In this document: positions 1-64,000 of the stretch, piece after piece
Layout of the letters: every line of letters begins with the position of its first letter
Position numbering within the stretch: the first letter of the stretch is position 1
Translations under genes and position numbers: made by a program
Source of the DNA: Salinigranum marinum
GTDB lineage: Archaea; Halobacteriota; Halobacteria; Halobacteriales; Haloferacaceae
Assembly: GCF_024228675.1 (NCBI RefSeq)
Contig: NZ_CP100463.1
Location: 248,001 to 312,000, forward strand
Reading direction: 5' to 3'
Length of the DNA stretch: 64,000 nucleotides
Notes under the pieces: model-generated
Database searches by the model: none
What the model saw: only the letters and a program-made list of their open reading frames with translations
Told to the model about the DNA's origin: nothing

Positions 1-261
1 CTCTTGTTCCCACCGGCAGAACGAACTGTAGTGCGGTGCCTCGTCAAGTTCGAACACGGCGAGGACACCGGGCATCTCGTTAAGATAGTCTTCAGTCTCA
101 CGGAGGCTCTTCTCCAACTCGACGCGGTACAGAATCAAGGCGATCTGCACCCATTTCGCGTACCCGCCCGCGCCGTCCGGCGCGGCGGGTACTTCCGGGT
201 CGTCAACGTGCTGTTTGGCAAGATCTCGACACATCCGTGCTAGCCGTCTGAGCGATGCCAT
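1..261 (-). CDS. IS5-family (ISH1-like) transposase, N-terminal part
   Basis: Minus-strand start at 261 gives the same N-terminus (MASLRRLARMCRDLAKQ) as the full 271-residue transposase at 32542-33357. Only about 87 residues are inside the window; the DDE catalytic core would lie to the left of base 1. It should catalyse cut-and-paste transposition of its own element, if the rest is intact. Confidence 0.85.
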   Translation of the reverse strand, partial: MASLRRLARMCRDLAKQHVDDPEVPAAPDGAGGYAKWVQIALILYRVELEKSLRETEDYLNEMPGVLAVFELDEAPHYSSFCRWEQE

Positions 262-353
262 ATCGCCAGACGGCGTCCAATTACGGGTTAGCGTGACGGA
301 ATCTTCCCGTGAGAGCGTCTGAAGCTGCCGTTAGTCGACCGCAAAACAAGGCA
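1..353 (-). mobile_element. ISH1-like IS5-family element, 5' part (enters from the window edge)
   Basis: This stretch appears base-for-base identical to 33097-33449, the end of the complete element at 32330-33449. It carries the transposase N-terminal portion on the minus strand (start codon at 259-261) and the outer end reading TGCCTTGTTTTGC inward on the minus strand. The remainder lies outside the window. The junction at 353/354 falls inside a PAS-domain gene, so this copy inserted into that gene. Identity with the distant copy suggests recent transposition. Confidence 0.9.
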
Positions 354-1082
354 CAACGGGTGCAAGCTTCGTTTGCCAGAAGCGTGCTCCCTCCTCGACC
401 CGTAGCTCCTCTTGGTACGAAATTGGCTCACCAACGTTGACACAGCAGTGGTAGTTTGCTTCGAGGCCCGCCCCCTGCTCGTCACCGAATACGTTTCGTG
501 GCGTCCGGCCTTGCACTTCCTCGGTCGTAATCCCAGTTTGTCGCTCATAGGACGGACTGAGCCGTTCAAATTCGAATCTGACAGCACCATCATCCGCCTG
601 TTTAACGTCGATAAGAAAGATCGGTCCTCCACGTTGTTCAACAGGGCTTCGTACTCTTCGGCGAGTTCCCGAACTTCGATCTCGTACTCTTTTCGCTCAG
701 TGATATCTCGACTGCTGAGGAGAATCCCATTGATCAGGCCGTCGTCAAGTCGATTCCTCATTGTGGCTTCGATCCAGCGCCACGATCCGTCAGCATGCTG
801 GAACCGGACTTCGACAGTCTGAGGTTCAGACGGGGTCGATAGAACGGTCTCGACCGCCTCGGCGTTTCGCTCTTGATCGTTGGGATGGACGTATTCGTAT
901 CCCTCGTGGCCAACCAACTCGTCAGGTTCGTAGCCAAGAATGCGTGTGACGGCTGGACTGACGTAGGTTATCGTCCCGTCGGTATCGACGACTGTTGCAA
1001 GATCGTTCACTTCTTCAACGAGCGTCCGATACCAGTCAGCCCCGTGTTTATCATCCTCGCCGGGGGTCGCACCGTCTTCCAT
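354..1082 (-). pseudogene. PAS-domain signalling protein, frameshifted and cut by an IS
   Basis: Reading from ATG at 1082, the first PAS domain is clear (residues about 15-135, with DTDGTITYVSPAVTRILGY and a PAC segment ending in RDITERKEYE), followed by a short coiled linker and the start of a second PAS (ALLNNVED). At about position 625 the frame breaks: the continuation IFLIDVKQADDGAVRFEFE is only readable after a one-base shift, consistent with loss of one base. The shifted frame runs on through TGITTEEVQGRTPRNVF to ARFWQTKLAPVV and then meets the IS end at 353. The missing C-terminus probably held a histidine kinase or output domain, but that is inference. Two independent lesions make it non-functional. 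Confidence 0.8.
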
Positions 1083-1142
1083 TGATCCTAATGTGATCAG
1101 TACATACAAAAACAGTCCCAAACATCAACAGAAGGCATCGGA

Positions 1143-2027
1143 TCATCCCTCCGCAAGCGCCTGCTGGACCGTCACCTCGACGGGCGTCTGCTCGATGGGA
1201 ACGACCGACTGCAGGTCCCGGTCGGGGTCGACCGTCACGGGGTTTCGCATACTCTCGGCCAGCGGCCGGGCGATAGCGTACTGGACGTCCGTTGTCAGTC
1301 GGAGCCAGTGCGAAGAGAGTCCCGGGGACATCACCGGCACCGGCACGATCAGGACCCGCTTTCCCTTCTCCTCGGCGGTCAACTTCAGCAGGGACTCGTA
1401 GGACCACACTGTCGACGCGCCGATGTCGTAGATGCCGCCACGGGTCTCCTCGACGTCGAGGACGCCGACCAGATAGGCGACAGCGTCGTCGATACCGATC
1501 GGCTGGCACGGCGTACGCACCCACTTCGGAACCGCCATCACGGGCAACCGGTCGGTGAGGTCGTCGATGATGCGGAAGCTTGCGCTGCCGGCACCGATGA
1601 TGATCGCCGCCCGGAGGACGGTCAGATCGAAGCTTCCGGCCTCGAGCACCGACTCGACCTCCCGGCGAGATGCGAGGTGTGGCGAGAGGTCCCGCTCGTC
1701 GCCGCTGATTCCGCTCAGGTAGACCACCCTGTCGACGCCGGCCGCCGACGCCAGCTCCCGGAACCGGCGGGCGTAGGTCCGGTCTAGCTCCGCGAAATTC
1801 TCGGCCGTCAGCGAGTGGATCAGGTAGTAGGCCACATCGATCTTCTCACAGAGCCCCTCCAGCGATGCCGGATCGCCAAGGTCGCCTTCGAATATCTCGA
1901 CATCGTCGGGGAATCTCGACTGGCTCGCGCTCCGGGAGAAGGCGACGACCTCATGGCCGGCCGAGCGCAACGACTCGACGAGCCGGCCGCCGACGAACCC
2001 GGTCGCTCCAACAACGAGGACACGCAT
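1143..2027 (-). CDS. NAD(P)-binding NmrA/YbjT-like SDR protein
   Basis: A 294-residue extended or atypical SDR protein. The N-terminus has the Rossmann nucleotide-binding motif VVGATGFVGGRL (residues about 5-16), an acidic turn after strand 3 (FEGDLGDPASL), and the YYLIHSL segment typical of the YbjT/NmrA-like complex-I-intermediate-associated group. No canonical SDR YxxxK pair is evident, so it may bind NAD(P)H as a sensor or act on an unknown substrate. It stands alone, convergent with nothing and divergent from the SDR at 2383, with about 350 bases between them. Start at 2027 gives a short, plausible N-terminus directly at the first beta strand. Confidence 0.8.
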   Translation of the reverse strand: MRVLVVGATGFVGGRLVESLRSAGHEVVAFSRSASQSRFPDDVEIFEGDLGDPASLEGLCEKIDVAYYLIHSLTAENFAELDRTYARRFRELASAAGVDRVVYLSGISGDERDLSPHLASRREVESVLEAGSFDLTVLRAAIIIGAGSASFRIIDDLTDRLPVMAVPKWVRTPCQPIGIDDAVAYLVGVLDVEETRGGIYDIGASTVWSYESLLKLTAEEKGKRVLIVPVPVMSPGLSSHWLRLTTDVQYAIARPLAESMRNPVTVDPDRDLQSVVPIEQTPVEVTVQQALAEG

Positions 2028-2382
2028 TGTTGAATGTACGGACCGTTACCTCAAGGGTGTTCGGTTGGCCTACTACCTCCGTGGTGAAAACAGCGAGGGC
2101 AGTTCGTCGGGCTGTGACCGGCGACGATACTTGGTCTCGCCGTCTCTCAAGCTATAGTAATCTCCAGAAGTTTCTACTCCCATCTCTCAGAGCATTCCAG
2201 GAATCGATAGAGTACACGTATATTCGTCAGTTGACACCGCAAAGACTTCCAGATTCTACCATAGACCAACTGAAAAAGATATTACAAGACTCCAGGAACT
2301 GAGAGCGAGGAGTCTCTGGCGACCCGCAGTGCTTCGGGTCGAGGTTGGGGGTGTTTTGTCCGTCGGCCCCCTATAACACGTA

Positions 2383-3336
2383 ATGAGTGAACTCCCAGAA
2401 ACCCTGGCGGGCGTGTCCGACGTCGACTGTACCGGACTCCAGGCCCTGGTCACGGGATCGACGAGCGGAATCGGCCGCGCCGCCGCGCTGGCGCTCGGCC
2501 GACTCGGCGTGGACGTCGTCGTTCACGGCCGGGACCCACAGGCCGGCGCGGAAGTGGTCGAGGAACTCTCCCGGACTGGCGCCGACGCGACGTTCGTTCA
2601 GGCAGACTTCGCGAATCTTGAGGCGGTCCAGGAGCTCGCGAGCGCTGTGCGCGAAGAGACCGAGGGGCTCGACCTCCTCGTCAACAACGCCGGCGGGCTG
2701 TTCCGGAACGGGGGGCTGACCGACGCTGGCGTCGAGTACACCTTCCACATCAACCACCTGTCATCATACCTGCTGACGGCTGACCTGCTCGATCACCTCC
2801 GTGAGGGCGCCCGGATCATCACGACTGCCTCCGACGCTCACAAGGGGGCCTCGCTGGATCTGGACCGGGTGCGGGGCGCCGATCGATACACCGGATTCAA
2901 AGCATACAGCCACTCGAAACTCGCGAACATCCTCTTCGCCACGGAACTTGCCAGAAGACTCGACACAACCGATCGCGGAGTCACCTCCAACAGCGTCCAT
3001 CCGGGCGCGATTCCGGGGAGTGGATTCAGTCGGTTCCTCCCTGGACCGCTCCCAGGCCTGTTCCAGCGACTCGAAGCGGTCCCCGGGGTGACGTCCGTCG
3101 CCGACGGGGCCGCAGAGATCCTGTTCGTCGCCGTCTCGCCACGCGCTGCGGAGGTCTCCGGGCGGTACTTCACGAACCAGCAGCCGCGCATCCCTTCGGA
3201 GGCCGCCCGAGATAGCGAGGCTTCCCGGCGGCTCTGGTCGGAGAGTGCAACGCTACTCGGCACCGAGGAACCACTGGTGGAACGCGACCGAGACCCCGTC
3301 GCTGCCGGTGATGGGACAGCCCCGGGTGACGTCTGA
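2383..3336 (+). CDS. Short-chain dehydrogenase/reductase (retinol-dehydrogenase-like)
   Basis: A 317-residue classical SDR. Visible motifs in order: cofactor loop TGSTSGIG (24-31), NNAG (101-104), catalytic Ser in TTAS (150), and the YSHSK pair (Tyr175, Lys179). The post-catalytic VHPGAI segment is also present. The arrangement resembles the WW-oxidoreductase/retinol dehydrogenase branch, so it probably reduces or oxidises a lipophilic carbonyl with NADP(H); the substrate cannot be told from sequence. The C-terminal about 40 residues are a charged, low-complexity tail. It is followed after 10 bases by a small gene on the same strand. Confidence 0.88.
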   Translation: MSELPETLAGVSDVDCTGLQALVTGSTSGIGRAAALALGRLGVDVVVHGRDPQAGAEVVEELSRTGADATFVQADFANLEAVQELASAVREETEGLDLLVNNAGGLFRNGGLTDAGVEYTFHINHLSSYLLTADLLDHLREGARIITTASDAHKGASLDLDRVRGADRYTGFKAYSHSKLANILFATELARRLDTTDRGVTSNSVHPGAIPGSGFSRFLPGPLPGLFQRLEAVPGVTSVADGAAEILFVAVSPRAAEVSGRYFTNQQPRIPSEAARDSEASRRLWSESATLLGTEEPLVERDRDPVAAGDGTAPGDV

Positions 3337-3346
3337 CTCCCCCAGC

Positions 3347-3664
3347 ATGAGTCACGACCGTATTCACGCACGGGGGCCCGCCCACCACCGTGATCGGTGG
3401 TCGGTCGGGACTATCGCGTCGGTCGCGGAGCGGGACGGCCACTGTGTCGTCACGGTCACCCACGAGGAGGGCGAGACGATAGACCTCGTCGTCACGCTGG
3501 CCGTTCGCGACCTGTTCGTGAGTCGGCTGGATATCGACGAGGGTGAGTCACCCGTTGGCGAGCGCGTCTGGTACGGAAACGCGGCGGTCACGTGTCCCAG
3601 TCATAGACCTGAGATACGTTTCTCACGATCACATCCAGGTCCTTCCGATCATCTCTGTGGTTGA
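3347..3664 (+). CDS. Small hypothetical protein
   Basis: A 105-residue protein starting at ATG 3347, ten bases after the SDR stop, so probably co-transcribed with it. The central part (SVGTIASVAERDGHCVVTVTHEEGETIDLVVTLAV, read in short pieces) looks like a beta-rich domain; the last 20 residues are low in hydrophobics and differ in style, so the C-terminus may be frayed by a frameshift. I do not recognise the family. Confidence 0.5.
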   Translation: MSHDRIHARGPAHHRDRWSVGTIASVAERDGHCVVTVTHEEGETIDLVVTLAVRDLFVSRLDIDEGESPVGERVWYGNAAVTCPSHRPEIRFSRSHPGPSDHLCG

Positions 3665-3810
3665 CGCAGGTTACAATCTGACGACGCAATACCTGATACT
3701 GTGAAACGCGTTTGCTATCATATACAGCTTATCGTCAACCAATCACCGATTACGCTGTTGACCCGCCCCTCGGATTGGAGCACGGGAATTGATCTGCTGA
3801 AAGGGAACTT

Positions 3811-4176
3811 CTAGAAGGGTGCGGTCGGGGCTCCATCATCGCCTCCACCGCTTTCTCCGCTGTCGGTTGTTTCTCCAGGGAATGACGGGCTCTTGTCGCC
3901 GTGGCCACTCCCACCACCACCGCCAGTGTTAGCCTGAACGGTCTCTATCTCGGCAATCTCGTTCACCATCCGTTTCTTGATTGCCTGGATCGTCATCGGC
4001 GAGATACCGCACCCGCTACACGCACCCCCGAGTTGGATGCACACTTCGCCGCTTTCTCGGTCAAGGTTCTGGATCGCTGCCGATCCCCCGTGCATTTCGA
4101 TTTGTGGGAAGTTCTTCTGTAGGAAGGTCCCGATCTCCTCGCGCAGGTTCTCCTCACTTTTGACTTCGGAACTCAT
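3811..4176 (-). CDS. NifU C-terminal-domain Fe-S scaffold protein
   Basis: A 121-residue protein from the ATG at 4176. Residues about 10-85 match the NifU C-terminal domain, a scaffold that assembles and hands over [4Fe-4S] clusters: helix LREEIGTFLQKNFPQIEMHGG followed by the cluster-binding CSGC motif (GACSGCGISP). The C-terminal about 40 residues are a Gly/Asp/Ser-rich tail, typical haloarchaeal surface decoration. An upstream in-frame start at 4239 is possible but would add a basic, unconserved leader. It lies near the sufB-ferredoxin-korB operon (5103-8289) and would fit as a cluster donor to it. Confidence 0.85.
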   Translation of the reverse strand: MSSEVKSEENLREEIGTFLQKNFPQIEMHGGSAAIQNLDRESGEVCIQLGGACSGCGISPMTIQAIKKRMVNEIAEIETVQANTGGGGGSGHGDKSPSFPGETTDSGESGGGDDGAPTAPF

Positions 4177-4351
4177 ATGCCCCCTGTTTCGACTCTGGCT
4201 GTATAACTCTGAATCAACATGATTTTTGATTTGTTTCAAAGTGACATCACCAGCGGTATAATTGGTGCCCCGACTCTCGAGTGGCCGGGGGTGTAGTTAC
4301 TGCCAGGTTCCGCCACTGAATCTTTTATTTCTTCCGACCGTCGATCCAGTG

Positions 4352-4672
4352 ATGACCGAATTCGATCCAGAGAAATTCGAAGAGAAATACGTGCATTATT
4401 TCGAGGAACTGGAGACGGCATACTCGAACGCGTATCAGCAACTCCACGGGCAGGCTAACTCAGAGGTGCTCCGCGCTATCGACCGGCAGGTGCTCAACGA
4501 GAGTGAGCCGGTCTACGAGGGTGATGGACAATTTCGCGTCACCTTGCCCGACGACGTCGAAGAGCGGAAACAGTCCTTGCCCGGCGACGAGGAGACCTTC
4601 GATGCCCTTCTCACTGAGTTCGTCGATCGGATCGAAAATGAATTACGCCAAATTTTCGGATTTGAAGAGTAA
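4352..4672 (+). CDS. DUF5783-like haloarchaeal protein
   Basis: A 106-residue acidic soluble protein from ATG 4352, beginning MTEFDPEKFEEKYVHYFEEL. I recognise this as the haloarchaeal DUF5783 family from the conserved N-terminus, the VLNESEPVYEGDGQFRV segment and the C-terminal FVDRIENELRQIFGFE helix. Its function is unknown. It is a single gene, divergent from the NifU-like gene, with a T-rich stretch (TCTTTTATTT) 20-30 bases upstream that could be its TATA box. Confidence 0.8.
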   Translation: MTEFDPEKFEEKYVHYFEELETAYSNAYQQLHGQANSEVLRAIDRQVLNESEPVYEGDGQFRVTLPDDVEERKQSLPGDEETFDALLTEFVDRIENELRQIFGFEE

Positions 4673-5102
4673 GCGCGGGGTAGGGTCCTTTGATCTGGAG
4701 GGCGGATAAAAAAAGTAGTCTCGACGAATACAGCGGTAGCGATATCCTTGCGCTCTCGCCCCCTGCTCTGCTGAATTGAATTATATTTGATCGCTACGCT
4801 CGCGTGTGGCTTCTCCGATGCCAGCGTTCGCTGAACAAGCAGGACACGCGTACACTACGCCACTCTCCTCGCCAAACACTCGTATGAACCGATCTGAAAC
4901 GTGCTCTCCGCAGGTACTACATTCTGGCATGGTGTTATCGATACGGTATGCATCTGACCACGGATCTGGGAGTGGCGTCGTCTACGCGATTCATCACAGC
5001 CCCAATGCTGATCAGAGCGTCTGTACACCCACGATAGTGCGACACGACACCGGTTGGGACAGCGACCGAACGATGAACCGACATATCAGTATCTATCATC
5101 GC
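4673..5102. other. Gene-free interval
   Basis: About 430 bases between the DUF5783-like gene and korB. A run of A (4708-4713) just after the first gene may contribute to termination. I see no convincing coding sequence, RNA gene or repeat; the open frame across 4806-5306 has no recognisable protein character and mostly lies antisense to korB. Confidence 0.5.
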
Positions 5103-5966
5103 TCAGTAGAACTCCCGGACGAGGTCCATCGCGTCGTCCGGGGCGCCGTCGGGAATGTCGGCCATGTTCTCGGTGAGTCCTTCGCGCTGTTCCCAGGGGA
5201 TGGAGCCTTCGTCTCGGTAAATGATGCCCTGATACTCTTTGTCGGCGTCGAGGATGGCATCTTTGGCATCGTCGTAGTCGGTGGGGTCGTGGTCACTTTC
5301 TTGTAGGTCGACGATGGAGTCTCTGAAGTAGTCGTAGGTGTCCACGTCGTTGAACGTCACACATGGTGAGTAGACGTTGACGAAGCCGAAGCCGTCGTGT
5401 TCGACCGCCTGCTGGACGATCTCGGTGTGGCGCTGTGCGTCCGACGAGAACGACTGGGCAATGAACGTCCCGCCGGCAGCCAGCGCGAGCGCGAGTGGGT
5501 TGACCGGCGGCTGTTTCGGACCATCGGGCGTCGTCGACGTCTCGAAGTCCTCACGCGATGTCGGCGAAGCCTGCCCTTTCGTCAGCCCGTAGATGCGGTT
5601 ATCCATTACGACGTAGCTCATATCGACGTTGCGACGGACGGCATGGATGAAGTGGCCCGCACCGATCGAGTACCCGTCACCGTCACCACCGGCGACCATT
5701 ACCTCCAGGTTTGGGTTGGCCAGCTTTGTCCCAATGCCAACCGGCAGGGCGCGACCGTGGACGCCGTGGAGCGCGTAGCTGTGCATATAGGTGCCGATCT
5801 TCCCCGAGCACCCGATACCGGCGACGACGAACGTGTTGTCCGGGTCATTGCCCGTGTTCGCGAGCGCGTTCATCATCCCGTTCATCGTCCCGAAATCACC
5901 GCAGCCGGGACACCAGGTGGGCTGCTTGTCGGATTTGAAGTCGGTGAATCTGACGTCTGAGCTCAT
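5103..5966 (-). CDS. korB: 2-oxoacid:ferredoxin oxidoreductase beta subunit
   Basis: A 287-residue TPP-binding beta subunit of the 2-oxoacid:ferredoxin oxidoreductase family, which decarboxylates pyruvate or 2-oxoglutarate to the acyl-CoA with ferredoxin as electron acceptor. Visible: WCPGCGDFG near the N-terminus (cluster/TPP region), GIGCSGKIGTY, the TPP/Mg motif GGDGDGYSIGAGHFIHA and the completing MDNRIYGLTKGQ, all conserved. The alpha subunit (korA), which normally precedes korB in haloarchaea, is not here nor anywhere in the window. Instead korB ends an operon sufB - ferredoxin - zinc-ribbon protein - korB. Either it pairs with a distant alpha subunit or it is a lone paralogue. The gene itself looks intact. 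Confidence 0.9.
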   Translation of the reverse strand: MSSDVRFTDFKSDKQPTWCPGCGDFGTMNGMMNALANTGNDPDNTFVVAGIGCSGKIGTYMHSYALHGVHGRALPVGIGTKLANPNLEVMVAGGDGDGYSIGAGHFIHAVRRNVDMSYVVMDNRIYGLTKGQASPTSREDFETSTTPDGPKQPPVNPLALALAAGGTFIAQSFSSDAQRHTEIVQQAVEHDGFGFVNVYSPCVTFNDVDTYDYFRDSIVDLQESDHDPTDYDDAKDAILDADKEYQGIIYRDEGSIPWEQREGLTENMADIPDGAPDDAMDLVREFY

Positions 5967-6062
5967 GTTGTTATCCTCTCTGCCTCCCGATCTTGACAGC
6001 CGGATTCGCCGGCGTATTGTTTCTCATTCCCGGTCACCAGTCGCTCAAGTGATTGCCTGTCA

Positions 6063-6449
6063 TCACTTCGATTGTTTCGGTGTGTTTCCACCTACTCGTT
6101 CAATTCCTGCGTCAGCGAGTTCGGTTTTCACTGCCGGGGGAAGCGTTTCGAGTGTCTCGTCTACTTGTGGAGCAACTGATATACCGTCGACTCTCAGTGC
6201 CACTAACTTTCCACGATTGCCCTGTGCGGCGACCTCGAATTCGAACGGGCGATCCTGTTCGTCGAGCGCATACACCCAGACTTTCGAGAGGCCGTTTGCA
6301 CTCTCCCAGTGAGCGCTGTTGAGGACGCTGAGACTCCCTGCAGGGGGAACACACGGCGAGCCACACGCCTGGCACTGACCTGGATGAGGCGAGGTGCCGA
6401 CGTACTCGTAGTCGGTTCCGCATCGGTAACACTGCAATGCCAGGATCAT
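6063..6449 (-). CDS. Zinc-ribbon hypothetical protein
   Basis: A 128-residue protein with an N-terminal zinc-ribbon: CYRCG (residues 7-11) and CQACG (28-32) form a plausible four-Cys site. The remainder is an alpha/beta region without motifs I recognise (KVWVYALDEQDRPFEFEV; LVALRVDGISVAPQVDETL). It sits 24 bases downstream of the ferredoxin gene and 96 bases upstream of korB on the same strand, so it is likely co-transcribed and may serve the same redox system. Function unknown. Confidence 0.65.
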   Translation of the reverse strand: MILALQCYRCGTDYEYVGTSPHPGQCQACGSPCVPPAGSLSVLNSAHWESANGLSKVWVYALDEQDRPFEFEVAAQGNRGKLVALRVDGISVAPQVDETLETLPPAVKTELADAGIERVGGNTPKQSK

Positions 6450-6473
6450 CGTCAGCGCTCGTCCACCCGGAGT

Positions 6474-6812
6474 TTAGAGCCTCCCCGCTCGTCCCGGGTC
6501 AACGTCGATGGCGTCGACAGGACAGACATCGACACAGAGCATACAGTCGATGCACTGGTCCTCGTAGGTGGGGTCGGCCTTGATTTCGGACTCGGGGTGG
6601 CCAGGGGTATCGGTCCACTCGAACACGTCAACGGGGCAGTCCTCCAGACAGGCCCCGTCCGCAATACAGATGTCGAAATCCACTGCGACATGGGTTCCGT
6701 GGATGCCCTGTTTGTCCTCCGTTGGTTCCTCACCATCTGTCGTCCATACCCGGTGGTCCTCGTGGCGGTCAACTTCCTCGTAGGTGTTCTCGAAACTCGA
6801 ATCGATAGCCAT
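6474..6812 (-). CDS. Two-cluster (4Fe-4S type) ferredoxin
   Basis: A 112-residue ferredoxin. The C-terminal half has two cluster-binding Cys sets: C-IADGA-C-LED-CPVDVFEW (a modified first site with CxxxxxC spacing, as in 7Fe/zinc-containing archaeal ferredoxins) and CIDCMLCVDVCPVDAIDV (canonical CxxCxxCxxxCP). The N-terminal about 40 residues are an acidic extension. It lies between sufB and the zinc-ribbon/korB genes and is an obvious candidate electron acceptor for the KorB-containing enzyme; haloarchaeal 2-oxoacid oxidoreductases classically use a 2Fe-2S ferredoxin, so this alternative partner is noteworthy. Confidence 0.85.
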   Translation of the reverse strand: MAIDSSFENTYEEVDRHEDHRVWTTDGEEPTEDKQGIHGTHVAVDFDICIADGACLEDCPVDVFEWTDTPGHPESEIKADPTYEDQCIDCMLCVDVCPVDAIDVDPGRAGRL

Positions 6813-6858
6813 TGAGATATCCTCTAGTACGTTGTTTAGCGATCAGACGACCTGGTCA

Positions 6859-8289
6859 CTACCCGAGCGATCCCTCCATCTCGAGTTCGATGAGCCGGTT
6901 CATTTCGACCGCGTACTCGATGGGCAGTTCCTCCGTGAGCGGCTCGATGAAGCCAGCGACAATCATCTGCTTGGCGTCGTCGTCGTCCAGCCCACGCGAT
7001 TCGAGGTAGAAGACGTCCTCGTCGCCGATCTTGCCGACCGTCGCCTCGTGGGCGACGTCGACCTTGCTCTCCTGAATCTCCATGTAGGGCATCGTATCCG
7101 ACGTACTCTCGTTGTCGAACATCAGGGCGTCACACTCGACGGAGGTTGAGGCGTTCTCGGCGCCGTCGGCGATGTGGACGAGGCCGCGGTAGTTCGTGCG
7201 GCCGCTGTCCTTGGAGATGGACTTGGATTCGATGGTTGATTTCGTGTCGGGCGCGTTGTGGTACACCTTCGCGCCGGTGTCGATGTTCTGTCCTTCGCCA
7301 GCCATGGCGATGGTGATGTGGTTGTCCGTTGCTCCCGGTCCGTTGAGGATCGTGGAGGGGTACAGCATGGTGGCCTTCGAGCCCATCGAGCCCGAGACCC
7401 ACTCCATTGTGGCGTCCTTTTCTGCGATGGCGCGCTTGGTGTTGAGGTTGTAGGTGTTCTTCGACCAATTCTGGACAGTCGAATACTGGACGTGAGCGTT
7501 CTCCTTGACGAACACCTCGACGCCCCCGCTGTGGAGGTTGAACTCCGAGTACTTCGGGGCGGAACAGCCCTCGATGTAGTGGACTTCAGAGTTCTCCTCG
7601 GCGACGATGAGCGTGTGCTCGAACTGGCCCATCCCCTCCGAGTTCATCCGGAAGTACGCCTGCACGGGCATGTCGACAGTTGTGTCCTCGGGGACGTAGA
7701 CGAACGAGCCACCCGACCAGATCGCGCCGTGTAGCGCCGCGAATTTGTTGTCGCTGGGCGGGACGGCCTTGGTCATGAAGTACTCCTTGACGATGTCTTC
7801 ATGTTCCTGGACGGCCTTGTCCATGTCACAGAAGATGACGCCCTTCTCTTCCCAGCGCTCCTGCATGTTCTGGTAGACGATCTCGGACTCATACTGAGCG
7901 CCGACGCCCGAGAGGGCGTTCTTTTCGGCCTCGGGAATGCCCAGTTTGTCGAAGGTGTCCTGGATCTCCTCGGGGAGGTCTTCCCAGTCCTCGGCGCCGC
8001 CCCGCGTCTCGATGTCCGGGCGGATGTACGGGACGATTTCGTCAATATCGACCTCCGAGAGGTCCGGCTGACCGGGCCAGTCGGTCGGCATCGGCATCTC
8101 CTGAAACTGCTTGAGGGCGCGCAGGCGTCGTTCGAGCATCCACTCGGGCTCGTCCTTGTCTTCGGAGATGACCCGGACGGTCTCCTCGGTCAGGCCCTTC
8201 TCGGTCTCGAAGGCCGATTTCTCCTCCTTCTTGAACTCGAAGCGTGCTTCGGTATCGGTGTCCTGAAGATGGTCCTGTTCCGAACTCAT
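6859..8289 (-). CDS. sufB: Fe-S cluster assembly scaffold SufB
   Basis: SufB forms, with SufC and SufD, the complex on which Fe-S clusters are built. The 476-residue protein matches haloarchaeal SufB throughout: SEDKDEPEWMLERRLRAL, KNALSGVGAQYESEVVY-like segment, VPPSDNKFAALHGAIWSGG, beta-helix core with EGCSAPKYSEFNLHSGGVE, and C-terminal EATVGKIGDEDVFYLESRG and GFIEPLTEELPIEYAVE. I chose the start at 8289 (MSSEQDHLQ) because homologues begin there and a TATA-like box at 8323-8332 would put the transcript start near 8300, downstream of the alternative ATG at 8316. SufC and SufD are absent from the window, which is unusual: the genes are normally clustered. First gene of a likely four-gene operon. 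Confidence 0.92.
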   Translation of the reverse strand: MSSEQDHLQDTDTEARFEFKKEEKSAFETEKGLTEETVRVISEDKDEPEWMLERRLRALKQFQEMPMPTDWPGQPDLSEVDIDEIVPYIRPDIETRGGAEDWEDLPEEIQDTFDKLGIPEAEKNALSGVGAQYESEIVYQNMQERWEEKGVIFCDMDKAVQEHEDIVKEYFMTKAVPPSDNKFAALHGAIWSGGSFVYVPEDTTVDMPVQAYFRMNSEGMGQFEHTLIVAEENSEVHYIEGCSAPKYSEFNLHSGGVEVFVKENAHVQYSTVQNWSKNTYNLNTKRAIAEKDATMEWVSGSMGSKATMLYPSTILNGPGATDNHITIAMAGEGQNIDTGAKVYHNAPDTKSTIESKSISKDSGRTNYRGLVHIADGAENASTSVECDALMFDNESTSDTMPYMEIQESKVDVAHEATVGKIGDEDVFYLESRGLDDDDAKQMIVAGFIEPLTEELPIEYAVEMNRLIELEMEGSLG

Positions 8290-8322
8290 AAATTCACGTT
8301 GAGACTCTGTCCCCATAAGTTT

Positions 8323-8332
8323 GATTTATAAC
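8323..8332 (-). promoter_or_regulatory. Probable TATA box of the sufB operon
   Basis: On the minus strand the sequence reads GTTATAAATC, a good archaeal TATA element. A start site 25-27 bases downstream would lie near 8300, about 10 bases before the chosen sufB start codon, giving a near-leaderless mRNA as is common in haloarchaea. A perfect 10-base palindrome GATAGCTATC lies just upstream (8339-8348) and could be an operator. The whole 8330-8440 stretch is AT-rich relative to its surroundings. Confidence 0.5.
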
Positions 8333-8618
8333 TATCTTTGATAGCTATCTGAGCAAATATTCTCTAAAACTCCTATATTGAGTATCTAAATTGCTAAGCG
8401 AATTTTTCGATATAAAAACTTAGTATCGCTCAGATGCAACAGAGCTGTATGGTATCATTGCCCACTGATTGTCCATCCAGGAAGCAGTCAGACAACCGAT
8501 CTCCGCTCAGAGTTAGTATACCCAGCTCGTATGCTAGCTTCCGGAGTGGCCGGGATTGGGATATCCGTTTGTCCAGCCGGCAGTGCCGCTCCCGGCTTCT
8601 TTCCGGGGGTAGCTGAAC

Positions 8619-9611
8619 GTGACTGAATCATTTACCACGTCAGGAGTTCGCGAAGAAAGCCGTCCAGAGGAACACGAAAAAACAGGTGAAGAGGAGCAAA
8701 ATGAACCATCGGCCAAAACGTGTCCCGAGTGCAGTGGACGCATCGTCCACGACGAGGCACAGGCCGAAACCCACTGTCAAGACTGTGGTCGCGTAATCGA
8801 ATCAGATCAGATTGACCGCGGGCCTGAATGGCGCGCGTTTGATTCGCGCGAAAAGAACGACAAGTCGCGGGTTGGAGCCCCTCAAACCCAGCAATTACAC
8901 GATCGTGGCCTGTCGACGGTTATCGACTGGCGAGACGAAGACGCGTATGGACGGTCGCTCTCGTCCCGTCAGCGAAAGAAAATGCAACGCCTCCGGAAAT
9001 GGGACGAGCGATTCCGGACAAAGAACAGTCAAGAACGGAATCTAAAGCACGCGCTGGGAGAAATTAACCGGATGGCGTCTGCGCTTGGGTGCCCCGATCC
9101 GATCAGGGAAACGACGGGTGTATTGTACCGGCAGGCACTGGAAAAGGACATGCTCCGGGGCCGATCGATTGAGGGAATGGCGACAGCAGCCCTCTACGCC
9201 GGGTCACGTCTGGAGAATGCACCCCGGACACTCGATGAAGTTGCTGCCGTGAGTCGTGTCGATAAGCTTGAAATAGAGCGCACCTATCGCTATCTCGCAG
9301 ACGAGTTGGAGCTGGAAATGGCGCCAACGGACCCTGAAGCATACATTGCTCGGTTCGCTTCCCAGTTGGGGTGTCCGGATGAAACGGAACGCCGAAGTCG
9401 GGAACTAACCCAAGCCGCGGTCGAAGCGGGTGTTCACAGTGGGCGAAACCCTGTCGGGATTGCCGCAGCAGCGCTGTATGCGGGTGCCAAGCTCACACAT
9501 CAGGACGTCATTCAGGACGATCTAGCCGAAATCGCTAATGTTAGCAAGGTCACGATTCGGAACCGGTACACAGAGATTCTCGAAGCAGCAGAAGAGGTGT
9601 CGAGTGGGTGA
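8619..9611 (+). CDS. tfb: Transcription initiation factor IIB (TFB)
   Basis: TFB bridges TBP-bound promoter DNA and RNA polymerase. The 330-residue protein has the N-terminal zinc ribbon (CPEC ... CQDCG, residues about 35-57), the B-reader region (RGPEWRAFDSREKNDKSRVGAP), and two cyclin-like repeats beginning near residues 145 and 240, each with the AAALYAG core. Start is GTG at 8619. Haloarchaea carry several TFB paralogues with different promoter preferences; this one is far from any core transcription gene. Its stop overlaps the start of a 49-residue zinc-ribbon gene. Confidence 0.93.
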   Translation: MTESFTTSGVREESRPEEHEKTGEEEQNEPSAKTCPECSGRIVHDEAQAETHCQDCGRVIESDQIDRGPEWRAFDSREKNDKSRVGAPQTQQLHDRGLSTVIDWRDEDAYGRSLSSRQRKKMQRLRKWDERFRTKNSQERNLKHALGEINRMASALGCPDPIRETTGVLYRQALEKDMLRGRSIEGMATAALYAGSRLENAPRTLDEVAAVSRVDKLEIERTYRYLADELELEMAPTDPEAYIARFASQLGCPDETERRSRELTQAAVEAGVHSGRNPVGIAAAALYAGAKLTHQDVIQDDLAEIANVSKVTIRNRYTEILEAAEEVSSG

Positions 9612-9757
9612 GCAGATCTAAGCGGAAAGCCGTCCTGTTTTGTTCGTCATGTGGGCACGAAAGCCCTATTGAAGGCGATTGGAACGCTCCTTCTGATAGT
9701 GGCCAGTACCGGCTCGAATGCCCAGACTGTGGATCTCGGCTATTCGCCTCTAGCTAG
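9608..9757 (+). CDS. 49-residue zinc-ribbon microprotein
   Basis: A GTG at 9608-9610 overlaps the tfb stop (GTGA), opening a frame of 49 residues that ends at TAG 9757: MSRSKRKAVLFC, then CSSCGHESP-type and CPDCG knuckles (Cys12, Cys15 and Cys38, Cys41). The CxxC...CxxC pairing and the phrase CGHESPIEGDW are typical of a widespread haloarchaeal family of small zinc-finger proteins that I recall under an uncharacterised DUF. Translational coupling to tfb suggests a role linked to transcription or its regulation; that part is inference. Confidence 0.75.
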   Translation: MSRSKRKAVLFCSSCGHESPIEGDWNAPSDSGQYRLECPDCGSRLFASS

Positions 9758-9987
9758 GGGTCAGCGCGTCATAGAAACGTTCACAGCCAATCTACTGCGG
9801 CGCAGCTAGAAGTGAGAGATGTTGGAATAGGTATAGGAATAGGGAGCGTTGCGAGATATAGAGCATCTATTCAGCAGTTCGGATGAGAGGAGAGATAGTT
9901 TGACGAGTATGACCTAGTTCGCTATATCTAAGAACGAATACACGCTGATACGCAAGATATTTTCGCTTTCAATCAGATGTTCACGCA

Positions 9988-10371
9988 ATGACTGGGGATA
10001 CCCTGTACGACCGGCTTGGAAAGAAGGAAGGGATTCGGACGGTCGTTGACGACTTTTATAATCGGCTTCTCGCAGACGCCGAGTTGGGTCCGTTTTTCGA
10101 GGGAGCGGATATGGAGAAACTCCGCCGAACGCAGACGGATTTTTTGTGCGAAGCAGCGGGTGGCCCGGAAACGTATGACGCTGAACCAGTCCGTGAGGCA
10201 CATTTCCACCTCCCGTTCACCCCCGATCATATCAAGCGAGCCGTTGAGTTACTGCATGATAGTTTAGACGCGTTCGACGTGCCTGAAGAGGATGCAGACG
10301 CCGTCGTTCAGGCAATCGCCGCATACGAAGAGGATCTATTAGCAAGACCCGACGACACCGACGAAGAGTGA
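9988..10371 (+). CDS. Group I truncated haemoglobin
   Basis: A 127-residue truncated globin of the TrHb1 type. The start MTGDTLYDRLGKKEGIRTVVDDFYNRLLAD shows the conserved B-helix Phe-Tyr (Tyr24, the B10 position that hydrogen-bonds bound O2 or NO), followed by PFF, the E-helix region RRTQTDFLCEAAGGPETY, and VREAHFHLPFT with the likely proximal haem His (about residue 72). Family members bind O2/NO and often function in NO detoxification or O2 sensing. Monocistronic by spacing; followed at 10441 by a DUF2237 gene on the same strand. Confidence 0.88.
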   Translation: MTGDTLYDRLGKKEGIRTVVDDFYNRLLADAELGPFFEGADMEKLRRTQTDFLCEAAGGPETYDAEPVREAHFHLPFTPDHIKRAVELLHDSLDAFDVPEEDADAVVQAIAAYEEDLLARPDDTDEE

Positions 10372-10440
10372 GCCGATAAACTGCAACAAACCCGCCTCAC
10401 AGACGGGGAGGCTTTTGACCGTGGATCACGCTCTATCGGT

Positions 10441-10830
10441 ATGCCCGGACGAAATGTCCTTGGCGAGGAACTTGCCACCTGTAGTACTGATCCGAGGACT
10501 GGCTTTGACCGCGATGGCTGCTGTGGAACGCATCCCAACGATCGAGGTAGACACGAGCTTTGTGCGGTCATGACCGACGAGTTCCTGTCGTTCAGTAAAG
10601 AACAGGGTAACGACCTCGTAACGCCGCGTCCGGAGCTGGCGTTTCCCGGGCTTGACCCCGGCGATCGCTGGTGTCTCTGTCTCGGACGGTGGATCGAGGC
10701 GCTGGAAGCCACGCAAGCCAACCGTCTCCCGGTGACGACCGTCCCACCCGTAGTTCTCGAAGCAACCAATGAGGCAGTGTTGGATTCCGTGGCTCTGGAG
10801 ACGCTCGAAAGCCACTCCTACGACGCGTGA
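10441..10830 (+). CDS. DUF2237 family protein
   Basis: A 129-residue protein with the full DUF2237 signature: NVLGEELATCSTDPRTGFDRDGCC at the start, HELCAVMTDEFLSFSKEQGNDL in the middle and TPRPELAFPGLDPGDRWCLC followed by VPPVVLEATNEAVL. The four strictly conserved Cys positions are all present. The family is widespread in bacteria, haloarchaea and some eukaryotes but has no assigned biochemical function. Seventy bases separate it from the globin gene. Confidence 0.88.
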   Translation: MPGRNVLGEELATCSTDPRTGFDRDGCCGTHPNDRGRHELCAVMTDEFLSFSKEQGNDLVTPRPELAFPGLDPGDRWCLCLGRWIEALEATQANRLPVTTVPPVVLEATNEAVLDSVALETLESHSYDA

Positions 10831-11097
10831 GCATCCGACGGATATGAGATCGTGCGAGTATACACGATAATTTCGACTGCTCTCGCTTCGGTGTTCATCC
10901 TCACTGGTGTGATGATGATGATGATCGTTCTCCGACACCCTGTCTAGTGAGTATTTGTAATTGGTGCAGGCTACCTGTAACAGCGAGAGAGTCCTGCCCT
11001 TCCCGTGAGGGACGAGTGTTCCGACACGCAGTCGGAACCGAGGACCGAACAGGGCGGGCGTGAAGCGCGTAAGCTCCGGCAAGAAACCACCGCGTTA

Positions 11098-11238
11098 CTA
11101 CTGGTCTTGAGTCTCCAACGTGTCGAGTCCTGTTTCCAGAACCTCGATATACGCTTCATCAAGCGACAGGTCGTTTGCTTTGGCGTAGTCTTTCACCCGT
11201 CCGTGGAGGCTATACGAAATATCTATTGCTGGTCGCAT
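11098..11238 (-). CDS. Small RHH-like protein divergent from tnpB
   Basis: A 46-residue minus-strand protein from ATG 11238 to TAG 11098: [23 protein letters not shown], then [19 protein letters not shown]. The pattern of one short beta strand followed by two amphipathic helices resembles the ribbon-helix-helix fold of small DNA-binding repressors. Its start lies 47 bases from the tnpB start, so the two share a divergent promoter and this protein could repress tnpB. Family assignment is by pattern only. Confidence 0.6.
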
Positions 11239-11285
11239 TGTCTCAGCAGACTTATTTGACACAGCGACGTGAAAACGATTGTGGC

Positions 11286-12626
11286 ATGAAGCGTACCAAC
11301 ACGTTCGCCGTGCGACCGCTCTCCGAGGATGGAGAGCAACTGCTGGGGGACCTGTTGGACGCTTCCGCCGCTCTCTGGAACGAAGTCAACTATCAGCGTC
11401 TTATGCAGTACAACGATGAGGACGGCTTCGAGGGCGACGTATGGGAGGCTGATACTGGCAGTCTCGAAGGCCGATACAAAGGCGTTCTCGGTGCGTCCAC
11501 TGCCCAACAGGTGATACGCAAAAACAGCGAAGCGTGGCGGGCGTTCTTCGAGAACAAGAACGCGTATCACGACGAGTCGAACACGTCGGTCACGGAACAC
11601 CCGGAACCGCCGGGGTTCCGTGGCAACGAGGATGAAGGGCGACAACGCAAAGGCGTCATTCGCAAGGATGCGTACACCGTCGAATGGGGCGAGCGGTCCC
11701 GGCTTGAGATACTGGTCGGGAGCGAATTGAAAGACCGATACGACCACACCGGGCGTCTCCGGCTTGAGATCGCTGGCGACCCGAACTGGCCCGAGTACGA
11801 GAAACAGGGCCGGTTAGACCTGTGGTACGACGAGACAGATTGTACGTTCAGAGCTTCGCAACCCGTGACTGTTTCTGATGATGCACGGGACACTCCACTG
11901 GCCGACGAGAAGGCCGCTCTGGACATTGGTGCGAACAATCTCGTCGCCTGTACCACGACGACCGGCGAGCAATACCTGTACGAAGGCCGTGAGTTGTTCC
12001 AACGATTCCGTGAGACGACACGAGAAATCGCCCGGTTACAGTCCACGCTACCGGAAGGCCGCTACAGTAGCGAGCGTATCCGGCGGCTGTACCACAAGCG
12101 CACCCGACGCTGGGACCACGCGCAAGAGGCACTGTGTCGTGACCTGCTGGACCGACTGTACGCCGAAGGTGTCGATACCGTGTATATTGGCTGGTTGACC
12201 GACGTGCTGGAAACCCACTGGTCGGTCGAAACCAACGCCAAGACCCACAACTTCTGGTCGTTCAAGAAATTTACCGAGCGACTGGTCTGTACCGCCGAGG
12301 AATACGGTATTTCGGTGGAGGTCCGGTCGGAAGCGTGGACCAGCCAAGAGTGTCCCCAGTGTGGTTCGACAGAGCGAACGACACGGCACCAGGACACGCT
12401 CACCTGTCGGTGTGGGTTCGGGGGCCACACCGACCTCACGGCGTCAGAAACGTTCCTGAAGCGGCACACAGAACAGGTAGTCAGGCCGATGGCACGGCCC
12501 GTGCGGTTCGAGTGGGACGACCACGACTGGTCGGAGTTACCACGCTCTCACCGTCCCAGAGAACAGCGCACAGACCCGAGTACCGTCCACCGTGACAGGA
12601 ATGTTGCTTCCGGGGAATCGGTATAG
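11286..12626 (+). CDS. tnpB: TnpB RNA-guided nuclease homologue lacking a RuvC-II acid
   Basis: A 446-residue TnpB of the IS200/IS605 group. TnpB proteins are omega-RNA-guided DNA nucleases ancestral to Cas12. RuvC-I Asp is present (ALDIGANN, Asp213), as is a RuvC-III Asp ([10 protein letters not shown], Asp383) and the zinc finger (CPQC 356-359; CRC 374-376). At the RuvC-II position, where relatives I recall read VGDL, this protein reads IGWL: Trp303 (codon 12192-12194) replaces the acid, so DNA cleavage is probably lost while RNA and DNA binding could persist. The reading frame is otherwise intact and full length. I set the start at 11286 because the [17 protein letters not shown]-terminus matches relatives. 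Confidence 0.85.
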
Positions 12627-12676
12627 CCGAGACTCCCACGGAGGAAACCGCGCCGTTCAGGGCGTGGAGGATGTCA
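12600..12676 (+). ncRNA. Putative omega-RNA 3' end / right-end hairpin of the TnpB element
   Basis: Immediately after tnpB the plus strand has a stem CCGCGCC-loop-GGGCGTGG followed by AGGATGTCA at the element boundary. In characterised IS200/IS605 elements the scaffold of the guide RNA overlaps the 3' end of tnpB and this right end, and the guide is the flanking host sequence, which here would be the 3' end of the pterin dehydratase gene. Shared terminal motif GGAGGATGTCA is also found at the right ends of the TnpB elements at 25316 and 49412. Confidence 0.4.
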
Positions 12677-13027
12677 TTCTGGGGCGTATTCTTCGTGAAT
12701 CCGATCCATTCGCGCCGCCATTACGAAGTCGGTCTTGTGCAGTCCGTCAATTTTGTGCGTCCACATTTCGACTCGCACCTCGCCCCATTGGAGATGGATG
12801 TCCGGGTGATGCCACTCTTTTTCAGCAAGTTCTCCGATCTCGTACGTGAACTCAAGTGCATCGCGGAAATCTTCGAACGGATACGCCGCTTCAAGATGAT
12901 GGTCGTTAATGACTTCCCAGACATCATCGTCGATTTCAGTTAGGTACTCGGCGTACTCTGCCTCTGTGAGCGGTTCGTCCTCTGATGTACAGGCCTCACA
13001 TGCTTCGTCGGCAAGTGATGATGCCAT
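12674..13027 (-). CDS. Pterin-4a-carbinolamine dehydratase
   Basis: A 117-residue PCD/DCoH-family protein. The diagnostic block [33 protein letters not shown] is complete, including the HHP and TH residues of the active site. It dehydrates 4a-hydroxytetrahydropterin to recycle pterin cofactor; in archaea without aromatic amino acid hydroxylases it may act in molybdopterin or other pterin metabolism. An N-terminal acidic extension contains CEAC. The alternative start at 13033 adds two residues. The TnpB element ends right at its stop codon, so the last two residues may differ from the ancestral protein. Confidence 0.88.
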
Positions 13028-13371
13028 GCCCATACGTTCGACGGGCCCAATACTTGTGTGTTCGTTCTCCGGTCCCGCTACGCTACAGAAGAGCGATCTT
13101 ACCAGATATCTCAGAGCGTTCCAACCCTGCCGAGAACTCTACTGGAGTCCGGACGAGAAGCACTCGAACACGCTGTCGAAGCCACTCTCTGAATCAACAA
13201 TGTGCTCGAGAAGAACGTTCGTCAAATCCGGGGTTGATCCCGACGTTTTAGATTGACGGGGCACAGTCAACGAGCGCTCGAGGTCAGGGGCTCTGTTCCC
13301 CGGGTCCGAACGTTCGGAATGTAGGCGGGTGTGGAAGCACTAGCCGACAACCGATGATAGAGTAGCGCTAA
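13028..13371. other. Gene-free interval
   Basis: No convincing gene, RNA or repeat. Open frames here on the plus strand lack protein character and partly lie antisense to the pterin dehydratase gene. Confidence 0.45.
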
Positions 13372-13618
13372 TCAACCTCGAAAACTGAACGAATTCCCGT
13401 TTGCGTCTGCAACCTCCTCCCACGAGTCGGCACGTTCCGAGTCGTGGGCCGTGACATCGATGGTGCCATCACGTCTTTAAACCGGAACGTCACCCGGTAC
13501 ACGGGCGTATCATCAGGCTGATGGTAAACTCGGATCTGCGCGGTACCGCTGTCGTGGGGGTAGATCTCGGTACTGCCACCTTCGCCGTATTCCCACTCAT
13601 CCAGGGTGAACCGTCTTA
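13372..13618 (-). pseudogene. Frameshifted remnant of a small beta-rich haloarchaeal protein
   Basis: On the minus strand one frame reads RRFTLDEWEYGEGGSTEIYP, then HDSGTAQIRVYHQPDDTPVYRVTFRFKD and falls apart near 13475; the neighbouring frame then resumes with DGTIDVTAHDSERADSWEEV and ADANGNSFSFRG before a stop at 13372-13374. Together they form a continuous, plausible protein interrupted by a one- or two-base shift. There is no good start codon, so the N-terminus is also missing. I do not know the family. Confidence 0.6.
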
Positions 13619-14044
13619 TTTGAGCCGTTCTTGAAGAACAGCCGGGCAGGCCGTGGTCACGCCCTGAATGGAGAGAATCTGATCGCTAACGATCTCATTC
13701 AGCTCGGTACTTCCTGTCGCCTCAAGTTCGGCCATCAACATGTGGTCCCCGGTCGCGGTATATAACGCAGTCAGCGAGTCGAGATCCCTGAGTTTACTCG
13801 TCGCCTCAACGTACTGGTCACTCTCGATGTCAATTCCCACCATCGCAATACTCTGGTGGTTGACTTTCTTCGGATCAATTTCGACAGTGTAACCGACAAT
13901 AGCGCCTTCTTCCTCGAGTTTCTGGATATACTTCCGGGCGGTAGGTCGCGCGACGCCAGCCTGGTCGGCGATCTCTCCGAGGGAAGCTTTCGAGTCCTCT
14001 TTGAGAATAGAGAGAAGACGATGCTCGAGTTCCTCAGCGTCCAT
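13616..14044 (-). CDS. Lrp/AsnC-family transcriptional regulator
   Basis: A 142-residue regulator. Residues 1-55 form the winged helix (HRLLSILKEDSKASLGEIADQAGVARPTARKYIQKLEEEGAI) and the rest the RAM ligand-binding/oligomerisation domain (VGIDIESDQYVEATSKLRDLDSLTALYTATGDHMLMAELEA). Such proteins sense amino acids or other small metabolites and regulate adjacent or global targets. It lies 48 bases from the HesB/IscA gene on the same strand, which is upstream of it, so the two may be co-transcribed. Confidence 0.9.
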   Translation of the reverse strand: MDAEELEHRLLSILKEDSKASLGEIADQAGVARPTARKYIQKLEEEGAIVGYTVEIDPKKVNHQSIAMVGIDIESDQYVEATSKLRDLDSLTALYTATGDHMLMAELEATGSTELNEIVSDQILSIQGVTTACPAVLQERLK

Positions 14045-14092
14045 TGTGTCTACTTTTATTTGCAGTGGTGATCATCGTGCTGGCAGTCGTAT

Positions 14093-14455
14093 TCAGGTGC
14101 GGAAAGATTCGCCACAGCCACACTCCGAGACGACGTTGGGATTTTCAACATCAAAGCCTGCGCCTTGGCGTCCTGTCTCATACTCAACAACACTACCCGA
14201 AATATATTGAATACTCGCAGGGTCAACGAACACCCGTGGGCCGTGGTGCTCGTAGACAATGTCATCTTTATCCGGACTCGTGTCGAACCGCATACCATAT
14301 GACAGACCCGCGCAGCCTCCTTGTTGGACGAACAGTCCAAGTCCTGCCGTCTCAGTGTCCAAATTTTCTTTCTCTAGAGGAGCGAGAGCCCTATCCGAGG
14401 CAGTTCCTGAAACTTCGATCTCAGGTTGTTCACTCTCCTCGGCCGTTGTACTCAT
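14093..14455 (-). CDS. HesB/IscA-family Fe-S assembly protein
   Basis: A 120-residue A-type carrier for Fe-S cluster delivery. The three conserved Cys are present: GGCAGLSYG (about residue 48) and the C-terminal CGCGESF. The start at 14455 (MSTTAEESEQ) gives a short acidic leader; an upstream in-frame start at 14515 is less likely. Together with NifU-like and SufB proteins elsewhere in the window it provides a third Fe-S biogenesis component. Upstream of, and likely co-transcribed with, the AsnC-type regulator. Confidence 0.88.
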   Translation of the reverse strand: MSTTAEESEQPEIEVSGTASDRALAPLEKENLDTETAGLGLFVQQGGCAGLSYGMRFDTSPDKDDIVYEHHGPRVFVDPASIQYISGSVVEYETGRQGAGFDVENPNVVSECGCGESFRT

Positions 14456-14613
14456 ATGTTCAGTTGATTGGGCCAGGGTGTTAACCATGACGCTCAAAAG
14501 GCTCTTACCGAACACAGTGAAACAATCATCGAAATAGTGATATTATTACCGGTTGTCGTGCAAGATATACAGGGTGTAGTCAGCCGACGAGAGCCGTCGC
14601 ATCGAGAAGCTTT

Positions 14614-15729
14614 TCAAGCGCTTTCATCGGGCAACGTGACTAAGTTCTCTCGACCGAGTTGGAGTTTGTCAACCGACCCCTCGTCCGACAGCCGCCCGAC
14701 CACACGTGATGTTTTCGAGGGAGACCAGTCGAATTCATCGGCAATCGCCGCCTGTCGCAGTCGGCCCCCATTCGCGTTCAGGAGTTCGAGAACCCGCTCC
14801 TCGTCGGTCAGAACTGCCTCCTGCGTTTCGTGACCATTGGGACCGTCAGCTCGGCCAGTCGTCGGTGATTCCCCGGCGTGTCCACCGGTTCTCTCCGCCG
14901 GTCCGTCAGGGTCATCGGTGTCACCGTTGCGTCGGCCGTACATCACGGCTCCACCGAGTCCAAGAAGGACCACAGCGACGATACCAACGAGAGCGACCCT
15001 CCCGATATCCTGCAGTGGGGTTCCCCCTACGTTTGATGGCGCGTCTGAACTCGTGCCCGAGTCGTTCTCGCCAGTCTGCTCAGTTGACGGAGCGAACACG
15101 ACGCGTGGATGAGCATCCGCGAAGTCCTCCCGACCGTTCCACGTTACCACATCAATATCTCGGCTGTCTGGGTTCGGATCGACCCGAGTGACGCCATATC
15201 CGTCGGGGCCAACGATCTGGATCGTGTCGTTCGCTGCAATGAAAAACCCGCCCTGGAAGATGTCGCCGACGATCACCTGGCCGTTCTCCTGGGCCGCGAA
15301 GTTCGTCCACGTGAAGTCGTACGTGACGACCCCCCATCGCCGGGGAACCTCCTGAATACTGGTCGAGGCAGTGAAGTTCGACGCTTGCATCTGTCGGCCA
15401 GTCGCGTCCTCTGCGTTCGCGACGACCCCTCGCATTCGACTGCGGAACGGGCCGAGATACTGCGCCGTGTCGTTCCTGAACCGGGACTGGAACGTGGTGT
15501 AGTCGTTGACACGCCGGTCGGTGTCGAGTCGCGTCCGGATCTGAATCGTCCAGCGTGCCGACCCGTTCTCGAACACCTCGATTCGCGTGACCGTGTTGTC
15601 CGTGTCGGGCTGTGTCTGCTGGGCAACGGCCGTGTCGCCTGCGACTGGCGCCAGCGCCGACCCGATCAAGAGGCTGATGACAGCGACGGAGATGACCATC
15701 TGTCGCCCAGCAGGTGATAACACAGCCAT
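14614..15729 (-). CDS. Membrane-anchored winged-helix protein with extracytoplasmic domain
   Basis: A 371-residue protein with a signal-like first helix (MVISVAVISLLIGSALAPVAG), an extracytoplasmic beta-rich domain (about 40-230; VTRIEVFENGSARWTIQIRTRL), a second transmembrane helix near 245-265 (VALVGIVAVVLLGLGGAVMYG), a charged linker, and a C-terminal winged helix (EERVLELLNANGGRLRQAAIADEFDWSPSKTSRVVGRLSDEG, about 310-370). This layout (DUF7345 plus DUF7343-type helix-turn-helix) is common in haloarchaea and suggests direct signal transfer from the cell surface to DNA. Its targets are unknown; it stands alone. Confidence 0.8.
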   Translation of the reverse strand: MAVLSPAGRQMVISVAVISLLIGSALAPVAGDTAVAQQTQPDTDNTVTRIEVFENGSARWTIQIRTRLDTDRRVNDYTTFQSRFRNDTAQYLGPFRSRMRGVVANAEDATGRQMQASNFTASTSIQEVPRRWGVVTYDFTWTNFAAQENGQVIVGDIFQGGFFIAANDTIQIVGPDGYGVTRVDPNPDSRDIDVVTWNGREDFADAHPRVVFAPSTEQTGENDSGTSSDAPSNVGGTPLQDIGRVALVGIVAVVLLGLGGAVMYGRRNGDTDDPDGPAERTGGHAGESPTTGRADGPNGHETQEAVLTDEERVLELLNANGGRLRQAAIADEFDWSPSKTSRVVGRLSDEGSVDKLQLGRENLVTLPDESA

Positions 15730-15890
15730 TCAGATACAGTGATTTCCGACGGAGGCCATATGACTGTTTCAGTACACCATTCGCCGACTCAGCCCGTAAA
15801 TCGACCGGTGAACACGGCGATCCAGGCTGGCGCATCCCACGGCAACCGACGGTTCGTCCGGTCGGTCATGCCATCGGAGGCGCGACTGTA

Positions 15891-16724
15891 TCAGTCGTCC
15901 TCGCGTTCGTTTTCGTCGTCACCTTCGTCCTCGTGTTCGTTTTCGTCTTCGTCTTCACCTTCGTCTTCACGTTCGTCTTCGTCCTCGCGTTCATCCTCTT
16001 CCAGTCGTTCGACATCCTGCTCGTATTCGATCACGTCACCGCTGCTGCCATGGACGCGGATCTCGACCTCACCCGGGCGGTCAGCGTCGACGAGGACGTA
16101 CTCGAATTCGTAGTAGTTGTCCTCCTCGTGTGCGTCCGCTTCGACGAGCCGCCAGTTACCCTGTGGCGGCTCCTCGAGGGTGGCGTCCGCAGTGGCACGC
16201 GCATCAGCCATGCTAACACTTAGCCGCTCGTCGTCGCTGTACTGCGTCGTATTGTCGTCCTCGCGATCCCCTGCTCGCTCATACTCGTACTCTTCTTCCA
16301 GTAGCGAGAGCGAGCCCTTCTCGACGCGGTACTCGAGTTCGGCACTGAACACACCTTTCGTGAGGTGGACCTCGAAGATTGTGACGTTCCGCGACTCGTT
16401 TTCGGGCGTGAGGTCGAACGCAGTCGTCCCGTTCGCATCGGTTGTCCCGATGCGCTCGTACGCACTCTCGTCGTCCTCTCGTGCGTCGTAGTCGCCCTGG
16501 TACTCACGCTTCACGTCGACGGTTGCGTTCGCGATACCCTCGCCTTCGTCGACGAGGGTCAGGGCCACCGTCCCGTTCTCGTACGTTGTGTCCACGTCGG
16601 CGTTCGTCACACTTCCTGCGTCACTCGTTGCAGCTTGGCCACTGCTCCCCGTGCCAGCGGCCGTGACGGCGCCAGCTGCGAGTAGCACCACGAGACCGGC
16701 TGCGAGGATCTTTGTGAAATCCAT
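15891..16724 (-). CDS. Secreted acidic protein with PepSY-like domain
   Basis: A 277-residue exported protein. Signal peptide MDFTKILAAGLVVLLAAGAVTAAG, an Ig-like or carboxypeptidase-regulatory-like segment (about 45-125; GEGIANATVDVKREYQG), a PepSY-like domain (about 170-240; DARATADATLEEPPQGNW to YYEFEYVLVDADRPGEVEIRVHGSSGDVIEY) and a C-terminal tail made almost only of Glu, Asp and Arg. It is divergent from, and clearly paralogous to, the gene at 16888: both pair a PepSY-like domain ending in GSSGD with a polyacidic tail. The tail could bind cations or interact with the S-layer. I chose ATG 16724 because it opens directly on the signal peptide. Confidence 0.75.
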   Translation of the reverse strand: MDFTKILAAGLVVLLAAGAVTAAGTGSSGQAATSDAGSVTNADVDTTYENGTVALTLVDEGEGIANATVDVKREYQGDYDAREDDESAYERIGTTDANGTTAFDLTPENESRNVTIFEVHLTKGVFSAELEYRVEKGSLSLLEEEYEYERAGDREDDNTTQYSDDERLSVSMADARATADATLEEPPQGNWRLVEADAHEEDNYYEFEYVLVDADRPGEVEIRVHGSSGDVIEYEQDVERLEEDEREDEDEREDEGEDEDENEHEDEGDDENEREDD

Positions 16725-16887
16725 TGCAGATCTACCTTCGGACATTGTGACAATAAATCGAGAAGATATTCGCGGTGAGTTGCAGCCTGCAAACGAGTGG
16801 AAACGACGAAAGTGGCTGCAAACGTCCGCAACTCGCCCCCAGTACCTCGTCGGTTTATGCCGCTGTGGGTTGTTCCTCTTCCCAATA

Positions 16888-18300
16888 ATGGATCGGACGG
16901 CACTCGGCTCCGTCCTGTTCGCGACGCTCGTCGTCATCGGGATGGCTGTCCCGGCGATGGCACTCTCGGCGAACACCGGCGAGCCATCGACCAGTGATCT
17001 CACAGGGACGTCAACCGAGGTGACCGCACAGACCGACTCGACCACCCAGACCGCACAGACCGACTCACGCGTAAACGCCAGGGTCGGGCCGCAGCTCTCG
17101 ACGGTCATCGACGTCTCGAGCGACGAGGTACAGACGGACTTCGATAACACTGCCTTCGAGCTCTCCGTTGAGGGTGCTAGCGAGGAAGCCCGGGCCGAAG
17201 TGATAGCGGAACGGGCCGACGAACTCCGTGACCGTGCTGAGTCCATCCACGACGATTTCGACGAGGCCACCGAAGCGTACGAGGAAGGCGACCTCACCCA
17301 ATCCGAGTACGCCCAGCGCCTCGCGGTTCTGAACGCCCGCGCGACCAATCTACTCGACAGCTACGAGCAGCTCCGACAGCGGGCCGCGAACGTCTCCGCG
17401 CTTGAGCTCAGGGCCGCCGGCGTCACCCAGTCAGCGATCGACAGGTCCGTCGAGAACCTGAGTAGCGTCACCGGTACTGGCGCCAACGCGCTCCTCAAAC
17501 AGTTCACTGGCGAATCGGACGGCGAAATCGAACTCGAAACCGAGAACGGCCTTTCGATCGAGGTGGAGAGCGAGGACGGCGAGCGATCCCGCGAGTTCGA
17601 GCGGCCAAGCGACGATACCGACACCGTCACCGTGAGCCAATCCGCCGCCCTCGAGACGGCACGCGGCGCACTCTCGTCAGTGGGCGGAGATTGGGTTCTC
17701 AGCAGCTCGGAGGTCGACGCGGACGATGGCGCCTACGAGTTCGCGTTCGTGCTCCGGAACGCCTCGAACCTGACTGGCGAAGCCGAGGTCGCCGTGGATG
17801 GCTCGTCGGGTGACATCTTCTCACTCGAAGAAGAGATCGAACCCCGGGACGATGATGGCGAGGCCGCCGACGAAGAGGACGACAGCGACCGGGAGCTGAC
17901 GATGGTCGTCGCCGAGGGCACGCCGGGCCCGAACGAGAGGATTACCGTTCAGGTCCTCGTGAACGGTGAACCAGCCGGTGATGTGCCTGTCTACCTGAAC
18001 GACCGGCCAGTGGGAACGACCGACAGTGAGGGCCGGGCGACAGTCACGCTCCCCGCCGCTGACGAGGCCGAACTCACTGCGGAGACCGACGACGCCGAGG
18101 CCGAACTCGAATTCGAGTTCGAAGACGCCGAGGAGGACGACCAGGAAACGGAGTCCGAACCCGTGTCGGAGTCCGAGGGTGACGACGAGGAGGACGACCA
18201 GGAAACGGAGTCCGAACCCGTGTCGGAGTCCGAGGGTGACGACGAGGAGGCGGAGACGCCGAACGACGAACACGAAGAGGAAACCGAGTCCGAGAGCTGA
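16888..18300 (+). CDS. Secreted acidic protein with coiled coil, PepSY-like domain and repeat tail
   Basis: A 470-residue exported protein. Signal peptide MDRTALGSVLFATLVVIGMAVPAMA; a helical region (about 85-185; ARAEVIAERADELRDRAESIHDDF) likely coiled coil; PepSY-like domain (about 245-310; VSQSAALETARGALSSVGGDW to EAEVAVDGSSGDIFSLEEEIE); an Ig-like domain (about 335-400; NERITVQVLVNGEPAGDVPVYLNDRPVG); and an acidic tail with a 19-residue motif repeated exactly twice. Domain order and the GSSGD turn match the divergent neighbour. Likely cell-surface; enzymatic function is not indicated. The 163-base divergent region between the two genes probably carries both promoters. Confidence 0.78.
   Translation: MDRTALGSVLFATLVVIGMAVPAMALSANTGEPSTSDLTGTSTEVTAQTDSTTQTAQTDSRVNARVGPQLSTVIDVSSDEVQTDFDNTAFELSVEGASEEARAEVIAERADELRDRAESIHDDFDEATEAYEEGDLTQSEYAQRLAVLNARATNLLDSYEQLRQRAANVSALELRAAGVTQSAIDRSVENLSSVTGTGANALLKQFTGESDGEIELETENGLSIEVESEDGERSREFERPSDDTDTVTVSQSAALETARGALSSVGGDWVLSSSEVDADDGAYEFAFVLRNASNLTGEAEVAVDGSSGDIFSLEEEIEPRDDDGEAADEEDDSDRELTMVVAEGTPGPNERITVQVLVNGEPAGDVPVYLNDRPVGTTDSEGRATVTLPAADEAELTAETDDAEAELEFEFEDAEEDDQETESEPVSESEGDDEEDDQETESEPVSESEGDDEEAETPNDEHEEETESES
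18130..18243 (+). repeat. 57-bp perfect tandem repeat (two copies) in the acidic tail
   Basis: Units 18130-18186 and 18187-18243 are identical and start GAGGAGGACGACCAGG; a third unit begins (GAGGAGGC) and diverges. The unit encodes EEDDQETESEPVSESEGDD. Identity at all codon positions implies recent slippage or unequal exchange, so the number of units probably varies among strains. Confidence 0.9.
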
Positions 18301-18323
18301 GCAGTCTTTATCTGTGATTGAGG

Positions 18324-18682
18324 GCGCTAAGCCCCCTTCCTCAGCAGCGTCAAAGACGCGAGCAGGGGGATACAGCGCCCGCCCGAGTTGTTTGCACGTT
18401 CTTCTTCACGTTTAGTATCTACGCGGTCGAGCAGGGTAGTACGATGCTCGCCATGTCTCCGACGGTGTTCAAGCGTGACAAGAAGCGCGCACCGTCGGTC
18501 GTGGCCGAGTGTCCATCCGGTAGGAGTGGGACACTCCGAACCACCCGTGAAGGGAAGCCGCCTGCGGAGTCTGGAGCCGCTGTGTCCACGTCGGGTGCAA
18601 GCTCCGACACAGAAACAGGAAGCCCCACCCCCAACAAGCGAGGGGCCAGTAGCCCCGAGCGCGGTAGGGTGGGGTAGTTCAC
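18324..18682 (+). mobile_element. Non-autonomous palindrome-ended element (PATE/MITE-like, IS200/IS605 style)
   Basis: A 360-base non-coding unit bounded by two strong imperfect hairpins. Left, 18324-18378: nested arms GCGCT/AGCGC, CCCCCT/AGGGGG and GCGTC/GACGC. Right, 18623-18674: outer arms CCCCACCC/GGGTGGGG with an inner GGGGC/GCCCC hairpin, followed by GTAGTTCAC. Subterminal hairpins without terminal inverted repeats are the hallmark of IS200/IS605 single-strand transposition, and loss of the central tnpB gives such derivatives in haloarchaea. An alternative reading is a structured RNA gene. No coding potential that I trust. Confidence 0.5.
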
Positions 18683-18848
18683 CTGGCCGGTTTCCCGCTC
18701 GGCCGTCATAACGAGAGCGGTAGTAACTGCGCCCTCAGAGGAGGTAGTCAGCATATCCCGGTGACGCGATAGCTGCTCTCTGCCAACCGAGTTCGCCGTT
18801 CCCCTCGCTACGTAATTCAGATGATACGGAGGTTTTCGAGCTGTCTCT

Positions 18849-19076
18849 CTACGGCCCAGCGTTTCGCGGGCACGTACTCATGCCCAACACGGAGTAAACG
18901 GGACAGGAGCGAGTGGCTGCTGTTCCAAGCATGATGAGCGCAACGACACCGAGCACCGGCGAGGCGAGAGTGGGGACGGCGAGTTGCCCGGCAAGGATCG
19001 CAAGGGAAAGCACCCCAGCGATGGCACCGATGAGTGTCCGCACGGACTTGTCTGTGGCACCAACGTTGATGTCCAT
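18849..19076 (-). CDS. DUF2892 family inner-membrane protein
   Basis: A 75-residue protein with two transmembrane helices. MDINVGATDKSVRTLIGAIAG and TRSCPVYSVLGMSTC at the end are the DUF2892 (YgaP-like membrane domain) hallmarks, the latter with the conserved CPxY. The family often accompanies rhodanese or sulfur-handling proteins but none is adjacent here. Start taken at 19076 since MDINVG is the conserved N-terminus. Confidence 0.8.
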   Translation of the reverse strand: MDINVGATDKSVRTLIGAIAGVLSLAILAGQLAVPTLASPVLGVVALIMLGTAATRSCPVYSVLGMSTCPRNAGP

Positions 19077-19433
19077 GGAATACAACGGCGGTGCTGAGGT
19101 TTAACAATGCGTCGCCTGTGCGGGACGCTCACCAGACCGGTTCGGGGGGGGGTGGGCCGACCGCCGTGCAGCCATATGCCCGATTCACGCCCTCTATGCA
19201 GCAGTCGATTCACTGATTCCTTGATTCCTGTCAGTATTGGCGTGACCGGTGCAGAGGATGTAGCAAACTCACTGATGTCGAAGCGGTTCGACCGCGGAGG
19301 CCAGCGCTGGGAGCCTGTCGCGGGGTCGAATCGTTCCGCACGCCTCTCCCACCCGGCCTCCCCGTTGGAGTTCGGACAGACTCCCTGCGTGACGCAGGTC
19401 AGCACCGAGCGGGCCACGAGACCAAACAGCGGA
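19077..19433. other. Gene-free interval
   Basis: No supported gene. A G-run (19143-19152) occurs near the left side. Open frames on both strands have no recognisable protein features. Confidence 0.45.
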
Positions 19434-19895
19434 TCAGTTCACGCTCTTCGACAGCTCGGCTCCCGATTTGAACTTCACATCCGCCGACGCACGCCCGGCG
19501 TTCACCAAATGCAGGATCGGGACATCCAACACGAGGTGCGACAACCGGACGTTCCCCACGTTCTCGCTTCCACGACGGGGGCGCTTCCGAAGCAGCGCGT
19601 CGACCCCCTCACGCCCACCCTCGGATAGCATGTATCCGACGAACGTATGGAACGGTGCCGAGTACAGCCGTGCCCCCTGTCGGGCACGGGCACCCAACTG
19701 CAGCCGCGCCACCACATCCGCGAGCCCGTCACCATCCGAATCCAGATCATCGAAGTCGACACCGACAATCCGTCCCGCGCTCTCCATCGTCAGTACGGTC
19801 ACCGACCCCGCATAGAGCGCCGCGTCGTCGAGAACCCACCCACCGGAGTAGACAAGCTGGCCATCACTCACCCCGCGACTCACGTGCAACAACAC
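19434..19895 (-). CDS. Hypothetical protein with Asp-rich calcium-binding-like loop
   Basis: Up to 153 residues from a GTG at 19895. It contains DFDDLDSDGDGLADVV (about residues 47-62), a DxDxDG loop like those of dockerins and thrombospondin type 3 repeats. The C-terminus (HLVLDVPILHLVNAGRASADVKFKSGAELSKSVN) looks like a structured end. There is no signal peptide, so the true N-terminus may have been lost; the start coincides with an amphi-Trp gene remnant on the other strand, suggesting a recombination border. Family not recognised. Confidence 0.5.
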   Translation of the reverse strand: MLLHVSRGVSDGQLVYSGGWVLDDAALYAGSVTVLTMESAGRIVGVDFDDLDSDGDGLADVVARLQLGARARQGARLYSAPFHTFVGYMLSEGGREGVDALLRKRPRRGSENVGNVRLSHLVLDVPILHLVNAGRASADVKFKSGAELSKSVN

Positions 19896-19957
19896 TTGAG
19901 TTCGAGTTGGAGTGGGATGAAGACGGAACCGGTACTGGAGATCTCAATATCGAGTGA
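19896..19957 (+). pseudogene. C-terminal scrap of an amphi-Trp domain gene
   Basis: The plus strand reads EFELEWDEDGTGTGDLNIE followed by a stop at 19955-19957. This closely matches the end of the intact amphi-Trp protein at 62671-62961 (IEFEIEWGEDGDVGNGESGGGLEIE). The upstream part of the gene is absent, so only about 20 codons remain. Confidence 0.6.
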
Positions 19958-20098
19958 AGAATCTCTTACAAACCGAACTCGGTACGATATGGAATATATG
20001 GCACAGAGCATCGGACAACGAATAGACGAATTAGACACATCTCGCCTGCATCGGGCGAGGGTGCACAGCGGCAACCGCACGACACGAGACCTGGGCGG

Positions 20099-20989
20099 TC
20101 AGGATTGTTCGATGTCGGTCGCCGGTGGGTTCGACCCATACAGCGCAGGCACCCAGTTCTGGCCGTCGATCGCCGGGCGCTCGTAGTTGGGATCTTGCTG
20201 TCGGTCCGGCAACTCGGTCGGCCCGGGCATGGTGTCCTCGTACTCGATCTGTGAGAGGAGGTGACTGATACAGTTGAGCCGGGCATGTTTCTTGATATCG
20301 GCGTTGATCACGTGCCACGGCGAGTTACTCGTATCCGTGTAGGTGAACATCGCGTCTTTCGCTCGCGAATACTCGACCCACCGCTCTCGGGCTTCGAGGT
20401 CGATCGGGCTGAGCTTCCAGCGACGTTTCGGGTCGTTGCTACGCTTCTGGAAGCGTCGTTCCTGTTCCTCGTCGCTGATCGAGAACCAGTACTTGATGAG
20501 GATGATCCCCGAGCGCATGAGCATCCGCTCGAACTCGGGGGCCGACCGGAGGAACTCCTGGTACTCCTCGTCGGTACAGAAATCCATCACGCGCTCGACG
20601 GTCGCACGGTTGTACCAGCTCCGGTCGAACAGCACCATCTCACCGGCCGCGGGGAGGTGCTCGACGTACCGCTGGAAGTACCACTGACTCTGCTCGCGCT
20701 CGGTGGGTTTGCCGAGCGCGACGACTTTTACCACCCGGGAACTCGTCCGGCGGGTGATTCGGTGGATCGTTCCGCCTTTACCGGCCGCGTCTCGACCATC
20801 GAAGAGCACGACGACCCGGAGTCCCTCCTCTTTGACCCACATCTGGAGCCTGACGAGTTCCTCTTGGAGGCGCTCGAGTTCCCGCTTGTAGTGTTTTTTC
20901 TTGATTTTGCCGCTCTTCTTGTACAGGTTGTCCTCGTCGACCGTGGTCAACACGGACTCGTCGTCCGGTAGCACCGGGTGCTCGGTCAT
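20099..20989 (-). CDS. ppk2: Polyphosphate kinase 2
   Basis: A 296-residue PPK2-family enzyme, which transfers phosphate between polyphosphate and nucleotides (usually polyP-driven synthesis of GTP or ATP from the diphosphate). Visible: Walker A GRDAAGKGG (65-73), LGKPTEREQSQWYFQRYVEHLPAAGE, Walker B FDRSWYNRA (121-129) and the lid region with KRSNDPKRRWKLSPIDLEA. The start at 20989 (MTEHPVLPDD) is preferred over the upstream 21079. Faces away from ppk1 (22976); an ISH3 lies between. Together they give both polyP synthesis and polyP-to-nucleotide transfer. Confidence 0.92.
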   Translation of the reverse strand: MTEHPVLPDDESVLTTVDEDNLYKKSGKIKKKHYKRELERLQEELVRLQMWVKEEGLRVVVLFDGRDAAGKGGTIHRITRRTSSRVVKVVALGKPTEREQSQWYFQRYVEHLPAAGEMVLFDRSWYNRATVERVMDFCTDEEYQEFLRSAPEFERMLMRSGIILIKYWFSISDEEQERRFQKRSNDPKRRWKLSPIDLEARERWVEYSRAKDAMFTYTDTSNSPWHVINADIKKHARLNCISHLLSQIEYEDTMPGPTELPDRQQDPNYERPAIDGQNWVPALYGSNPPATDIEQS

Positions 20990-21548
20990 CGGAACTGCCG
21001 CTCCTCGTCTCCGCCACTGGTCATCGATGCGTACATGTAGAACTATCCATGATAGTAGTACATAATTCTCTCCCCGCAAAACGGCCGGCCAACTCCCCGA
21101 GCGTGCGGTGTCCGGAGAGACGCCGGGCGAACACGCCGGTCCGCCGCAGACGGCGAACCGTCGGTGTCAGGGGAACTGGCGTTGATCGAACTGGATAACG
21201 GGCGAAGACGCGGCTGATACTGCATTCTCTCGCTATCGTGTGCGTGATTTCTTCCAACGCCAGTACATACTGCGTTTCGGAGCCGACGGGGGCGTATCCG
21301 TTCCGAGGTACGACACCACTCCCGGTGGCTATGGGTGCGATACTGACCTGATACACGCTCACTAGATTGCAGTATCAGAGCAGACCGCCAGGATTCCGTC
21401 AGAACTGGATTGCTGCATAGAGAAAAATCATGCAGCAGTCCGGCTCTGCTTGTCCAGACGCTTGCTACCTGTGAGTACTCATTCCGGGTTCAGTCTCCCA
21501 ATCTCAAACTGACTGCTACCCATTAGGAAGTATGAGAACTACCAATAT
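20990..21548. other. Gene-free interval between ppk2 and ISH3
   Basis: About 560 bases. I see no supported gene or repeat. The ppk2 promoter must lie in the first 100 bases; the remainder was presumably part of the intergenic region upstream of ppk1 before ISH3 inserted. Confidence 0.45.
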
Positions 21549-22949
21549 CAGTACATCACAAAGCCAGTTAGTTGAGACGTCTGCTTGCTGAAGATGTGTC
21601 CAAGCAACCACAGCAAGCAGACGATGAAATCCACGAGGACCAGCTCCTTAACTTTCTCGTCAACATCCTCACTGAGGCGTTTAGTGTCGAACTCGGTGAG
21701 AACGCTGAGATCGATCCCGAGGACATCTTCGAGGTCCTCGTCGGCGCCAGCGCCGACGGGACCTCGGTCTCTTCCCTCTGCGAAGACAGTGCTGACGCGC
21801 CCTCAGGCAACGACGTTCTCCACCATCTCCGCACGAAGTTCGACCTGGAATCGGTCGCTTCGACAGGGAACACGCTGCTCCAGCAGGATGTCGTTGAAAC
21901 GCTCCCTGAGCAGGTGGAGGTCGTCGCGGACCTCCACCTGCGACCCTACTACGGTGACGAAGACGACACAGATGGTCTCTACCACTCGGAGGCGAAACGT
22001 GGAACGACCGCCTTCCATGCGTACGCGACGCTGTACGCACGCGTGGATAACAAACGATACACGCTGGCGGTGCGCCGTCTGACCGACGGCGACACCGCCA
22101 GCGACGTCCTCGCGGAGTTTCTCGGTCTGCTCAACACCTTCGAGTTTGATGTCAAAGCGGTCTACCTTGACAGCGGCTTCTACGACGGGAAGTGTCTCAC
22201 GCTCCTCCACGCCCACAACTTCGCGTACGTCCTCCCGATCATCCGGTGGGGAAACGCGATCAAAGCTGAACTCAACCAGGGGTGGAGTCGTGAGATCGAA
22301 CACGACCTTACTACGGAATTCGACGGTCACGAGTGGACCGTCGAATTCCCGGTCTACATCGACTGTACGTACAAGAACGGGAAGTACGACGAGCACGGGG
22401 TGGCGCGTCACGGCTACGCCGCTGACGCGCCGTTCATCAACACGCCACAGCAGGCGCGATACCATTACTCGAAACGGTTCGGTATCGAGGCGACCTACCG
22501 TCTCTCAGAGTCGACGCTCATCTCGACGACCACCACAGATCCGACGCGTCGGCTGTTGTTCGTCGTAATCAGCCTGCTGTTGCAGAACGTGTGGCGGTTC
22601 CTCCACTGGAAGTATGTGGCGACGCCCCGCCGAGGCGGGCGTCGCCTCTGGCGGTGGCCGTTCGAGGAGTTCATCGACATGGTAACGCGGGCTGCGTGGA
22701 CGGCCCTCGCGGTGCGTCGGGCCGTCCCCGCGAACCAACCACCAGACGAGCGGTTCACCCGGTAATCACCGACCGGGCTAGCCTTCGGCAAGAGTGGCGA
22801 CGCCGTCGCGTCGGCGGCTGATCGCCGCCGACAGCGACGCCTCGTGTCGATTCGTCCCGGAGTCGTTCATCTAATCCGTCAATCCAACCACTTCGTCACA
22901 GCACTTGGGCTTCAGAAACAGCTGGCCGAGGATGCTTTGTGAGGTACTG
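21549..22949 (+). mobile_element. Complete ISH3-family element, target duplication AATAT
   Basis: The ends are inverted repeats: CAGTACATCACAAAGC at 21549 and, on the other strand, CAGTACCTCACAAAGC ending at 22949. The element is flanked by a direct 5-base duplication AATAT at 21544-21548 and 22950-22954. It encodes one transposase (21572-22765). Insertion lies only 26 bases before the ppk1 start codon (22976), so the native ppk1 promoter has probably been displaced. A diverged sister copy lies at 54105-55503. Confidence 0.93.
21572..22765 (+). CDS. ISH3-family transposase
   Basis: A 397-residue DDE transposase starting from TTG at 21572 within the left terminal region. Recognisable ISH3 blocks: DEIHEDQLLNFLVN, VVADLHLRPYYGDEDDTDGLYHSEAKRGTTAFHAYATLYAR (first catalytic Asp), AVYLDSGFYDGKCLTLL (second Asp) and HYSKRFGIEATYRLSES (Glu). 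No frameshift or stop is visible, so it is probably active. About 75 percent similar by eye to the copy at 54290-55480. Confidence 0.9.
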   Translation: MRRLLAEDVSKQPQQADDEIHEDQLLNFLVNILTEAFSVELGENAEIDPEDIFEVLVGASADGTSVSSLCEDSADAPSGNDVLHHLRTKFDLESVASTGNTLLQQDVVETLPEQVEVVADLHLRPYYGDEDDTDGLYHSEAKRGTTAFHAYATLYARVDNKRYTLAVRRLTDGDTASDVLAEFLGLLNTFEFDVKAVYLDSGFYDGKCLTLLHAHNFAYVLPIIRWGNAIKAELNQGWSREIEHDLTTEFDGHEWTVEFPVYIDCTYKNGKYDEHGVARHGYAADAPFINTPQQARYHYSKRFGIEATYRLSESTLISTTTTDPTRRLLFVVISLLLQNVWRFLHWKYVATPRRGGRRLWRWPFEEFIDMVTRAAWTALAVRRAVPANQPPDERFTR

Positions 22950-22975
22950 AATATAGATGCAGTCTTAGGGAACAA

Positions 22976-25156
22976 ATGAACGAATCAGATCGGACTGAGC
23001 CTCAGTACTACCTCAATCGAGAGCTCTCGGAGCTCGCCTATCAGGAGCGGGTTCTCAATGAGGGCACTGACAAGCGCAACCCACCACTTGAGCGCCTCCG
23101 GTTTCTTGCGTTCTTCACCAAGAATACCGACGAGTTTTTTATGAAACGCGTCGGCGGACTTGAACAACAGATTTCTGCCGGCGTTACCGTGACAACATCT
23201 GACGGCCGCACACCCAGCGAGCAGTTGCATGACATCACTGACGCCGCACGACCACTGTTCCGCCGCCAAGACACCTACTGGCAGACCGAACTCAAACCCG
23301 AGCTCGCGGATGTAGGTATCGCGATCTGTGAGTACGATGACCTGAACAGAGGGCAGCGCGGCCAACTACGGACGTACTTCGAGGAATCTGTTCTTCCCAT
23401 CCTCACGCCGCTCGCCTTCGATCCCGCCCACCCGTTCCCGTTCATCTCGAACCTGTCCCTCTCGCTCGCCGTCCTCTCGACGGAGGCGGGTGAGGACACG
23501 ACGTTCACGCGAATCAAGATTCCGCCAAATCAGCCGCGTCTCGTCGACGTCCTAGACACCTCCGAACAGTACGTCTTAATCGAGGATCTCATCGAGGCCA
23601 ACCTCGACATGCTCCTCCCCGGTCTCGACATCCTCGATGTCTCGAAGTTCAGGGTGACGCGGAACGCCGAGGTGCGGCGCAACGAAGAGGTTGCCGAGGA
23701 CCTAGTCGATATCATCGAGGACGTCCTCGAGCAGCGGCGGTTCGCGACCGTCGTCCGCCTGGAAGTCGACGCAGATATGCCGGATGAGTCAGTCTCGATT
23801 CTGACAGAGCACCTCGACATCGGCGACCACGAGGTCTTCCACCGAGAGGGCCCGATTGACTACGAGGATTTTTTCACTCTCCTCGAGTTGGAGCGGCCGA
23901 ACCTCAAACTCCCGTCGTGGACACCACAGCCACATCCGCGACTACTGCCGCAGGCTGGCGACAGCCGAAACGAGACGACGACGACGATCTTCGACGAAAT
24001 CCGCGCGGGCGACATCCTCGTCCATCACCCGTATCACGCCTTCGATGGCACGGTCCAACGGTTCCTCGATGCGGCCGCGAATGACCCGGGCGTCCTCGCA
24101 GTGAAGGCCGCGATCTATCGGACGGCGAGCGACTCGAAGGTGATTCAGAGCCTCATCGACGCTGCGGACAACGGTAAACAGGTGGCAGTGATGGTCGAAC
24201 TCAAGGCTCGCTTCGACGAGAAGAACAACCTCGAATGGGTGCGCCGCCTCGAAGAGGAGGGCATTCACGTCGCCTACGGGACCGTCGGGCTGAAGACGCA
24301 CACGAAGACGGCGCTTGTCGTCCGTCGAGAGGAAGATGGAGTCCAGCTCTACTCACACGTCGGCACCGGCAACTATCACTCCAAGACCGCCAAAGGGTAT
24401 TCCGATCTGGGACTGCTGACCGCAGATCGCGGCGTCGGGCAAGACCTCACGAAGGTCTTCAATTTCTTCACCGGGCCGACGCTCGACGAGCGCTTCCAGA
24501 AGCTCCTCATCGCACCGGTGACGATGCGTGAGCGCTTCACAGAGATGGTCTGTCGCGAAGCCGATCACGCCCGTGCTGGCCGACGTGCGCGAATCGTCGT
24601 GAAGGTGAACGGCCTCGAGGACCCGAAGATGGTCGAAGAACTGTATCGCGCCTCGATGGCCGGCGTCGAAATAGACCTCATCGTCCGCGACATCTGCCGA
24701 CTCCGGCCCGGCCTCGAGGGCGTCAGCGAGAACATCACGGTGCACTCGATCGTCGGGCGCTTCCTCGAGCACGCCCGTATCTTCTACTTCGAGAACGCTG
24801 GCGACCCCGACTGGTACATCGGCTCCGCGGACTGGATGACGCGCAACCTCGACTACCGCGTCGAGGCCGTCACGCCCGTTGAGGCAACGCGACTGCGCAA
24901 CCAACTCCGGTTCGTTCTGGCGGCCTCACTCACTGACAACCGCCGCCGGTGGGTGATGCAGAGCGACGGGAGCTACGAGCAGGTCATACCGGGCGATGAG
25001 CCAGTACGGGACATCCAGGAGATCCTGATGGCGGCTACGGACGCCGCCCTCGAACGCGACTACGGACCTGGTATGGAAGTTGACACGGACCTGATCGAAG
25101 AGGACTTTCTCATCGAACCCTCTCATGACAAAGTTGACTTTCCATCAGTGAAGTAA
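22976..25156 (+). CDS. ppk1: Polyphosphate kinase 1
   Basis: A 726-residue PPK1, which polymerises the gamma phosphate of ATP into polyphosphate via a phospho-histidine. Domain order is standard: N domain (NRELSELAYQERVLNE), head domain (PILTPLAFDPAHPFPFISNLSLSLAV), C1 and C2. The catalytic His lies in VGLKTHTKTAL (about residue 442) and is followed by YSHVGTGNYHSKTAKGYSDLGL; the second conserved His is in GRFLEHARIFYF. Both are intact. Full PPK1 is uncommon in haloarchaea in my recollection. With ISH3 ending 26 bases upstream, its present promoter may be the IS end. Monocistronic. Confidence 0.95.
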   Translation: MNESDRTEPQYYLNRELSELAYQERVLNEGTDKRNPPLERLRFLAFFTKNTDEFFMKRVGGLEQQISAGVTVTTSDGRTPSEQLHDITDAARPLFRRQDTYWQTELKPELADVGIAICEYDDLNRGQRGQLRTYFEESVLPILTPLAFDPAHPFPFISNLSLSLAVLSTEAGEDTTFTRIKIPPNQPRLVDVLDTSEQYVLIEDLIEANLDMLLPGLDILDVSKFRVTRNAEVRRNEEVAEDLVDIIEDVLEQRRFATVVRLEVDADMPDESVSILTEHLDIGDHEVFHREGPIDYEDFFTLLELERPNLKLPSWTPQPHPRLLPQAGDSRNETTTTIFDEIRAGDILVHHPYHAFDGTVQRFLDAAANDPGVLAVKAAIYRTASDSKVIQSLIDAADNGKQVAVMVELKARFDEKNNLEWVRRLEEEGIHVAYGTVGLKTHTKTALVVRREEDGVQLYSHVGTGNYHSKTAKGYSDLGLLTADRGVGQDLTKVFNFFTGPTLDERFQKLLIAPVTMRERFTEMVCREADHARAGRRARIVVKVNGLEDPKMVEELYRASMAGVEIDLIVRDICRLRPGLEGVSENITVHSIVGRFLEHARIFYFENAGDPDWYIGSADWMTRNLDYRVEAVTPVEATRLRNQLRFVLAASLTDNRRRWVMQSDGSYEQVIPGDEPVRDIQEILMAATDAALERDYGPGMEVDTDLIEEDFLIEPSHDKVDFPSVK

Positions 25157-25221
25157 TATCTCTAAATTTGTATTTTCTAATGGTTTGGAACAGAGACTAA
25201 ACCAAACTAACCTATAATCGC

Positions 25222-25318
25222 TCACTCAGACCTTTTCACGACCTCGGCGAACGCAACGTTCTCTCGTGCGTCTGTAACTCGCACAGTCACTCGGTCCCCG
25301 ACTTCTGCATCGGGATTG
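25222..25318 (-). pseudogene. C-terminal remnant of a TRAM-domain gene
   Basis: Minus-strand codons ending at 25222 read VNPDAEVGDRVTVRVTDAREN then VAFAEVVKRSE, the end of a TRAM beta-barrel RNA-binding domain (compare haloarchaeal single-domain TRAM proteins). Upstream codons run straight into the right end of the TnpB element at 25316, so the element appears to have inserted into, and separated, this gene. I do not find the matching 5' half beyond the left end of the element. Confidence 0.6.
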
Positions 25319-25400
25319 ACATCCTCCCGCGCCTGAAGACGCGGGAATCCCACGGCACCGCGCCGCTGAGTTGGGATATTAAGGTTTGCAGTCCACCACC
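25316..25400 (-). ncRNA. Putative omega-RNA scaffold at the right end of TnpB copy 1
   Basis: The segment downstream of the tnpB stop on the minus strand contains a GCGGCGCGG...CCGTGGG fold and the terminal hairpin CCCGCGTC/GCGCGGG before the TTGAC boundary. By analogy with characterised TnpB elements this is where the guide RNA scaffold lies, the guide being the adjacent TRAM-gene bases. Transcription is not shown by sequence. The same structure, with compensatory changes in the hairpin, is present at 49412-49500. Confidence 0.4.
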
Positions 25401-26704
25401 TCTGTCCGAGGTTGGAATCCTCGGGAGAGGTCATGAAGGTTGACTCCGGGCTGTGCCAACCAGCCGGTACTCCTATCCTCGCCCAAATTGGACGCAGACT
25501 CGGAGTTACTTTCGCTATTGTTGATGTTGAGACGGATGTTCTCCGCCCCGTTCACGTCAGCGTTGAACACCGCATCACACTCTTCGCACACGTACAAGCC
25601 ACGTTCAACACGCTGACTATCATCTTCTGTACCGCAAACACAGCACGTCTTGCTCGTGTCGCGTTCTGAAACTTCTACGACTTCGATACCCTCAACCTTC
25701 GCCTTGTACGTGAGTATCGACGTGAAGCGGTCAAACGCCCAGCCGTGCAAGTCAAGCTTTCCGTGCTTGCCCCAGTTCTTTGAGTCACCGTTTCCGTCCC
25801 CGCGGACGCCAGCGAGTTTTCCGATGTTGATTCGGCCAACTCCACGTTCGATGCACTTCTCAACGATATCTTTCGCTAAGGAGTGGAAGAAGTGAGTGCA
25901 GCGCTCTGACCATTTGTGATGCAGACGAGTGGCCTCAGTACTACCCGAGTCGTCACATTTGGCGATTTCTTTCGGGAAGTAGTAGCCATCCTGCTTCAAG
26001 CGGTTGCCGGGGTACAGGTCGGCTTCCTCGGTGCTGTACGCGACTGCCGCAAAGTTGCAGATGCCGAGGTCAACGCCTGCCGTCTCGTTGCCGGGAGTCT
26101 CGGGAGTCTCAATTTCGTCTTTGCAGACGAGGTGAAGTTCCCACTCTTGGTTGGCCTTGTTGTAGACGGCTCTGACCTGTTGTAGGTTCTCGACCGTAAC
26201 GCCGGGTCGGGTTTCGTACTCGACAAGGATGTACTCCCACGCTTTGGGATGTTCCTTGTGATTTGCGCCTTTCGACAGACGGACCCGGTTGTGCTTGGTG
26301 TCGTGACGGATTCCGTTTTGCTTCCACGTTACGGTCGAACGAGGATGTTCTTCATGAACGCGGTTGCCGTCGTTGTCGTAGTAGTTTTTCTTGCGGTATC
26401 CGGGCGGATTTGCTCGGTCGTCTGACTTGCGTTTGCCGTACCACGAGTTGAAGGCTTCAGCGAGTTCCTCTAGAACGCGCTGACTGGACTGACTGTGTAG
26501 TCCTTTGTAAGTTGTGTGACTCTTCAATTCGTTTTTCAAGTCTTCGTGACCGGGTATTTCGCCCGTTTCGTCCCACACTTGGCGGGAGTGATAGTTGGCT
26601 ACGTTCCAGAGTTTGCTGGCGCTCTATCCGTGGTGGTCGAGCATCCGCTCCACTTGTGAGTGGTTGAGGATTTTCGCTCGATGGGTGCGGTGGATCTCCA
26701 ACAT
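25379..26704 (-). pseudogene. tnpB: tnpB with in-frame stop and mutated RuvC-II
   Basis: From ATG 26704 the reading MLEIHRTHRAKILNHSQVE is followed after 26 codons by a TAG (complement of 26624-26626) where the sister copy at 49475-50796 has Trp. The rest (about 415 codons) is open, with RuvC-I VDLGICNF, a zinc finger CCVCG...CEEC and RuvC-III NADVNGAENIRL. At RuvC-II it reads INIGKLAGVR where the sister has INIGELAGVR, so the catalytic Glu is Lys. Internal restart at 26578 could still give a truncated product, but catalysis would be lost. Confidence 0.85.
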
Positions 26705-26849
26705 CTCGGAACGCCTGTATAATCACTTATACTTCCTTCTCTTGTAAAAATATGGATTACCGTGGAACATCCAGATGAGCAATCGAACGGTGGACTGTGT
26801 AAGTTATTGTTGGATTCATCCTGAGCCTAAAGGGTCAGGTATTCTCCTT

Positions 26850-27154
26850 GTTTTCGTATAACGTACGAGCCATTTTGCTCGGTAACTGACGCGCTGTAGA
26901 TGCAGAGCAGGTCTTCAGATATATTCATTTGTTCCCGGTAATTGCGGGAGTGCCGTCATAGATGTTCTGTTCAGGTTCCACACTGCGTATGACTGTTCAG
27001 GCGGGTAACAAAGAGTAAATATCAGTCGATCCCATCGAGTTCGAGTGAGTGTCTGCTTGGATGTGGCGTGGAACCAAGCACTCTGTCGACTGAGCGACGG
27101 GCCCTCAAGAAATTATTACCGACACCGAAACAGCGTCATTGTCATCGAGTGAGT
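26850..27154. other. Gene-free interval
   Basis: AT-richer DNA between the left end of the TnpB element and the ferredoxin pseudogene. No gene or repeat that I can support. Confidence 0.4.
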
Positions 27155-27829
27155 TCACTGCTTCCGCGCCTCAGCCTCAACCGCCGAGCGAGTCGACGAC
27201 AAGATCGCCCAGAAAACACCACTCTCGGAAAAATGAGTACCCCCCGGTAGTCGCCTATGATGCCTCGCCGGTTCGATGGAGAACGAATCCCGCGGATACG
27301 CCACACAGGTCGGGGTGTAGCCGTCGTCGAGCATCTGCTGGTTGTCGTGGACGACGACGTCCTCACTCGGCCCGTCTTGGATCTGTCCGGCACAGGAAAC
27401 ACATGAGCCCTGTCGGCATGCATACGGCAGGTCCCAGCGGTTTTCCTCGCCGGATTCGAGGATGGATTTGTTGTTGGCGATCTCGATCGTGTCTCCCTCC
27501 TTGACGAACTCCACCTCAAAGATTCGATCTCGTCCTCGGGGCTGTCGGCGGGGCCGGTCTCCTCGACCGTCTCCTCGCCGCCCTCTTCGAGCTCCGCGCC
27601 CTCGGCGGCACCGCCGGCAGCGACTGCCGCCGCAGTCCCCCCACCGATCAACCGGTTCATCGGCTCGAGGAAGTCGGTCTCGGGCACCGTCTCCGCTCGG
27701 CGGTCGAGCACCTCTTGGAGATGTCCTATGTCGAGCGCCACCCCGTGTCCCCTTGGAGTAGTGCAGCGTGACAGCGATGAGCGTCAACAGGACGCCCATA
27801 TTGAGTCCCACGACGTTGATCTCGACCAT
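27155..27829 (-). pseudogene. Membrane-anchored 2Fe-2S ferredoxin, two frameshifts
   Basis: Three successive minus-strand frames assemble into one protein. Frame one from ATG 27829: MVEINVVGLNMGVLLTLIAV (membrane anchor) and LHYSKGTR. Frame two: EVLDRRAETVPETDFLEPMN and a Gly/Ala/Glu-rich linker to SPEDEIE. Frame three: FEVEFVKEGDTIEIANNKSILE, WDLPYACRQGSCVSCAGQIQ and the last ligand in PTCVAYPRD. Cluster ligands CxxxxCxxC...C are all encoded, but at least two single-base shifts separate anchor, linker and cluster domain, and the C-terminus runs past the normal end. Probably a decayed electron carrier. Confidence 0.8.
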
Positions 27830-27914
27830 GCGCGCCGCTACGGATGGGGGGCTAAGCGGATCGTGACTGCTTCGCTCCGATGCGCCGTCGGCGCTCAATT
27901 CGGGTGAGCGAGCG

Positions 27915-30149
27915 TTACTGCCGTCTGCCGCCGTCGGTTGCGGCCTGCGTCCCGCCACTCACGCCACCGGTGTCGATACCAGTGCCCTGTGTCCCGAGGT
28001 CGAACGCGTCGAGAAGCGACGAGAGGTCGACCGCGCGGTCGGACAGCGACTCGGCGCTGTCGGACACTTCTGTCAGTGAGGCGGTCTGTTCCTCCGCGGC
28101 GGCTGAGACGGACTGCGCCTCGGCGGCGGTCTGCTGGCCAATCGACGACACCTCGTCGACGACGGCCACGACCTGTTCGGAGGTGGCCGCCTGCTCGTCG
28201 GTGGCGTCGCTGATAGACTGCACGCCGTCGTTCGCCGACGAGACGTCGTCGCCGATTCCCTCAAGCATGCCGAGTGCCTCCTCGATCGTCTCGGTGCCGC
28301 TGGCGACCCGCTCGCGCATCTCCGTCATGTCGTCGACGGCATCGGCGGTCGACGCTTGGACGTCGTCGACCAACCCGGATATCTCGGTGGTCGACGATGC
28401 CACCTCCTCGGCGAGTTCCTTGATTTCGGCCGCGACGACAGCGAACCCTTCGCCGGCGTCGCCCGCGCTGGCGGCCTCGATCGAGGCGTTCAGCGCGAGC
28501 AGGTTGGTCTGCTCGGCGACCCCTTCGATGAGCGAGACGACTTCGCCGATGCGGTCCATCTCCGCGTCGAGCGCCGCCACTTCCTCGGCGGATTGCTCGC
28601 TTTGTCGCTCGATACGGCCCATCTCCGTCATCGCCTCCGAGGCGTACGTTTTCCCCTCCTCAGCCTGTTTGGCCGCGTTCTCAGCTGTCCCGGCGACCTC
28701 AGCCGACGAGGAGGCGATCTCCTCGATGGTCGCCGAGAGATCCGTCATCTCGTCTGCGACCTCCTGCATCCGTTCTTCCTGGTCGACCGCCCCGTCGGAG
28801 ATCTCCTGTACCGAGACGGCCACCTCGTCGCTCGCACTGCTCACTTCCTCGGCGCTAGCGGTCACCTCCTGGCTCGCTGCTGCCACGTCGTCGGCGAACG
28901 ACCGAACCTGGCTGAGCGTGGTCGCGACCGACTCGACCATCCGGTTGAAGCCGACGCCGACCTTCTCCATCGCGTCGCTCTCGCTCGTCGGGTCGACCCG
29001 AACCGTGAGATCACCGTCGGCCGCCCGGGCAAGCGCCCCGTCGTACTCGGTTGCCTTCTGGTCGAGGTGGGTCGCCAGCGCGTTCGCCTCGTCGAGTTGG
29101 GCGCGGATGGAGTCGCGCATCGCGCCGAACGCCTGGTAGAGCCGGCCGATTTCGTCCTGTCGGTCGGTTTCCACTGAGACATCGAGGTTGCCGCTCTCCA
29201 GCTTTTTAGCGGTCTCTTGGAGGTTGTCGAGTGCCCTGACCGTCCCACGACCGATCGTCAAGCCGATGGCGATGAACCCGGCTGCGAACAGCCCGATGAG
29301 GAGTAACAGGTCCTTCTGGACGGTGCTGACGAGCGCGTAGGCGCTCGACTTGGGGGCGTGGGTCAGCACGACCCAGTCGGTCCCCTTGACTGGTGCGTAG
29401 CCGACGAGGAGTGAACCCTGCTCGAGAGCACCCGTTTCGCCGGCGATGCCGGCCTGGAGCGCCTCGTTGTCGGTTCCGCCCTCGTACTCGGCGAGGACCG
29501 CCTCGTCGTCCTGTGCGAACTCGACGACGCCGTGACTGTCGACGACCTGGGTGTAGCCGCCTTCGATGGGGTCGCGGAAGTGGTCCGCGCGTTCGGCCGC
29601 GTCGACCGTCATCACGACTGCTCGGCCCTCCGACCCGCTGCTGGCGAACGCGACGAGCTCCTCGTCACCCTGTTTGTACCCTTGGGAAACGAGGGTGTCC
29701 CCGTTCCCGACGGTGGCTAGCGAGCTGTCGACCCAGGTGACGCCCATCGCGTCGAGCGTCGTTCCCTCCTGCACGTCGCCGGTACTCGCCAACACGGCAC
29801 CCGACTGCCGGTCAACGAGATGAATCGCTTGCACGTATGAGGGGAGTCTCTCCTGCTCCTCGGCCAACTGCGCAATGGCCGTCGACTCGTCGCCCTCGAC
29901 GCCCTCGAGGTCCGAGAGCAGCCGGACGATCTGCTCGTTCTCCTCAACCCACTGAGCGAAGACGTCGGCCTCGAGTTCAGCGACGGTCTGCATCTCGGCA
30001 TGTGTGTCGTGTTTGAGCTCGGTCGCGACCATGTCCTGGATAACCAGCCCGGCCCCGGCGATGACGAGCAGAATCACGAGGACGACAGCGGCGAACTGCC
30101 GGAGGTAGCTCCCCGCGAGCCACGAGGGAAGTTTTGACTGTACGTTCAT
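27915..30149 (-). CDS. Methyl-accepting transducer (Htr) protein
   Basis: A 744-residue membrane transducer that signals to CheA/CheW. Order: transmembrane 1 (about 17-37), extracytoplasmic sensor (about 40-270, Cache-like, with [17 protein letters not shown] and [16 protein letters not shown]), transmembrane 2 (about 280-300; [17 protein letters not shown]), two HAMP segments (about 300-420), and a long coiled-coil signalling domain whose tip [32 protein letters not shown] is the conserved hairpin. Methylation-helix Glu/Gln pairs flank it. Ligand unknown. Start at 30149 ([10 protein letters not shown]); ATG 30164 is an alternative. Confidence 0.92.
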
Positions 30150-30250
30150 ATCCTCGTATCGCAATCGTTACGTATCTACGTACCACCACAATACATTGAT
30201 ACTAAATATCGCCAGTAATACCCGGCTGCCGAACAGTCGCCGTACCGGAC

Positions 30251-30445
30251 CTATTCGAACAGTTCGGTCAGCACGGTTTCCAGCGCGATACGGAGATGTT
30301 GGTGGAACGTCGACGCCGAGATGCACATCGTCTCGGTGACGTCCTCGGCGGTCTGCTGGTGGGGGGCGCACGAAGTAGCCGCCGTAGTACGCCGCCTGTA
30401 ACGCCGCCAGCTGTCGGTCGGTGAGAGTCGTTCTCCATTAAGCTG
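30251..30445 (-). pseudogene. C-terminal remnant of a bacterio-opsin-activator-type HTH regulator
   Basis: Minus-strand frames read LTDRQLAALQAAYYGGYFVRP and, after a one-base shift, PHQQTAEDVTETMCISASTFHQHLR with a proper C-terminus IALETVLTELFE. This is the HTH-10 DNA-binding domain that ends Bat-type regulators. The sensory N-terminus is missing and the frame is broken, so it is a relic upstream of the transducer gene. Confidence 0.75.
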
Positions 30446-30567
30446 TATACGATCCGCCGAAACCTCACGACGGTAGTACAAATTGCCTAGCTTCGGTCAG
30501 TCGAGAAACGAGTTTTTGAGCACATCGTGACCATCATCTAGTAGTGACCCTCACCTGTGAGTCGCGT

Positions 30568-32221
30568 CGGATTACATTTCGCCGGATTGCTCGACGGTTA
30601 TATGCTCAGTGGCCAGCGTACGAGTCGACACCACTGTACGATCGAACGTCGCTCGCTGGACTGGAGTCAGATGTGCGAGTAGTCGCAAAGACGTGGGTCG
30701 AGCATGAGAGCCACGACTCGGTCGAGGAGTTCGTCTGTGCACTCCCGCTAGCCTACTTCCGGTTCAATGCCCACGATCGGTATAAGCGGTCGACACGCTA
30801 CTAGATGGACACCCTCTTTCGGGTGTTCGCCCTGAAGGAACTCCACGGGTGGGAGCATGAAACCGCACTCGTCGACCACCTCGGGAACCGTCCTGAACTT
30901 TGCGAGCAACTGGGTTTCGAGACGATCCCGGACCAGTCAACAATGTGGAGAAGCTGGCACCAGCGGTTCACCGCTGACCTCAGGGGGACAGTCGAGACGG
31001 CGACTCGAACGATCCTCATCAAAGCCCAGAATACAGGTGTCGCGATTCCGCGTGAACCGGCACGGAAGCTCCGATACCATGGGAGGCAGTCTGGTGGGTT
31101 AGAACTCGACGATTAAACTACCGTTAGAGCAGGCAGAGAAGATCACCGACGACGTCAGCCGCATTGTCTTCCCGGCATTCTCGCTAGATCGAGGCGAGGG
31201 CTGTGAGATCCACGAGAACACCTACTGGGACTTGCAGACGTATCTGGGGCTTCGCGAGGGGCTGGCTGCTAACGAAGGGGCACGCAATTTCGTCGACGAA
31301 TCGACTCGGGATCGGACGCCGCTGGGCCACGCCCACCGTGAGCACATTCGTGACCTCTCAGTATCAGAGATTCGTGAGATGTACCGACAGGCAGTTAATA
31401 TGCTCCTGAACTGGGTCGCGGAGACGGAGCAGTTCTTTCGAGCGGGCATCGTCGCGGTCGACATCACTGAAGCAGATCCCTTCACGGGTGATCGGACGGG
31501 GTACAAGGACGAGATAATCGGGACGACGGAGAAGACCGACGAGTACGCCTACCAGTGGGCGACAGTCCAATTAGTCGGCAACGCTGTCCCGATTGTGCTG
31601 GACGCACGGCCAGTCCGGAAGGGTGAATCTCGCTTAGAAATCGTCGAGGATCTCTTGGATTCGGCCGAGGAGCTGGTTCACGTCGACAACGTGCTGATGG
31701 ATCGCGAGTTCGACAGCCAGCACATTTTAACAGATGCTCAGCCAGCGTGGCTTGTCGTATGTCGTGCCCAAGCGGATGCAGACCAGCGAAAAAGCCCAAG
31801 CGAAGCGCCTCCTCAAACGGGAAAGGACCGATACGAAACTGACCGGAAGTTGCATCTCGGCAAGAACGAGTGGCACGAGACGACGCTGATCTACCGGCGG
31901 AAAGAGAACTTTGAGCACGATGACCACCGGCAGTACTCGGTGTTTATGTCGAATCGAGGCAGCGGGCATCTCACCGAGTATGGGTATCGGTGGGAAATCG
32001 AGAGTGGCTACAAGTCGATCAAGCGGTTCATGGCTGCGACGACCTCGAAGAATTTTGGGCTGCGGTTCTTCTACTTCGCGTTTGCCTGTCTGTTGTACTC
32101 TATCTGGCGAGCGGTTGATCTCCTCGTCCAAGTGGCATTAACCGATGAGTACGAACACGCCCCGGTCGTGACAGCGGACAACACGCTGACGCTGCTGAAG
32201 AAGGAAACCGGAACCGGGTAG
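30568..32221 (+). pseudogene. IS4-type transposase, stop and frameshift (nested-element host)
   Basis: The N-terminal part (DSVEEFVCALPLAYFRFNAHDRY) is broken by TAG at 30802-30804, continues in frame (MDTLFRVFALKELHGWEHE) to 31116, then shifts frame and runs from about 31190 to 32221. Catalytic parts are visible: first Asp in AVDITEADPF, second in VDNVLMDREF, and a perfect IS4 YREK signature Y-x2-R-x3-E-x6-K in YGYRWEIESGYKSIK. Close relatives, all decayed, lie at 37040-37219 and 50941-51643. The element's tail is itself interrupted by the ISH1-like IS at 32330. Confidence 0.85.
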
Positions 32222-32329
32222 TGAGGCGTTCAGTCCGAGAGAGCGCCGATATTTGAGTGGAAACGCTGGCGGCAGTCTCAGAAATTCGTCAATACTGTTG
32301 TTCGTGCGACAAGACATGACAAGTTAGAG

Positions 32330-33449
32330 TGCCTTGTTGAACGCAAGACAGCGTCGGGGTGGGGTTGCTGATCTACAATTTTACGGCGCTAAAGACGGCT
32401 TCTCGCCCTCAGAAGATGCAGTAGCTGTCACTCACAGCGGTTGCTGATGAGTCAAAACTATGGTACCTTGCTCCATTGTTCCGGTGACGGCGGCGATGCC
32501 TCTCCCGGATACGTCCGGAGAAGGGGAGCAGACGGCGAGCCCTAACTCGCCGCCTGCGTCAGGTTATGCACGATGCACTTGCGAGTCAGCTCCCGGAACT
32601 GGCCATGCCAGCTCCGGGAGCGGAGCTTCTCGCCGTCGTCTTCCTTCAACTGCGAGAAACCTGTCTCGCTCATCCAGCGTTGGTTGTAGTCCTCGTTCAT
32701 CCGGGCGTTGTGGGCCTTCTGCAACGGTGTCTGCTCCCTGTGCTTGATCAACGGTCGCGTTGAGTTGGAGCGACACTCCTCGCGGAGGTCGCTCCACGAA
32801 TAGTTCGCATCAGCAGACAACACACGCAGGTCTTCCGCGTTCCGGCGGAAGACCTGCATCCCGATGTGGCCGTCCCAGGCTTTCTTCGTCGTGAAATGAA
32901 CGTCCTTGATCGCCAGCGAGTTCACGTCGATCAAGATCGTCGTCTTCATCGACTGGAACGAGTAATTCGCGCGGTCGCGGTAGTGGTAGCTGGTTTGATC
33001 GCGCTGGAAGCCACTCGCGTCAATCGCGGCTTCACCACTCCAGCCCGCCTGCTCCGCCGAAGCGCGGAGCAGGCGGCGCAGGTCACGCATCCGGTACTCT
33101 TGTTCCCACCGGCAGAACGAACTGTAGTGCGGTGCCTCGTCAAGTTCGAACACGGCGAGGACACCGGGCATCTCGTTAAGATAGTCTTCAGTCTCACGGA
33201 GGCTCTTCTCCAACTCGACGCGGTACAGAATCAAGGCGATCTGCACCCATTTCGCGTACCCGCCCGCGCCGTCCGGCGCGGCGGGTACTTCCGGGTCGTC
33301 AACGTGCTGTTTGGCAAGATCTCGACACATCCGTGCTAGCCGTCTGAGCGATGCCATATCGCCAGACGGCGTCCAATTACGGGTTAGCGTGACGGAATCT
33401 TCCCGTGAGAGCGTCTGAAGCTGCCGTTAGTCGACCGCAAAACAAGGCA
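32330..33449 (-). mobile_element. Complete ISH1-like IS5-family element, 8-bp duplication AGTTAGAG
   Basis: A 1120-base element with inverted ends TGCCTTGTT at both termini and a perfect 8-base target duplication AGTTAGAG at 32322-32329 and 33450-33457. One transposase. It sits inside the 3' non-coding tail of the older IS4-type element, so it is the younger insertion. An identical partial copy in the same orientation is at 1-353. Confidence 0.95.
32542..33357 (-). CDS. IS5-family (ISH1-like) transposase
   Basis: A 271-residue intact DDE transposase. First Asp in AAIDASGF, second in VLSADANYSWSD, and the YREK signature Y-x2-R-x3-E-x6-K in YNQRWMSETGFSQLK. The N-terminal MASLRRLARMCRDLA resembles ISH1 of Halobacterium. 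Target duplication length of 8 also fits ISH1. Likely active, given two identical copies in the window. Confidence 0.93.
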   Translation of the reverse strand: MASLRRLARMCRDLAKQHVDDPEVPAAPDGAGGYAKWVQIALILYRVELEKSLRETEDYLNEMPGVLAVFELDEAPHYSSFCRWEQEYRMRDLRRLLRASAEQAGWSGEAAIDASGFQRDQTSYHYRDRANYSFQSMKTTILIDVNSLAIKDVHFTTKKAWDGHIGMQVFRRNAEDLRVLSADANYSWSDLREECRSNSTRPLIKHREQTPLQKAHNARMNEDYNQRWMSETGFSQLKEDDGEKLRSRSWHGQFRELTRKCIVHNLTQAAS

Positions 33450-33486
33450 AGTTAGAGCCGATCTGAAGAGATCTTCCTCACTGAGT

Positions 33487-33576
33487 CGGCCGAAACAACG
33501 CATTACAGGCCCGCTAAACTCGCTGTAGTCTCAACTTCCAAACCAACACCAGAAGTTACGACTGGTCCTCTCGACG
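33487..33576 (+). repeat. Dispersed 100-bp repeat, site A
   Basis: Shares, in order, CCGAAACAACGCATTACAG, GTAGTCTCAACTT and a degenerate TTACGAC-N5-CTCTCGA followed by CGCATACG with sites B (37350-37450) and C (48310-48412). It lies at the end of the broken IS4-type element and is probably its right end plus adjoining target. Confidence 0.65.
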
Positions 33577-33690
33577 CATACGATTGGATTCGACGGTTGG
33601 ACGCCAATCGTTTTCCCAGCCACCCCCCTTCGTTTGAGTTGTATCGATCGCCGAGCACGTCGCACCGGCCGTGTGTCCAGATAGCAACGT

Positions 33691-33978
33691 ATGCCACTCG
33701 CTCAACTCCTCGAACAGTACGTCAGTCTCGGTATCTTCGTCCTCGCTGGGGGGCTCAGCGTTCTCAGTTTCCTCGCGTGGCGACGGGAACGGGATCGTCG
33801 TATGCGAATCGTCACGTTGGGGTACGCGATGTTTGCCGTCTACGGATTCATCGTGTTTCTCGAGTATCCGCTGCTCCCGTATATCCCGTACGCGACGCTC
33901 GAATTGCTCGAACACGGGAGTGCAATCCTGATTCTCGGTGGCCTCCTGGCCTTCTTCATCGCTCTCACGCGGGACTGA
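33691..33978 (+). CDS. Small membrane protein (DUF7521-like)
   Basis: A 95-residue protein with three predicted transmembrane helices (LGIFVLAGGLSVLSFLAW; RIVTLGYAMFAVYGFIVFL; HGSAILILGGLLAFFIAL). Such proteins commonly precede a two-winged-helix regulator in haloarchaea, as here (stop 3 bases before the next start). I recall the family as DUF7521, function unknown; the pairing suggests a membrane sensor or partner for the regulator. Confidence 0.7.
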   Translation: MPLAQLLEQYVSLGIFVLAGGLSVLSFLAWRRERDRRMRIVTLGYAMFAVYGFIVFLEYPLLPYIPYATLELLEHGSAILILGGLLAFFIALTRD

Positions 33979-33981
33979 GCA

Positions 33982-34503
33982 ATGTCGGCACCGGACCTCG
34001 AACTGGACTCTCGGCGGGCTATCTACCAGCGGATAGCCGACACGCCTGGCGTTCACTTTCGCGCACTCCTCGACGACCTCGGCTACGCGCAGGGAACGCT
34101 CCAATATCACCTCCGATGGCTCGCTGACGAAGACCTGATCGAAATCTCGGACGACGGCAAGTACACGCGGTACTATCCGGCTACCGAGTTCGACGAAGCC
34201 GATCGAGCAGTGATGAACGCGTTGCGACGGGAGTACAGTCGCCGCATCCTCGCACACCTTCTCACGAACGGCCCGCTCTCAACAACCGAACTCAGCGACC
34301 GCTTGGACAAGGCGCAATCGACCGTCTCGTGGCATCTTTCGAAGCTCGCCGAGGCCGACCTCGTCACGAAAGAGCGCGACGGCCGGAGCGTCGTCTACGA
34401 GGTCAGCGATCCTGATCGGGTCAAATACCTCTACACGGTTCACCGGCGCTCGTTCACTGACAAAGTTGTTGACCGTATTCTGGGTCTCTGGGACAGCTAC
34501 TAA
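33982..34503 (+). CDS. Double winged-helix transcriptional regulator
   Basis: A 173-residue regulator with two helix-turn-helix units: residues about 10-60 (GVHFRALLDDLGYAQGTLQYHLRWLADEDLIE) and about 75-140 (RRILAHLLTNGPLSTTELSDRLDKAQSTVSWHLSKLAEADLV). Cotranscribed with the membrane protein at 33691. It converges on the ferric-reductase-like/ApbE operon with a four-base overlap of the gene ends (34500-34503), and is a reasonable candidate regulator of it. Confidence 0.82.
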   Translation: MSAPDLELDSRRAIYQRIADTPGVHFRALLDDLGYAQGTLQYHLRWLADEDLIEISDDGKYTRYYPATEFDEADRAVMNALRREYSRRILAHLLTNGPLSTTELSDRLDKAQSTVSWHLSKLAEADLVTKERDGRSVVYEVSDPDRVKYLYTVHRRSFTDKVVDRILGLWDSY

Positions 34504-35042
34504 CTCGGGGTCGTGTTCGATGGTAGCCCGCGAAGCACCAGCAGGCGCAACAGGAGCACGTACACGAGGAACGCCACTGAGGGCCCCAACAGGGGACGGA
34601 CGAGTCCCGTCAGATCAGTCCCGATCGCTGCAGCATGGATTGTCCCGAAGACGAACCCGGCGTACGCGAACGAGTGAACGACACGCGGCCCCCACGGGCG
34701 CTGGAAGCGTTTCGCGTCAGTAAAGCCAAGCACCGCGACGACGAGCAGTAACAGTGCGCCTGCGCCGACGGCGACACCACCGAGGAAGTACGGCATCGAG
34801 TATGCCGGCGCCGGAACCTGTCCGGTGACGACGAACCACGCGTCGAGGATACCGAGCCCCGCGTGCAGCAGTGTGACGATCATCGCGAACACGGACAGTT
34901 CGATGTGTATGCGTTGGGCGGCCTCGTGGAGCACGCCGAACGACTCCGTGTTGTAGAGGACGCCTGTGAGTGCGGCCAGGTACAGCAGTGGGTATGTGAC
35001 GAGCGCGGCACCGCGGTCAAGGAGCCAGACGAGTTGAGACAT
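34500..35042 (-). CDS. Bis-haem ferric-reductase-like transmembrane protein
   Basis: A 180-residue membrane protein with five helices. Two helices carry paired His with the spacing of ferric reductase/NOX-type bis-haem b domains: H-x13-H in IHIELSVFAMIVTLLHAG and H-x12-H in VVHSFAYAGFVFGTIHAA. It should move electrons across the membrane. It is the last gene of an operon acidic protein - ApbE - TSP3 protein - this protein, with start overlapping the preceding stop by one base. A flavinylated or periplasmic partner is expected from the presence of ApbE. Confidence 0.75.
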   Translation of the reverse strand: MSQLVWLLDRGAALVTYPLLYLAALTGVLYNTESFGVLHEAAQRIHIELSVFAMIVTLLHAGLGILDAWFVVTGQVPAPAYSMPYFLGGVAVGAGALLLLVVAVLGFTDAKRFQRPWGPRVVHSFAYAGFVFGTIHAAAIGTDLTGLVRPLLGPSVAFLVYVLLLRLLVLRGLPSNTTPS

Positions 35043-35329
35043 TACGATGCTCCCGTCGTTTCGACGACATCGGGACAGCCATCCGAGTCTTGAAACCCGT
35101 TCGCTGACTCCGGTCGAGTCGGACACGTGTCGGTCGTGTCGCTGATGCCATCCCCGTCGTAATCTGCCGGTGCCCGTCTCTCCGAAACGGTCTGATCGAC
35201 GAGGTCGGTCTGTGTTTTCTCAGTCGCTTGGGTGGTCCGGACGTCGTCAATCTGCCACAGGACTGGAACGGCCACGACCAGAACGACGATCGCGACGACG
35301 GTGATTCGCTGCTTATGCGTCCATGACAT
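35042..35329 (-). CDS. Membrane-anchored thrombospondin type 3 repeat protein
   Basis: A 95-residue exported protein with one N-terminal transmembrane anchor (ITVVAIVVLVVAVPVLW) and an extracytoplasmic TSP3-type calcium motif DYDGDGISDTTDTCP and NGFQDSDGCPD. The very end reads VETTGAS, which resembles the S/T-G-A-S/T flavinylation motif modified by ApbE, although the usual Asp is not in register. Its start lies 17 bases inside the end of apbE and its stop overlaps the next start, so the three genes are translationally coupled. Confidence 0.72.
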   Translation of the reverse strand: MSWTHKQRITVVAIVVLVVAVPVLWQIDDVRTTQATEKTQTDLVDQTVSERRAPADYDGDGISDTTDTCPTRPESANGFQDSDGCPDVVETTGAS

Positions 35330-36191
35330 GTGTATTGAACCTCTCTGTCGTGTGGAAGACGCCGTCGTGAATGATCAGCGCCTCTAGTCCGTCCCACTCG
35401 GCTGCTAATTCACGTGCCTCGTCAAGGGGAAGTGCGGCGAGCGTCGTGGCCAGGGCATCAGCCTCCATACAGTCTCGACGCGCGACGACGGTAACGGACT
35501 CGTGACGCGAGCCGAACGACCCGCTCGTCGAGTCGTATATGTGGTCCGTGCCGTTTCGCGAGCGTCGGTATCCACCGGATGTTGCGACGTGCCAGTTCGT
35601 GTCTAGGATCTTCAGCGGTGTGTCGTCGCCGTACGGGCTCTCGATGCCGACCGGACCCGTCGGCGGAGACATATCCCCACCACCACTGACGAAACCACGT
35701 CGACCAAGACCTGCGAGTGCCTCGCTGGCCCGGTCAACAATGTACCCTTTCGCGAGACCATTGAGATCGAGTTCGACATCGGCAGTGACGTGAGACCCGC
35801 TGACTCGGACGGTTCCGGTATCGAATCCTGTGGGTGGTGTTTCACTGTCACCACACAGGAACGTTTTGAGTTCCTGTTCGACGCGGCCCTGATGGATATC
35901 GAACACCCCCTCGGTTCGATCGTTGTATTCGAACCCACGGCGGACGATACGGGCGACGTGTTCGTTCACGACCTCACCTTCGCGGTTGAGATGGCTGACG
36001 GCACTCGCCGCATCGAAGGCGTTCAGCTGCCCTTCGAGTGACTCGGCCGTGTCTCGCGCCGCAGTCACCGCAGTGTCAGCCCGGATGCCTGTCGCTTGGA
36101 TCCGAAACGTCGTATCACAACAGTCGAACTCGCAGCGAGTGTCTCCGAACCGTTCGGTAAGCGATGCGAGCGATCTCATCATCTCGGTCAC
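35313..36191 (-). CDS. apbE: ApbE-family FAD:protein FMN transferase
   Basis: ApbE covalently attaches FMN from FAD to Thr/Ser of extracytoplasmic redox proteins. The 292-residue protein shows FRIQATGIRADTAVTAA, LNAFDAASAVSHLNR, DLNGLAKGYIVDRA (conserved), VSGGGDM and the C-terminal metal/catalytic region MEADALATTLAALPLDEA. There is no obvious signal peptide or lipobox. GTG start at 36191 overlaps the acidic-protein stop (GTGA). No canonical FMN-binding-domain substrate is encoded next to it, so the target is an open question. Confidence 0.87.
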   Translation of the reverse strand: MTEMMRSLASLTERFGDTRCEFDCCDTTFRIQATGIRADTAVTAARDTAESLEGQLNAFDAASAVSHLNREGEVVNEHVARIVRRGFEYNDRTEGVFDIHQGRVEQELKTFLCGDSETPPTGFDTGTVRVSGSHVTADVELDLNGLAKGYIVDRASEALAGLGRRGFVSGGGDMSPPTGPVGIESPYGDDTPLKILDTNWHVATSGGYRRSRNGTDHIYDSTSGSFGSRHESVTVVARRDCMEADALATTLAALPLDEARELAAEWDGLEALIIHDGVFHTTERFNTHVMDA

Positions 36192-36550
36192 TCGTCCCCT
36201 TCGTGTTCTTCGTCCTCGTCCTCCTCTTCGTGTTCTTCCCCGTGGTCTTCGCCGTCCTCGTCTTCTTCATACTCCTCGTGTTCCTCGTCATCTTCATACT
36301 CCTCGTGTTCCTCGTCCTCGTAGCCGGATTGCGTCTGGACTGCTGGCGTGAAGTCCTGGTTGGGCGTTGGGGCATCGGCAGCAACCTGTTGTGACGCGTC
36401 CGACGTGGACGTTCCAGGTGAGTCACCTTGCTCGCCAGCCTGCGCGAGGCCGCCGCCGGGCATCGCAAGAGCTCCGGCCACGACGGTCGTGAGGAGGGCG
36501 CCTGCAAGCGTGAAGGCGACGAGTTTGTTATTGGGAACTGGAATTCGCAT
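36188..36550 (-). CDS. Exported highly acidic protein
   Basis: A 120-residue protein: signal peptide MRIPVPNNKLVAFTLAGALL followed by TTVVAGALA, a short middle with DFTPAVQTQSG, and a C-terminal half built of Glu, Asp, His and Tyr (EHEEYEDDEEHEEYEEDED). Clustered His and acidic residues could bind metal. First gene of the operon with apbE, overlapping its start by four bases. In composition it resembles the tails of the secreted PepSY-like proteins at 15.9-18.3 kb but lacks their folded domains. Confidence 0.75.
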   Translation of the reverse strand: MRIPVPNNKLVAFTLAGALLTTVVAGALAMPGGGLAQAGEQGDSPGTSTSDASQQVAADAPTPNQDFTPAVQTQSGYEDEEHEEYEDDEEHEEYEEDEDGEDHGEEHEEEDEDEEHEGDE

Positions 36551-36677
36551 AATCAGCTGCACCCCATTCTAGAGTCGCTACCCTCGACGTGTCGGTCGTT
36601 GCTTCCTGCCATTGCAAATAGAGGGTTGAGACGGCCTTAGTAAGCCGTTCGCGTCCAACTATCGAATCTTCGTACAG

Positions 36678-37031
36678 CTATCGAATCGATTCGATATGGA
36701 GCGGCCTCATCCGATGGGCCACAGGAGGTGTAGCGCAACCCCAGTTGAATACCCTCAGTCGGTAGTTCGTGTTGGCTGCATCGTAGCACTGCATCGGCCA
36801 CTGTCCTCCTGAGATGGAGTACAAAGTCTCGTCAATCAGATCAACAACTGGATCAGTAAAGATGCCGTCGCTCTCTCGGGGGTTGCCGTCCCTCATGGAG
36901 AATTGGAACGCGGATCTTCTCCGGCACGTTACGATAGTGCCGTCCAGTGACTCGAACGAAACGGGTACATTATCGATCAGGATCTGGCCGTCTTCGGTCA
37001 CGGGACCGACTTCGAGTTCGGCGATTCTCAC
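36678..37031 (-). CDS. Hypothetical protein
   Basis: A possible 117-residue protein from GTG 37031. It has alternating hydrophobic segments (QILIDNVPVSFESLDGTIVTC; DPVVDLIDETLYSISGGQW) and a normal amino acid mix, but its start abuts the IS4-type remnant at 37040, so the N-terminus may have been cut. Family not recognised. Confidence 0.4.
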   Translation of the reverse strand: MRIAELEVGPVTEDGQILIDNVPVSFESLDGTIVTCRRRSAFQFSMRDGNPRESDGIFTDPVVDLIDETLYSISGGQWPMQCYDAANTNYRLRVFNWGCATPPVAHRMRPLHIESIR

Positions 37032-37039
37032 GATACGAC

Positions 37040-37219
37040 CGTCTCCGGAACTTTGGACTGCGATTCTTTTATTTCGCGTTCGCGTGTCTCCTGTACTCGA
37101 TCTGGCGCGCAGTTGACTTGCTCGTACAGGCCGAATTGATTGGAGGGTGCGAATATTCGCCGGTGGTGACGGCAGATAATACGCTGACGCTGTTGAAGAA
37201 GGAGACAGGGATCGGGTAG
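37040..37219 (+). pseudogene. C-terminal remnant of the IS4-type transposase
   Basis: From about 37055 the plus strand reads LRFFYFAFACLLYSIWRAVD then LLVQAELIGGCEYSPVV and TADNTLTLLKKETGIG, matching the last 55 residues of the transposase ending at 32221 with a few substitutions. Everything upstream of the C-terminal helix region is gone. Confidence 0.85.
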
Positions 37220-37349
37220 ACAGCCGTTCAGGTCCCAGAATGCCTGTTTCTGAGTGGCAACACTGGGTGTAGTCGGGAAAATCGCCGAAACAGTTGACCA
37301 GTGGACAAGAATTATGTCCTCAGAGGCATCCTGAGCCAGGTTCCGTGAC

Positions 37350-37450
37350 GAAAATCGGCCGAAACCACGCATCACAGCCACGCTAAATCCGGTGTAGTCT
37401 CAACTTCTCAGGCTTTGCAGCAGTTGAGATTGCTGCTCTCAATGTACGAG
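37350..37450 (+). repeat. Dispersed 100-bp repeat, site B
   Basis: CCGAAACCACGCATCACAG, then GTAGTCTCAACTT, then AGTTGAGATTGCTGCTCTCAA, in the same order and orientation as sites A and C. As at site A it follows an IS4-type transposase end by about 130 bases, supporting the view that the first part is the right end of that element. The rest of 37220-37739 holds no gene that I can support. Confidence 0.65.
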
Positions 37451-37739
37451 TGCCGATGGATAACTCTCCCCCGTTCGCTGCTTACTTCTCGTAGACCTAT
37501 TCGAGTGCTTTGACGACGTTCTCGACCCTTTGAAATCCCACAGACCGATACGTGGCGGAACCCAAGTGAAGTATTCCCGAGATGGCGTGCATCTTCAAAA
37601 CAGGTGTCGTCAGCATGGCAGATCGATTAGTCAAGGGGCCGTTCTGGGCCACTACTGACTGGAAGGGACTCTATTATTAAGATCCTCCTCGTCGAAGTCG
37701 AAAGGTGCGATAGTCGTTCCAATACTGGTTCGGGAAGTC

Positions 37740-38579
37740 ATGCACGCACCTGCCGAAACCATCGCAACCAGTATGTCCATTCCGGACGTTGCCGAGCGGC
37801 TCAAGGCAATCGATGACAATGCGGTCGTGGTCCTACGGGATACTGAACCAGTCGGTATCATCACGCGAACTGATCTCGTCGATGCCCTCGCCGCAGGAGA
37901 GAACCTAGAGGGGCAAACAGCCGAGAGCGTCATGTCGCATCCTCCGATTACGGTTTCCGAATCGGCACCGATCCAGATGGGTGCCGCGACGTTGTACGAA
38001 CACGACGTCGATCAAGCACTCGTGATGGAAGGTGAGGCTATCGTCGGGTTGCTTCGGACGAGCGAGCTGACACCCTATCTTTCCGACTGTGCGATAAATC
38101 GCCCGGAGGAACCACTCGAAGCCGAGGAGCGTGAGTGGGAGTCCGAGTACGACGACGAAACGATGCCCGGCATCTCCGTCGGCGACGTGGTCAGGTTCAG
38201 CAAACCGATCACCGAGCGCGACCTCGAACTGTTCGCCGAGATCAGCGGTGACAAGAATCGACTCCACCTCGACGAGGCGTTCGCCGAACAGACTCGATTT
38301 AAACGTCGCATCGTCCACGGTGCACTCGCCTCAAGTGTGATCAGTGCTGCCCTGTCGAAACTACCTGGGCTCGTCATCTATCTCAGTCAGAATGTGACGT
38401 ATAATGCCCCGGTCGAGATCGGTGAACGGGTCACTGCACGGTGTGAAGTGATCGCAGAGCTCGGTCACAATCGGTATCGCCTCAGGATCGAGGAATTCGA
38501 CGAAAACGACACCGAAGTCATCAGTGGTGAAGCGGCTGTTCTCATCGATGCACTTCCCGAAGCAGAGCCAACGACCTAA
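37740..38579 (+). CDS. CBS-pair plus MaoC-type (R)-enoyl-CoA hydratase fusion
   Basis: A 279-residue fusion. Residues about 1-120 are two CBS motifs (DNAVVVLRDTEPVGIITRTDLVDAL; DVDQALVMEGEAIVGLLRTSEL), a module that senses adenosine nucleotides or S-adenosyl ligands. Residues about 140-270 are a MaoC/hotdog hydratase with the hydratase-2 motif (EISGDKNRLHLDEAFAEQTRF and RIVHGALASS). (R)-specific hydratases (PhaJ) supply (R)-3-hydroxyacyl-CoA from beta-oxidation for PHA synthesis, which fits phaE and phaC 400 bases downstream. The CBS part suggests control of monomer supply by energy charge; this is inference. Confidence 0.85.
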   Translation: MHAPAETIATSMSIPDVAERLKAIDDNAVVVLRDTEPVGIITRTDLVDALAAGENLEGQTAESVMSHPPITVSESAPIQMGAATLYEHDVDQALVMEGEAIVGLLRTSELTPYLSDCAINRPEEPLEAEEREWESEYDDETMPGISVGDVVRFSKPITERDLELFAEISGDKNRLHLDEAFAEQTRFKRRIVHGALASSVISAALSKLPGLVIYLSQNVTYNAPVEIGERVTARCEVIAELGHNRYRLRIEEFDENDTEVISGEAAVLIDALPEAEPTT

Positions 38580-38813
38580 CGGCGCTGGTACCACCACAAC
38601 TGCGAGTACGGAGTCGGCGTCGTCGGGGAGTGCTGCAGCGTCTGGATAGCACCCCCGTCCGAGGACAGTGTCCCGATTCGGATTGACTGGTATGGCGTTA
38701 CCGTCAAACTCCGAGAGGAGATTCTCCATGATTGACCGACCGACGGAACCGGGACCGTCTGTCGCACCGAACACAGCCACGCGTGAGGAATCGAACAACC
38801 CTGCTAAGGTCAC
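38580..38813 (-). pseudogene. N-terminal fragment of an ADP-forming acyl-CoA synthetase
   Basis: From GTG 38813 the minus strand reads LAGLFDSSRVAVFGATDGPG, SVGRSIMENLLSEFDGNAIPV, NPNRDTVLGRGCYPDAAALP and DDADSVLAVVVVPAP: the CoA-binding Rossmann start of acetate-CoA ligase (ADP-forming) type proteins. The expected continuation of several hundred residues is absent; the frame runs into the end of the CBS-MaoC gene. A relic, convergent with that gene. Confidence 0.75.
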
Positions 38814-38994
38814 GCACGGGAAACGCCCCACTCTTGAGAGCCGTTGTACCGCCACAGGAATCACTGTTTGTGTGCATGTAACACACTGTCTGTACTATCG
38901 ACCCGAGCGCCTATAATCGCACGCACCCCGTCCGCTATCGGCTGGACGCGACCTCCCAGAACAGCTATCTGTTAAAATCACGTTGTGTGTACGT

Positions 38995-39576
38995 ATGGAT
39001 ACCGCACCCGAGTACTCGCTGTTTCCCGGGTGGGAACGAGCCGTCGAATGGCAGTACGAGGCCGCGCGGGCTACCCTGGAACGGTCGCTCGGGGTGCAGC
39101 GAACTGTCGTCAACAGCTGGGTAAAGGCCGCCGAATCGACTGTTCCCCCTGAGACGCCACAACGGGCACACCTTCGCCGTCTCGAGTGGGGATACGATAT
39201 CTGGGAAGAGGCCCTGTTGAACACGCTCGTGCATCTGGACGACGCAGTCTCGGAGGAGGGAATCGACCTGCGACAGCTCCAGATGACCTGGCTCCACGCG
39301 ATGGACGACGCGTTCAGTGAAGTGATGAGCCGCCCCGTGTTCGCAGCGGGAATAAACGACACGCTTGAGGATGCACTCACCGAGCAACAACAGCTGAGCC
39401 ACCTTCGGCGGGACCTTCTCTACGCATCAAACCTTCCGACGGATCGCGATGTCGAAGCGGTGGGCGAGCGGTTGCTCGATCTGGAAGCTCGCCAGAAGAA
39501 AATCGAAGAGAAACTCGACATGATACTCGACGCGGCCGACATAGAAGAAGCGACACACTCTGGAGTGGTCGAATGA
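38995..39576 (+). CDS. phaE: PHA synthase subunit PhaE (class III, haloarchaeal)
   Basis: A 193-residue PhaE-type subunit, needed with PhaC for active class III polyhydroxyalkanoate synthase. Helical throughout; [20 protein letters not shown] near the start, [35 protein letters not shown], and a C-terminal coiled coil ([19 protein letters not shown]). Identification rests on this pattern and the coupled downstream phaC (four-base overlap). Start at 38995 rather than 38983 since MDTAPEYS resembles relatives. Confidence 0.87.
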
Positions 39577-40664
39577 GTTCCTTCCCCGACCCCCTCATAG
39601 CCACCATCGATCTCCAGCGACAGCTCGTCGAGGAGATCCTGGACATCGATAGAAAGGCCGAGGAGTGGCCCGAGCGACTCCAGGAGATCGAGCACGCGGA
39701 TGTCGGGCAAACGCCTCACGACGTCGTCTACGAGGAGAACAAGCTCGAACTATTGCACTACGAGCCGCTGGTCGATGAGGACGAACGACACGACGTCCCG
39801 CTGCTTTTCGTGTACGCGCTCGTCAACCGGCCGTACGTTCTCGACCTGCAGTCGGATAAGAGCGTCGTCCGGCGGTTTCTCGAACACGGGTTCGACGTCT
39901 ATCTCATCGACTGGAACGAACCGTCGACACTCGACCGCCGACTGTCGCTCGATCACTACGTCAACGTCTACATCGATAACTGCGTGAACGTGGTTTGCGA
40001 ACGCGCCGGTCGGGAGACGATCAACCTCTTCGGCTACTGTATGGGCGGCACGATGAGCACGATGTACGCCGCCCTGCACAGAGAGAAGATCCGGAATCTC
40101 GTGTTGCTCGCGACGGGCCTCCAGTTCGACGGCCATGCGGGTGTCTTGGAGCAGTGGGCCGACGGCTACGATCCAGAGGCCGTCACCGATACCTTCGGGA
40201 ACGTGCCGGCGGAGTTCCTTTCCGCCGGCTTCGCGGACATGAATCCAATCAACAACTACGTAACGAAATACGTACAACTGTACCGGAAACTCGACGACGA
40301 AGCGTTCGTCGAGAATTTCGGCCGGATGGAACGCTGGCTTCGCGAAGGCGTTGACGTTGCGGGAAAGGCCTACGCCCAGTTCCTCGAGGACCTCTATCAG
40401 AACAACGAGCTCTACGAGAACGAATTTACACTCGATGGAACCCACGTCGACATTCAGAATATCGACATGCCCGTCCTCCAGGTCGTCGGGGAGTTCGACA
40501 ATCTCATCCCGCCCGCAGCGAGTAAACCGTTCAACGACGTGATTCCGAGCAACGACTCCGAGATTATGGAGTTCCCGTCGGGACACATCGGACTTGCAGT
40601 GTCGGACAAATCCCACGCCGACCTCTGGCCTAGGGTGTGCGAATGGCTCGAACGGCGCTCGTGA
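39573..40664 (+). CDS. phaC: PHA synthase subunit PhaC (class III)
   Basis: A 363-residue alpha/beta-hydrolase-fold polymerase that joins 3-hydroxyacyl-CoA units. The catalytic triad is complete: Cys156 in the lipase-like box FGYCMGGT, Asp309 in [11 protein letters not shown] and His338 in [10 protein letters not shown]. Length and the [20 protein letters not shown] block match the haloarchaeal class III group; no C-terminal extension of the kind found in some haloarchaeal PhaC is present. Overlaps phaE by four bases (ATGA), so the subunits are co-translated. Makes polyhydroxybutyrate-type granules with PhaE. Confidence 0.95.
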
Positions 40665-40715
40665 ACGTGGCTCGTGGCTCTTCGAGGTCGCCCAGGATGC
40701 AACGGAACGGTAAAG

Positions 40716-40889
40716 CTAGAACTCGACGACGCTGATCCACCCCTCGTCGACACACCGCGGGCAGTGATCTTCCTCGCGGTCCGCCAGGCAGGCTCGATGA
40801 AACCGGACGTGGCAGTGCTCACACTCGACGATGTCGTCGGCCCGCTCGAACGGTTCTCCGCAGATGTAACATTGCTTTGAACCGACCAT
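40716..40889 (-). CDS. 57-residue RING/PHD-like C4HC3 zinc protein
   Basis: Minus-strand ATG 40889 to TAG 40716. The order of zinc ligands is C7-x2-C10-x12-C23-x2-C26-x4-H31-x2-C34-x8-C43-x2-C46, read from QCYICGEPFERADDIVECEH and CHVRFHRACLADREEDHCPRC. This C4HC3 cross-brace order is that of RING-variant and PHD fingers. The protein is otherwise only the finger plus a ten-residue tail. It converges on phaC with 51 bases between stops. Function unknown: it could mediate protein-protein contacts; a ubiquitin-type role with archaeal SAMPs would be speculation. Confidence 0.75.
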   Translation of the reverse strand: MVGSKQCYICGEPFERADDIVECEHCHVRFHRACLADREEDHCPRCVDEGWISVVEF

Positions 40890-41175
40890 GGCCGAGTAGA
40901 CGACGGGCAGAGAGAAAAATCTTCAGTCAGTGACGTATCGATGACTCGCTGCTGTGGCCGCTCGTTGTCTTCGTCGTAGCTCTGGTAGCTCTGCTGAAAC
41001 CGCTAATGGGTGATGGGCTTCAGTGGTCGTGCTGAGTAGTGGCGCGTATCTTGTACGTGGTGTTAGACGGACTCGAATTCATCCCACCGGACTGCTCAAT
41101 GGCCACACTGACACGAGCTGCTCTAAAGCTTTTGTGCGGCACTGACGCCGAGCTGTGGGGTGTGGCGGTCAAACA
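40890..41175. other. Gene-free interval
   Basis: Between the zinc protein and the transporter scrap beside atpG. No supported gene or repeat. Confidence 0.4.
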
Positions 41176-41262
41176 CTCACAGAACATCAGGACGCCCACC
41201 AACACCTAGATACTGAGCACGATGTTCAGCGGAACGCCGACGTTCAAGAAATCCCCGGACAT
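41176..41262 (-). pseudogene. Scrap of an SLC13/ArsB-type transporter C-terminus
   Basis: Directly downstream of atpG the minus strand reads MSGDFLNVGVPLNIVLSI, TAG (complement of 41206-41208), VLVGVLMF. This resembles the final helix of divalent-anion:Na+ symporters (GDFLRVGVPL pattern). Only about 30 codons, with a stop, remain. Marks the edge of the ATPase segment. Confidence 0.4.
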
Positions 41263-41280
41263 GAACTCCCCATCGGAGGA

Positions 41281-42168
41281 TCAACCGTCGGATGGTTCAT
41301 CCATCGCGTCGAACCCGCTGATCACCTGCAGGAGAGCCTGTGTCTCGGCGTGCCTTCGGGCCCACTGCAGCTCTCGCCGCAGGTCGTCCGTACGGTCTTG
41401 GACGTGATCGACGGCCACACGCATCGTGCGGATCCGGGCGAGTTGCTCGCTCGCCGATGAGTGCAAGACGGCATCGTAGAGCTCGACGAGGAAGCGCTCG
41501 GTGACAAGGTGCCGCACGAACGCTTCCAGGTCCTCAGACGCGTGAACGGGAACGCGAGGAGCAGCTCTATCGGCAGCACCCGGTTCGATCGGCCAGAGGG
41601 CCTTCTCGACCGTCTCGTACTCGAACCCTTGGGCGGGTCGGTGGTGGACGACGCACAGCCCGTCGAGGTGATCCCCCGCGAGGAGCTCCAAGAGCTCGAG
41701 TGCGAGTTCCTCCACGCGCACGTAGGGGGGAACGTTGAACGAGGGCAGCGAGCGGCTGAACGTCGGCTCGAACCCCCGCTGTGAGAGGACGCGGGAGGCT
41801 TTCGATCCGAGGACCAGGGGCACGGCGTGTCGCCCGTCGTCCTCGACCCGATCGAGCGTTCGTTGGAAGGTGTCGAGCGCTTGCTCGTTGAACGGTCCGC
41901 ACAGGCCCCGTTCGGACCCCACGAGGAGCACGCCGGTCCGTTGACCCGCCCCTTCGCCGAGCAGCCGCGCCCGCTCCGTCGCGGAGAGTTCTCTCGTCGC
42001 GCCTCGAAGCATGCGCGAGATATGTGCCTCGTAGATGTCCAACGGCTCCGAGCGTTCGTCGGCGCGTCGGTAGGCGACCTCCGCGACGGAGCGGATCGCC
42101 CGCATGAGTGGCTCCAAGCCGGAGACTGCACCGAGATGATCCTCGATCTGGATCGGCTCGCGGCTCAC
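41281..42168 (-). CDS. atpG: N-ATPase gamma subunit
   Basis: A 295-residue central-stalk subunit. N- and C-terminal helices form the coiled coil (LEPLMRAIRSVAEVAYRRAD; ARIRTMRVAVDHVQDRTDDLRRELQWARRHAETQALLQVISGFDAM) and the Rossmann-like middle carries SERGLCGPFNEQ, the family signature. Slightly shorter and more divergent than bacterial gamma, as usual in N-ATPases. GTG start at 42168 overlaps the atpA stop (GTGA). Last gene of the operon. Confidence 0.9.
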   Translation of the reverse strand: MSREPIQIEDHLGAVSGLEPLMRAIRSVAEVAYRRADERSEPLDIYEAHISRMLRGATRELSATERARLLGEGAGQRTGVLLVGSERGLCGPFNEQALDTFQRTLDRVEDDGRHAVPLVLGSKASRVLSQRGFEPTFSRSLPSFNVPPYVRVEELALELLELLAGDHLDGLCVVHHRPAQGFEYETVEKALWPIEPGAADRAAPRVPVHASEDLEAFVRHLVTERFLVELYDAVLHSSASEQLARIRTMRVAVDHVQDRTDDLRRELQWARRHAETQALLQVISGFDAMDEPSDG

Positions 42169-43757
42169 GCTCGCTCCTCCGTGTTCTGGGTGACGTCTTC
42201 TTCTTGTCCTCTGTCACCCTCGCCTGTCCCTTCGCTGTCTCGGAGCTCGTCCGGCTTGGCCGCCTCGAGGGAAGCCCCGACCCAGTCCCGTAGGCGCTCC
42301 TCGAGCTCTGGCGTGATCGTGTCGGCGCTCCGTAGATCCTCAGCGATCCCCGGTACCTCGTCCTGATGGTCTTCCAACGCGTCCTCGAACCCCGGCACCG
42401 CCTCAGCCGGCCAGCCCTCGAGCAGATTTTCCTGGTGCGTCCACAGGAGCGCTACTTGGATGGGGAGATCCGCGATCTCGCGCGGCTCTTGCTGGATGAT
42501 CTCGACGAGCCGTTCCCCGCGAGCGATCTGCCGCTTCGTCGATTCCTCGATGATCGCGCCGAACCGCGTGAACCCCTTGACCTCCTCGTACTGGGATAGT
42601 TCGGGTCTGACCCGCGCGGCGACCTCCTGGAGCGGTCCCGGCTGGGCGTCCCCGCCCACCCGAGAGACCGACTGGCCGACGTCGATGGCGGGGCGTCGAC
42701 CTTCCGCGTACAGGTGGGGGTCGAAGTAGAGTTGGCCGTCGGTCATCGAAATCAGGTTCGTCGGGATGAAGGCGGTGATGTTCCCACGTTGGGTCTCGAT
42801 GATCGGCAACGCGGTGGCCGAGCCGCCACCGTGCCGGTCTTCGAGCTTGAAGGAACGCTCCATCAGGCCCGCGTGAACCGAGAAGATATCGCCGGGGTAG
42901 GCCTCGCGACCGGGAGACCGTCGCAAGAGGAGGGACAGTTCGCGATACGCGTTCGCGTGCCGAGACAGGTCGTCGTATACGACGAGACTGTGGTCTCCTT
43001 GCCAGGCGAACCACTCGGCCATCGTGCATCCGGTCAAGGCGGAGAGGTAGCGCACGGACGCGGGGGCATCAGCGGGGGCGAACACGACCGCAGTGTGGTC
43101 TAGGGCGTCGTGACGGTCGAGCTGGTCGACCAGATTCAGGACGGTCGAACGCTTCTTGCCGATGCAGACATAGATGCAGTCGACGTCCTCGGTCCCCTGT
43201 GCGAGGATCGCGTCCACCGCGGTGCTGGCCTTCCCCGTGTTCCTGTCACCGAGCAGAAGCATACGCTGCCCGCGCCCAATCGGGGTCGCGGTATCGATCG
43301 ACTTGATGCCGGTGAGCAGGGGCCCACGGATCGGCTGACGGTCAAGCGGCCCCGGGGCAAGCTGGCGGATCTCCCGGCGTTCCGTCGTACCGAGCGCTCG
43401 CTCTCCGTCCATGGGTTGCCCAAGCGGGTCGACCACGCGTCCAAGGATCTCGGACCCGACGGGGACCCGGAGCGTTTCCCCCGTGCGGCGGACCGTGGAC
43501 CCGGCCTGGACTCCTTCGGTGGCCCCGTAGATGGCCACGCCGACGCTCTCTTCGTCGAGATCGAGAACCTCCCCCCTCGTCCCGTCTTCGAAGGCGACTA
43601 GCTCGTGGAGCATCACGGTAGGAAGGCCTTCGACGTGAGCGATCCCGTCGCCAACGTGCAGGACGCGCCCGACGTCCTGGACCGACGCTTGGACGCGACG
43701 CGGCGGGCCGTTCTCGAGAGCCTCGAGAGCCTCCTGGAGCGCTTTGTCGAGGTCCAT
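42165..43757 (-). CDS. atpA: N-ATPase alpha subunit
   Basis: A 530-residue non-catalytic nucleotide-binding subunit. Features: beta-barrel start (RVQASVQDVGRVLHVGDGIAHVEGLP), P-loop at 170-178 reading GDRNTGKAS where classical alpha has GDRQTGKT, SALTGCTMAEWF, DLSRHANAYRELSLLLRR with GREAYPGDIF, and VSRVGGDAQ. The helical C-domain ends in an acidic tail. The change of the P-loop Thr to Ala (Ala177) may weaken Mg binding at the non-catalytic site. Start overlaps the atpF stop (TGATG). Confidence 0.95.
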   Translation of the reverse strand: MDLDKALQEALEALENGPPRRVQASVQDVGRVLHVGDGIAHVEGLPTVMLHELVAFEDGTRGEVLDLDEESVGVAIYGATEGVQAGSTVRRTGETLRVPVGSEILGRVVDPLGQPMDGERALGTTERREIRQLAPGPLDRQPIRGPLLTGIKSIDTATPIGRGQRMLLLGDRNTGKASTAVDAILAQGTEDVDCIYVCIGKKRSTVLNLVDQLDRHDALDHTAVVFAPADAPASVRYLSALTGCTMAEWFAWQGDHSLVVYDDLSRHANAYRELSLLLRRSPGREAYPGDIFSVHAGLMERSFKLEDRHGGGSATALPIIETQRGNITAFIPTNLISMTDGQLYFDPHLYAEGRRPAIDVGQSVSRVGGDAQPGPLQEVAARVRPELSQYEEVKGFTRFGAIIEESTKRQIARGERLVEIIQQEPREIADLPIQVALLWTHQENLLEGWPAEAVPGFEDALEDHQDEVPGIAEDLRSADTITPELEERLRDWVGASLEAAKPDELRDSEGTGEGDRGQEEDVTQNTEERA

Positions 43758-44644
43758 CAGCTGGCCTCCCCTCCGTTCCCTTGAGGCGTGCGTGGCCGCT
43801 CCTCGTCCTGAGCTGCCTCCTCACCGCTGGGAGCGTCTCGACGCTCGTCTCCATCAGCTTTTTTCTCCTCGGTCGTCCCCCCGGTCACCGCTTCGAGAGC
43901 GTGCTTCACGTTCAAATCCAGGGCGACGCCCCCGGAGAGCAGGGTGAGACCGGCCACCAGCTCCGGGTCTTCCTCGACAGTGAGCTCGAGTTCGGGGACC
44001 GAGGACTCGTCGTCCCAGGGAAGGTGGTCCCCCAGGTTCTCCCGCAGGCGCTGTAGATCGTTCGCCTCGAGCGGATACGCCGTTCGGACCCGGACAGCCC
44101 CGTCCGCCTTGCGGATGGCGTCCGCGAATCGATCAAGATCTGCGTCCCGGAGATCGTCCTCCCCGCTCAGGAACCGGCCGACGAGCTGGTCGTGCAATGC
44201 TTCCCCGCCCGTCTCTCGGAGCAGGTCCTGAACCAGCTTGACGGCGGTCTGGCGGGCGCGCTCTTGGATCCGCTCTCGCGCGGCCTGCTCCTCGCGCCGG
44301 ATTCGTTCGTTTGCCTCTTGACGGATATCTGCGGCGTCCTCTCGGGCCTGATCGAGGATTTCTTCCCGTCTCTCGGCGGCCTCCTCACGGGCTTCCGTGC
44401 GGATCTTCTCTGCCTCCTCCTGAGCCTCCTCGAGTTTCTCCTCGAGTTCCTCGCGTTCCCGCTCGGCCGCTTCAGCACGCTGTTTCGCATCCGAGATCTC
44501 GGATTCGATCTCCTCCTCCCGTTCCGTCATCTTCTTCCTGAGCGGTCGGTAGAGAAACCGCTGGAGGATCGCGAGAAGGATCAGGAAGTTCAGCGCCTGG
44601 AGGAAGATCGTCGTCCAGTCCACGCCGATACCGATCTCCGGCAC
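43757..44644 (-). CDS. atpF: N-ATPase b subunit with delta-like C-terminus
   Basis: A 295-residue peripheral-stalk protein. Single transmembrane helix (TTIFLQALNFLILLAILQRFL), a long charged coiled coil (about 40-150; AEAAEREREELEEKLEEAQE), and a C-terminal globular part (about 150-265; VKLVQDLLRETGGEALHDQL; AYPLEANDLQRLRENLGD; PELVAGLTLLSGGVALD) that resembles bacterial delta. N-ATPase operons lack a separate delta gene and have such extended b subunits; none is present here. Acidic tail. GTG start at 44644, one base after the atpE stop. Confidence 0.92.
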   Translation of the reverse strand: MPEIGIGVDWTTIFLQALNFLILLAILQRFLYRPLRKKMTEREEEIESEISDAKQRAEAAEREREELEEKLEEAQEEAEKIRTEAREEAAERREEILDQAREDAADIRQEANERIRREEQAARERIQERARQTAVKLVQDLLRETGGEALHDQLVGRFLSGEDDLRDADLDRFADAIRKADGAVRVRTAYPLEANDLQRLRENLGDHLPWDDESSVPELELTVEEDPELVAGLTLLSGGVALDLNVKHALEAVTGGTTEEKKADGDERRDAPSGEEAAQDEERPRTPQGNGGEAS

Positions 44645-44645
44645 G

Positions 44646-45194
44646 CTATCCCGCCCCCAGGGCCGTCTCGAGCAGCGGGTTTGCGTATAGGAGGATTAGC
44701 GAGACGATCAGCGCGTACAGGGCCAGGGACTCGAGCAGTGCGAGGCTGATGTACAGTGACCGGGAGACATCATCTCGCGCCTCGGGTTGTTCGGCGATGG
44801 ATTCGACCGCCGACTCGACGACCTTACCCTGTCCGATGCTGGCCAGCATCGTGCCCAGGTTGATCGCGACCGCCGCCCCCACGCAGGCGAAAATCAAGAA
44901 CCACATTGCATCGCCGCCCTGGGATGCGGCCTCGCTCACGCGGCCCTCGAGCGGGTTGGCAAACAGCAAGATCAAGGCGACGATCAGAACGTAGAGCGCC
45001 TGGGACTCGATCATGGCCAACCCGATATACAGGGTGCGGGAGACCACGTCCGACTCGTCGGGCTGACGGGAGGTGGCCTTGGCGGCGGCGGCGGCGGCCC
45101 TGGCCTGTCCAATCGCCGGGAAGAGGACGCCCAGCCCGATCGAAACAGCTGCGGTCACGTTGACCACGACGTAGAACCAGGTCGCGGAGACCAT
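44646..45194 (-). CDS. atpE: N-ATPase c subunit, tandem double hairpin, Na+-type
   Basis: A 182-residue rotor-ring subunit with four transmembrane helices: two c-type hairpins in one chain. First hairpin: Gln30 (PAIGQ), Glu63-Ser64 and Tyr68 (MIESQALY). Second: Gln122 (ASIGQG), Glu155-Ser156 and Tyr160 (LLESLALY). In the Na+-binding c ring of Ilyobacter tartaricus the ligands are Gln32, Glu65, Ser66 and Tyr70; the 33-residue Gln-Glu spacing and the +1/+5 positions are reproduced exactly in both halves. Each hairpin has the Arg-Gln-Pro-like loop (SRQPDES; AEQPEAR). Both carboxylates are kept, so ion number per rotation is not reduced by the fusion. Confidence 0.95.
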   Translation of the reverse strand: MVSATWFYVVVNVTAAVSIGLGVLFPAIGQARAAAAAAKATSRQPDESDVVSRTLYIGLAMIESQALYVLIVALILLFANPLEGRVSEAASQGGDAMWFLIFACVGAAVAINLGTMLASIGQGKVVESAVESIAEQPEARDDVSRSLYISLALLESLALYALIVSLILLYANPLLETALGAG

Positions 45195-45865
45195 CACATG
45201 GCCCCCTGGGCGCGCACGGCGCCTCCGATGTACACGATTGTGAGCAGGGTGAAGATGTAGGCCTGCAGCGCCCCGATGAAGAGTCCGAATAGCTCGAAGA
45301 TCACGGGAATTACCAGGGGGGCGACCAGCAGGAGGACTGCGATGATGACTTGGTGGCTGAGCATGTTCGCGAACAGGCGGATCGCCAGCGAGACGGTCCG
45401 CGTGATGTGCCCGAGGACGTTGATGGGGGCGAGGATCCAGGAAGGTTCCGCAAACTGCCGAAGGTACTCGATCCAACCGTGTTCCTGAATGCCGAAGTAG
45501 TGAGTGGCGAAAAAGACGACCAACGCTAGAGCCACGGTCGTATTCAGGTTCGCAGTGGGTGCCTCGAGCAAGGGGAAGGTGCCCATCAGCGCGGCTGAGA
45601 GGATGAACACCGCCAAGGTCGCTACGAGCGGGACGTACCGGTGGCCGGACTCCTTCTCCGTGACCTCGGAGAGCAGATCCTCCAAGTACCGATAGCCCCA
45701 CTCGATCGCGGCCTGCCACTCGCTTGGCCGCGCTTGAACCCGTCGTCCGGCCAAGATGCCAAGTAAGCCGACGACTCCGACCATCCCCGTGGTCTCCAGG
45801 ACAGTCGGGGAGATCAGGAACGCCCCTCCGCCAGGGAGGGGAACTGCGACGAGGATTCCCATCAT
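45194..45865 (-). CDS. atpB: N-ATPase a subunit
   Basis: A 223-residue membrane stator protein forming the ion half-channels. The essential Arg is Arg163 in ITRTVSLAIRLFANMLSHQ, and the C-terminal helix pair ends VIFELFGLFIGALQAYIFTLLTIVYIGGA. Start can be 45865 or 45862 (consecutive Met codons); both overlap the atpQ stop. The stop overlaps the atpE start (TGATG). Translational coupling suggests balanced a and c synthesis. Confidence 0.94.
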   Translation of the reverse strand: MMGILVAVPLPGGGAFLISPTVLETTGMVGVVGLLGILAGRRVQARPSEWQAAIEWGYRYLEDLLSEVTEKESGHRYVPLVATLAVFILSAALMGTFPLLEAPTANLNTTVALALVVFFATHYFGIQEHGWIEYLRQFAEPSWILAPINVLGHITRTVSLAIRLFANMLSHQVIIAVLLLVAPLVIPVIFELFGLFIGALQAYIFTLLTIVYIGGAVRAQGAM

Positions 45866-46187
45866 GATCGCTTCCCCTCCTCGTGTGCCTCGGCGACCAT
45901 GAGGTAAGCTTGGACGGCAGCGATAACGATCCCTGCCCCGAGCAGGCCGAGGGTCAACGTCGGCGTAGTCCCCAGTTGTCGGTCCAGCCACGCCCCCAGG
46001 AGAATCCCAGCCGCCACCGGGAGCGCCAGGACCCAACCGAGGGAGGTCAGGTAGGCCATAGCCTGCCAGAAACTCGCATCCTCGCCCTCCTCGTCGCCGT
46101 TCCCGCGAGAGGGGACGGGCCAACTTCTCGTCGCTCCGGTCGAATCGTCGCCTTGCCTCTTCTCCCAAGGCTTCCAACTGCTTCTTG

Positions 46188-46191
<4 letters not shown>
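45862..46191 (-). CDS. atpQ: AtpQ/AtpI-like membrane protein of the N-ATPase
   Basis: A 109-residue protein with two transmembrane helices (YLTSLGWVLALPVAAGILLGAWL; TLGLLGAGIVIAAVQAYLMVA) and a charged N-terminus. Position between atpC and atpB, and the GAWLDRQLGT loop, match AtpQ, the AtpI-type assembly protein of N-ATPases. The second small membrane protein of such operons, AtpR, would be expected next but atpB follows directly. Overlaps atpC by four bases. Confidence 0.8.
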
Positions 46192-48135
<1,944 letters not shown>

Positions 48136-48156
48136 TCAAACATCTAAACGAAGAAT

Positions 48157-48166
48157 CATAAATAGT
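48157..48166 (-). promoter_or_regulatory. Possible TATA box of the N-ATPase operon
   Basis: The minus strand reads ACTATTTATG here. A start site 25 bases downstream would leave a leader of about 40 bases before the atpD ATG (48093). Only one such AT element occurs between atpD and the dispersed repeat at 48310. Assignment is by position and composition. Confidence 0.4.
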
Positions 48167-48309
48167 GCTGTTCGTTCCCAGTGGTACAGAACCGAATCCA
48201 AGGGACTTGTCCTCGCTGTCGCGGGTGTGCGTCAGTCTTTCAGAAAATCACTGATCTGGCCGTTAGTGCGACAGGGAAAACGCGATCTGGAGCCGTTCTC
48301 GTTTACTTA

Positions 48310-48412
48310 TCCGTCCGAAACCACGCATTACAGCCTCACCGACCTCGGTGTAGTCTCAGCCCCCAGGCCTTGCTAAAGTTGAGACTAGTCCTCTCAATGC
48401 GTAGGAACTCAG
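48310..48412 (+). repeat. Dispersed 100-bp repeat, site C
   Basis: CCGAAACCACGCATTACAG, GTAGTCTCAG, then AAGTTGAGACTAGTCCTCTC and AATGCGTAGG, colinear with sites A and B. Here there is no transposase left beside it, so it is a solo right end. It lies between the N-ATPase promoter and the toxin-antitoxin operon. Confidence 0.65.
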
Positions 48413-48435
48413 AATGACAAGGACTAGTCTCAACT
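48377..48435. repeat. Perfect 16-bp inverted repeat
   Basis: AGTTGAGACTAGTCCT at 48377-48392 and its exact complement AGGACTAGTCTCAACT at 48420-48435, 27 bases apart. Part of the left arm belongs to site C. Could be a transcription terminator structure, an operator pair or abutting element ends. Confidence 0.8.
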
Positions 48436-48453
48436 AATGGCCAGCCACAGTAG

Positions 48454-48472
48454 TTGAGACGGGTCGTCTCAA
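48454..48472. promoter_or_regulatory. Palindrome TTGAGAC-N5-GTCTCAA upstream of the toxin-antitoxin operon
   Basis: The perfect 7+5+7 palindrome is found again at 56971-56989, at the same distance (about 128 bases) from the duplicate antitoxin gene, with a different 5-base spacer, so arms are conserved while the spacer drifts. Similar palindromes occur in sites B and C. A dimeric winged-helix protein such as the adjacent MarR-like antitoxin could bind it; this is inference. Confidence 0.5.
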
Positions 48473-48581
48473 TGCATACGGTTCTCGAACTCCTTCGCGA
48501 TGGACAGTGATTCACCTTCAAGAATTTCGTAGCTTTCACACCTAACACTCTTTACAGCGGATGACGTACCTTCTTTCAACG

Positions 48582-48953
48582 ATGTCAATCGACCGAGATA
48601 CATTCGAGAACACGAGCGAGGACGAGCTCGCGGATCTTTCGGTCCCTGATCAGGTCCTCGGATTTCTCGCCGCTAACGACGATCGTGCGTTCAAAGCCCG
48701 GGAAATCGCCTCTCAGATCGGCGTCGACGAGGGCGCAGTCAGTACTGCTCTCTCACGGTTGAAGGACCGTAATCTGGTCGAACATAAGGCGACGTACTGG
48801 GCGGTGACTGACGATGCTGAGCGCCTCGAAGGATACAGTGGATACGAGCGTGCGACCGCACTGTTCAACGACCAACTCGGTACAGAGGATAAGGAGGCGT
48901 GGCGCGAGCACGCACCGCAGAAGCCCCATCCGAGCGTTGAGGATGAACAGTGA
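48582..48953 (+). CDS. MarR-like winged-helix antitoxin
   Basis: A 123-residue protein beginning MSIDRDTFENTSEDELADLS. Winged helix at about 20-80 (VLGFLAANDDRAFKAREIASQIGVDEGAVSTALSRLKDRNLVEHK) and a C-terminal tail (ATALFNDQLGTEDKEAWREH) that probably neutralises the toxin. It overlaps the downstream MazF-like gene by four bases (GTGA), the usual toxin-antitoxin layout. A near-identical gene is at 57099. An upstream in-frame ATG at 48561 is possible. Confidence 0.82.
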   Translation: MSIDRDTFENTSEDELADLSVPDQVLGFLAANDDRAFKAREIASQIGVDEGAVSTALSRLKDRNLVEHKATYWAVTDDAERLEGYSGYERATALFNDQLGTEDKEAWREHAPQKPHPSVEDEQ

Positions 48954-49300
48954 CCGACGAAGAGACACCGATTTTTGAGCGTGGCGATGTCGTCTACGGT
49001 GACGATCCATTCAAAGGCGAGGAAGACGCTCGGCCCTGGCTTATCCTCTCGAACCACGAAGGCCGTCAGTTCTACGGCGAGCAGTATATCGCGGTAACAC
49101 TAACGTCGAAGTCTTGGATGGATGGCCTCATCGCTATTCCTGAGGAGAGCTGGCTTCGTGGCGGGACACCGGACGAGAGTCGGATCGTCCCGTGGAGCGT
49201 CCAATCCATTGACCACGAGGATATCGACTTCTGGCAGGGGTATCTTGCCGGAGATCTCGTTGACGAGACGGTTGCTGCACTCGTTGAAGAGCTTCAGTAG
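48950..49300 (+). CDS. PemK/MazF-family toxin
   Basis: A 116-residue MazF-fold protein, typically a sequence-specific endoribonuclease. Signature elements: FERGDVVYGDDPF at the start (the RGDVV strand), ARPWLILSN, YIAVTLTSKSW and SRIVPWSVQSID. GTG start at 48950 within the antitoxin stop. The strand order and length are full, so it is probably functional. The duplicate locus has lost all but the first 16 codons of this gene. Confidence 0.85.
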   Translation: MTDEETPIFERGDVVYGDDPFKGEEDARPWLILSNHEGRQFYGEQYIAVTLTSKSWMDGLIAIPEESWLRGGTPDESRIVPWSVQSIDHEDIDFWQGYLAGDLVDETVAALVEELQ

Positions 49301-49411
49301 CAGAGACTCCATGTTTTCATTCGTGAAATGGCCAAGTGACACAGCGATAGGGTAGCTTGCCTATCTTCCAACGAATTGTCGGTAGAACGTTGTCTGAACC
49401 CCGTACGCTAG

Positions 49412-49500
49412 TTGACATCCTCCTCCGCGTTCACGCGGAGGAATCCCACGGCACCGCGCCGCTGGATTGGGATATTAGGGTTTGGAGTCTACCACCTCTG
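49412..49500 (-). ncRNA. Putative omega-RNA scaffold at the right end of TnpB copy 2
   Basis: Same position and structure as at 25316-25400: conserved GCGGCGCGGTGCCGTGGG core followed by a terminal hairpin whose stem sequence has changed while pairing is preserved (CTCCGCG with CGCGGAG). Such covariation argues for selection on the structure, at DNA or RNA level. Confidence 0.45.
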
Positions 49501-50796
49501 TCCGAGGTTGGAATCCTCGGGAGAGGTCGTGAAGGTAGACTCCGGGCTGTGCCAACCAGCCGGTACTCCTATCCCCGGACAACTGCCCGGATGACTCGGA
49601 GTTACTTTGATTGATGTCGAGACGGATGTTCTCCGCCCCGTTCACGTCAGCGTTGAACGCCGCGTCACACTTCTCACACACGTACAAGCCACGCTCAACG
49701 CGCTGACTGTCGTCTTCTCTACCGCACACGCAACACGTCTTACTCGTGTCGCGCTCGGACACTTCTACGACTTCGATGCCCTCAACCGTCGCCTTGTATT
49801 CGAGGATGTTCGAGAACCTATCGAACGCCCACCCGTGCAGGTTGAGATTGCCGTGCCGCCCCCAGTTCTTCGACTCGTTGTTATCGTCCTCTTCGCGGAC
49901 TCCAGCGAGTTCTCCGATGTTGATGTGACACACTCCCTTCTCGATACACCGTTCAACGATGTGTTTAGCGAGGCTGTGGAAGAAGTGAGTACGGCGCTCC
50001 GACCACTTCGCGTGGAGTCGAGTGGCTTCTTGACCCCCCGAGTCGTCGCACTTGGCGATTTCCTTCGGGAAGGAGTAGCCGTCCTGTTTCAAGCGATTGC
50101 CGGGGTACAAGTCGGCTTCCTCGGTACTGTACGCGACCGCCGCGAAGTTACAGATGCCGAGGTCGATACCCGCCGTCTCCTCGCCGGGTGCGTTGGGCGT
50201 CTCTACTTCGGCTTTGCAGACAAGGTGGAGTTCCCAGCGTCCCTTTGCCTTGTCGTAGACGGCTCTGACCTGCTGGAGATTCTCGACCGTGACTCCGGGC
50301 CGCGTCTCGTATTCGACAAGGATGTATTCCCACGCTCGGGGGTGTTCCTTGTGATTCGCGCCCTTTGAAAGTCGGACACGGTTGTTCTTGGTGTCGTGTT
50401 TGATGCCGTTCTGCTTCCACGTCACCGTCGAACGGGGTGTTCTTCGTGGACGCGGTTGCCGTGGTCGTCGTAGTAGTTTTTCTTGCGGTAGCCGGGCGGG
50501 TTCGCTCGACTGTCTGACTTCCTCTTGCCGTCCCACGAGTTGAAGGCTTCAGCGAGTTCCTCCAGAACGCGCTGACTGGACTGTGAGTGCAGTCCTTTGT
50601 ATTTGGTGTGACCTTTCAACTCGTCTTTGAGGTCGCCGTGGTCAGGAATCTCGCCGGTTTCATCCCACACTTGGCGGGAATGGTAATTGGCGACGTTCCA
50701 GAGCTTGCTGGCCGACCACCCGTGCCGGTCGAGCGGTTCCTCTACCTGACTGTGGTTGAGGATTTTCGCTCGGTGAGTGCGGTGGACTTCCAGCAT
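49475..50796 (-). pseudogene. tnpB: tnpB with a frameshift, catalytic residues intact
   Basis: From ATG 50796 (MLEVHRTHRAKILNHSQVEEP) the frame is open to HEEHP near 50435, where a single base is missing relative to copy 1 (GGGGTG against GAGGATG); the following frame STVTWKQNGIKHDTK continues to 49475. RuvC-I VDLGICNF-like Asp (IDLGICNF), RuvC-II Glu in INIGELAGVR, zinc finger and RuvC-III Asp are all encoded downstream of the break. One base restores it, so inactivation is recent or a sequencing error. Confidence 0.85.
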
Positions 50797-50940
50797 TGTG
50801 AAAGCCTGTATAAGCACTTATACTCGTGTCTCTTGTAAGGTTTCGGTTTGAGGAGAGTGGAATATCCTGCTTTGCCATCGACGGTGGGTTGTGGAGGGGT
50901 TGTCGGATTCATCCCGCGCCTAAAGGCGCGGGTATTCTCC

Positions 50941-51643
50941 TCGAATCTCTATAATCGCCACGAGTCGGTGGAGAACTTCGTCCGTGCACTCCCATTGGCG
51001 TATTTCGGATTCACCACCCACGACCGCTACGTGGGGTCGACTTGCGACGAGATAGACACGCTCTTTCGCGTGTTCTTGCTGAAAGAGCTCCACGGGTGGG
51101 CCCACGAAACCGCACTGATCGAGTATCTCGAGTGTCGCCCTGTACTCTGCGAGCAGCTAGGCTTAGAAAGTGTCCCGGACCAGTCGACGCTGTGGCGTAG
51201 TTGGCACGAACGATTCACCGCCGAGCTTCGCAGTACCGTCGAGACAGCTGCGCAGACCATCCTCATCAAAGCCCAGGACGCGGATGTCGCAGTCCCACGC
51301 GAGCCAGAACGTCGCCTTTCGCCTCACCGTGACGAGGAGAACGAACCAGACCTAAACGATCAAGCGATACTCGATGAAGCAGCGACGGTTGCGGATCACG
51401 TCAGTCGCGGGTATCGAGAACGGCTACCGGAAAGTCAAATCGTTCATGGCCGATACGACCAGTACAGACCATCGCTACCGGTTTTTCAATTTCATCTTCG
51501 CGTGTCTGCTGTACTCGCTGTGGCGACTCGTCGACATGCTGGTGAAACGCTCGCTCGGCGACGAGCGAGCGTGTACACGCCTGCGTGGATCGACGTTCCT
51601 CACAATCGCCAAACAGAACTACGGCGTCGATCCACCAGACTGA
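50941..51643 (+). pseudogene. IS4-type transposase with large internal deletion
   Basis: N-terminal part (VENFVRALPLAYFGFTTHDRY; IDTLFRVFLLKELHGWAHE; TLWRSWHERFTAELRSTVE) continues to ATVADHVSR near 51415 and then jumps, in another frame, to the C-terminal YREK region and beyond (GIENGYRKVKSFMADTTS; FFNFIFACLLYSLWRLVDML). Both catalytic Asp segments are deleted. The start is cut by the TnpB element. Related to 30568-32221 but clearly diverged. Confidence 0.85.
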
Positions 51644-51978
51644 TCGCCTGACGGCTGTCGGGTCCGACTGGCTGGCCAGCGGCCGCGCTGGCCCGCCTTC
51701 CCCCGATCATCGGATCTCACATACTGGATCTGCCACCTCCCGGGTCGATCGCGATTGACCTAGCAATTTTGCCCCGAACCACTACCCAGATCGAACCCTG
51801 TATCGGCCGAAATCCAACGCATTGAGTTCTCTATCTTGGCCGCCTGGATCGGCGCTTCATAGACAACTTTCCTCCATCCAGCGGATCTAAACGCCTGTCC
51901 GTCGGAACAGAGCCCGACGTTTACTTTCACCCTTATCTTTGAGCTTAATATTCTGTCTCACCATACATTCACCGACAG
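51644..51978. other. Gene-free interval
   Basis: No supported gene. AT-rich stretch near 51925-51970 is the likely promoter of the GIY-YIG gene. Confidence 0.4.
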
Positions 51979-52548
51979 ATGCACTACGTCCGTGATGGAG
52001 ATCCGATCGCACCGAGTCGGTTCGGCGAGCCAGAGGACCACCCTGATCCCGATCAGCGCGTCAGCGTAACGGAGCGTGTTCGAGAGATTGCCCCTCGCGT
52101 CCCCGAGACCTCGTGGCAGGAGCTCGACGACAGTCCCGCGACGCTCCCGCTTCGCTACGACACCTCGGTCCAGACACTCGTGTTGGCCGCCCTCCCGCAC
52201 GCCACCGGCGCGACGCTCCGGACAAACGCCGTCTACGTCCTCGAATGCCTCCAGAATCGTCAATTTGGGAGCACGGCCGTCACAAGCGGCATCAACATCG
52301 GTCACGAGTGGAACGAGACAATCTCAGCGAATCGAATCCTCTACGTCGGGGCGACGAAGGAACTCCTGCGACGGCTCGACGAACAACTCAACTCTCCCGG
52401 CGAGGGAGGCGCGAACTTTACCACTGTGTTCCCACCGATCCGCATTCTCGATGTCTCTTGGTGGGCCACATTCCAGCGAGCACGACGCGCCAAGAAAGTT
52501 ATCGGCGAAGCACTCGAAGACCGGTTCCCCGGTGATTACGTCTCTTGA
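51979..52548 (+). CDS. GIY-YIG-like nuclease-fold protein
   Basis: A 189-residue protein. Residues about 88-170 fit a GIY-YIG fold: VYVLEC as the GIY strand, ILYVGATKELLRRLDEQLN as the YIG strand plus the Arg-bearing helix, and GANFTTVFPPIRILDVSWWATFQRARRAKKVIGEAL as the later part with the usual Glu-containing helix. The N-terminal 80 residues are unassigned. GIY-YIG proteins nick or cut DNA in repair, restriction or mobile introns; a specific role cannot be given. It stands in a mobile-element-rich zone. Confidence 0.7.
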   Translation: MHYVRDGDPIAPSRFGEPEDHPDPDQRVSVTERVREIAPRVPETSWQELDDSPATLPLRYDTSVQTLVLAALPHATGATLRTNAVYVLECLQNRQFGSTAVTSGINIGHEWNETISANRILYVGATKELLRRLDEQLNSPGEGGANFTTVFPPIRILDVSWWATFQRARRAKKVIGEALEDRFPGDYVS

Positions 52549-52563
52549 TACGGATAATCGGCG

Positions 52564-53760
52564 TCAGCCGAAATAAGGGAAGAAACCGCCAGTGCCAGTA
52601 GAATCGGACTTCGTGCCCTTGACAGTCGCCGCCCACGGTTCTAAGACGAGACGATCATCGTATTCGGCCGTTTTGTTGGTATTTGTGATGCTGAATCCAT
52701 TTTCGATGAACCAGCGTTCGACCTCGGAATACGTGTGGAACGAAGCTGTCGGTGCGGAGTACCAATCGAACATGTGTGTTCGCGTGGGTTGCAGCCGAAA
52801 GAGCAGGTTGAGCCCGTGTAGGACGTGCGGATGGATTCGGTGGGCGACTCGTGCAAGGCTCGCCATGCCTTCTGCGAACCGCTCCCCGGACTCGATCGAG
52901 AGATCTGTCGTGTAACTCCGCAGTGCATCGTTGATTTTCATCCAGACTGGATTCAGTTTGTGATACACCGTCACGGAGAAGATACCGTCATCAGAAACAT
53001 GTTTTGAGACAGAATCGAAGGCTGCACGTGCGTCTCCCGTGTGGTGGAGAACTCCGATGGAGAAGGCTGCATCAAAGACACCACGTTTGAACGGGAGCTC
53101 GAATAAGTTGCCCTGAACGACGAACACGTTGTCTCGCTGTTCAAGATTCTCTGAAGCGGTCTCGACCGTTTCCGTCCCGAGGTCGACTGAGATGACCGAT
53201 GCGCCGCTTTGAGCAGCCATCTCAGAGAACCGCCCGTTACCGCAACCGGCGTCGAGCACGAGAGAACCAGGGCCGATATCATCCTCACACATCAGGGCTT
53301 TCGACTCCCACGCCGACTCCGTCGCCTGGATTGTACCGCCCTTATATCGGAGTTCCTCGGATTCCGGGACTTCCGACTCGTCGATCCATCCCCATTCCGA
53401 TGCCTCAGACCAAGCATGGCCGAAATATGTGTTTGTGTCCTTCTCAATCTCGCTGTCCCCCTCGTCGATCGACCGATCCGTGTTGTGGAGAAAGTCAGGG
53501 TCGATGGACTCCAACTCAGATGCAAACCGGTGTAAATACATCTTAAATGACTCCGAATCCTCGAGAAAATCGATATCAACGAATCTTGGGATGTCGTCGA
53601 TGAAGGGCCACACCGTTCCGCAAGACTCGGCACACCTGAAAACACCATTCGACTGGTCAAATCGCTCCAAAACGAGGTCGCCGCCACACGATGGGCACAG
53701 CAATAGTTGATAAATTCTGTCGGTAGTCTTCTCGACAGTTTGTGCTTGGTGTTGACTCAT
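52564..53760 (-). CDS. Class I SAM-dependent methyltransferase with N-terminal zinc ribbon
   Basis: A 398-residue protein. The N-terminus has a Trm112-like zinc ribbon (CPSCGGDLVLERFD and CAESC, residues 23-50). The Rossmann methyltransferase domain follows at about 160-290 with motif I VLDAGCGNGRF, an acidic motif II (ISVDLG) and the post-motif LPFKRGVFDAAFSIGVLHHT. The C-terminal part (SAPTASFHTYSEVERWFIENGF) is typical of methyltransferases found in surface glycan clusters. Substrate unknown. Convergent with the GIY-YIG gene (15 bases). Confidence 0.85.
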   Translation of the reverse strand: MSQHQAQTVEKTTDRIYQLLLCPSCGGDLVLERFDQSNGVFRCAESCGTVWPFIDDIPRFVDIDFLEDSESFKMYLHRFASELESIDPDFLHNTDRSIDEGDSEIEKDTNTYFGHAWSEASEWGWIDESEVPESEELRYKGGTIQATESAWESKALMCEDDIGPGSLVLDAGCGNGRFSEMAAQSGASVISVDLGTETVETASENLEQRDNVFVVQGNLFELPFKRGVFDAAFSIGVLHHTGDARAAFDSVSKHVSDDGIFSVTVYHKLNPVWMKINDALRSYTTDLSIESGERFAEGMASLARVAHRIHPHVLHGLNLLFRLQPTRTHMFDWYSAPTASFHTYSEVERWFIENGFSITNTNKTAEYDDRLVLEPWAATVKGTKSDSTGTGGFFPYFG

Positions 53761-54104
53761 CTACCAGCACATAATTGTAACCATTTATAAACGACAGCCC
53801 CCATATATCAATTTCGAAAAAGCCGTTTCTCGTAGCCACTCAGAAATTCGGGACGGCGGCTTGGGAAGCCACCTGAAGCGTGAGTGACTAAACTGAGAGA
53901 TTTTAGTACTTAAGAGTGCCGTCCAAATATCAGTTTTGATAGTCATGCGTGGTCATAGGCTACCTATCCAGCGTTAACATTGTATTGTGCATGACTATTT
54001 ACAGAGATTCAGTAATTAAATAAACTTCAGACGTCTCGCTGGCCGCCGAGCGTCAGCTTTCGGTTTGAAAAAGGTTTGTAGGGGTCCACACTGGTTCGAA
54101 GTAT
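53761..54104. other. AT-rich gene-free interval
   Basis: Noticeably AT-rich DNA between the methyltransferase and ISH3. The methyltransferase promoter lies at its left side (TTTATAAACG around 53783-53795). No gene found. Confidence 0.45.
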
Positions 54105-55503
54105 CAGTACTTCACGAAACTTCCTCGGCTAACCACCTCTGAAGCTTAAGTTCCGTGTCGAATCGACTCCACTATCGATCTTGACGAGGGGGTCACCGGA
54201 AGATCAAGAGAAGATCGTCGCTGTCGGCGGCGATCCGCCGCCGACGCGACAGCCTTGCCACTCACCGCAGGGGCGTACTCGATCGGTCGTTACCGGACGA
54301 ACCGGTCGTCCGGCGGTCGGTTTGCGGGGACGGCCCGACGCGTCGCGAGGGCCGTCCACGCTGCCCGTCGGATCATGTTGGTGAACTCCTTATACGACCA
54401 CTCCCAGAGGCGACGCCCGCCTCGGCGGGGCGTCGCCACATACTCCCAGTGCAGATACCGCCACACGTTCTGTAACAGCAAACTCACTACGACGTACAGC
54501 AGCCGTACCGCCGGATCCTGTGTCGTAGTCGTCGCAATCGTTTGCTCGGAGAGTCGGTAGCTGGCCTCGATACCGAAGCGTTTCGCGTAGTGGTATCGAG
54601 CGTCGCGAGGAGAATTGATGAACGGCGCGTCAGCGGCGTAGCCGTGACGCGCCACGCCATGTTCGTCGTATCGTCCGTTCTGGTAGGTACAGTCGATGTA
54701 GACGGGAAACTCGACGGTCCAGCTGTGACCGTCGAGTTTCGCCGTCATGTCGTGGTGAATCACGCGACTCCAGCCCTCGGAGAGTTCTTGCTTGATCGAC
54801 TGACCCCACCGGATAATCGGGATGACGTACGCGTGGTTGTGCGCCTGCAGCAGCGTGAGACACTTGCTGTCGTAGAATTCTCGATCGAGGTAGACGGCCT
54901 TGACGCCGAGGTCAAGGCCGTCAAGGATACCGAGAAACTCGGCGAGGACGCTGCTGGCGGTGTCGCCGTCGACAAGACGGCGCACCGCCAGCGTGTAGCG
55001 TTTGTTCTTCACGCGTGCGTACAGCGTCGCGTACGCGTGGAATGCGGTTGTTCCACGCTTGGCTTCCGAGTGGTAGAGGCCCTCTGTGCCGTCTTCGTCA
55101 CCGTAGTAGGGACGCAGGTGGAGGTCAGCGACGACCTCCACCTGCTTGGGAAGGGCATCGAGAATATCTCGCTGGAGGAGTGTGTTTCCGACTCGTTCGA
55201 GCTGTTCCAGCTCGAACTTCGTCCGAAGATGATAGAGGACGGCGTTGGCACGAGGGGAGTTAGCACTATTCTCACAAAGTGTCGAGATTGAGGTCCCGTC
55301 GGCGCACGCGCCGACGAGGACCTCACAGATCTCTTCCGACGTTATCTGAGCGTTCTCACCGAGAGTGATCGAAACTTCCTCGTCAAGGGTGTTGACGAGG
55401 AAGTTAAGAATCTGGTCCTCATGGAGTCTACTGTCTGCTTGCTGGGTTCTAAGCACACCTTCCGCAAGCAGACGTCTCAACTAACCGGCTTCGTGAAGTA
55501 CTG
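54105..55503 (-). mobile_element. Complete ISH3-family element, target duplication AGTAT
   Basis: Inverted ends CAGTACTTCACGAA at 54105 and at the other end (complement ending 55503). A direct 5-base duplication AGTAT flanks it at 54100-54104 and 55504-55508. Same length class (1399 bases) as the copy at 21549-22949, but sequence diverged, so the two are different ISH3 lineages rather than recent copies of each other. Confidence 0.94.
54290..55480 (-). CDS. ISH3-family transposase
   Basis: A 396-residue intact transposase, TTG start at 55480. Blocks DSRLHEDQILNFLVNTLDEE, VVADLHLRPYYGDEDGTEGLYH, AVYLDREFYDSKCLTLLQAH and HYAKRFGIEASYRLSEQ correspond to the DDE core. No stops or shifts; probably active. 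Confidence 0.92.
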   Translation of the reverse strand: MRRLLAEGVLRTQQADSRLHEDQILNFLVNTLDEEVSITLGENAQITSEEICEVLVGACADGTSISTLCENSANSPRANAVLYHLRTKFELEQLERVGNTLLQRDILDALPKQVEVVADLHLRPYYGDEDGTEGLYHSEAKRGTTAFHAYATLYARVKNKRYTLAVRRLVDGDTASSVLAEFLGILDGLDLGVKAVYLDREFYDSKCLTLLQAHNHAYVIPIIRWGQSIKQELSEGWSRVIHHDMTAKLDGHSWTVEFPVYIDCTYQNGRYDEHGVARHGYAADAPFINSPRDARYHYAKRFGIEASYRLSEQTIATTTTQDPAVRLLYVVVSLLLQNVWRYLHWEYVATPRRGGRRLWEWSYKEFTNMIRRAAWTALATRRAVPANRPPDDRFVR

Positions 55504-55587
55504 AGTATAAGTGTCAGTAGTGCGGATCTGAACCCATATGCTCACGCCGAGAACGACGGTGACTAAGGAGGATTGGGGGGTGAGAGT

Positions 55588-55731
55588 ATGAACACTCGAC
55601 CGGCTCGGACGCGAACCGAAATCGACTTCCTGCCACCCTTCGGCAAACCGGAAGTCGTAACCGTGGGGAAGGGCGCTGTCATCGTCGCCCTCATCGGTCT
55701 CGCTCTGTCATTCTCTCTCGCATCGGAGTAG
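55588..55731 (+). CDS. 47-residue single-helix membrane protein, provirus-like
   Basis: ATG 55588 to TAG 55731. MNTRPARTRTEIDFLPPFGK is followed by PEVVTVGKGAVIVALIGLALSFSLASE, a soluble head and one C-terminal transmembrane helix. GGAGG lies 15-19 bases upstream and the start overlaps the stop of a 17-codon frame (55538-55591, ATGA). Short tail-anchored proteins in overlapping arrays are typical of haloarchaeal viruses; ISH3 may have removed the upstream part of the array. Confidence 0.55.
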   Translation: MNTRPARTRTEIDFLPPFGKPEVVTVGKGAVIVALIGLALSFSLASE

Positions 55732-55837
55732 TCTCGACCTGTTGTATGGCGTCTTGGGGTGTCTCGCTACCTGCGTGACGACTGAGACACGTCTCGGCCC
55801 ATCTCTTTCCTTCTGAAATCGTCTCGAACAGCGGCCG

Positions 55838-56810
55838 CTACCACGCCGAGATCTCGGTCTGCTCGTCGCCGCAGTCGGAGACGTCCTCGCGGCGGTCGAA
55901 CTTCCCGGGCGTGAGTTGCCGGGAGAGCTCGACCGCGATTCCGGCGGCATACTGACCGCGCGTGATGGACGAGTCGGTACCGGCTGTCATCCGGATCTTG
56001 TGTTGCTTCCAGTCGACGTCTGGGAGCTTCCCGTTCGCCGGGGCGTTCTCCGGCGTCGAGACGTCGAGACTGTCGACGAGATCGGCGTTCTTCCGCAGGG
56101 CACGGATCATAACTGGGTTCGTCCCCGGGGCAAGCGCGTGGATCTTGGCGTCGCCAAGAGCGTCACGGAGGAATTGCAGTTCCTCGATCCGCTCGTCGAC
56201 CGACGCGATCGAGAGGAGGCCGCCAGCGGCGTAGTACTGAATGTCATCGTCTGCGATCAGGTTGACCGTCCCGCCGCGACGCTCGCGGTCCTCCGCTGCG
56301 GCGGCTGCTGTCTCCTCATATGGCGGCTGTAGCGGGACGACAGGAGGCCGCGGAGTGGGCGACCTGCCAGCGCCCGACGTGGACTGTCTCGCCCTTCTCA
56401 GCGGCCGCACGTAGCTCTCGATACCAGTCCACGCAGTTGGCCGACGTTTCGAGGCTCACGAGGTTTCGATCGTCGACATCGCCGTGGAGGGCGTGCTCCG
56501 GGGAGATGTCCTTCATCAGCACGTAGTCGGCGTCCGTCTTCCAGGCGGCGTGCGCGATCTCCGGCGAGCAGGCCGGGTTTCGGAAACCCGGATCGACCAT
56601 GACGGTGCCCGCGCTCTTTCGCGTCGTCTGTCGACGCTCGTTCGACGACGTGAGTTTCCAAGGCCAGCCCCAAGCCGGATTCACGCTCGACGAATAGACG
56701 TCCACGGGACACTCCCGGGCGATCCGTTCGCGCCGGCGAATCTCCTCGGCGTAGTACGCCGGGAGGTCGACGTGATCGTGGTCTTGGTAGCAGTCGCGGT
56801 CGTCGCACAT
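55838..56810 (-). pseudogene. Frameshifted TIM-barrel TGT/DpdA-like provirus gene
   Basis: From ATG 56810 (MCDDRDCYQDHDHVDLPAYY) the frame runs through MVDPGFRNPACSPEIAHAAW and DADYVLMKDISPEHALHGDV to VHVGRWQV near 56370, then shifts to VPLQPPYEETAAAAAEDRER and continues with IADDDIQYYAAGGLLSIASV, IHALAPGTNPVMIRALRKNA and DLVDSLDVSTPENAP to a natural end. The G-x-x-P-x-M...LRKNADLVDSLD pattern recalls the C-terminal part of tRNA-guanine transglycosylases and their viral/defence relatives; I also recall an uncharacterised haloarchaeal/viral DUF of this shape. The shift near 56360 inactivates it. Confidence 0.6.
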
Positions 56811-56958
56811 CACTCCGAGCCGCCCCACTCCTTCGCGTCGGGCTCGACGGCGTCGGAGCCGTCGTAGTACGACCCGCCAGAGACACCACCACCGACCGGG
56901 AGGTTTGGGTCGCGCTCGGGGCACCGGTACTTGTGCCCGACGTCGCGGCCTTGGGAAC
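56810..56958 (-). pseudogene. C-terminal fragment of an upstream provirus-like gene
   Basis: Minus-strand codons GRDVGHKYRCPERDPNLPVG, GGVSGGSYYDGSDAVEPDAK, EWGGSE then TGA (complement of 56810-56812), which overlaps the ATG of the next gene. The overlap shows the two were one operon. The 5' part is missing where the duplicated toxin-antitoxin segment begins (56966). Confidence 0.55.
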
Positions 56959-56965
56959 CAACACT

Positions 56966-57510
56966 AGTAGTTGAGACTGGCCGTCTCAATGCATACGGTT
57001 CTCGAACTCCTTCGCGATGGATATTAATTCACCTTCAGCAATTTCGTAGCTTTCACACCTAACACTCTTTACAGCGGATGACGTACCACCGTTCACCGAT
57101 GTCCATCGACCGAGACACCTTCGAGAACACGAGCGAGGACGAACTCGAAGACCTCTCTGTGCCTGATCAAGTTCTCGGATTTCTCGCCGCCAACGACGAT
57201 CGGGCGTTCAAGGCTCGCGAAATCGCCTCTCAGATCGGCGTCGACGAGGGAGCGGTGAGCACTGCACTTTCACGATTGAAGGATCGCGGTCTGGTCGAAC
57301 ACAAGGCGACCTACTGGGCGGTGACTGACGACGCTGAACGCCTCGACGGGTACAGCGGCTACGAACGGGCGACCGCACTGTTCAACGACCAACTCGGTAC
57401 AGAAGATACGGAGGCGTGGCGCGAGCACGCACCGCAGGAACCCCACCCGAGCGTCGGGGACGAACAGTGACCGAAGAAGGGACACCGATCTTTGAGCGTG
57501 GCGATGTCGC
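56966..57510 (+). repeat. Duplicated toxin-antitoxin segment (copy of 48449-48994)
   Basis: From AGTAGTTGAGAC on the left to GAGCGTGGCGATGTCG on the right, about 545 bases closely match 48449-48994: the palindrome, a nearly identical 100-base leader, the antitoxin gene and the first 16 codons of the toxin. Leader differences are few (for example GGACAGTGA against GGATATTAA). The right junction falls inside the toxin on one side and a CorC-like gene on the other. Confidence 0.88.
57099..57470 (+). CDS. MarR-like antitoxin, orphan copy
   Basis: A 123-residue protein differing from that at 48582-48953 at only a few positions (for example LEDLS for LADLS, RGLVEHK for RNLVEHK). The winged helix is intact. 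Its own toxin is reduced to a stub, so it would act as a solitary antitoxin or regulator able to counter the MazF-like toxin 8 kb away. Confidence 0.8.
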   Translation: MSIDRDTFENTSEDELEDLSVPDQVLGFLAANDDRAFKAREIASQIGVDEGAVSTALSRLKDRGLVEHKATYWAVTDDAERLDGYSGYERATALFNDQLGTEDTEAWREHAPQEPHPSVGDEQ

Positions 57511-57517
57511 CAACTAA
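57467..57517 (+). pseudogene. Toxin stub
   Basis: GTG 57467 overlaps the antitoxin stop; the frame reads MTEEGTPIFERGDVAN and stops at 57517. The first 14 codons match the MazF-like toxin at 48950, the remainder is replaced by the truncated CorC-like gene. Confidence 0.85.
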
Positions 57518-58357
57518 CCTACCGTCCCCGCCCTCCACCTCAGCTCGTAACACGTCCTTGACGTCCACGAATCCTATCACTTGGTCGCCGTCGTCGGCAT
57601 CAAGCACTGGATAGCGGGTATGCCCAGCCTCGAGGATGATCGACTGGAGGTCGGAGAGGGGGGCATCGGCCGGAACGCTCACCACGTCCGGTCGTGGAAC
57701 CATGACCTCGCGCACCACGATGTCGTCGAGATCGAAGACCCGCTCGATCATCGTCACTTCCGCAACGTCGATGTCCCCTCCCTCGCCCGACCGTGTTAGT
57801 ACTCGGAGGAGCTCTCGCTCACCGTCGGACGCGGGCGGCACACCAAGCGACCGCGTGAACGCGTTGGCTGCCCCGTTGAAGACCACAATTCCCGGATAGA
57901 GGATGTAATAAAAGAATTTCATTGGCGGGGCGAGAAACAGCGAGAGTCGCTCGGTCTGGGCGATCGCGAGCGTCTTCGGCGCGAGTTCACCGAAGACGAC
58001 GTGGAGGAACGTGATGAGACTGAAGCCAATTGCGAAAGCGACGAGATGGATGAGACCCGCCGGGAGAATCGGTTCCAGTACGGGTTCGATGAGCGCCGCC
58101 ACGGCGGGTTCGCCGACCCACCCCAACCCGAGCGAGGCGATGGTGATGCCGAGTTGCGTTGTGACGAGGTAGTTATCGAGATTGGTCATCACTCCTTGGA
58201 GTGTCCCCGAACCCGGGCGCCCCTCCTCGACGAGCTGGTCGACCGATGTCCCCCGAATCCGAACGAAGGCGAACTCTGCAGCAACAAAAAAGCCGTTGAG
58301 CACCACGAGAAACAGCGCTAAGACGAGTTGTCCCACTGAGAGCGCGACGTTTACCAT
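57507..58357 (-). pseudogene. CNNM/CBS (CorC/HlyC-like) membrane protein, truncated
   Basis: From ATG 58357 (MVNVALSVGQLVLALFLVVL) it has the DUF21/CNNM membrane domain (NGFFVAAEFAFVRIRGTSVD; LGITIASLGLGWVGEPAVAA; VFGELAPKTLAIAQTE) and the first CBS motif (VREVMVPRPDVVSVPADAPL; FVDVKDVLRA). It then runs into the duplicated segment at GDIA (about 57510): the second CBS motif and the C-terminal transporter-associated domain are lost, replaced by antisense of the toxin-antitoxin genes. Related to the intact gene at 58908. Confidence 0.85.
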
Positions 58358-58597
58358 CGGTACTCCCAGAACGGGCTGCCGTTCGATTGTAGTGTGTCCA
58401 TAGCTATGCATCTCGTTCCGTTTACTAAAACCATCTACAGGAGTCGCGGGTGATCGACTACTGTCAGTAGTGAGTTGGTCCTGTGGATCCCCTGGCCATA
58501 GACTGTCCGCCTCGTTGGCGCGTGAGTTGCTCGGAATCAGCGAAACTCAGAGCGGGAGTGGACCTTCCCCGCGGACATCACGAAGTGAACCGGACCG

Positions 58598-58783
58598 CTA
58601 CGGACTGGCACGGAACTCGCCGTGTTTCAGTCCGAAGAAGAACGCGACAATCGAGAAGACGATCATTGAGGGCAGAACCATCATGAAGACCGTAGAGGGA
58701 GCCATCACGGCCGTGAGCGCGACCGTTGCGACGGCGACGATTACGGCGAGCGGAACCACCGAGCGCGTGAAATCAAATTCCAT
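58598..58783 (-). CDS. Small two-helix membrane protein (DUF7333-like)
   Basis: A 61-residue protein, MEFDFTRSVVPLAVIVAVAT then VALTAVMAPSTVFMMVLPSM and IVFSIVAFFFGLKHGEFRAS. I recall a haloarchaeal family (DUF7333) with the same MEFDxxR start, MxMMVLPSM centre and GxKHGExR end. Two transmembrane helices; function unknown. Confidence 0.72.
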   Translation of the reverse strand: MEFDFTRSVVPLAVIVAVATVALTAVMAPSTVFMMVLPSMIVFSIVAFFFGLKHGEFRASP

Positions 58784-58907
58784 ATCCGCAGTTGTAGCCG
58801 GACAAATAAAGCGATTGAGAATGTCGTCATTAATCAGTAAGTTGAGGGGTATTGCTCTGAGTAGGAGCTCGTGGAGATTCTGTCGGCTTGGGACTCGTAT
58901 GGCCAGC

Positions 58908-59990
58908 TCACTGGGGGGCGCTTTTCTGTTCCTTGAGTTTGATGTCGAGTGGGTCTTCTATCTCACCCATCACCGCTTCGAGGGCGTCCGTCGCGGTGAT
59001 CAGTCCCACGACGTTCTCCTCGTCCTCATCATACACGAGCGCGAGTTCCTGGTGTTCGTCCTGAAACTGGTCGACGGCATCACTGATGAGCGTGTCTGCT
59101 CGAAGCGTCATCGGTGGAGCGGCGATATCCTCAAACGTGACCTCGCCACGCCGGAGCTCGTCGATCCGATCGACAACCGCAGGGACGTAGACAACCCCTC
59201 GATAGTCGGCTGGATCGTTACCAATCAGGGGAAATCGCGTGTGCGGGCTTGTTCCGATTCGATCGAAATTTTCCTGCGCAGAGACGGCTGTCGAGAGAAA
59301 AATAATGTCCTCCCGATCGGTCATGATGTCGCTGACAGGCCGTTCGCCGACAGTGAAGGCGTTCAGGATTTCTTCTTGCCGTTCCTCAGAGAGGTTCCCT
59401 CGGTCGAGCAAGGTCCCGAGGCGATGGCGGAGGTCCGCCCGCGATTCGACCCGGCCGGTTTCGGTTTCTAGCCAGGCGCCGGTCATCTCGACACCGAACA
59501 GCCCGAGTGTCCATTTGGCGACGCTGTCTCCGAGCACGATGACCGGGTAGAGCAGTTTGGCAAACCAGTACAGCGGTGTCGCGCCATACCGAGCGACGAA
59601 CTTCGTCCGCTCGACCCCGAGATACGTGGGGGTCTGTTCACCGTGGGTCAAGTGGAGCAGGTTGATGATGACGAACGCGAGGATGCCACCCGCACCGATC
59701 GACGTGAGCAGCGTATTCTCGAACACTGGATCGATCAACGAAGCTAGGGCCGGTTCCGCGACGATGCCGACGGCGATACTCGTCGCAGAGATGCCGACCT
59801 GACAGCTCGTGAGATAGATTTCGAGGTCCTGTGTCATCTCCCAGGCTCGCTTGAGTCCCGGGACGTCGAACTCGGATTTGGGATACTGTCGCACGCGAGT
59901 GAGCGCGAACTCGATCGCGACGAAGAATCCGTTTGCGAGGATGAGCAAAACACCGCTGAGTAGACGGAGCGTTAGTTCGAGACCATCCAT
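58908..59990 (-). CDS. CNNM/CBS (CorC/HlyC-like) membrane protein
   Basis: A 360-residue protein with an N-terminal CNNM domain of four helices (NGFFVAIEFALTRVRQYP; SCQVGISATSIAVGIVAEPA; HGEQTPTYLGVERT) and two CBS motifs (PVSDIMTDREDIIFLSTAVS; DEHQELALVYDEDEENVVGL). Family members are linked to Mg2+/Co2+ efflux or to Na+-coupled transport. The acidic HGEQTP replaces the common FGELxPK motif. There is no CorC_HlyC C-terminal domain; the protein ends at an acidic/basic tail. Confidence 0.87.
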   Translation of the reverse strand: MDGLELTLRLLSGVLLILANGFFVAIEFALTRVRQYPKSEFDVPGLKRAWEMTQDLEIYLTSCQVGISATSIAVGIVAEPALASLIDPVFENTLLTSIGAGGILAFVIINLLHLTHGEQTPTYLGVERTKFVARYGATPLYWFAKLLYPVIVLGDSVAKWTLGLFGVEMTGAWLETETGRVESRADLRHRLGTLLDRGNLSEERQEEILNAFTVGERPVSDIMTDREDIIFLSTAVSAQENFDRIGTSPHTRFPLIGNDPADYRGVVYVPAVVDRIDELRRGEVTFEDIAAPPMTLRADTLISDAVDQFQDEHQELALVYDEDEENVVGLITATDALEAVMGEIEDPLDIKLKEQKSAPQ

Positions 59991-60048
59991 GTCGTAGGGC
60001 TATTTCCCGTGATATCAAGAATTTCGTCATCTCGCTCACCGGGACGAG

Positions 60049-60357
60049 CTAATTCACGGAGCGAAGGCTCGATATCTCCTGTCTCAGGGTTGAATCCCGG
60101 ACCGTCAACACCGGAATCGGCGACATCCGAACGAGATACTCGGTGACGCTACCAAAGACGTATCGGTCAAAGTCCGTGCGCCCGTGGGTACCGACGACGA
60201 TGTCGAGATGCCGTATCACTGCTGCGAGTGCTACGACCACACAAATCTGTATCACTCTCAATATACCAGTTCCAATCACGAACAGTACGAGGAACATCGG
60301 AGGAAGTGATATCAACAGGACGCCACCCAATATCGAACACGTCCGCATAGCAGGCAT
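60049..60357 (-). pseudogene. Chimera of a two-helix membrane segment and a UspA C-terminus
   Basis: MPAMRTCSILGGVLLISLPP then MFLVLFVIGTGILRVIQICV and VVALAAVIRHL form a small membrane protein, and the frame goes on directly into LDIVVGTHGRTDFDRYVFGS and VTEYLVRMSPIPVLTVRD, the ATP-loop and final strand of a universal stress protein. The N-terminal two thirds of UspA are absent. Most likely a deletion joined two genes; whether the product is made is unknown. Confidence 0.6.
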
Positions 60358-60415
60358 TCCCCTCTCATGGCGTAACCTTTGTACGCCTGCCATGAGGCTG
60401 TAGAGACAGAATACT

Positions 60416-61501
60416 GTGGATTCGAGCGTCGACGAGATACTGCCACAAGGGCGTGAATCCGGCCCGTTAGTCCTCGGCGCATTCGTCTCCCTGCTACTGT
60501 TCCTGTTCGCAGTCCAGTTGCTGGGTGCATCCACAGCGGCTGCAGCTGCTCCACTCGAACAGTTCTTCAGGCGGTACGTCGCCGGGAGTGGGCAAGCCCT
60601 GGGTGCAAGCTGGCTCGCCACGTACGTGCTCACCAACGGATCAGTAGTAGCGGCCCTGTCCGTCTCGCTGTTCAAGACCGGGATCCTCACGTCCTCACAG
60701 TTGTTCCTGATGCTCGCGGGGTCACGCCTCGGGGGCGCCGCAATCGTCCTCCTGATAGGAATGCTGGACTACTTCCAGAAGCGGCGCTATTCATTCGGTG
60801 AGGCGACTGAGTTGGGGATACTGACTTTTCTCCTGTCCCACTCGATTTATCTACCGGCCACCGTCCTCGGATATCTCCTGTTGCCGAGACTCCAGACGGG
60901 ATTCGGGGGCGTCAGTAACCGGATCGAACTCTCGTTCGACCCGCTGGCGGCCTTCGATCCGGCGACGGGGGCCGTCGTCGATACCGTCGGCGTGGGTCTG
61001 GCACTCGTGGTCGCCGTTCTCGTGCTGTTCGGCAGCCTCACGCTTTTCGACGGGGTGCTCAAGCGGATCGACACGGAATGGCTCCGCAAGCGGTTCTTTC
61101 ACCGATTTCAGCACAAGTGGACCCCGTTCGGACTCGGCGTCCTCATTACCGGCGTGACGACCAGCGTTGCGTTCTCGCTGGGAGTAGTCGTCCCCCTCTA
61201 CAATCGCAACTACATCAAACGGAAGGAGATCGTTCCCTATGTTCTGGGAGCGAATATCGGCACCTTCTTCGACACGATCGTCATCGCCGTACTGCTGGAA
61301 TCCCCACAGGGCGTGGCTATCGTGCTCTCACTCGTAGCCGTCGGGACGATCATAACGGTCGGAACACTGGTTCGGTTCTCGACGTACTTCCAAGCTATCG
61401 AGACAATCCAAAACCGACTCGTTACCAACCGCCGGTACCTGACTGGGTTTCTCATCTCCTTGGTTGTCCTCCCGATACTTCTGCTCCTGCTTCCGATCTA
61501 G
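60416..61501 (+). CDS. Na/Pi-cotransporter family protein
   Basis: A 361-residue permease with about eight helices in two inverted halves. Each half has the family core: GASWLATYVLTNGSVVAALS in the first and VTTSVAFSLGVVVPLY and VLGANIGTFFDTIVIAVLL in the second (the GANIGT loop is conserved). No PhoU domain follows. GTG start at 60416. It should import phosphate with Na+, and could feed the polyphosphate kinases and link to the Na+ cycle implied by the N-ATPase. Confidence 0.82.
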   Translation: MDSSVDEILPQGRESGPLVLGAFVSLLLFLFAVQLLGASTAAAAAPLEQFFRRYVAGSGQALGASWLATYVLTNGSVVAALSVSLFKTGILTSSQLFLMLAGSRLGGAAIVLLIGMLDYFQKRRYSFGEATELGILTFLLSHSIYLPATVLGYLLLPRLQTGFGGVSNRIELSFDPLAAFDPATGAVVDTVGVGLALVVAVLVLFGSLTLFDGVLKRIDTEWLRKRFFHRFQHKWTPFGLGVLITGVTTSVAFSLGVVVPLYNRNYIKRKEIVPYVLGANIGTFFDTIVIAVLLESPQGVAIVLSLVAVGTIITVGTLVRFSTYFQAIETIQNRLVTNRRYLTGFLISLVVLPILLLLLPI

Positions 61502-61618
61502 TTCTGCGGCCGAGACAGTCTGTTCTATCGAGAGAGATCTGCCAATACGGGTGGCGCCCCTTTCCCCAGACTCGTGTACTCCCGTGTCTATATGTGGCTT
61601 TGACACACATCTCTGCGT

Positions 61619-62047
61619 ATGGCCTCCGTCGACGAGGTGCTCGTTGCGTTCGATGGGACCCCGCTTTCGGAGAAGGCGCTGGCGCACGCGCTCGACGTGT
61701 ACTCGGATGCATCGATTACCGTCCTTCACGTTATCGACTACATCGAAGAGAGCTATAGCGCGAAAGCACTGGTCGGAGACGAAACGCTCCAGAAGCGGGC
61801 CCAGGAACGATCAGCAGATCTTCTCACCGAGGCCGAGGCGAGGGCAGACGAGCACGACCGGGTACTTAAGACGGAAAGCGAGGTTGGCAAAGCCACAGAC
61901 GAGATCCTCGAGTACGCGGACACACACGGCATCGACGTGATCGTCATCGGGAGCCACGGACGCTCGGGTGTTGCTCGAATGCTCATGGGTTCGGTCGCTG
62001 AAACGGTGATGAAGCGTGCATCAGTGCCTGTGACTGTCGTCAGGTGA
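61619..62047 (+). CDS. Universal stress protein (UspA family)
   Basis: A 142-residue single-domain Usp. Starts at the first beta strand (DEVLVAFDGTPLSEKALAHAL) and has the complete ATP-binding loop G-x2-G-x9-G-S in GSHGRSGVARMLMGSVAE, then VPVTVVR. ATP-binding members act in stress responses and transporter regulation. It follows the Na/Pi transporter gene by 118 bases on the same strand. Confidence 0.92.
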   Translation: MASVDEVLVAFDGTPLSEKALAHALDVYSDASITVLHVIDYIEESYSAKALVGDETLQKRAQERSADLLTEAEARADEHDRVLKTESEVGKATDEILEYADTHGIDVIVIGSHGRSGVARMLMGSVAETVMKRASVPVTVVR

Positions 62048-62196
62048 CCGCAAACTGTGCCCCTATATTCGCCCCTGAAACGGCGAATCACAGAGAACAA
62101 AGGCTCGCGATCTGGATAGCTGGCGAGTACTTCTCATAACCCTTCAGTTTCGAGTTGACACACTGATTTTTACATTTCCTTGTCCTACGAACAGCC

Positions 62197-62466
62197 ATGG
62201 CACGAATTTCAGAGGTCAAGTCGATTACAACAGAGGACGAGTACATTCACGTCCGGTATCGGGAGCCTGACCAGTTCGATCAAATCCGGACGCCAGACTG
62301 GGCGGACCGTGTCTCTGATTCCGTCTCGGAGGGGAGCGAGGTGCGGATGGGGAAGCGGAAAGACACAGATGATTGGATAGTCCAGTCTGTGTTGATCAAG
62401 AAAAACGTGGGTGAACAAAAAGCCCGTGAGCAAGCCGACGAAATCATCAGAGAGATCGAGTCGTGA
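62197..62466 (+). CDS. Small haloarchaeal hypothetical protein
   Basis: An 89-residue soluble protein, MARISEVKSITTEDEYIHVR with beta-rich first half (VSEGSEVRMGKRKDTDDWIV; QSVLIKKNV) and a helical C-terminus (GEQKAREQADEIIREIES). No recognised motif. A TTTTTACATTT stretch about 30 bases upstream may include its TATA element. Confidence 0.6.
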   Translation: MARISEVKSITTEDEYIHVRYREPDQFDQIRTPDWADRVSDSVSEGSEVRMGKRKDTDDWIVQSVLIKKNVGEQKAREQADEIIREIES

Positions 62467-62670
62467 TCGGGTGCTTCGTCGCTTGTGGTTGTTGAATCCG
62501 ACTTGGAGACTCATTCGGGACATCTCTGGCAGTTGGGTCAGACAGAAATGCCGCCAAGCGGGGATGTTGTCTTGGAATCGGAGACAGAACAATAATCCAT
62601 ACAAGCCAGGAGATCTCTACTCTCGCCGGTAATCTCCGCAAAAATACCGATTCGCCACAGAGAACCGCCT

Positions 62671-62961
62671 TCACTCGATTTCCAACCCACCACCGCTTTC
62701 ACCGTTTCCGACGTCTCCATCTTCACCCCACTCGATCTCGAACTCGATACTCAGCTCACCAGGACTATCGGTCGGTCCCTCGCGCTCGGCTTTCACCTCG
62801 AACGTCGGTTGGGCAGGGGGTGTCATCGTCACTGATTGCTCGCCGGCGGTCAGGGTGATATCGTCACCAGCATCGAGTTTGTCTGCGACTCGACGAAGAT
62901 ACGACGCGATCTCCGATCGACTTTGGGATCCCTCTGACTGAAAGAGGACTTCTTCGGGCAT
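62671..62961 (-). CDS. Amphi-Trp domain protein
   Basis: A 96-residue protein: MPEEVLFQSEGSQSRSEIAS, YLRRVADKLDAGDDITLTAG, EQSVTMTPP, FEVKAERE and a C-terminal FEIEWGEDG with acidic Gly-rich tail. This is the amphi-Trp domain, widespread in haloarchaea, with unknown molecular role. Start at 62961 is the conserved MPEEV. A degraded C-terminus of the same family lies at 19896-19957. Confidence 0.85.
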   Translation of the reverse strand: MPEEVLFQSEGSQSRSEIASYLRRVADKLDAGDDITLTAGEQSVTMTPPAQPTFEVKAEREGPTDSPGELSIEFEIEWGEDGDVGNGESGGGLEIE

Positions 62962-63117
62962 ACGGTATCTCGTTGGACACACAGACGGATAAGTGGGACT
63001 GTGGCCGCCTGACTTGTATTCGGGTCCGAATAACCTTGGCAGTCGGGTGCAGTCAAAGTGGTCTACAGCTGTGAGAGATATCGAATCTTTTTGTCATCGC
63101 TCGACAAATTCGAAGTT

Positions 63118-64000
63118 GTGAACCTCAGCAAGGGGTTTCTCCTCGCCCTCGTCGTCACCCTCCTCGTGCTATCGGCCATGCTGCTCCAGCCGTTTCTCCA
63201 GTACGTCCTCGGTGCCGTCCTCCTCGCCTACGTGCTCTATCCGCTGCAGATCCGCCTCGAAGCGTACGTATCGCCGATGGTAGCCGCGCTCTCACTCGTG
63301 GTCCTGGCAGTTGCCGGACTCGTCGCACCGTTCGTAGTCGTTCTCGCGACCGTTGTGGATAATGCCGAACGGATCCTCGAGGACTTCGACACTGACCCAG
63401 TGCAGATCGAGGTGATCGAATCCCGGCTCAAGGAACTCACCGGACAAGAGGTCGATATCGCAGGCGAACTCGTCAGCTCAGGGCGGGAAACCGGGACGAT
63501 CGTATTCGAACGGTCGACCCAAGCGTTCGGTACGATTACCTTCCACCTCATTGGGATCGCGTTGGCACTCTTTCTCGTCTACTACCTTCTCAAAGACGGC
63601 GACGACCTAGTCGACTGGCTCCACCGAACGGTCCCCCTCCCAATGGACAGCCAGCGCGATCTCTACACCGAAATTAATGACGTGATCTGGGGCGTTCTCT
63701 TCGGACACGTCTTCGTCGCCATCGTCCAGGGGGTCGTCGCCGGAGTCGGGCTCGTCGTTACTGGCGTTCCCAATGCGTTGTTCTGGACGGCTGTCATGAT
63801 CGTTCTCGCGATGGTTCCGCTCGTCGGTGCAATCCCCGTCTGGGGTGGGGCGGTGGTCTACCTATATCTCACGAACGAACCGCTACTCGCCGTCGGATTA
63901 TTCGTCTACAGCGTCATCGTGGTTGGGCTCACCGACGACTATCTCCGCCCATTCGCCGTCGACAGGTACGCGAAGCTCAATCCTGCTGTTATCCTCCTCG
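63118..64000 (+). CDS. AI-2E family (PerM-like) permease, runs off the window
   Basis: From GTG 63118 the frame stays open to the window end (at least 294 residues). Pattern: two N-terminal helices (FLLALVVTLLVLSAMLLQPF; YVLGAVLLAYVLYPLQIRLE), a third helix (AALSLVVLAVAGLVAPFVVV), a soluble region (about 85-145), and the membrane C-half with GVLFGHVFVAIVQGVVAGVG, VPNALFWTAVMIVLAMVPLVGAIPVW and DDYLRPFAVDRYAKLNPAVI. This is the AI-2E transporter/PerM family; members include Na+/H+ antiporters and quorum-signal exporters. The conserved C-terminal end is outside. Confidence 0.87.
   Translation, partial: MNLSKGFLLALVVTLLVLSAMLLQPFLQYVLGAVLLAYVLYPLQIRLEAYVSPMVAALSLVVLAVAGLVAPFVVVLATVVDNAERILEDFDTDPVQIEVIESRLKELTGQEVDIAGELVSSGRETGTIVFERSTQAFGTITFHLIGIALALFLVYYLLKDGDDLVDWLHRTVPLPMDSQRDLYTEINDVIWGVLFGHVFVAIVQGVVAGVGLVVTGVPNALFWTAVMIVLAMVPLVGAIPVWGGAVVYLYLTNEPLLAVGLFVYSVIVVGLTDDYLRPFAVDRYAKLNPAVILL

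Follow-up and report, generated by a model that had tools for sequence, protein, structure and literature searches.

A predicted PHD/RING-type zinc microprotein of halophilic archaea linked to an accessory clade of PHA synthases

Cross-brace zinc fingers, such as the PHD and RING domains, are a hallmark of eukaryotic regulation, and an archaeal finger of this kind with a short fixed tail offers a tractable minimal case. In a cross-brace the four pairs of zinc ligands are interleaved, such that pairs 1 and 3 form one site and pairs 2 and 4 form the other. To call these fingers mostly eukaryotic, as did the sequence-only reading of the locus described here, overlooks the Pfam family Prok-RING_1 (PF14446). 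The description of that family refers to a ubiquitin-type gene neighbourhood, which is perhaps not required of every member. RINGs that occur together with E2s are known in other archaeal lineages (PMC4327156).

Haloarchaea also encode CPxCG-related zinc proteins, which have fewer than 100 residues and are recognised by a CxxCG or CPxCx motif with a second Cys/His pair 7–40 residues away (PMC2253796). The gene of the small haloarchaeal zinc protein Brz adjoins bop, and Brz is required for bop expression; mutants of its Cys/His residues have the same effect as a deletion of Brz (PMC2253796). When 16 genes for single-domain zinc micro-proteins of Haloferax volcanii were deleted, phenotypes arose in 12 cases (PMC6562870), so small genes of this type are commonly functional.

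Here, we focus on a free-standing finger protein of 57 residues that is encoded within a 64,000-nucleotide stretch of DNA (termed the window), on a contig of 321 kb, next to a PHA synthase gene. The features to which the text refers are the following.

40716..40889, minus strand: putative zinc microprotein gene (the finger gene), 57 amino acids plus stop, ATG start, PF14446 above cut-off
40913..40921, minus strand: T-rich element ATTTTTCTC/TTTTTCTC, about 24–32 bases 5′ of the finger ATG, conserved
37740..38579, plus strand: CBS-MaoC protein, (R)-enoyl-CoA hydratase-like, first gene of the PHA cassette
38983..39576, plus strand: PhaE-like subunit, directly 5′ of phaC; PF09712 sub-threshold (19.5 bits against 25.7)
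39573..40664, plus strand: accessory class III PHA synthase PhaC, 363 amino acids, assigned by PhaC_N, abhydrolase and tree position

The open reading frame 40889..40716 on the minus strand is translated as MVGSKQCYICGEPFERADDIVECEHCHVRFHRACLADREEDHCPRCVDEGWISVVEF. Its ligands are C7, C10, C23, C26, H31, C34, C43 and C46, or C-x2-C-x12-C-x2-C-x4-H-x2-C-x8-C-x2-C, and the translation therefore confirms the order C-C-C-C-H-C-C-C and the spacings 2-12-2-4-2-8-2 given by the sequence-only reading. A conserved C-terminal tail, WISVVEF, completes the protein. Upstream of the ATG at 40889 the frame stays open for 11 more codons, and this ATG is the sole start codon of the frame. The T-rich element has a TTTTC-core that is present in all six copies of the window's subgroup (G1, see below), and it is a plausible TATA box, in which case the finger transcript would be leaderless.

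The finger gene is real and under strong purifying selection. The window protein and its plasmid-borne counterpart in Natrinema caseinilyticum are 77% identical (dN 0.12, dS 2.8, dN/dS about 0.04), dN/dS between closer copies of the same group is 0.17–0.41, and the homologues found across Halobacteriales have intact reading frames; a spurious open reading frame is ruled out by these dN/dS values and homologues. The GC content by codon position (0.66, 0.40 and 0.78) fits haloarchaeal coding DNA, and a less strict version of the ligand pattern, which occurs once in the real window, did not arise in any of 200 third-order Markov simulations of it. A phage origin was also rejected, there being just three matches in phage records, weak and partial. 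The expectation that gene callers would miss so short a gene is fair: public plasmid tables leave several relatives unannotated and list others as ‘hypothetical protein’.

Profile searches and structure prediction both bear out the reading of the protein as a free-standing C4HC3 finger of PHD/RING type. PF14446 matches it with 33.6 bits against a curated cut-off of 29.1, while zf-RING_2 (26.1 bits, cut-off 27.3) and the Pfam PHD profile (23.3 bits, cut-off 24) fall just under threshold. Run against the sequences in the PDB, a profile of the finger's family retrieves PHD fingers with E-values between 1e-7 and 1e-4 and RINGs with values near 1e-3. The AlphaFold2 model, built on the family alignment with the plasmid-record Natrinema row left out, has moderate confidence (pLDDT 71, with the tail below 50) and the order of elements of a treble clef, namely a β-hairpin, a helix after His-x2-Cys and a helix at the final Cys-x2-Cys. 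A model of one member of subgroup G3 is poorer (pLDDT 63). The top Foldseek matches in the PDB are the PHD fingers of BHC80 and UHRF1 and the RINGs of RNF165 and Arkadia, with probabilities mostly of at least 0.9 and E-values of 0.03 and higher, and the named matches among viral models are mostly RING domains.

Two separate zinc ribbons, the outcome that would have told against a cross-brace, were not predicted. In subgroup G4 pair 2 has changed from CxxC to CxC and pair 4 from CxxC to HxxxC, while pairs 1 and 3 stay put; this joint change, which may be a single event, favours a cross-brace over two independent ribbons. The ribbon alternative was dropped on this ground and because cross-brace fingers lead the profile and fold matches. 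The predicted fold of PHD/RING type is well supported, and a cross-brace that would bind two zincs by interleaved pairs agrees with the matches and with the joint change in G4.

The finger nevertheless differs from each of its nearest relatives. With Prok-RING_1 it shares the paired-ligand pattern and a score above the cut-off, whereas the subgroups G2–G4 of its family fall below that cut-off, and complete copies of the family (52–57 residues) extend past the domain into a conserved tail. The PHD fingers of eukaryotes, such as those of MLL4/KMT2D, UHRF1 and DPF3, have the same C4HC3 order and provide the best sequence and fold matches in the PDB; in contrast to these, the window protein is free-standing and lacks a histone-tail context, has a loop of just 8 residues, not a long one, from ligand 6 to ligand 7, and carries D41 at the position, two before ligand 7, of the conserved PHD Trp (often Phe in G3). 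RING and RINGv E3 ligases share the predicted cross-brace treble clef and the motifs CxIC and CPxC, and RNF165 and Arkadia are among the Foldseek matches, but the His is ligand 4 in C3HC4 RINGs and ligand 5 in the window protein. The ligand spacings of RINGv domains also differ from those of the window finger. The CPxCG-related proteins, including Brz and the HVO micro-proteins, resemble the finger in size, halophile origin and CxxCG/CPxC motifs (PMC2253796, PMC6562870), and the window protein, which has CYICG and CPRC within its 57 residues, satisfies the rule of that class. However, members of the class typically have one pattern pair and one zinc, compared with four pairs in cross-brace order, two predicted zincs and a conserved C-terminal tail in the finger.

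Relatives are present in other haloarchaea. A profile search found them in 50 of 392 Halobacteriales genomes, although a few of the weakest matches at this level lie within long frames and are perhaps not true members; within one family, inferred to be Natrialbaceae, 41 of 101 genomes have them. All 11 positive genomes in a phylum-wide sample of 295 belong to Halobacteriales, to which the finger family is confined in the data searched. When the window protein alone was used to scan genome contigs, Halogranum amylolyticum gave the sole match. The genome that contains the window has a second copy on its main contig, 75% identical to the first.

The complete copies range from 52 to 57 residues, and almost all of them terminate in [IV][GS]xxE[FL]-COOH, downstream of all zinc ligands; one Salinigranum copy ends in GGF. 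This tail is a mark of the family, since the pattern occurs at 111 of 18,949 open reading frame ends in all fetched loci and every distinct match among those listed is a family member. It also provides a concrete bait with which to look for a shared partner. The fold and the Pfam family are known, and what is new is the mark of a halophile-specific subfamily and its gene linkage; the literature searched, which took in few subscription papers, yielded no description of this family or of a link to PHA synthase.

Four groups can be distinguished. G1 comprises the copies from the window, Halogranum, Natrinema and Salinigranum; G2, mostly on plasmids, has the form CYICxS...CEHCG...CHRHC...CPKC; G3 copies are mostly chromosomal, and many sit between birA and tyrS; and G4 is recognised by CxC as pair 2 and HxxxC as pair 4, with Asp replacing His in some copies. 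The Natrinema copy scores 36.4 bits against PF14446, and relatives in G2–G4 score 15–19 bits or give no match.

In the window, three plus-strand genes (CBS-MaoC, PhaE-like and PhaC, in this order) precede the minus-strand finger gene, beyond which lies an F-type (N-type) ATPase operon with its 3′ end towards the finger. The phaE-like and phaC genes overlap by 4 bases, and the lipase-like box GYCMGG and the motifs FDNLIPP and GHIGL of PhaC appear intact by eye. The stop of PhaC lies at 40664 and the stop codon of the finger begins at 40716, leaving 51 bp between the two; the genes are convergent, as had been reported from the sequence, and on opposite strands, and so are not co-transcribed. No phaR (AbrB) or phaP gene was found between the CBS-MaoC gene and phaE. 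The ordinary PHA cluster of the same genome contains AbrB/PhaR, PhaP-like, PhaE, PhaC and reductase genes, matching the order phaJ-phaR-phaP-phaE-phaC of Haloferax mediterranei (PMC10948481).

The window finger is linked to one clade of accessory PhaCs. Halogranum amylolyticum has the same gene order as the window. In Natrinema caseinilyticum, PhaE–PhaC are convergent with the finger at a distance of about 50 bp and the other flank carries a sulfate permease (sulP) rather than the N-ATPase, so the conserved unit is smaller than the surrounding synteny. A PhaE-like homologue adjoins the finger in Halogranum and Natrinema, and homologous MaoC genes lie beside phaC in the other finger-linked loci. 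In a maximum-likelihood tree the finger-linked PhaCs, of both the window/Halogranum/Natrinema type and a plasmid-island type, fall within one clade (support 97/95 and 98/95) that is separate from the ordinary PhaCs which these genomes also encode. All members with enough flanking sequence have a convergent finger within 2.9 kb (1.6–2.9 kb in the plasmid islands), and no finger occurs in the 1.5–4 kb flanks of PhaCs outside the clade. An exclusive clade of all finger-labelled PhaCs was rejected (p 0.011), but each of the three rows in the clade without a label is a copy extracted with 1.5-kb flanks, and wider extracts of the same loci carry the finger (L030, L032 and L093). One finger-linked PhaC, at L030 (G042:C6:34434-35501), has a single in-frame TGA, so the gene is broken or the assembly contains an error.

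Other fingers are found without phaC nearby. In G1 these are on Salinigranum chromosomes or contigs (L022, which adjoins a thiolase gene, L023 and L024), and in G2 there are several plasmid islands (L026–L029 and L091). After the finger, the G2 islands encode a cysteine-rich protein of 73 residues, then a SHOCT and a lipoprotein-like protein, and in many islands PhaC and a MaoC protein come next on the other strand; where an ABC operon is present, the finger is transcribed divergently from it. Genes for a plastocyanin-like protein, thioredoxin and a P-type ATPase make up the copper genes around G2 fingers. Most finger–phaC loci are on plasmids, near integrase/ParA and copper genes, and part of the linkage reflects one mobile island copied between plasmids. 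Since there are fingers without phaC, and since G3 adjoins birA/tyrS, a role in PHA cannot be shared by the entire family. At most one branch has PHA as its target, and what unites all members is the finger and its tail.

Several neighbours merit a separate description. The 73-residue protein (CAYCGSRIFDHDPICVRDC...CNYACLSTYVD...), found at L036:8019-8240 and with equivalents in about 20 G2 loci, follows the finger in nearly all G2 islands; it has no Pfam match and, by eye, a metal-binding look of YHS/TRASH type. The G3 finger is divergent from the adjoining BirA-type biotin ligase/repressor gene and near tyrS, often with an acyl-CoA dehydrogenase gene, in about twelve loci (L071–L073, L075, L076, L083–L087, L107 and L108), and this setting is a conserved chromosomal synteny in the putative Natrialbaceae family. 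Two Haloarcula marina plasmid loci (L070 and L097) have no PhaC annotated between the lipoprotein-like and MaoC genes and appear to be decayed islands.

We favour, at roughly even odds, a reading of the finger as a small docking module whose target, for the window copy, is likely to be the accessory MaoC–PhaE–PhaC cassette. The two zincs would maintain a compact, rigid scaffold, the conserved tail [IV][GS]xxE[FL]-COOH would bind a partner common to the whole family, and the variable loops would give each subgroup its own local target. The window copy would then tune the linked PHA synthase at the level of expression, granule assembly or turnover, and our best guess is that it is a non-catalytic adaptor or local regulator of that enzyme. 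Tying one branch of the family to an accessory PHA synthase clade makes the proposal testable in halophiles used for bioplastic production. A PHD/RING-fold partner dedicated to the synthase, forming a co-evolved branch that replaces PhaR/PhaP and controls activity, granule assembly or turnover, is a more tentative idea that we consider possible but doubtful.

By analogy with Brz, the finger might instead act locally as a transcription (or RNA) regulator of adjacent genes, phaEC in the window and divergent neighbours elsewhere. This is the main rival to the docking module, and a somewhat unlikely one: Brz sets a precedent and the window protein fits the pattern rule of its class (PMC2253796), the cassette lacks phaR, and divergence from the ABC operon in G2 or birA in G3 is an arrangement typical of local regulators, yet there is no helix-turn-helix or other DNA-binding fold, PHD/RING cross-braces normally bind proteins, the window sequence looks acidic by eye, and the subgroups differ in their neighbours. 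The plasmid setting of most finger–phaC loci, close to integrase/ParA and copper genes, raises the question of whether the finger is a passenger, a microprotein with an unrelated link to metals or stress that travels with phaC on a mobile cassette. Copies without phaC exist, and the two Haloarcula marina plasmid copies (L070 and L097) have decayed, with ATG changed to AAG and the His ligand to Leu; however, one deep PhaC clade has kept the linkage across two cassettes with different other flanks, and the finger is under strong purifying selection. We regard a passenger as unlikely.

The link to SAMP or ubiquitin put forward in the sequence-only reading fared worst. An E3-like factor in SAMP-type ubiquitin-like (Ubl) modification could be argued for from the Prok-RING_1 match and the sub-threshold RING families, from I9, a hydrophobic loop-1 residue that lies between the first cysteine and the second, and the Pro of CPxC, both as in RING E3s, and from the SAMP/ThiS-type Ubl genes of the genome (at C1:3.72 and 3.92 Mb). 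Against this, the genome has no match to the E2 domain UQ_con at E≤1, and no Ubl gene adjoins either finger copy, those present being more than 160 kb from the chromosomal copy and on a different contig from the window copy; the latter has PHA and N-ATPase genes, and no ubiquitin-type neighbours, and fingers elsewhere adjoin PHA synthase, copper/SHOCT or birA/tyrS genes. The ligand order is C4HC3, not the C3HC4 or C3H2C3 of RING E3s, and the linchpin Arg/Lys after the last Cys is replaced by V47 (Ile, Gly or Ala in the closest relatives). Moreover, most haloarchaea lack the family, whereas Ubl modification in Haloferax is described with UbaA and MsrA (PMC5587910). With no E2, no Ubl neighbours and no linchpin, the SAMP/E3 proposal was dropped as the main reading and is very improbable; for this small protein, a docking or regulatory role is more probable than that of a ubiquitin ligase.

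The surroundings of the window cassette include two further elements. The F-type (N-type) ATPase operon, which occupies 41281-48093 on this plasmid-sized archaeal contig and encodes gamma, alpha, b, a and beta subunits by eye, adjoins the finger gene in Halogranum too. Near the PHA cassette lie a transposase gene (31232-32221) and a fragment (36947-37219), both of which contain NFGLRFFYFAFACLLYSIWRAVDLLVQ and represent an insertion-sequence remnant.
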